Source of the DNA: a virus
DNA length: 21,379 nt
Virus record (IMG/VR): IMGVR_UViG_3300040944_000061
Coordinates: 1 to 21,379 of that record
Direction: 5' to 3' (one strand)
The translations under genes and the position numbers were made by a program. This document shows positions 1 to 21,379 of the stretch, piece by piece. The notes below the pieces were generated by a model. It worked only from the letters and a program-made list of their open reading frames with translations, had not been told where the DNA came from and ran no database searches. How positions within the stretch are numbered: position 1 is the first letter of the stretch; the number at the start of each line of letters is the position of its first letter.

Positions 1-2281
1 TGCCGGAGACCGAGGCCCAGACGCCGTCGAAGATCGCGTTGATGAAATTGGCGAAGTGCCGCGCGATGGTATTGCTGCTGTCCTGCCCGCCGAACACCGT
101 CTTGCCGATAGCCGAGGCGCCAATGTGTAGCCAGACGACATCCTGGTCGTTCCAATTGCCGGAGAACGTGACCGTGCATGTGGGGTACGCGGGATTGGAC
201 GCCACCGACTGCTTCCACCAGAAGACGCCGCAGTAGTGATCGATCTCGCCCAGCAGACCGAGCTTCTGAATGTTCCAGACGAGCCTCTGCGGTGACAGCT
301 TGTAGGTGTTGTCCGTGTCGAAGTCGGTGGCCACCGCCACGGCGGTAGTCATCGCCACCGGGTCTGGAACGTCGCTCCGCACCGCGCATTCGAGGAAATC
401 GAAATAGAAATACCAACCCTGGCTCGAAGCGTTCTTATTGCCCGAAAGCGTGATCACCACCTTGTGCTGCCCTGCCGCGACACCGGAGAAGAGCAGGCGT
501 CGTGTCTGGGAGGTGGTGGCAGTGGGATAGTAGCAGTCGAGCGTCACTGGCGCGCCGCCGTCCAGAGTGGCGGTTACGATGCCGCAGAAGGTATCCAGGC
601 GCGAGCCGACGTAGATGGAGTGCGCGTACTGGCAATGCGTCTCAACTGTGACGCTGGCACCGGAAGCCGCCGCCCGGATCGCCCGCCCCTGGCTCCAGAA
701 GGCGAAGGCGCCGTTAACGGGGTCGTTGCCCGGAGCGGCCTCCCAGTATCCGGAAGTGCTGACCCAGGTGCTGTCTTCCTCGATGCGGACCGAGCCGGGC
801 CCAGCCACCTTGAGCGCGCGCTTGCTGGCGGGACTGCTGGTCACGGTCCAGTTGGTGACCACCATCTTCCACTCGGTGGACTGGTACGCCTGGCTGTTCG
901 GCAGCGCCGGAGCGATGGTCCACCAGACCTTGTCCACACTGCTCCAGCCGAGTGCGGTGAAGTCGATGTGAACGTGCCACGATACGTTGTCCGAAGATCC
1001 GCCGGATAAGTACCAATTGGTCGCGGTGAAGTACAGACGGCTGCTGCTGTTGTTGTCGGTTTGGTAGAACGCGACCATGTTGCCGTCGGCCCCCGGCGTG
1101 GCGGTGACGACCAACTGATTCGGCAACACTACGGCTGCGCTGAGCACGGCGGGGCCGTTCAGCACCCAGTTTGTTCCGTTGATCTGGCCGGCGATGTTGT
1201 TCAGGATGGTCGCCGCACTCGTGCCTTGGGTCAGCGATGCCGCCGCGGAGCCATCCGAACTCGACACCGCAACTGGGCCAGCGATGCCGGCCTTCAGCGT
1301 AATGAGGATCTCGTTGTTGTACTGACCTCCCACGGTGGCCGTGCAGTTCGGGTCCGTGGCGTTGATCTGCGCCGCGACGTTGGCCGCTATCTGCGCGCTG
1401 TTCAGCGATCCTTCGTAGCAGGAATACGTGACGCTGCCGATCTTCACCCAGTGCTGGTAGTCCGACAGAGTGGCGCCCCCAGAGCCGTCGGAGCTCGACA
1501 CTGCCACGGGGCCGTACTCGCCCGACCTCAGCGAAATGAAAATCTCGTTGCCATAGGCACCGCCCGTGGTGCAGGAGCAATTTGGATCGGAGGCATTGAT
1601 CTGGGCGGCGACGTTGCTTGCGACGCCCGCGCTGTTCAGCGATCCCTCGAGGCAGGAATAGGTGTTCGATCCGATCTTGACCCAATGGTTATAGGCCGCG
1701 TTCCCCTGCCACCACAGCGCTTGGTCGGTGGTCGCCACCGATCCCTGCCACCACAGAGCCTGGTCGGTGGTCGGATTGCCGGGAATGATCGCCGGGCTGA
1801 TGAACGACTGGTTCTGATACCAAAGTGTGACCTTGTCGCCAGCCTGCGGGCTGGCTTGATTGAGCGTGAAGGTGGCCGATGCCCCCGCGCGCCCAGTCGT
1901 GTTGCATGTGATCGTGATGCCCGTCGTGCCGATCCACTTCACGTCGGTGTGGCCGACGCCGTTGACGGAGTAGTCGAGCGCGTTCCAGTCGGTCCACGCG
2001 CTCTTGAGCGATTCCCAGGATTGAATGCCTTGCCAGGTGACGTCGAAATCGAGTACGAGGCCGGTGAGATCGCCATCCGGAAGATACGAGAACAGCGGGT
2101 GGCCGAACGGATCGTCTTTCTGGAACAGGACCAGCACGGCGAAATCGGCCAAATCGCGGAACACGCCGGAAACGGTGAAGCCGGTGTCGGACGCACCCCA
2201 CAGTGCCGCAGCCGCGCCGTAATCGTCAAAGCCCTGCAACGCCATCGTGCGATGTGGCTGCAGCTTGTAAATCTGATCCAT
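1..2281 (-). CDS. Tail fibre / tail tip repeat protein, C-terminus cut by window edge
   Basis: An open frame runs without a stop from the ATG at 2281 to the left edge, giving at least 760 residues. It follows the stop of the tail hub gene after a single base (TAA-A-ATG), with no clear Shine-Dalgarno, so translation is probably coupled. Residues 1-130 form a mixed N-terminal domain, likely the attachment part. Residues about 175-187 hold a duplicated TTDQALWWQG motif. Residues 199-354 are two tandem 78-residue beta-rich repeats beginning HWVKIGS, followed by a degenerate third. Beyond about residue 430 the sequence is rich in Trp, Tyr and Ser/Thr and looks like jelly-roll or carbohydrate-binding folds. 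A further repeat-like segment (IARHFANFINAIFDGVWAS) lies near the left edge. Position after the J-like gene and this composition point to a virion-surface, host-binding role. That role is inferred; no enzyme motif is seen. Confidence 0.75.
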   Translation of the reverse strand, partial: MDQIYKLQPHRTMALQGFDDYGAAAALWGASDTGFTVSGVFRDLADFAVLVLFQKDDPFGHPLFSYLPDGDLTGLVLDFDVTWQGIQSWESLKSAWTDWNALDYSVNGVGHTDVKWIGTTGITITCNTTGRAGASATFTLNQASPQAGDKVTLWYQNQSFISPAIIPGNPTTDQALWWQGSVATTDQALWWQGNAAYNHWVKIGSNTYSCLEGSLNSAGVASNVAAQINASDPNCSCTTGGAYGNEIFISLRSGEYGPVAVSSSDGSGGATLSDYQHWVKIGSVTYSCYEGSLNSAQIAANVAAQINATDPNCTATVGGQYNNEILITLKAGIAGPVAVSSSDGSAAASLTQGTSAATILNNIAGQINGTNWVLNGPAVLSAAVVLPNQLVVTATPGADGNMVAFYQTDNNSSSRLYFTATNWYLSGGSSDNVSWHVHIDFTALGWSSVDKVWWTIAPALPNSQAYQSTEWKMVVTNWTVTSSPASKRALKVAGPGSVRIEEDSTWVSTSGYWEAAPGNDPVNGAFAFWSQGRAIRAAASGASVTVETHCQYAHSIYVGSRLDTFCGIVTATLDGGAPVTLDCYYPTATTSQTRRLLFSGVAAGQHKVVITLSGNKNASSQGWYFYFDFLECAVRSDVPDPVAMTTAVAVATDFDTDNTYKLSPQRLVWNIQKLGLLGEIDHYCGVFWWKQSVASNPAYPTCTVTFSGNWNDQDVVWLHIGASAIGKTVFGGQDSSNTIARHFANFINAIFDGVWASVSG
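1220..1687 (-). repeat. Two tandem 234-bp (78-residue) repeats in the fibre gene
   Basis: Unit 1 is 1687-1454 and unit 2 is 1453-1220 on the minus strand. Both read HWVKIGS.TYSC.EGSLNSA, then AAQINA.DPNC, then GPVAVSSSDGS. DNA identity is clear, for example GCGCTGTTCAGCGATCC occurs in both. A third, diverged copy (ILNNIAGQING ... VTATPGADGN) follows down to about 1025. This type of beta repeat is common in phage fibres and adhesins. Confidence 0.85.
1705..1771 (-). repeat. 39-bp direct repeat within the fibre gene
   Basis: Positions 1705-1732 and 1744-1771 match at 26 of 28 bases with a 39-base period, so the frame is kept. In the protein this gives TTDQALWWQG twice in a row. It looks like a recent in-frame duplication in a linker before the larger 78-residue repeats. 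Confidence 0.85.
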
Positions 2282-2282
2282 T

Positions 2283-5200
2283 TTACGAGTAGATGAAGAC
2301 CGAGAGGTTCGAGCCGGGGAACGTGGTCCCCACCGCAGTTATGCCAATCGATACCGCCGTATTCGCCGGAATCTCGGTAAGAGCGCCGATCTGCGATGGA
2401 GTGGCGACCACTGCCGTCTGGCCGGCGGAAATGGTAAGCGTGAGCCAGGCCGCGCCTCCGACGTAAATCGTGAACGTGATCGCCGCGCCGGTGGGCGCGG
2501 CCTGGATGTAAGCCTTCACGTCGCCGACAGTGACGGGGCGGTTCAAATAGAGAGACTGCGCGGCGTTGGATTCCACACCAAGCGTGCCCTGCATCTGAAA
2601 GACGAGGCCGGCAACTTTCGAGAGCCCTTCCGCGCCGAACACCCAGTCCTCGCGGATCGGCGCGTCGCCGTCGGGCGACTCATTGCCGTTCACATCGACC
2701 GTGAAACCCGCGATCACGAGGGCCTCGTCCACGAAATTGCCGGTGGGCATGTTGATCGTGGTCACCGCCAGCGGGTTGCCGTTGTCGAGCGAGGTCGTAT
2801 CGCAGGAGTACGGCCACGTCGGCTCCTCGATGATCCACACATCGCTGGGATTGATGACCATCGGGAGGTCCCACGTGATGGCGGTCGCCGTGTTCGCGAC
2901 GATCTTTCGCGGCGGCGTCCCCCGCGAGACACCCTTTATCACCCGCACCAAGTTGCCGACCTCCGCACCGGGCGTCATCCCACCGGGATAGGCGATGTTC
3001 TGGCACCCGGAATCCGTTATGGAAGTGGGGTTGGCGGAATTCGACGCGTCGGCTTTGTAGCGGACAACCAAGCAATCGCCCGCCTGCACGATGCCGTTCG
3101 GGTCGGGAGTGACGCCGATGGTTCCGGTGCTGGAATCCCACGAAGTGACCGTCGCACTAAAATACGGCGTGGCGCTTTCCGGCCTGCCGATGATTGAGAT
3201 GATGCGGCCCACCGGCGTAAACGAAGGATTACTGGATGGCGGGCTGCCTTTCAGGTACCCGACCACCAGCGCTCCGGTTGAGACGCTGTCGACAGGCGCG
3301 CCGATGATCCCGCCGTGAATCAGGTGCTTGGCTTTCAGCCGTACCTTGCTGACATAGGGAGACGGCAACGCCCACGTCGAGCGCACCAGCGGCCCGCCGA
3401 ACGTGATCGACCCGGGTGTGTACGTGTTGTTCGGCCCCGCCGTCAACGCGCCGGTGGCCTGTGCGCAAATCAGATCGTCCTGGGTCGCGACGAACAACAC
3501 GTAGGAAACGAGGCCCGCGACCGCCGGCCAAGTGACGCCTTCCAGTGTGAACGCGCCGCCCGCCGCCGCGCCGGTCCCGATGATGACGATGTTCGACGGG
3601 GCCGAGGGAAGCCCGTTTGAATCGACCGCGCAGATGGCCACTCGCAGCGTCACGTTGGCCGGCAAGGACCCGCCCGTCGCGGACTGCGTGATCGATCCGA
3701 TTCCGGGCGCACCCGCGCCGGTGGCGCTGAACTCGTTCACCGGCAGCTTCCCGGTCACCACAAGGTTCGCGAGCATGCTGCCGTCGGCCATCTGCGCGTA
3801 GGACTGATTGGTATCGAAGGTCCACTCACCGGGAAACAGCGCGTCATTCGCCGCCGCCTGCACCTGATATGGCGCCCACGCCGGACCGAGGGGAATCGAA
3901 TAGAACAGAGGCGGCAGGGGGCCGGGCACGACGTCCATCGGCTTCGGGCCGACGTCCAGATCGTACATGGAATCGGTGACTGTCTGCCCCTCGATCTGCA
4001 CCGACCAGTCTTTCTTCAGGCTCCATCGCTGAATCCTGAAGGACATCGTCACAATCTGGAACGGAAGATTGGTCCCGTTGCCCGGTGCCGATGCCAGGAG
4101 CAAGCCGGTCACCGTACGGTAGGTCGGGTCCGTCGTGTAGCCCGTGATCAGCACCTGCACGCCGTTGATCAGGACTTCCTTGTTCTCCATGGACGTGTCG
4201 AAGGCATCGCCGCTGGCCCAGGTGACCGAGGTGCCGGTGACGTTGCAGGTTCCATGAAGTCCGGGGACATCGGGATGCGTCATCGAGACCACCTGCCCGA
4301 CCTCGTTGCCGAGACCGAGCAGGGTGGTCTGCCATGCGGCCGCCCGCGCATCGCGCCACTCGGCGGGATTCACGCCGCCGATCTCCTCGCGCGTGCGAGT
4401 GGCTGCGATGCGCAACGCCTGGCTGAGTGACGAGCACCCCACCGAGTGCATCTGGCTGGTGAGCGGAGACCCGGCGCGCCCGTAATACGCCGCGTGGCTC
4501 TTATCGCAATACTCTGCCGTGTTCGCCTGATATTGATAGGCGACGTCGGCAAACGAAAGCACCAAGTGCTCGAAGCCAGCTTGAATCGGTGTCAGACGCA
4601 GGCTTTGAAACAGAGAGTTGGCGAGGGTGTAAGCATCCACCGCGCTGGCGTTGATCCGGCAGCCGAGTTTCAGCTTCCCGAACTCCCAGGTGTAGAATCC
4701 CAGGCAGCAATTGAGCACTTCGGTGAGCCAATCGCGAAACGGCTTCTGGCTGCTGATGATTCCCTGGAACTGGAACTGCGTCTCCACACCGCTTCCAAGG
4801 ATGGCCCCGACTTGGTCCGCTGCGATCTCGGCCGCGCCGCTTCCATCGCCCACTATCAGCGACGGCAGCACGAACGTGGCGAGCTGCGCGAACGACGTCG
4901 GGCCGCTTCCGCCGGCCGGATTCGAGCCGGTGGACGGATCGCCATACAAGCCCATCGCGCGCAGCAGCATGTTGACGGCGATCCAGAACGGATTGATGAG
5001 GCCTCTGACCGCCGTGCGGTTACCGTTCTGGTCCCACGTCCAGCCCCACATCCCGTAGTCGATCGGGACGGTCATCTGGTGCTGGTCGGGCGTGCTCGGC
5101 TGAATTGTAGTGGACTTGACGATGCGAATCTCGCACGCTGCCGTACCCGCCGCATACACGTTCGGCTCCCAAACCTGCGGCGATCCCTGGCCGAGCGAGA

Positions 5201-6701
5201 AATAGTCGGTGCCCGGGTTGGCCGGGTCGCTGCCGGTGACGTAGCGCAGCCCCATGCCCGGCTGGTATTTCGTGACGTTCAGGTTGCCGTCAACCTTCAG
5301 ACCCTGCCAGGTGTAGCCATCCACCATCGGTGCCACCACGTATCGGTAGCCGTCGGCGTTCGTGACGACCATCGACGCGGCGAACCCGCCGAGAGGCCCG
5401 GCACTGAGAATGCCAAGCGAGTCGGCATAGCCCGATTCGTCGCGGTAATCGACCATCAAGGCCGTGGCCAGAAAAGCAAACAGTGGGTTCCCACCGCTGT
5501 TGCACCAGATCTCGGGCAATGCCAGACCCCAGATCGTGTCCGAAACAATCGAAGTCGCCGTTACGGTGTTGCGCCCGAAGCCGAGGAAGCCGGTGGAATC
5601 GTCCTTGATGACGACGCCCTGCGGGTCGGCCTGATGCCCGCCAAAATAGGGAGCCATGCCGTGAACCTGGCAACCGTTCGCCGATTCGAGGTAATAGTCG
5701 CAGCTTGTGGGATCGCCGCCCGCCGCCGTCACCGCCGCTGCGCTGCGACCCCTTGAGGCCCACGGACAGTTCACGCCGTCGTTGTAGCTCTTCCAGCACT
5801 GGCGGCTCAGTTGCCGCTCGGGGTACTGGTTCATGATCTGGAAGAAGCCGTCGGAACAGGTCACCGGGAAGATCGGCGTGCCATCGCTGGTGAAGTTCTG
5901 GATGACGCCCTTCCAGAGTTGCAGCAGAATCCCGGAGTTCACATGGAAGAGGCAGAGATCGATCTTGGCGTACTTCAAGTCGGTGTCGTTGGCAAGCTGC
6001 GTCATCACGCGGTCGCCGTTGCCAAACGTGAAGCGGACGTTGTCCGACGTGCCTTTGATGTCCTGGGAGATCAGGACGTCGGAGCCAGGCTCGCCGATTC
6101 CGATCAGGCGCGGCAGGTATAGCTGCCCGCCCACGGTGACGCGCCGGTCGGAGACATAGATGTCGGGGACCGCGGATTCGCGCACGCGGATGTGGACCAG
6201 GGGGACGATCTGCTGGACTTCGGAGAGCAGGGCGGTGGACAGCGCGGTCGAGGGGAATCGCAGGCAGGTGGAGTTGACCGCGTAGGTGGGGGCCTGCGTC
6301 GGATCGACGACCTCGATGAGATTCAGTCCGACCTGGACAGCGTTGCGCAGGTATTCGAACGAGATCGGCGCCTGCTCGAAGGTCACCAGCACGCCGGTGG
6401 TCGTGCCGCCGGGGTTGGGAACGTTGTAGGTGAACGCTTTCCACGGCCCCTGCATGGCTTCCCAGAACGCCTTGAGCTGGTTGGCTTCCGTCCAGCCCAC
6501 GTTCGGCCGCTTGAACTGAAACTTGCGCGGACCGATGCCGACGTAGTAACGCTGTTCCTGCTTCGCGTCGAGGCTGCCGAAGCGGTGTACGATCACCGGG
6601 CGCTCTACGGAGAAGCCGAAGGGGTACTGCGTGGTGAGCGGGAATGTCTGGCCGGAGTTCAGCACCGTGGGGACGGCGATGCGGCCGATTTGGTCTGACA
6701 T
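2283..6701 (-). CDS. Tail tip / hub fusion protein (gpM-like, gpL-like and gpJ-like parts)
   Basis: This is a 1472-residue protein starting at the ATG that directly follows the stop (TAG) of the upstream gene. Residues 30-132 resemble the preceding gpM-like protein: an R.F pair near 59-61, LKAFW at 76-80, a YN.P element at 92-95 and a terminal LIEVV. Residues about 150-380 look like the lambda gpL / BR0599-type tail tip domain, with cysteines at 302, 312, 334 and 344 and the motif NGCQVHGMAPYFGG. Residues about 560-930 look like the central hub (gpJ-like). Residues about 1010-1110 look like a fibronectin type III module, and the last 90 residues are a beta-rich, Ala/Thr-rich end domain. In lambda, gpL and gpJ build the tail tip that binds the receptor, so the expected role is tip assembly and host recognition. 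Domain limits are by eye. Confidence 0.8.
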   Translation of the reverse strand: MSDQIGRIAVPTVLNSGQTFPLTTQYPFGFSVERPVIVHRFGSLDAKQEQRYYVGIGPRKFQFKRPNVGWTEANQLKAFWEAMQGPWKAFTYNVPNPGGTTTGVLVTFEQAPISFEYLRNAVQVGLNLIEVVDPTQAPTYAVNSTCLRFPSTALSTALLSEVQQIVPLVHIRVRESAVPDIYVSDRRVTVGGQLYLPRLIGIGEPGSDVLISQDIKGTSDNVRFTFGNGDRVMTQLANDTDLKYAKIDLCLFHVNSGILLQLWKGVIQNFTSDGTPIFPVTCSDGFFQIMNQYPERQLSRQCWKSYNDGVNCPWASRGRSAAAVTAAGGDPTSCDYYLESANGCQVHGMAPYFGGHQADPQGVVIKDDSTGFLGFGRNTVTATSIVSDTIWGLALPEIWCNSGGNPLFAFLATALMVDYRDESGYADSLGILSAGPLGGFAASMVVTNADGYRYVVAPMVDGYTWQGLKVDGNLNVTKYQPGMGLRYVTGSDPANPGTDYFSLGQGSPQVWEPNVYAAGTAACEIRIVKSTTIQPSTPDQHQMTVPIDYGMWGWTWDQNGNRTAVRGLINPFWIAVNMLLRAMGLYGDPSTGSNPAGGSGPTSFAQLATFVLPSLIVGDGSGAAEIAADQVGAILGSGVETQFQFQGIISSQKPFRDWLTEVLNCCLGFYTWEFGKLKLGCRINASAVDAYTLANSLFQSLRLTPIQAGFEHLVLSFADVAYQYQANTAEYCDKSHAAYYGRAGSPLTSQMHSVGCSSLSQALRIAATRTREEIGGVNPAEWRDARAAAWQTTLLGLGNEVGQVVSMTHPDVPGLHGTCNVTGTSVTWASGDAFDTSMENKEVLINGVQVLITGYTTDPTYRTVTGLLLASAPGNGTNLPFQIVTMSFRIQRWSLKKDWSVQIEGQTVTDSMYDLDVGPKPMDVVPGPLPPLFYSIPLGPAWAPYQVQAAANDALFPGEWTFDTNQSYAQMADGSMLANLVVTGKLPVNEFSATGAGAPGIGSITQSATGGSLPANVTLRVAICAVDSNGLPSAPSNIVIIGTGAAAGGAFTLEGVTWPAVAGLVSYVLFVATQDDLICAQATGALTAGPNNTYTPGSITFGGPLVRSTWALPSPYVSKVRLKAKHLIHGGIIGAPVDSVSTGALVVGYLKGSPPSSNPSFTPVGRIISIIGRPESATPYFSATVTSWDSSTGTIGVTPDPNGIVQAGDCLVVRYKADASNSANPTSITDSGCQNIAYPGGMTPGAEVGNLVRVIKGVSRGTPPRKIVANTATAITWDLPMVINPSDVWIIEEPTWPYSCDTTSLDNGNPLAVTTINMPTGNFVDEALVIAGFTVDVNGNESPDGDAPIREDWVFGAEGLSKVAGLVFQMQGTLGVESNAAQSLYLNRPVTVGDVKAYIQAAPTGAAITFTIYVGGAAWLTLTISAGQTAVVATPSQIGALTEIPANTAVSIGITAVGTTFPGSNLSVFIYS
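5670..5798 (-). other. Four-cysteine gpL-like motif, possible iron-sulfur site
   Basis: The codons for Cys302, Cys312, Cys334 and Cys344 of the tail hub fusion lie here, with spacings of 10, 22 and 10 residues. Tail tip proteins related to lambda gpL are known to bind an iron-sulfur cluster through four C-terminal cysteines with similar spacing. Metal binding here is inferred from that pattern only. Confidence 0.5.
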
Positions 6702-7118
6702 CTACGCCACCTCCACCAGTTCCAGCCCCTGCACGTTCGTCCGCGCGACATCGGTAGCCTGCGCCCAGTTGCCGCGGAACACGACTGTCACGCGCCCCTG
6801 CGTGCTGTTGCCGGTCGGATCGTAGTTGCTGCCGATCTGCTGGCCCGTCGCGACGTCGAACGGGTTGTAGAAGGCGAACGGCGTCAGGCCAGCGTTCTGG
6901 GACACCCAGAAGTTGTACAGCGCCGAGAGCACCGATGCGCTCAATCGCTTGCTGAGCCGGAACGTCCGGCGCGAAGTCTGGGCAAGTTGCGACCGCTGGA
7001 CCGTGCCGTCGTGATACTGGTTCTGAAGCTGAGCATACTCGCGCAGTTCCGTGAACGCGGTGCACAGCGACGCCGGCAGCACCCCGTTGGGGGCGGATTG
7101 GACGAGATTGCCTGGCAT
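6702..7118 (-). CDS. gpM-like distal tail / minor tail protein
   Basis: A 138-residue protein between the tape measure gene and the hub fusion, the place of gpM in lambda. It contains R.TFRLSKRLSASVL, then ALYNFWVSQNAGLTPFAFYNP, and ends LELVEVA. This resembles the distal tail family whose members form a ring between the tube and the tip. Its stop (TAG) abuts the ATG of the next gene, and only six bases separate its start from the tape-measure stop. The same motif order recurs at the N-terminus of the next protein, suggesting two related rings or a duplicated domain. The start at 7118 is the first ATG of the frame after the tape measure. Function is by position and motif, not by certain family membership. 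Confidence 0.75.
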   Translation of the reverse strand: MPGNLVQSAPNGVLPASLCTAFTELREYAQLQNQYHDGTVQRSQLAQTSRRTFRLSKRLSASVLSALYNFWVSQNAGLTPFAFYNPFDVATGQQIGSNYDPTGNSTQGRVTVVFRGNWAQATDVARTNVQGLELVEVA

Positions 7119-7124
7119 ACGGGA

Positions 7125-10100
7125 TCACGCCACCGTCAATCCGGGTAGCTGCATGTTGGCCGACTGCTGCGTGCGCCCGTAGCTCGAATACTGCGCCGCC
7201 ATGGCTTGGTCGGTTACGAACTGCGGCGTCACATATTGGCCGGTCATGAAGTTCGCGGCGTCGTTGCCGCTAATGTTCAGAGAGAGGTAGGTCGCGCCGC
7301 TGCCGCCAGCCGTGTTCGGGCCGCCGGGAGTGGGATAGGTTCCGGCCGCGATGCCGCCGAGCGTTGGAATGTTCGAAGCGTAGGCGTGGGCCTGGCCATC
7401 CTGGTAGCTGGCTTGTTGATAGAGCTTGCCGCCCTGCTCCACCAGGCTCCCCGCATACGGCGTCGTGGCCGACATCGGCATCTTCTGGCCGGTCGCCTCC
7501 GAATACAGCATCACGAGTTGACGGACGCTCGGGGAGCGCACCGCCACCGCGATCTGACCGCCGAACTGCGACTGCGCAATCTGGACCACCTGCTTGATCG
7601 TGCCGCTGTTCTGGGGAATATCGACACCGTAGATGCTCTTGATGTCGTCGTGCGCCTCCCTCTGCGGAGACTTGACGCCGGCTATCATCTCTCCGATGCC
7701 GATGCCGAAACCGGCGGCACCGCCAATCAGCGCGCCCAACGGGCCTCCCATCTGGAACCCGATGGCCGCCCCGCCCGCCGTCCCTTCCGCTGTTCCCGTC
7801 CATGTGCCACGGCTGCTCCCCAGCAGCCCTTGTTGCGCAAGCATGGTGCCGCCCGCCAGCATAGCGGCCCCGGCCACGCCACCTACACCCGTGATCTTGC
7901 CACCGGAGTCTCCGGTCTGGACGTCGTTGCCGTTTTCATCGGTGCCGTAGATCGGATTAGACGGGCTCCGATTGAAGCTCCCCCAGTTCGTGCGCTTAAG
8001 GCTACTGACGATTCCCGCCAGGCCGTTCGGCCCACTCCCGCCAGCCGCGCCGCCGCGCGCACCGCCGAACAACATCGCGAGCGGATTGAATCCGCCCGTC
8101 CCGCCCGGCGCCCGATTCAACGTCGGCGTCCCCGCCGATGCACCGGACCAATCTCCGCCGCCAGCAGCCCAAGGAGCGGGAGTGTAGCCACCGGTGGGCG
8201 TGCCCGACCAAGAGTGATCCGTCCCGACGCCCCCCGTTCCACCGCCAGCTGCACCGGAGGCGCTACGCGTGCCGCCGCCGAACAGCATTGCAAGCGGGTC
8301 GAGAACGATACCACCGGAACTCCAAGGAGCCGGGGAGTAGCCGCCCGTCCCCATAGGCGGGCTCATCTTGGCTGGCGCAGAGATCGATGGGATGGAGATT
8401 CCCAAAACTCCCGCAGCGCCGGTGGCGCCACTCTGCAGGGACGGAGCCGCCACTCCCATGCCTGCGGCCAGGATGGCCGTCAGTGCCGCCATCACCGCGC
8501 TGTTTTGCATGGTCGCAGCGGTATTCTGATCGGTGGACACGCGCACCGGGTCCTGCTTGCCGCCCTTGAGAATGCCCGCGAGGCCGCCCTGCCCGTCCGC
8601 TCCGTAGATGATCGGATGGAGGACGTTCGCCGCCATGCCGCCCAGCGTTTCGGTCACCGGCTTGAGCACCGCGGCGTGGACAGTATTCAGCAGGTCCTTG
8701 CCGAAGTTCTTGGGCGTGGTAAACAGAACGTCAAAGAGCTTCTCGGCCTGTTTCTGTAGGTTGTCGAACTGAGACTGAATCTCCTGCTGGCGTTTCTGCT
8801 GGAGCTGCGCCTGCTTTTCCTCGAGCTGATCCTGCGCCTGGGCGATTTCCGTAAACAGATCTTTCTGCGCTTGCGCCGCCAGCACGGAGCGCTTCGCCGC
8901 GTTCTCTTCTTTCGATATCCGCTCCGCTTCGATGCCAGCCAACTGGACGGCCAGATCGAGCCGGATCTGGTAGGCATGCTGTGCCGCAGCCTCTTCCTTT
9001 CGCGCCGACTGCTCCCGCTTTTCGGCCTCAGACATTGCCATCGGCGTCTCCTGGCCGACAGTCAGTTCCGCCATGCGCGCGGACCGCGCGGCGCGCCGCC
9101 GCAATTCATCGCGCTGCGCCTGGACCCCAATGTCCTCGATCCGCTCCTGCGCGGCGAAGCCTTCCTCCCATTCCTTCATCTGCTCCTTGGAAGGCAGCAT
9201 GAGGGCGAGCAGCTTCTTGCTCTGCTCGGCCGCTTGTTTGTCGGCGTACTTTTCGAACTCCTCCCACGCCTTCTTCGACAGGACGGCTGCCTGCTCGTCC
9301 GCCGACTTGCGAATCGCCGCGATTTCCGATTCCGAAGCCTTCACCTTCGCGGCCTGCTGCAGAAGCTGGTCGCGCTGATAGTAGATTTTGCCGATCGCAT
9401 CGAGCTCGGCTTCATCGCCCTTCTTTTCGAACTCGGCGGCCTGGCGGCGGAAATCCTTGAGTTGCTCTGCGCCCTTTGCGACAGCATCCAGCGCGGCCTT
9501 GCGACGCGATTCGGTAGCTTCGGCGGTCTGGAGTTGTTGCCCCAGATCCTGCGCCTGAGCCTTCGTCAACGGTTTGTCGGGTTCGAGCAGTTGCTTCTGG
9601 AGCCGCTCAACGTCCTTCTTGGCGTCGGCATAGGCCTTCTCCATGCCGTCGTGCGTGCCGAAGAACCGGGCGCGAATTCGATCCGTTTCTTCCTTGCCTG
9701 CCCGCAGGTCTGTCCGCTTGGTGGCTGCCTCGGCATCCCCCAGCATCTTCTGCAACTGCTGGATTTGGCCCTGAATGTCGTCCGCACGCTTCGCGCGAGC
9801 CTCCTCGTCGCGGGTGGGCGCAATCGCTTGCAGGATGCCGAAATCGCCGACCAGCCCTTGCTGTTGGGCCCGCAAATCCTCGATGCGCTTCAAGGTGGCG
9901 TCGCGGTTCTTCATGATCTCGGGAGCCTGTCGCTCCACGTCAGCCACCTGTTGACGATGACCGGAGATCGACATCTTCGCCCCAATGCCGCCCGCCGCCC
10001 GAATGTCGGCGGCATCCTGCATCGCCTGTTCCTCTTCGCGGCGCTGCCGTTCATCATCGCCAGCAGTCGAGATGTTATTGAGGAACCAGTCGACGCCCTT

Positions 10101-11201
10101 CCCGACCCAGGTAACGGTGACGACCAGCCCTTCTTTGAACTTGCGGACCAGGGCGTCCCACTTGGTCTCGAGCACGGTCACTTCACGCTGGTATTCGGCA
10201 AAGCGGCGGATGTCTTCCTCGGTTGGCCCGAACCCCTGCTCATGGGCGACGCGCAGGTTCTCGTTGAGTTCCGTCATGAACGGAATCGCCTCGACGCCAA
10301 CCTTTTTAAACAGGTCCATGGCGGCGGCGTCCCGCTGAAGGCCTTCCGGGAGCTTGTTCAGACCCTCGGAGATCTCCGTCAGAATCTCGGAGGTGGGCTT
10401 CATCTCTCCGGTGGCAGTGTGAAAATCGATGCCCATTCCGCGCAAGGTGGCCCGCGCCTTTTCGCCTTCCCTGGAATTGTCGTCGGCTGCCTGGGACAAA
10501 CCACGCATCAGGCGCTCGACAATCGAGATGTCCTGTCCGACCGCGCGCGCCGCGAAGCCGAACTGTCCGACTTCCTTCGCGGTCAAGCCGGTGCGCAGTT
10601 CCGCGTCCTTCACGCGGGTGCCATATTCGCCGAGACTCTTCGCAGCCTCGAATGCGGACGCCGCAATGGTGCCCAATACAGCAGCACCAGCCGTGACGGC
10701 AATACCAAAGGGACCAAGAGTCGTCAGCACGGACGAGAGAGCGCCCTTCGCCCCCTGGAGCGGATTCTCCATGAATTGGCTGACCCGGTCGCCGAACGAT
10801 GTGATGGCTTCGGATTGCTTCCGTAGCGCTTCTTCGGCTTCCTTGGCCGCCTTGACCGCGACAGCTTCGCGCGCGGCCTTCTCCTCCATGGCGATCATCT
10901 TTTCGTAGGATCTGGTGATCGCGTCAATGGCCTGCGGCTCGCGGTTGTATCGCTGTAGGAGCTGGTCCCGCTGGGTGATTAGCCGGTCCACGCCGCTCTT
11001 GCCGTAAGTCTCGGCCTGCTTTTCGAGGGAGGCGATGAGCCGTTGGACGCTGGACCGCGTCTGATCCGAAATTCGGATGACCTTGCCGTGCGACGATTCC
11101 GCTTTCTTCTCGAAGCCGTCGAGGGCGGCGTTGGCCTTGTCCGTTATCGGGGTGACCTGGTCCTCGGCTTCGAGGATTACGCGTTCCGCTTGGTCTGCCA
11201 T
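7125..11201 (-). CDS. Tail tape measure protein
   Basis: A 1358-residue protein, the longest alpha-helical one in the tail block. It starts directly after the previous stop (TAA then ATG). Residues 1-145 are helical and charged. Residues 158-183 are a hydrophobic segment. Residues 205-245 carry the tape-measure-type TAKEVGQFGFAARAVGQ block. Residues about 385-830 are a long coiled coil rich in Gln, Lys, Glu and Ala. Residues 950-1065 are Gly/Pro-rich with two copies of GGY.PAPW and PLAMLFGG. Residues 1143-1170 form a glycine-zipper-like hydrophobic stretch. Tape measure proteins set tail length and leave the tail during DNA injection. By the usual rule of about 0.15 nm per residue the tail would be near 200 nm, which is inference. 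Hydrophobic segments may act in the host membrane. Confidence 0.93.
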   Translation of the reverse strand: MADQAERVILEAEDQVTPITDKANAALDGFEKKAESSHGKVIRISDQTRSSVQRLIASLEKQAETYGKSGVDRLITQRDQLLQRYNREPQAIDAITRSYEKMIAMEEKAAREAVAVKAAKEAEEALRKQSEAITSFGDRVSQFMENPLQGAKGALSSVLTTLGPFGIAVTAGAAVLGTIAASAFEAAKSLGEYGTRVKDAELRTGLTAKEVGQFGFAARAVGQDISIVERLMRGLSQAADDNSREGEKARATLRGMGIDFHTATGEMKPTSEILTEISEGLNKLPEGLQRDAAAMDLFKKVGVEAIPFMTELNENLRVAHEQGFGPTEEDIRRFAEYQREVTVLETKWDALVRKFKEGLVVTVTWVGKGVDWFLNNISTAGDDERQRREEEQAMQDAADIRAAGGIGAKMSISGHRQQVADVERQAPEIMKNRDATLKRIEDLRAQQQGLVGDFGILQAIAPTRDEEARAKRADDIQGQIQQLQKMLGDAEAATKRTDLRAGKEETDRIRARFFGTHDGMEKAYADAKKDVERLQKQLLEPDKPLTKAQAQDLGQQLQTAEATESRRKAALDAVAKGAEQLKDFRRQAAEFEKKGDEAELDAIGKIYYQRDQLLQQAAKVKASESEIAAIRKSADEQAAVLSKKAWEEFEKYADKQAAEQSKKLLALMLPSKEQMKEWEEGFAAQERIEDIGVQAQRDELRRRAARSARMAELTVGQETPMAMSEAEKREQSARKEEAAAQHAYQIRLDLAVQLAGIEAERISKEENAAKRSVLAAQAQKDLFTEIAQAQDQLEEKQAQLQQKRQQEIQSQFDNLQKQAEKLFDVLFTTPKNFGKDLLNTVHAAVLKPVTETLGGMAANVLHPIIYGADGQGGLAGILKGGKQDPVRVSTDQNTAATMQNSAVMAALTAILAAGMGVAAPSLQSGATGAAGVLGISIPSISAPAKMSPPMGTGGYSPAPWSSGGIVLDPLAMLFGGGTRSASGAAGGGTGGVGTDHSWSGTPTGGYTPAPWAAGGGDWSGASAGTPTLNRAPGGTGGFNPLAMLFGGARGGAAGGSGPNGLAGIVSSLKRTNWGSFNRSPSNPIYGTDENGNDVQTGDSGGKITGVGGVAGAAMLAGGTMLAQQGLLGSSRGTWTGTAEGTAGGAAIGFQMGGPLGALIGGAAGFGIGIGEMIAGVKSPQREAHDDIKSIYGVDIPQNSGTIKQVVQIAQSQFGGQIAVAVRSPSVRQLVMLYSEATGQKMPMSATTPYAGSLVEQGGKLYQQASYQDGQAHAYASNIPTLGGIAAGTYPTPGGPNTAGGSGATYLSLNISGNDAANFMTGQYVTPQFVTDQAMAAQYSSYGRTQQSANMQLPGLTVA
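8061..8345 (-). repeat. Repeated Gly/Pro-rich motifs in the tape measure C-terminal half
   Basis: GGYSPAPW (8322-8345) and PLAMLFGG (8274-8297) recur as GGYTPAPW (8169-8192) and PLAMLFGG (8061-8084). The two pairs are not the same distance apart (51 versus 71 residues), so the second copy has gained an insertion since duplication. The region lies between the coiled coil and the hydrophobic end of the protein. Confidence 0.8.
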
Positions 11202-11660
11202 TTACGCTGCCTTGAGCATCACGAAGGGACGCGCTTGAAATGCCGCGAGCACGGCCTGGCGGTCGCGCGGCGATACACCCCACTGAGCCTCGCGGCGGTT
11301 GTTGAAGGCGGCAATCTGCGAAGCCGTCATTCGCCGACCGGGGAGGGCTTCGTCCAGGAACCCGATCGCCGCGCGGTTTTCGTTCGCCGTCAGTACCTTG
11401 AGGCAGCGCAGAGTGTGCCCGCTCCACGTCCAATCGCGGATGGGCTGGAGACCGCGCGCCGCCTTGTAATCGGGGTAACCGCGCCGACCCGGCAGCCCCG
11501 GTTTCAGTGGCGCGGCGGCTTGGTCATAGATGTTCCGCCCGCTCTGAATGCGCGCCCGGATCGAATCCGCCAGCACCTGCGCGAAGCCCTGCATTTCCGT
11601 GGCGTTGTAGGGCGAGTACACGAAGCGAGCGCGGCGGATGACAGTTTGAAATCGGGGCAT
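11202..11660 (-). CDS. Minor tail / tail-completion-like protein of unknown function
   Basis: A 152-residue basic protein encoded immediately before the tape measure gene, with no gap (TAA then ATG). The ATG at 11660 (MPRFQTVIRR) is preferred because GGTGA lies upstream at good spacing; a TTG at 11687 would add nine residues. Visible motifs are SIRARIQSGRNIYDQ, GLQPIRDWTWSG and WGVSPRDRQAVLAAF. The GVSPRD element and the T.SG.TLR...V segment recall small phage virion-morphogenesis proteins (HK97 gp10 or Mu gpG types). I do not recognise the family with confidence. It is the first minus-strand gene downstream of the toxin-antitoxin cassette. Confidence 0.7.
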   Translation of the reverse strand: MPRFQTVIRRARFVYSPYNATEMQGFAQVLADSIRARIQSGRNIYDQAAAPLKPGLPGRRGYPDYKAARGLQPIRDWTWSGHTLRCLKVLTANENRAAIGFLDEALPGRRMTASQIAAFNNRREAQWGVSPRDRQAVLAAFQARPFVMLKAA

Positions 11661-11733
11661 GGAATCACCATTGGGTGGTTCGAGCAAGACCGGAAGGCCC
11701 GGTGGAAGACGGGAGCACCAGGCAACCCCCGAC

Positions 11734-11762
11734 TTGCCGAGAAACTAGGAAGAAGCTACCTT
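11734..11762 (+). promoter_or_regulatory. Possible promoter of the toxin-antitoxin cassette
   Basis: TTGCCG (11734-11739) and TACCTT (11757-11762) are 17 bases apart. Matches to the sigma-70 consensus are weak (four and three of six). If real, transcription would start at about 11769, at the A of the antitoxin ATG, giving a leaderless message. This would fit the lack of a well-placed Shine-Dalgarno. Confidence 0.2.
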
Positions 11763-11769
11763 GAAGGTA
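11757..11769. promoter_or_regulatory. Perfect 13-base palindrome, candidate operator
   Basis: TACCTTGAAGGTA has two six-base arms around one central base. It ends on the first base of the antitoxin start codon and covers the possible -10 element. Toxin-antitoxin operons are commonly repressed by the antitoxin or complex at such sites, so this is a candidate operator. A chance palindrome of this size in a 100-base gap is not excluded. Confidence 0.35.
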
Positions 11770-11972
11770 TGAGCGAGCAAACTGCCCAGCTCCTGGATGC
11801 TTTCGAGGCGCTGCCGTCCGACGACAAGCAGGCATTCGCCGTGGAAATCATGCGGCGGACCCGTGAATTGCCGTTTGACTCCGGCCCGATCTCCGACGAG
11901 GAGATTGGCGAAGCCGGCAAGGCGATGTTCGCCTTCCTCGACCAGGAAGAGAATGCAGCCGGCACGAGGTGA
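11769..11972 (+). CDS. Antitoxin of a MazF-like toxin-antitoxin pair
   Basis: A 67-residue acidic protein starting MSEQTAQLLDAFEALPSDDK, followed by EIMRR and a C-terminal ISDEEIGEAGKAMFAFLDQE. The LL.AFEALP..D..AFA.EI.RR pattern is that of short addiction-module components seen next to PemK/MazF toxins in many environmental bacteria. It is not a classical MazE, because no AbrB-type N-terminus is visible. The acidic C-terminal part is expected to cover the toxin. The frame stays open upstream, but MSEQ is the natural start. The gene overlaps the toxin by 20 bases, as is usual for such pairs. It is encoded against the surrounding phage operon. Confidence 0.75.
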   Translation: MSEQTAQLLDAFEALPSDDKQAFAVEIMRRTRELPFDSGPISDEEIGEAGKAMFAFLDQEENAAGTR

Positions 11973-12273
11973 GGTGTGGCTATTCGACCTCGGGATGGCG
12001 GCCAAGACCCGTCCCGTCCTGGTTGTGAGTGTCGCTTATGGCGATGCCGATCGCGCCATCGTTACCGTCGTCCCTCACACGACTCAGCTTCGCGGCTCTC
12101 CCTTTGAAATCTCCGTGCGTGCCCCCTTCCTTCAACAGGGCGCCTTCCTGGTTCAAGGCATATCGACACACCCGAAAGCCTGGGCGATCCGCAAGATCGG
12201 CGCACTCACGCGAGACCAAATGGCAGCGGTTATGGCGGGCGTGCGGGATTGGTTGGGTCTCACGCAGGATTGA
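11953..12273 (+). CDS. MazF/PemK-like endoribonuclease toxin
   Basis: A 106-residue protein starting MQPARGEVWLFDLG, the usual N-terminus of the MazF/PemK family, followed by KTRPVLVVS (Arg20-Pro21), IVTVVPHTT (Thr43-Thr44) and the C-terminal RKIGALTRDQM. Members fold as an SH3-like barrel and cut mRNA at short sequence motifs; the conserved Arg and Thr belong to the active site. Length matches the family (about 105-120). The ATG at 11953 has AGGAAGAG just upstream and overlaps the end of the antitoxin gene. The 3' end overlaps the convergent zinc-ribbon gene by 14 bases. No disrupting mutation is visible, so it is probably active. Its cleavage sequence cannot be read from here. Confidence 0.9.
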   Translation: MQPARGEVWLFDLGMAAKTRPVLVVSVAYGDADRAIVTVVPHTTQLRGSPFEISVRAPFLQQGAFLVQGISTHPKAWAIRKIGALTRDQMAAVMAGVRDWLGLTQD

Positions 12274-12685
12274 CGGCTGAATTACTTCTGACTGATACCG
12301 CTTGCCTCGGCCCCGGCGCGGTCTCTCCGCTTCTGTTCTGCTCCTGGCGCTCAACCTCGATCAGTTCCAGCACCCGGAACTCCTCTTCCGTGATATCCGC
12401 CAGCGTGATCGTGAGCCCGATGTTTTTCGCAGTCAGAATGCGGAAGCACCGTCGAACGAGAGCGCCATTCGGTGTATCCATCGCTTCTTCGAGCAGATGT
12501 TTAGGACAGCCGGGCCCGTGGCTGACGTCGATGGCTTTCCAGTCTGCACCGCACGCGAGGCAGCCATCCAACTCCGTCGGCGCAGAGTAGCCGCACCGCC
12601 GGCAACGGAAGACGCGGTCGGGACACTCTTCGTCAGGCCCGCACAGCCCGCCCTGGTGCAGCACCGACCGGATCAGGAATCGCAC
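12260..12685 (-). CDS. Zinc-ribbon protein in the gpT (tail chaperone partner) position
   Basis: A 141-residue protein starting at GTG 12685, with a strong GGAGGAG site at 12692-12698, six bases upstream. Cys28, Cys31, Cys42 and Cys45 form CRRC-x10-CLAC, a zinc ribbon; Cys15, Cys21 and Cys60 are extra. Residues 75-115 (ALVRRCFRILTAKNIGLTI, then TEEEFRVLELIEVER) look like a compact second domain. The last 25 residues are low-complexity and overlap the toxin gene. It lies 32 bases after the gpG-like gene, where lambda-like phages encode the frameshifted T domain of the tail assembly chaperone. The minus-one frame of gpG is open into this gene, but no slippery heptamer is seen. I do not recognise a family. 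Role in tail assembly is inferred from place. Confidence 0.75.
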   Translation of the reverse strand: MRFLIRSVLHQGGLCGPDEECPDRVFRCRRCGYSAPTELDGCLACGADWKAIDVSHGPGCPKHLLEEAMDTPNGALVRRCFRILTAKNIGLTITLADITEEEFRVLELIEVERQEQNRSGETAPGPRQAVSVRSNSAVNPA

Positions 12686-12691
12686 GCCCGG

Positions 12692-12698
12692 CTCCTCC
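12692..12698 (-). promoter_or_regulatory. Shine-Dalgarno deciding the GTG start of the zinc-ribbon gene
   Basis: GGAGGAG lies six bases before GTG 12685. It supports independent initiation rather than production only as a frameshift product of the upstream gpG-like gene. Confidence 0.65.
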
Positions 12699-12717
12699 GG
12701 CCAGTCGCCGGGCGCGG

Positions 12718-13305
12718 CTATTCCGGGTCTTCGTCGGCCTCGATGGCAAGTTGCGCGATGACTTCGGACACCGCCGCCGACTTGTGAACGATCGGCACGG
12801 CGCCAGCATAGCCGTCGTGCGAGATGTGCAGCTTGTCGTAGAGCGCGCCGCTCGGCTCCAGGAACGCCCGCGTCTCAATGGACCGCCGCGCCGCGACCAC
12901 ACTGGTCGAAGCCCGCTCGTGGTCCTGCATCTCCTTGGCGGTCGGCATCCGCAGCACGTGAACCACGCGGGTACCGGGGACTTTCATTTCGATCCGGTAA
13001 TTGATTCCTTCGCGCTCGACGTTGGCCACGGCGCACCGCTCGATCCGGCCGATCACCATGCCGGCTTCAGCATCATCGAAGGCGGGGCCGTCCTTGTCGG
13101 TGCGGACCTTGGTGAACAACTCCGAGTTGATCTTCGGCAGGTCCACGTCCTCGCTCTGCGACTTCCCACGTCCCAGGAAATGACGCACAGTGCGCTGTGC
13201 ACGCGCCCAGGCACACCACTCCTCATCGGAGGGGAACCGCACCTCACAGCTCTTTTCGCCGCCCGACAGGATCGGCACCACAAACGGCTTGCTTGCGTCA
13301 AACAT
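12718..13305 (-). CDS. gpG-like tail assembly chaperone
   Basis: A 195-residue acidic protein located between the tail tube gene and the tape-measure block, the usual place of the tail assembly chaperone that coats the tape measure before tube polymerisation. It starts MFDASKPFVVPI and contains EVRFPSDEEWCAWARAQRTV, MVIGRIERCAV, VHVLRMPTAKEMQDHERAS and an acidic end. The ATG has AGGAGA six bases upstream, and the stop of the tail tube gene (TAG) is embedded in that site. The FPSDEEW...R element is typical of gpG-like proteins in my recollection. Identity rests on order and size; the family was not verified. Confidence 0.7.
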   Translation of the reverse strand: MFDASKPFVVPILSGGEKSCEVRFPSDEEWCAWARAQRTVRHFLGRGKSQSEDVDLPKINSELFTKVRTDKDGPAFDDAEAGMVIGRIERCAVANVEREGINYRIEMKVPGTRVVHVLRMPTAKEMQDHERASTSVVAARRSIETRAFLEPSGALYDKLHISHDGYAGAVPIVHKSAAVSEVIAQLAIEADEDPE

Positions 13306-13314
13306 TTGAATCTC

Positions 13315-14343
13315 CTATTGGCAGATGCCCTGCAGCGGCGTGGTAACTGTCATCGTCACCATGCCGTTGGTGGGGTCGTAAAGCTGAACGCCGGTGATCT
13401 GGAGCGTCACGATGCCATCCGTGTTTCCGAGTTCGGCGACGTTGAAGCCCATCTTCTGGATGAGCATCGTGAACGAGTTGTTGGCGTCGCGTGTCATGGT
13501 GAACGTGGCAGTGCCGGTGGTCAGGCTGATCAGGTTCGCGTACTCGGTCGAGCCCGCCTGCACGCGCACCACAAACTGGACCGCGAAGGCGCGGTCGCCC
13601 CACTCGAAACGCCCTTGGATCTGGTAGCCATCCTGGGCTCCCGAGCCAGGGAAGAAGCCGGGCCGGAAGTTGTTTTCCCAGGACGCCTCCATCGACACGA
13701 ACTGCTTGGCGCTGCCGCCGGTAAGGTAATTGATGCCGTTGAAGGTCAGAGCGCTGATCATGCCGGCGTTGAACTCATGCGGCGTGGAAATGGCTGGCAG
13801 CGTGATGCCACTGGGGGAAGTGTACTGGCCGGTGGTGACGCACTCCACCGCGCACATCGCGCTGGCGCGCCCAGGCGAGTTCTTGATAGAGAGCTTCCAG
13901 CCCTTCACTGCGCAGCCTACCAGCATTTCGTCCAACACCGCGGAGCCACCAGGCCGGATCTGCTGCACGAACGAGAAGTAGGGCAGCTCCAGGCCGGTGA
14001 GGTTCGTCGCTCCCAGAGCCGGAACGATGGTGTAAACGTACGGACCGCTGCCGCTCACAACGACGTTGCCCATGGAGAAGGACAGCGCCCACGCGAGGAA
14101 CTCCGACGAGGCATACTTCGAGAGCTCGTAGGCCGGCATGTTGTAGTGCGACTTGAAAAGCTGGGTCGGGAACTCGTGGCCTTTGCCGATTTCCGCCCGG
14201 TCATCCTCGTTCACCGGGACCTTCGCCCACGGTTTCGTATTGAGATTCGTGTGACGCCAGATGGTGGCGACCAGATTCGCCGTTCCGATGGCGGTCTGTT
14301 TGCCGAATCCCCAACCGTTCAGGAGTTCGCTGATATTAGCCAT
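13315..14343 (-). CDS. Major tail tube protein
   Basis: A 342-residue protein starting MANISELLNGWGFGKQTAIG. The ATG at 14343 follows GAGGAGGA at suitable spacing and overlaps the end of the preceding 54-residue gene by eight bases; a longer frame starting at 14367 would lie within that gene and lacks such a site. It is rich in beta-prone Gly, Thr and Ser and sits between the tail terminator and the gpG-like chaperone, as expected for the gpV-type tube protein that stacks into the tail. It is longer than lambda gpV, so it may carry an extra surface domain. The Cys at residues 341 and about 130-160 are few and show no metal motif. Confidence 0.85.
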   Translation of the reverse strand: MANISELLNGWGFGKQTAIGTANLVATIWRHTNLNTKPWAKVPVNEDDRAEIGKGHEFPTQLFKSHYNMPAYELSKYASSEFLAWALSFSMGNVVVSGSGPYVYTIVPALGATNLTGLELPYFSFVQQIRPGGSAVLDEMLVGCAVKGWKLSIKNSPGRASAMCAVECVTTGQYTSPSGITLPAISTPHEFNAGMISALTFNGINYLTGGSAKQFVSMEASWENNFRPGFFPGSGAQDGYQIQGRFEWGDRAFAVQFVVRVQAGSTEYANLISLTTGTATFTMTRDANNSFTMLIQKMGFNVAELGNTDGIVTLQITGVQLYDPTNGMVTMTVTTPLQGICQ

Positions 14344-14500
14344 GCTGGTTTTCCTCCTCAGCCACAACTACAGGCTTCTGTGACGCCACCGGAGCGAGAA
14401 CCTGATGCCATCCAGCGCTCATCAAAATCGTAAGCTTATCGGTGGTCGCCTCGACTTCCTTCACCTCGCCCTCGGGCGAGCGCATGAAAACTGAATCCAT
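14336..14500 (-). CDS. Small tail-region protein, 54 residues
   Basis: A 54-residue protein, MDSVFMRSPEGEVKEVEA then TTDKLTILMSAGWHQVLAP, with an acidic C-terminus. The ATG at 14500 is chosen because GAGGAG overlaps the stop of the previous gene just upstream; an upstream start at 14581 would overlap that gene heavily. The VEA...L..LM..GWHQV pattern is a short beta-alpha-beta-like motif found in small phage proteins encoded before the tube gene. Function unknown. It overlaps the tail tube start by eight bases, so the two are probably translated together. Confidence 0.7.
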   Translation of the reverse strand: MDSVFMRSPEGEVKEVEATTDKLTILMSAGWHQVLAPVASQKPVVVAEEENQHG

Positions 14501-14510
14501 ACCGTTCTCC

Positions 14511-15014
14511 TCATTCCCCGCCGGGATTACCTTGTTCCACCAGCGTTGCCTGAACTTCGAAATAGTCGAGCGTCGCCCCATCCGCGCTCACCACAACCGT
14601 GTTTCGCTGCGCGGAGGGAAGGTCCATGTCCATTGGGTAGCAATCGGGATCGATCTGCAAATGCAGAAGCGACTCCCACGATGGAGCGCCCGTCGGTCTG
14701 GCGCTCACCAGCAGCCAGAACAGATCGGCATACGTAGCAGTCGATTCCTGTTCCGGCGCCCGCAAGTAAATCGCGAAGCGATGGGCGAAATGCAGCGCCC
14801 CACCAGTGAGACGCCGCGGCGTGGTGCCGTTCCACGCGATGAGGATCGAGCCGGGCGGCATCTGCAGAATGGCCAGCCGCAGATTGTTATCGTTGGCCAG
14901 CCCTTCCATGAACGCGCGGATGTTGTCGCCGTCGCCGCCGATCGCGGTGACCAGGTCCGGGCAGGACTGGAGCGCAGTCACCCACTCGCCGAGTATTGTT
15001 TTCGGATTGATCAC
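14511..15014 (-). CDS. Tail completion / terminator-like protein
   Basis: A 167-residue protein starting at GTG 15014 (VINPKTILGEWVTAL). The start overlaps the stop of the preceding gene as GTGA, a coupling arrangement typical of this operon; the ATG at 15107 further upstream would place 31 residues of unlikely sequence inside that gene. Contents include an N-terminal helix, then IRAFMEGLANDNNLRLAIL, GSILIAWNGT, HRFAIYLRAPEQES and DYFEVQATLVEQ. Proteins of this size between head-tail connector and tube often cap the tube (gpU-like) or complete the tail (gpZ-like). Which of the two cannot be decided by eye. Confidence 0.7.
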   Translation of the reverse strand: MINPKTILGEWVTALQSCPDLVTAIGGDGDNIRAFMEGLANDNNLRLAILQMPPGSILIAWNGTTPRRLTGGALHFAHRFAIYLRAPEQESTATYADLFWLLVSARPTGAPSWESLLHLQIDPDCYPMDMDLPSAQRNTVVVSADGATLDYFEVQATLVEQGNPGGE

Positions 15015-15334
15015 GACCGTTGAAGAAGTGCCAGGTTGAGCATGCCGTAGGCGTCCGACTGGCGCACTGTCGTCACCACGTACTGCGTGCCCCAGGCCGT
15101 CACCCAATCGCCTTTTACCGGCGGATTCGAGAAGTCAGTCGGATTCACCGAGATCTCCTCGAAGTTCGCCACCGCGCCCGACTCCTCACGCACACGAAGG
15201 TGGCGGATGGCGGTCACCGTGAACGGATTCCCCTGCGCTGCGCCCGCCTGAACCGGCTGGTACACCACCGGCTCGCCGAACGTCTGCAACATCACGCCGT
15301 CCACGAAGGCTTCAATGCTGGGCCAGTTCGGCAT
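15011..15334 (-). CDS. gpFII-like head-tail connector
   Basis: A 107-residue beta-rich protein: FVDGVMLQTFGEPVVYQPV, then LRVREESGAVANFEEISV, and WVTAWGTQYVVTTVRQSD before the end. This pattern resembles the small lambda gpFII-type attachment proteins that form the stopper between portal/adaptor and tail. The position after the capsid genes and before the tail terminator fits. One base separates its ATG from the stop of the previous gene, and its stop overlaps the next GTG. Length is close to lambda gpFII (117 residues). Confidence 0.7.
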   Translation of the reverse strand: MPNWPSIEAFVDGVMLQTFGEPVVYQPVQAGAAQGNPFTVTAIRHLRVREESGAVANFEEISVNPTDFSNPPVKGDWVTAWGTQYVVTTVRQSDAYGMLNLALLQRS

Positions 15335-15335
15335 C

Positions 15336-15662
15336 TCACGTCCAGTAGGCGACGATCAGTCCTTCGCCCGCGTTGTTGGCGTCGACGTAGTAGTCGGACG
15401 GCCGCAGCAAGTGGCGCGCATCTTCCGCCCAGATCTCGTAAGCATCCGCAACGCCGCCACCAGCACCGGTGGGCCAGAACTCTTTGACCACGCCCGCGCC
15501 GTTCGCCTTGGTCAGGCCCGAGACACCCAGGAACACGCGGCCTGTATCGCCGATGGCCGCCGCGAAGCGCATCCGTTCGACGCGCAGGTTCGTGTCAGTG
15601 CTAACCGGAACTGGCGTGCCGGGCGTCGGAACGGAGACTTTGCCGAACGATTTTGCTTTCAT
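15336..15662 (-). CDS. Small beta-rich virion protein, unknown function
   Basis: A 108-residue protein starting MKAKSFGKVSVPTPGTPVPV, with TGRVFLGVSGLTKANGAGVV in the middle and ending DANNAGEGLIVAYWT. The order VSV.TPGT.V.V, then GRVFLG, then YYVDANN.GEG..V.Y suggests a compact beta sandwich as found in small capsid-surface or connector proteins. Five bases separate it from the previous stop; no clear Shine-Dalgarno, so it probably depends on coupling. I do not recognise the family. Location in the head module suggests a virion role. Confidence 0.65.
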   Translation of the reverse strand: MKAKSFGKVSVPTPGTPVPVSTDTNLRVERMRFAAAIGDTGRVFLGVSGLTKANGAGVVKEFWPTGAGGGVADAYEIWAEDARHLLRPSDYYVDANNAGEGLIVAYWT

Positions 15663-15667
15663 CGGAA

Positions 15668-16003
15668 TCAGAGCCAGGCCAGGATCTTATACTTGGCGTT
15701 GTTGGTCACGGTCACCTTCACGTTGGTGGCGTCGTGCGCGCCCTCGGTCACCGTGAAGACGTTGGCACTGCCGCTGTTGTCGGCGCAGGAGACGAGCACG
15801 CCAGCGGGCACCGCCCCCAGGCCGTGCGCGATACTCTGCTGCGCGCCGTTTCCGGTTTGCACCGCCGACAGGAACTGCTTCTGCTTCGACGGGTAGCTGC
15901 CCTTGAAGTTCGGCTGCGGACCCGCGCTCTGAAACTCCGGAGCGTTAACGGGCGTTTTTTCCACTTTGAAATCGTTTTTCCTTTCCAGGCTTGGCCGGTT
16001 CAT
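15668..16003 (-). CDS. Small head-region protein with HGLG motif
   Basis: A 111-residue protein if read from ATG 16003, or 98 residues from GTG 15964. Contents: FKGSYPSKQKQFLSAV, then QSIAHGLGAVPAGVLVSCAD, then VTEGAHDATNVKVTVTNN. The AHGLG..P motif followed by beta strands recurs in phage surface and fibre proteins. The ATG has no Shine-Dalgarno and overlaps the preceding gene by 59 bases, which is long for this operon; the GTG overlaps by 20 bases, with AAAGGA rather far upstream. The start is unresolved. Role unknown; a capsid-surface decoration is possible. Confidence 0.65.
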   Translation of the reverse strand: MNRPSLERKNDFKVEKTPVNAPEFQSAGPQPNFKGSYPSKQKQFLSAVQTGNGAQQSIAHGLGAVPAGVLVSCADNSGSANVFTVTEGAHDATNVKVTVTNNAKYKILAWL

Positions 16004-16229
16004 GCTGAGGAAGCTTGGAGAGCGTCCGCTCCGCTTCGGGCTGAGTCCCGATCCGGCGCTGCTCGTAGAGTTGCCGCGCCCGCATCAACTGGACCTTGTT
16101 TGTGGCGGCGGGCGCGGGATACTCGTCGCCAATGTCAGATGGCGTAAAGCCCTGCAACGGGCGCAGGACGTACAGAGGCGGAACCCCGCCCCTGGTCAGC
16201 CGCGCCCACGATTCACGACGAAGCATCAT
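15945..16229 (-). CDS. Small hypothetical protein after the major capsid gene
   Basis: A 94-residue basic protein that begins two bases after the capsid stop, with two adjacent ATG codons (16229 and 16226). It contains RGGVPPLYVLRPLQGFTPSD, IGDEYPAPAATNKVQLMRAR and a Lys/Arg-rich, probably disordered C-terminus. Lambda encodes FI (a terminase-capsid helper) at this place, but no similarity to FI can be claimed. The Pro-rich start and charged end suggest a peripheral capsid or packaging protein. Function unknown. Confidence 0.6.
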   Translation of the reverse strand: MMLRRESWARLTRGGVPPLYVLRPLQGFTPSDIGDEYPAPAATNKVQLMRARQLYEQRRIGTQPEAERTLSKLPQHEPAKPGKEKRFQSGKNAR

Positions 16230-16231
16230 GG

Positions 16232-17245
16232 CTACACCGCCGAGATCACGTTGTTGAAGAAGAAGCCGAGATCCGCAGAGACCAGGCGCATATCGAACGC
16301 CGAGTCGATCTCCACGCGATCCGAAGCCAGGTGCTCCATGCGGAACGTCTTGATACGGACACCGGCGCCGCCAGTGGTCCCGATCAGGCCAGTCCAGTTG
16401 AACACGTAACCAGCGCTGGGAGTCATCAGGCCGGCGTTTTTCGGGCGGTAAAACAGCGCGGCGCTCATGCCGCCGATGAACGCGTTGGACTCGGTCGCGC
16501 CTTCCGCCGCCTGGTTGTACACGGCGTCGATGACCAGAACATCTTCCAGTTCCAGAATCTCGGCCATGATCTGCCGGGTGGCCACCGCCGGGTTGGGTGC
16601 GGTCTGGCCGTACTTGGTGCGGTCGATGAAATCCGGGTGGTCGATGAGCTTGTCGAATACCGGGCGGCTGACCACGAAGATATTGGGCGCGAAGCCGCCG
16701 CTCGACAGCCGCATCTGGGTCTTCGCGTGGCGAATGTCAGTGATGGGGTTGCCATTGGGGTAGTTCGCGGAGTCCCAATAGACGACGTGGGTAGAATCCG
16801 CCGTTGCCTGGCCACTGGCCTGGTTGGTCCAGATCCCGGTGCCGAAGAACTTCGAGACCCACTGGTTCTCTCGCCGGATCAGCGCCTTCTGGGTCAGGAA
16901 GATCGTGGCGTCGCGGTCGGGGGCAAGCGGCGAGTCGCTGTTGGAGCGGATCTGGTCGTCCACGTCCTTGTGCAGCGACCAGACGTCGCAGTTGTAGGTG
17001 CCGGTGGAATTCAGATTGTAGCCGGTGCCGGCAGATTCAGTGGCGAGCGCGCGCTTCTGCATCTCGTCGCGGTTGAAGTCGGCCCGCGCGTAGGTGTAGT
17101 AGAGATCGCTTTTGTTTTCGACCGGGACCGCCGGAAAGGCTTTGTCCGCGACGAATTCGACTCCGGCGGCCTCCTGAAGGTAAGCCACGGAAATGTTCGT
17201 CAGCGGTCGGTTGACGTGAACGTCCTGCAATGTCGGTTGAGGCAT
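16232..17245 (-). CDS. Major capsid protein
   Basis: A 337-residue protein, close to lambda gpE in size (341). It starts MPQPTLQDVHVNRPLTNISV with AAAGGAGA well placed upstream. The N-terminal arm is followed by AYLQEAAGVEFVADKAFPAV, a segment FLTQKALIRRENQWVSKFFG, an A-domain-like part NIFVVSRPVFDKLIDHPDF and VATRQIMAEILELEDVLV, and a strand-rich C-terminus that ends RLVSADLGFFFNNVISAV. This layout and the place after the decoration protein fit an HK97-fold capsid subunit. It assembles the prohead shell on the scaffold encoded upstream. No cleavable N-terminal delta domain is apparent; the scaffold is a separate gene product. Confidence 0.88.
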   Translation of the reverse strand: MPQPTLQDVHVNRPLTNISVAYLQEAAGVEFVADKAFPAVPVENKSDLYYTYARADFNRDEMQKRALATESAGTGYNLNSTGTYNCDVWSLHKDVDDQIRSNSDSPLAPDRDATIFLTQKALIRRENQWVSKFFGTGIWTNQASGQATADSTHVVYWDSANYPNGNPITDIRHAKTQMRLSSGGFAPNIFVVSRPVFDKLIDHPDFIDRTKYGQTAPNPAVATRQIMAEILELEDVLVIDAVYNQAAEGATESNAFIGGMSAALFYRPKNAGLMTPSAGYVFNWTGLIGTTGGAGVRIKTFRMEHLASDRVEIDSAFDMRLVSADLGFFFNNVISAV

Positions 17246-17284
17246 TTCTTATTTCTCCTTTGAGTTGTTGCGGCTCGCTGACGG

Positions 17285-17668
17285 CTACATCTTGTACGGG
17301 CCGAGAAGCAGGGCGGGGATGATCACGCCAGCTCCCGCCGAGGAAGCCAGCGCGCGCGCCCGCACGAAATTGCCGGCGGTCGCGGTGATGGCCTGGCCGC
17401 TGGCGTTGGCCATCAGGGGGTCGCCGGCAGTAACGGCAGCGCCGGTCACCAGCTTCGTGATGCCGAGGATGGCGACCTCGCCCTCGACTCCCTGTGCGTT
17501 GGGCTTGTCCTGGACTACGCCATCGGCAACGGCGCCAGCGCCCGTGAAGTTGATCTGTCCGGACGCGTTGGTGGTCACGAAGTAGAACTGCGGATTCACA
17601 GTTCCACCGCTCGTGAGGTCCGCAGCCGCCGGAAGCCCTACTGTGCGTAATGTCTGTTCGAATGCCAT
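17285..17668 (-). CDS. Capsid decoration protein (DUF2190-like)
   Basis: A 127-residue protein starting MAFEQTLRTVGLPAAADL, with GVVQDKPNAQGVEGEVAILG, ITKLVTGAAVTAGDPLMANA, then VRARALASSAGAGVIIPALL. The VQDKPNA...G and G.T.V..GAAV.AGDPL motifs match the DUF2190 'capsid cement' family, small trimeric proteins that bind the outside of mature heads like lambda gpD. The gene order protease-scaffold, decoration, capsid is the same as lambda C-Nu3-D-E. AAAGGAG lies upstream of the ATG. Confidence 0.85.
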   Translation of the reverse strand: MAFEQTLRTVGLPAAADLTSGGTVNPQFYFVTTNASGQINFTGAGAVADGVVQDKPNAQGVEGEVAILGITKLVTGAAVTAGDPLMANASGQAITATAGNFVRARALASSAGAGVIIPALLLGPYKM

Positions 17669-17689
17669 TTCTGTCGATCTCCTTTCGCC

Positions 17690-18352
17690 CTACCGGGCGA
17701 GGCGAACGCCGGCCCGCTCGAGCGTGGCGATCAGGCCCTTCGCGTTGTGCTGCGCCACGAACGCTCCGTAAACCTCGGGATGCTCTTCGAGCATCTGGGC
17801 GTAGGCGCGCTCCTTGGTCAGCTTGGTGGTACCGCTTTCGGCGTAAAGATTGGAAGTCTCTTTGCCGCGATTCTGCCGGGCGTAGGTGGTGGCCTGCGCT
17901 TCAATTTCCTGAAGCGAGCCAACCGCGCCCTGGTTCGGGTTGACGTGGGACGTAATCATGCTCCTCTCGCTCTCGATCACGCGGGCGGCGGTCAGTTCCT
18001 CGCTGATTTCCGCCACGCTGAAGTACTGGCCGGTGGACTTCTTCTTGGTGAGGAGTTCCGCGGCCTTGTCGGGACATCCGGCCATCTTGCACAGTGCGCC
18101 GATGGCTTCGATGTCACCTTCGGGGCGCATCTTCAACGCTTCGCCAGCTACGGCAGCCAGGCCGCTGAGCGGGGCCATGCCTTCCGGTTTCTTGGCGTCG
18201 CCCTTTACGTTCTCGCCGCAGGCATGGCAGAATGTCGCGTCCGCGTGAAGCTTGGTTCCGCACGCGTGGCAGTACTTCGGCTCGTTGTTGGTCTTCTCGT
18301 CGCCGTCGCTGGGCTTCTTACCCTCGGTGGCGATCGTCGTTTCATCGGGCAT
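17690..18352 (-). CDS. Nested Nu3-like scaffold from an internal start
   Basis: In frame with the protease, ATG 18352 (Met305, MPDETTIATEG) is preceded by AAGGAGGTAA at 18361-18370, a near-perfect Shine-Dalgarno. Translation from here gives a 220-residue protein without the peptidase domain: an acidic, Lys-rich start, the zinc ribbon at its residues 28-45, and helical segments. This is the same arrangement as lambda Nu3 within C, where the nested product is the main scaffold guiding capsid assembly. The C-terminal part would bind capsid protein. Production of the nested form is inferred from the site; it could be tested on virion or prohead protein. Confidence 0.7.
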   Translation of the reverse strand: MPDETTIATEGKKPSDGDEKTNNEPKYCHACGTKLHADATFCHACGENVKGDAKKPEGMAPLSGLAAVAGEALKMRPEGDIEAIGALCKMAGCPDKAAELLTKKKSTGQYFSVAEISEELTAARVIESERSMITSHVNPNQGAVGSLQEIEAQATTYARQNRGKETSNLYAESGTTKLTKERAYAQMLEEHPEVYGAFVAQHNAKGLIATLERAGVRLAR

Positions 18353-19264
18353 ACTTGCTGTTACCTCCTTGGTTGTGGATACTGCGGCAATCGCCGCCGT
18401 TGATTTCTGGACCGGCTCGCCCAGCAGTTGACGAAGAGCGTTCATGGCATCGCCAAGTGTTCCGACCGCGTCTGCCAGAAGCGGAACGGCATTCTCCGCC
18501 CAGCACACGCCGGCCTGCGTCGCGATGATCTTTTCCGCGCTGGCCTTCCGGTTCCGCGCGACCGTCGCTACGAACTGGTCGTACTGCCGGTCAATCTCGG
18601 ACTGGATGTCCTTTTCGGCCCGCTCCGATAGCGGTTCATGCGGATTCCCGTCGACCTTCCTGTCGCCTTTGAAGATGTAGGTGTACTTGAACCCCTGCTC
18701 GCCGTTGAACTTCGAATCTTCCGCGTGAAGCACGACGACGCCAACGGACCCGACCGCGCCCATGCGCGTGACGAAGATCCTGTCGGCCGCGCTGGTCAGC
18801 GCGTAGGCCGCCGAGAATGCGAAATCGTCGGCGACCGCAAAGATGGGCTTCAAGCCGCGAAGGGAGTAGATGTAATCGGACAGTTCCAGGCATCCCGTGG
18901 TCTCGCCACCCGGCGAATCCACCTGCAGGAGGATCGCCCGCACTCCGGCGTCGTTGACCGCGTCCTGAAGGTAGCCTCCAATCTGCGCATAGGAACTGCA
19001 ACCACTCAGCGCCGAAACCCAGGATTCCGCTTTCGTTAGCACGCCCTGGATCGGAATGATCGCGATGCCGTCGATCACCTGGTAGCCGCTGTCATCCGCC
19101 TGCTCCATGTACGCGGCCGCGAATGGCTCGGCTCCCACGCCGACGCTGACGGGGATGATCCCCAGCCGCGGGCCCAGCGCCTGCACCATGACGTCCAGCT
19201 TGGGGGGATGAATCATGAGTGGCGTGTTCACAAACCGCGATGCCACGCGAGTCAGATTCCTCAT
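17690..19264 (-). CDS. Head maturation protease (S49 family) fused to scaffold with zinc ribbon
   Basis: A 524-residue protein. Residues 60-275 form an S49 (SppA/lambda gpC-type) peptidase: IIPIQGVL at 69-76, LQVDSPGGE at 113-121, Ser151 in DDFAFSAAYALTSAAD as likely nucleophile, and Lys203 in GDRKVDGNPHEPLSE as general base. Residues 280-330 are a linker. Cys332, Cys335, Cys346 and Cys349 (YCHACG ... FCHACG) form a zinc ribbon. The rest is a helical scaffold-like region ending ERAGVRLAR. The enzyme is expected to sit in the prohead, cut the scaffold and portal, and then be lost. The ATG overlaps the portal stop (ATGA), with GAGGTGGA upstream. An internal start yields a separate scaffold. A zinc ribbon is not a usual part of gpC/Nu3 proteins. 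Confidence 0.9.
   Translation of the reverse strand: MRNLTRVASRFVNTPLMIHPPKLDVMVQALGPRLGIIPVSVGVGAEPFAAAYMEQADDSGYQVIDGIAIIPIQGVLTKAESWVSALSGCSSYAQIGGYLQDAVNDAGVRAILLQVDSPGGETTGCLELSDYIYSLRGLKPIFAVADDFAFSAAYALTSAADRIFVTRMGAVGSVGVVVLHAEDSKFNGEQGFKYTYIFKGDRKVDGNPHEPLSERAEKDIQSEIDRQYDQFVATVARNRKASAEKIIATQAGVCWAENAVPLLADAVGTLGDAMNALRQLLGEPVQKSTAAIAAVSTTKEVTASMPDETTIATEGKKPSDGDEKTNNEPKYCHACGTKLHADATFCHACGENVKGDAKKPEGMAPLSGLAAVAGEALKMRPEGDIEAIGALCKMAGCPDKAAELLTKKKSTGQYFSVAEISEELTAARVIESERSMITSHVNPNQGAVGSLQEIEAQATTYARQNRGKETSNLYAESGTTKLTKERAYAQMLEEHPEVYGAFVAQHNAKGLIATLERAGVRLAR
18361..18370 (-). promoter_or_regulatory. Internal Shine-Dalgarno for the nested scaffold
   Basis: AAGGAGGTAA inside the protease-scaffold gene, with its core 11 bases before an in-frame ATG (18352). 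It is the strongest ribosome binding site visible in the window, stronger than the site of the full-length gene, which fits a scaffold needed in many copies. Confidence 0.75.
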
Positions 19265-20865
19265 GGCTTCACGTCCACCTCGCCCTTGCTGGCATCCTGC
19301 TGGATCTCGGCTTCCGTCAATCCGGCATTGCGCCCGGTCAGGACCTTCCGGCCATCGCTGTCGTAAGAGAGCCCAAGCTTGTCGGCCCGCTCGTTGTCTG
19401 CAGTCTGTTCCGCGTCCACTGCACCGGCGTCGCGCCCTTGCGCCGCCACCTCGGCAGAGCGCGTGGACAAGCCGCTGCGGATGGCGTCGTTAGAAGCCTT
19501 GATGTCCTTTTCGGGATCGACCCACGGCCAGCCGGGCGTTACCCACTGCACTTCCTCGAATGGCTCGGGATCTTTGCTGTACGCGTTCAGCATGTCAATG
19601 CCGAACACCAGCGCCAGCATCGCCTCGCGCAGCCAGCGCTTATAAACCGGGTGGCAGACCTGGAAGATGAAAACCGAATGCTGATACTGCTCGCACTTGC
19701 GGCGGAACTCCAGCAGGCCGGCGCGGATTGACGAGTAGTTGATCCCCGACAGGTCGCCACTGATCTGATACTCGGCAAGCCCGGCGCCGCTCGAAAACGC
19801 TTGCAGGCACGTCCGGATGAACGATTTGAAATCGCCGCTGTCCTTGGCCTCGGCGAACGACACCTCTTCGCCGAAGTTCAGCACCTGGAACGTGCCGGGT
19901 TCGAGCTTGCTGATCTGTGTCCCCGGCTCCGTCTGGCCCGGTCCGTTCTGATATTGGTCCGGGGGGATGATCGGATTATCCGGGCTGGCCTGCGTGATGA
20001 ACCCGGTGATCATCGCCGCAAGTTTCTTGCGGACGATCTCCGCGTCCGTGTACTGCTCCAGTTCGTAGAGCTTCGCAATCACCGACGTAAGCCACGGCTG
20101 TCCCCGGAACTGGCCCGCTCGAATCGGCTTGTAGACGTGCAGCACCTCGGTGGCGGGCACCCGCTCTACCGACAGCGCCTCCATCGGGAAGAACATCGTT
20201 TCGCCGGGATGCGCTTTCCAGAAGTGGTACGCCGCACGCCGTCCGTCGGCCTGAAACTCGATGCCGCACCGGACGGAATTCTTCGGCGGCATCTGCTCGA
20301 TGGCCGTGCGCCACAGCGGCAGTTGCTCGGCTTCGATGAGTTGCAGTTGCAGCGGAACCGTGAGGCCTTCCTTCGGCGAGCGCGGCCGGAACCGGACGAA
20401 GCATTCGCCGGCCTCCATGACCTCGCGGGCAATCACCATCTGCTGGCCGTAGAAGTCCGTCTGGCCCGACGCGGGATTCCGCGGGTCGTACTCGACGTCG
20501 CATTCGCGAGTCCACCGATTCCACTTCCTGGTGATCAGGTCGCGGATCTTATCGTCTGGGTGGTGAGGCACCAGGCGAATCCCACGCCCGATTGCATTCG
20601 CCACATACGAATCCACCGCCGCAGCCGCCCACGCGCTGTTGCGAACGGCGTCCCGGTTCCGCGCCTGCAACTCCAGGCCATGCGAAAACAGGAGCGTGTT
20701 GAGGCCGAGGGACGGCGGATTCCATCCGATGCCGCGACGTCCGCGTCCGGCGGCGTCGAACGGGAACGTCCCCATCGCGCGGGTGCGCGGCACGCGCTGG
20801 ACTGGGATCGGCATCGGCTCGTGCCCGGCCTGGCGCGCGAGCGTCATCAACGTTTCAATTGGCAC
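19261..20865 (-). CDS. Portal protein, lambda gpB family
   Basis: A 534-residue protein. Residues 60-95 carry the helix RDAVRNSAWAAAAVDSYVAN. Residues 145-160 read AREVMEAGECFVRF, 239-259 include LHVYKPIRAGQFRGQPWL, and 368-390 read ISGDLSGINYSSIRAGLLEF. These are the hallmarks of the lambda-type portal, whose ring of 12 subunits at one capsid vertex passes DNA in and out. The length matches lambda gpB (533). The start is GTG 20865, six bases after the previous stop, without a strong Shine-Dalgarno; ATG 20847 is an alternative. The C-terminal 50 residues are charged and Ala/Asp-rich. The stop overlaps the protease start. Confidence 0.93.
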   Translation of the reverse strand: MPIETLMTLARQAGHEPMPIPVQRVPRTRAMGTFPFDAAGRGRRGIGWNPPSLGLNTLLFSHGLELQARNRDAVRNSAWAAAAVDSYVANAIGRGIRLVPHHPDDKIRDLITRKWNRWTRECDVEYDPRNPASGQTDFYGQQMVIAREVMEAGECFVRFRPRSPKEGLTVPLQLQLIEAEQLPLWRTAIEQMPPKNSVRCGIEFQADGRRAAYHFWKAHPGETMFFPMEALSVERVPATEVLHVYKPIRAGQFRGQPWLTSVIAKLYELEQYTDAEIVRKKLAAMITGFITQASPDNPIIPPDQYQNGPGQTEPGTQISKLEPGTFQVLNFGEEVSFAEAKDSGDFKSFIRTCLQAFSSGAGLAEYQISGDLSGINYSSIRAGLLEFRRKCEQYQHSVFIFQVCHPVYKRWLREAMLALVFGIDMLNAYSKDPEPFEEVQWVTPGWPWVDPEKDIKASNDAIRSGLSTRSAEVAAQGRDAGAVDAEQTADNERADKLGLSYDSDGRKVLTGRNAGLTEAEIQQDASKGEVDVKP

Positions 20866-20871
20866 GGCGCT

Positions 20872-21084
20872 TTAGTGGCCCCAACCGTTCGTGGTGTAGA
20901 TCCGGACTTGGCGCACTTGCTGCGGCCCGGACTGCTGTGCGACGTCATTCAGAATCAGATTCCGAAGCTTCAGGTAGTCGTCCACGGAATCGAATTCAAA
21001 CTCGCGATCTTGGAAACGGACGCGCCGCGCCCCCTGCTTACGCGCCGCGTCGAGAGCATCGAGATCGGACTGGGTGAATGCCAT
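20872..21084 (-). CDS. gpW-like head-tail joining protein
   Basis: A 70-residue protein, MAFTQSDLDALDAARKQGAR, then RVRFQDREFEFDSVDDYLKL, RNLILNDVAQQ and a polar end. The helix, beta hairpin, helix order and the DS.DDYLKLRNLI element are those of the gpW family (lambda gpW has 68 residues), which attaches under the portal and stabilises packaged DNA. Its place between terminase and portal is exactly that of gpW. The ATG overlaps the terminase stop as TAATG. Confidence 0.85.
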   Translation of the reverse strand: MAFTQSDLDALDAARKQGARRVRFQDREFEFDSVDDYLKLRNLILNDVAQQSGPQQVRQVRIYTTNGWGH

Positions 21085-21379
21085 TAGAGATCCATCCTGA
21101 AGCGCACCCGGTTACGCGCAGTCTGCGTCCCGCCCGGGCGAGGCGGTTGCTGCGCTTGTTTCACTTCTTTTACCGGAGGGGCGCCCACCCGGCGCTCGAA
21201 GTCGGCCCAGTGCTTCTCCTGGAACCGATCAATGCCGATCCGGCCTGCCGCCGCGCGCGCATACACGCGGCAATCGAGCGCTTCATTGCGCTCGCGCATC
21301 TTCTGCCATTCATGCCGCCGGTAGCCTTTGACGAGCTTCGTCACCAACTGCTCGGCAGTGATCTGTTTGAAGTACTCCT
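21084..21379 (-). CDS. Terminase large subunit (GpA type), C-terminal fragment
   Basis: The frame is open to the right edge, giving about 97 residues. It reads EYFKQITAEQLVTK, then GYRRHEWQKMRERNEALDCR, VYARAAAGRIGIDRF and a Pro/Gln-rich end. EW.K...RNEALDCRVYA is the typical C-terminal signature of GpA-family large terminases, next to the nuclease domain. The enzyme cuts concatemeric DNA and pumps it through the portal. The ATPase and most of the nuclease part lie outside the window. A TTG at 21347 is not the true start. Confidence 0.9.
   Translation of the reverse strand, partial: EYFKQITAEQLVTKLVKGYRRHEWQKMRERNEALDCRVYARAAAGRIGIDRFQEKHWADFERRVGAPPVKEVKQAQQPPRPGGTQTARNRVRFRMDL

Follow-up and report, generated by a model that had tools for sequence, protein, structure and literature searches.

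A predicted zinc ribbon in the hinge of a lambda-type phage protease-scaffold protein, inherited with the protease domain

Introduction

What might a zinc ribbon do inside a phage capsid scaffold? The usual picture of a phage scaffold is that of a helical protein free of metal, and in the open-access literature that we searched we found no description of a zinc ribbon in any phage scaffold. The question is raised by a 21.4-kb IMG/VR fragment (IMGVR_UViG_3300040944_000061; hereafter the window, meaning the whole stretch of 21,379 nucleotides that was analysed). An initial annotation had located a CxxC-x10-CxxC motif (Cys332, 335, 346 and 349) between an S49 protease and a scaffold, positions that proved exact, and had suggested that it might hold scaffold subunits together, bind the portal or DNA, or act as a zinc-dependent switch. 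We propose that the motif is a structural, accessory zinc ribbon with a docking or spacer role connected with the protease, a statement to which, taken as a whole, we assign a probability of about 0.5.

Results

Head module and host

A Pfam search identified a lambda-type head module on the minus strand of the window:
19261–20865, minus strand: portal protein, lambda family (PF05136, E = 9e-99)
17690–19264, minus strand: full-length S49 head protease-scaffold protein, 524 aa, lambda gpC-like (Peptidase_S49, PF01343, E = 3.4e-22)
17285–17668, minus strand: cement/decoration protein (PF09956, E = 2e-5)
16232–17245, minus strand: major capsid protein, E family (PF03864, E = 9e-6)

This order, portal, protease/scaffold, cement and capsid, is that of lambda B-C/Nu3-D-E, and the protease-scaffold gene lies between the portal and the decoration and capsid genes, as expected for a lambda-type C/Nu3; its product also matched PHROG 53 head maturation protease (E = 8e-93). 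Because the nearest genome matches to the window were metagenome-assembled genomes (MAGs) of Bryobacterales and Solibacteraceae, the host is probably an acidobacterium, presumably of soil. The tail region of the window encodes a second small Cys-rich protein (12260–12685, minus strand; FRCRRCGYSAPTELDGCLACGADWK), which is 91% identical in a Bryobacterales contig (L082) and gave a weak rubredoxin-type match and nothing else against Pfam. Elsewhere, an 85.6-kb contig (IMGVR_UViG_3300048503_000180; L037 and L038) carries the head module twice, ~60 kb apart.

Parts of the protease-scaffold protein

The protein was divided into the following parts, listed in the order of translation:
18425–18850, minus strand: S49 protease domain, residues 139–280 (Pfam), with Ser151 and Lys203
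18278–18409, minus strand: N-side linker, residues 286–329, mostly disordered (predicted), relaxed
18363–18370, minus strand: perfect Shine-Dalgarno sequence of the nested scaffold gene, AAGGAGGT, preceding the ATG at 18352
17690–18352, minus strand: nested scaffold form, Nu3-like, 220 aa, from Met305 (in-frame ATG with Shine-Dalgarno)
18209–18277, minus strand: predicted zinc ribbon, residues 330–352 (Pfam, selection analysis, AlphaFold)
18260–18271, minus strand: first knuckle CHAC (Cys332, Cys335), both Cys kept in 21/21 single-ribbon relatives
18218–18229, minus strand: second knuckle CHAC (Cys346, Cys349), both Cys likewise kept in 21/21
18128–18208, minus strand: C-side linker, residues 353–379, mostly disordered (predicted)
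17693–18127, minus strand: helical scaffold core, residues 380–524, swapped independently of the ribbon

Ser151 and Lys203, which we take to be the catalytic pair by analogy to SppA, were invariant in 37 sequences. The predicted full-length model matched known structures through its protease part, and the best Foldseek matches of this domain were SppA structures (4kwb and 3rst). The C-terminal part is a putative scaffold that would be removed by the protease, an assignment based here on its predicted helices. This core has a cysteine of its own, Cys392 (codon 18089–18091), in a C-x-[LMIV]-[AS]-G motif that is far commoner than the ribbon: LC-x-[LMIV]-[AS]-G occurs in 73/74 family members and C-x-[LMIV]-[AS]-G in 78/87 more distant phage proteins.

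Each of the 74 full-length proteins checked had, at the corresponding position, an ATG preceded by a Shine-Dalgarno match of at least four bases, so translation of the nested scaffold form is well supported at the sequence level. The motif begins 27 residues past this in-frame start; long and short forms would therefore both carry it, as the initial annotation had proposed. In one case (L412, on a contig shared with L162 and L423) the reading frame changes ahead of the nested start and splits the gene, so that the scaffold lies in a separate frame with its own ATG; the split could be real or a sequencing error.

Evidence for a zinc ribbon

The window motif (YCHACGTKLHADATFCHACGE) reads CHACG-x8-FCHACG with the spacing C-x2-C-x10-C-x2-C, its Cys codons lying at 18269–18271 (332), 18260–18262 (335), 18227–18229 (346) and 18218–18220 (349), and both CxxC knuckles agree with the consensus of PF13240 (Zn_Ribbon_1) and PF12773 (DZR). 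The nested form matched DZR with E = 4.8e-5 and Zn_Ribbon_1 with E = 2e-4, each under the curated Pfam cut-off (21.5 of 25 bits for PF13240 and 23.9 of 27.3 bits for PF12773). The gathering score is a scoring convention, and we base zinc-ribbon membership on homologues of the same protein: a single-ribbon homologue with the same module (L061) scored 34.9 bits (cut-off 25), a tandem-ribbon homologue (L013) scored 39.6 bits for Zn_Ribbon_1 and 39.1 bits for DZR (cut-off 27.3), and a second tandem-ribbon protein (L065) was likewise above the zinc-ribbon cut-offs. A PDB sequence search with the ribbon returned weak matches only.

Codon comparison among 21 single-ribbon relatives indicates that the ribbon is under purifying selection: dN/dS was 0.11 for the protease, 0.17 for the scaffold core and 0.19 for the ribbon, and ~0.40 for both flanking linkers. 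The four Cys codons had accumulated silent changes (dS ~1.2 per site) and no amino-acid change (dN = 0). Conservation of the cysteines, one of the checks put forward with the initial annotation, is thus complete wherever the ribbon exists; the whole ribbon is missing from a sister clade described below.

Knuckles also come in pairs. Among 89 distinct linkers, 26 had no CxxC knuckle, 26 had two and 37 had four, with none having one or three, and single and double ribbons have interconverted repeatedly on the tree (at least 2–3 changes are forced by well-supported branches). Since a metal site requires pairs, this pattern favours one; knuckle 2 is identical to knuckle 4 at the DNA level, however, which offers an in-frame route for recombination, and the missing odd counts may come partly from deletion or recombination guided by this identity, so we treat the even counts as supporting evidence and not as proof. 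Chance cysteines as the source of the motif were ruled out by these paired knuckles, by codon conservation, by the homologues that pass Pfam and by shuffling of the window protein, which produced CxxC-x8-16-CxxC in 35 of 200,000 tries. Judged on its sequence, the motif is a genuine zinc ribbon, as the initial annotation had supposed, and its four cysteines would hold one Zn2+ structurally.

AlphaFold, run on the protein with 37 sequences, placed short strands at the ribbon (pLDDT ~65–71) between linkers below 50, and disorder was predicted on both sides of it. The nested form modelled alone gave the same strands and linkers (ribbon pLDDT ~60–71 over the two models), with the first helical part of its core predicted fairly confidently; the models were weak overall (pTM 0.44 and 0.28) and built without metal. 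The nested model had no significant Foldseek match among viral structures. These predictions depict the ribbon as a small folded bead strung on a hinge, otherwise disordered, that joins the S49 protease to the scaffold domain.

Ribbon-less relatives and chimeras

The sister clade without a ribbon comes from Acidobacteriota and includes a Solibacteraceae MAG (L083) as well as L072, L080, L107–L121, L125 and L127. Its members have the same protein, nested start, Shine-Dalgarno sequence and a similar linker length (mostly 68–82 aa, versus 75), but a charged linker rich in Lys, Glu and Asp replaces the ribbon. A motif with a single Cys, ECDxK, recurs in many of the ribbon-less linkers (L107, L110, L112, L119, L121 and L159).

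Protease type and core type occurred in all four possible pairings: ribbon protease with core a (the window) or core b (L061), and ribbon-less protease with core a (L072) or core b (L080). Two contigs from different metagenomes, L072 and L127, are chimeras with respect to the window, their portals being 91%, their scaffold cores 94–95% and their proteases 62% identical to those of the window, with the ribbon absent; we assume that these metagenome contigs represent functional phages. The decoration protein of L127 also matches that of the window (94% over 81 residues). DNA identity of both contigs to the window drops near 19,500 and returns near 18,170–18,060, which points to a single exchanged segment that reaches from the portal tail as far as the linker end; the end of the C-side linker approximates the downstream breakpoint in both. 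The two chimeras look as if they stem from one event.

Mapped onto the protease-domain tree, presence of the ribbon required one change within the family, or two when the tree was rooted with outgroups, versus four changes on the scaffold-core tree, seven on the portal-body tree and four on the portal-tail tree. Capsid type is not linked to the ribbon, since a ribbon-less relative (L080) had a capsid match of 86% and a ribbon-bearing one (L029) of 82%. Tree counts and chimeras together rule out a tie between the ribbon and the portal, portal tail, scaffold core or capsid type. Co-travel of the portal C-tail with the protease, seen in L072 and L127, was considered separately and rejected, as the tail does not follow the ribbon across the family. 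By these sequence comparisons, the ribbon is inherited with the protease domain rather than with the scaffold core, the portal, or the decoration and capsid proteins.

This co-inheritance may reflect nothing more than the sites open to recombination. Conservation of the N-side linker is low, which shifts crossovers to the next block that is conserved; physical linkage, together with an absence of conserved crossover sites on the ribbon's protease side, could explain the pattern. Two deep-branching protease-scaffolds from viral contigs (L123 and L124), 52–53% identical to that of the window, have a ribbon in the matching position past the nested start but with a different sequence; one gain followed by loss in the sister clade and two separate gains fit these data equally well.

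Wider searches

A search for ribbons in S49-type phage proteases, also put forward with the initial annotation, succeeded within the family of the window and failed beyond it: among 87 full-length, more distant phage S49 protease-scaffolds, none had a paired-CxxC ribbon of the window type in its tail. An Acidobacteriota genome (L169) and L146 encode S49 phage-type proteins with unrelated Cys clusters past the protease (CTCPCEPCQSNDDCDDCDHVNCNCEGC; CPDCPNPDECAEMGAC). When viral contigs were scanned with a generic ribbon pattern, the only S49 proteins with a ribbon among the matches listed belonged to the protease-scaffold family of the window. The scan also brought up a ~280-aa viral protein that recurs in many contigs (L206, L212, L222, L248, L267 and others), with a C-terminal zinc ribbon of roughly the form VxxPVTVKxKLxCxxCGxxSxSxxKFCxNCGTFLE. 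No phage record in INPHARED showed a recognisable relative of the whole nested scaffold.

Discussion

The ribbon is very probably a structural, accessory module. Because close relatives manage without it, it looks like a selected yet dispensable, swappable add-on rather than a core head-building part. We suggest that the zinc-stabilised ribbon would dock proteins or form a protease-resistant spacer in the hinge, helping the protease to engage scaffold chains, or to stay away from them, during co-assembly and scaffold removal; it would tune head assembly and be unneeded for recognition of the portal, the coat or other scaffold chains. A docking or spacing role with the protease is favoured because the ribbon is selected, predicted to be folded, present in both forms and follows the protease; on its own this role is a tentative proposal, reached by exclusion. 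The hinge is a plausible control point given that in lambda the portal protein (B), C and Nu3 come together in an initiator complex and that C may degrade Nu3 (PMC3224144).

The ribbon might instead join scaffold subunits, for example by ribbon-ribbon packing that adds to the self-association of the helical core. Lambda Nu3 does self-associate (PMC3224144), the ribbon is present in the abundant short form, and a copy number of one or two is what tunable avidity would predict. Against this, L072 and L127 have cores that are nearly those of the window and lack the ribbon altogether, and the presence of a ribbon does not track the tree of the core; holding subunits together, as first suggested, finds no support as a necessary function, and we consider an oligomerising role unlikely.

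Generic zinc ribbons are common protein-binding modules, and this one might bind a host protein, such as a chaperone, or the portal, thereby localising assembly. In lambda, B, C and Nu3 meet in the initiator complex (PMC3224144). Yet portals 91% identical to that of the window occur without a ribbon, and the portal-body and portal-tail trees demand seven and four changes. Because near-identical portals and cores occur with and without it, the ribbon is probably not required as a binding site for portal or scaffold, contrary to the initial suggestion of portal binding, and we regard docking to a host factor or the portal as quite improbable.

A zinc or redox switch, in which metal loss or oxidation alters the state of the scaffold or protease and so times maturation, would be in keeping with four conserved cysteines in a hinge adjoining the point at which protease and scaffold would be separated. 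Occupancy of the hinge by metal might then time protease release from, or attack on, the scaffold, with single and double ribbons tuning the threshold between related phages. There is no evidence for regulation, however, and the sister phages, lacking the ribbon, must mature without such a switch; both the switch and this timing scheme seem to us very improbable. Many zinc ribbons bind nucleic acid, but a scaffold whose ribbon clears nucleic acid (DNA or RNA) from the procapsid, or recruits it there, is hardly credible here, as the DNA binding first suggested found no positive evidence, the ribbon has a net charge of 0 in the window and most relatives, the linker is net negative, and the linker that replaces it in the sister clade is acidic too.

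The family itself amounts to a natural experiment, in which portals and cores that are nearly the same occur with no ribbon or one, and near-identical proteins occur with one or two. These natural variants make the role of the hinge in lambda-type head assembly, which is poorly understood, directly testable.

Compared with known zinc ribbons, the window motif shares with PF13240 and PF12773 the pattern CxxCG-x8-[FY]CxxCG and conserved Gly, Leu and Ala, and differs in lying inside the hinge of a phage protease-scaffold. Compared with known head proteins, the window protein has a scaffold core with no recognisable likeness to that of lambda by tblastn. Its layout, an S49 protease and then a scaffold translated from an in-frame start within the gene, is that of lambda gpC/Nu3, and gpC is 33% identical over residues 1–326. 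As the initial annotation had stated, lambda has no such module, gpC containing no CxxC and no ribbon. The window protein is thus best filed with the lambda-type C/Nu3 protease-scaffolds, from which its ribbon sets it apart.
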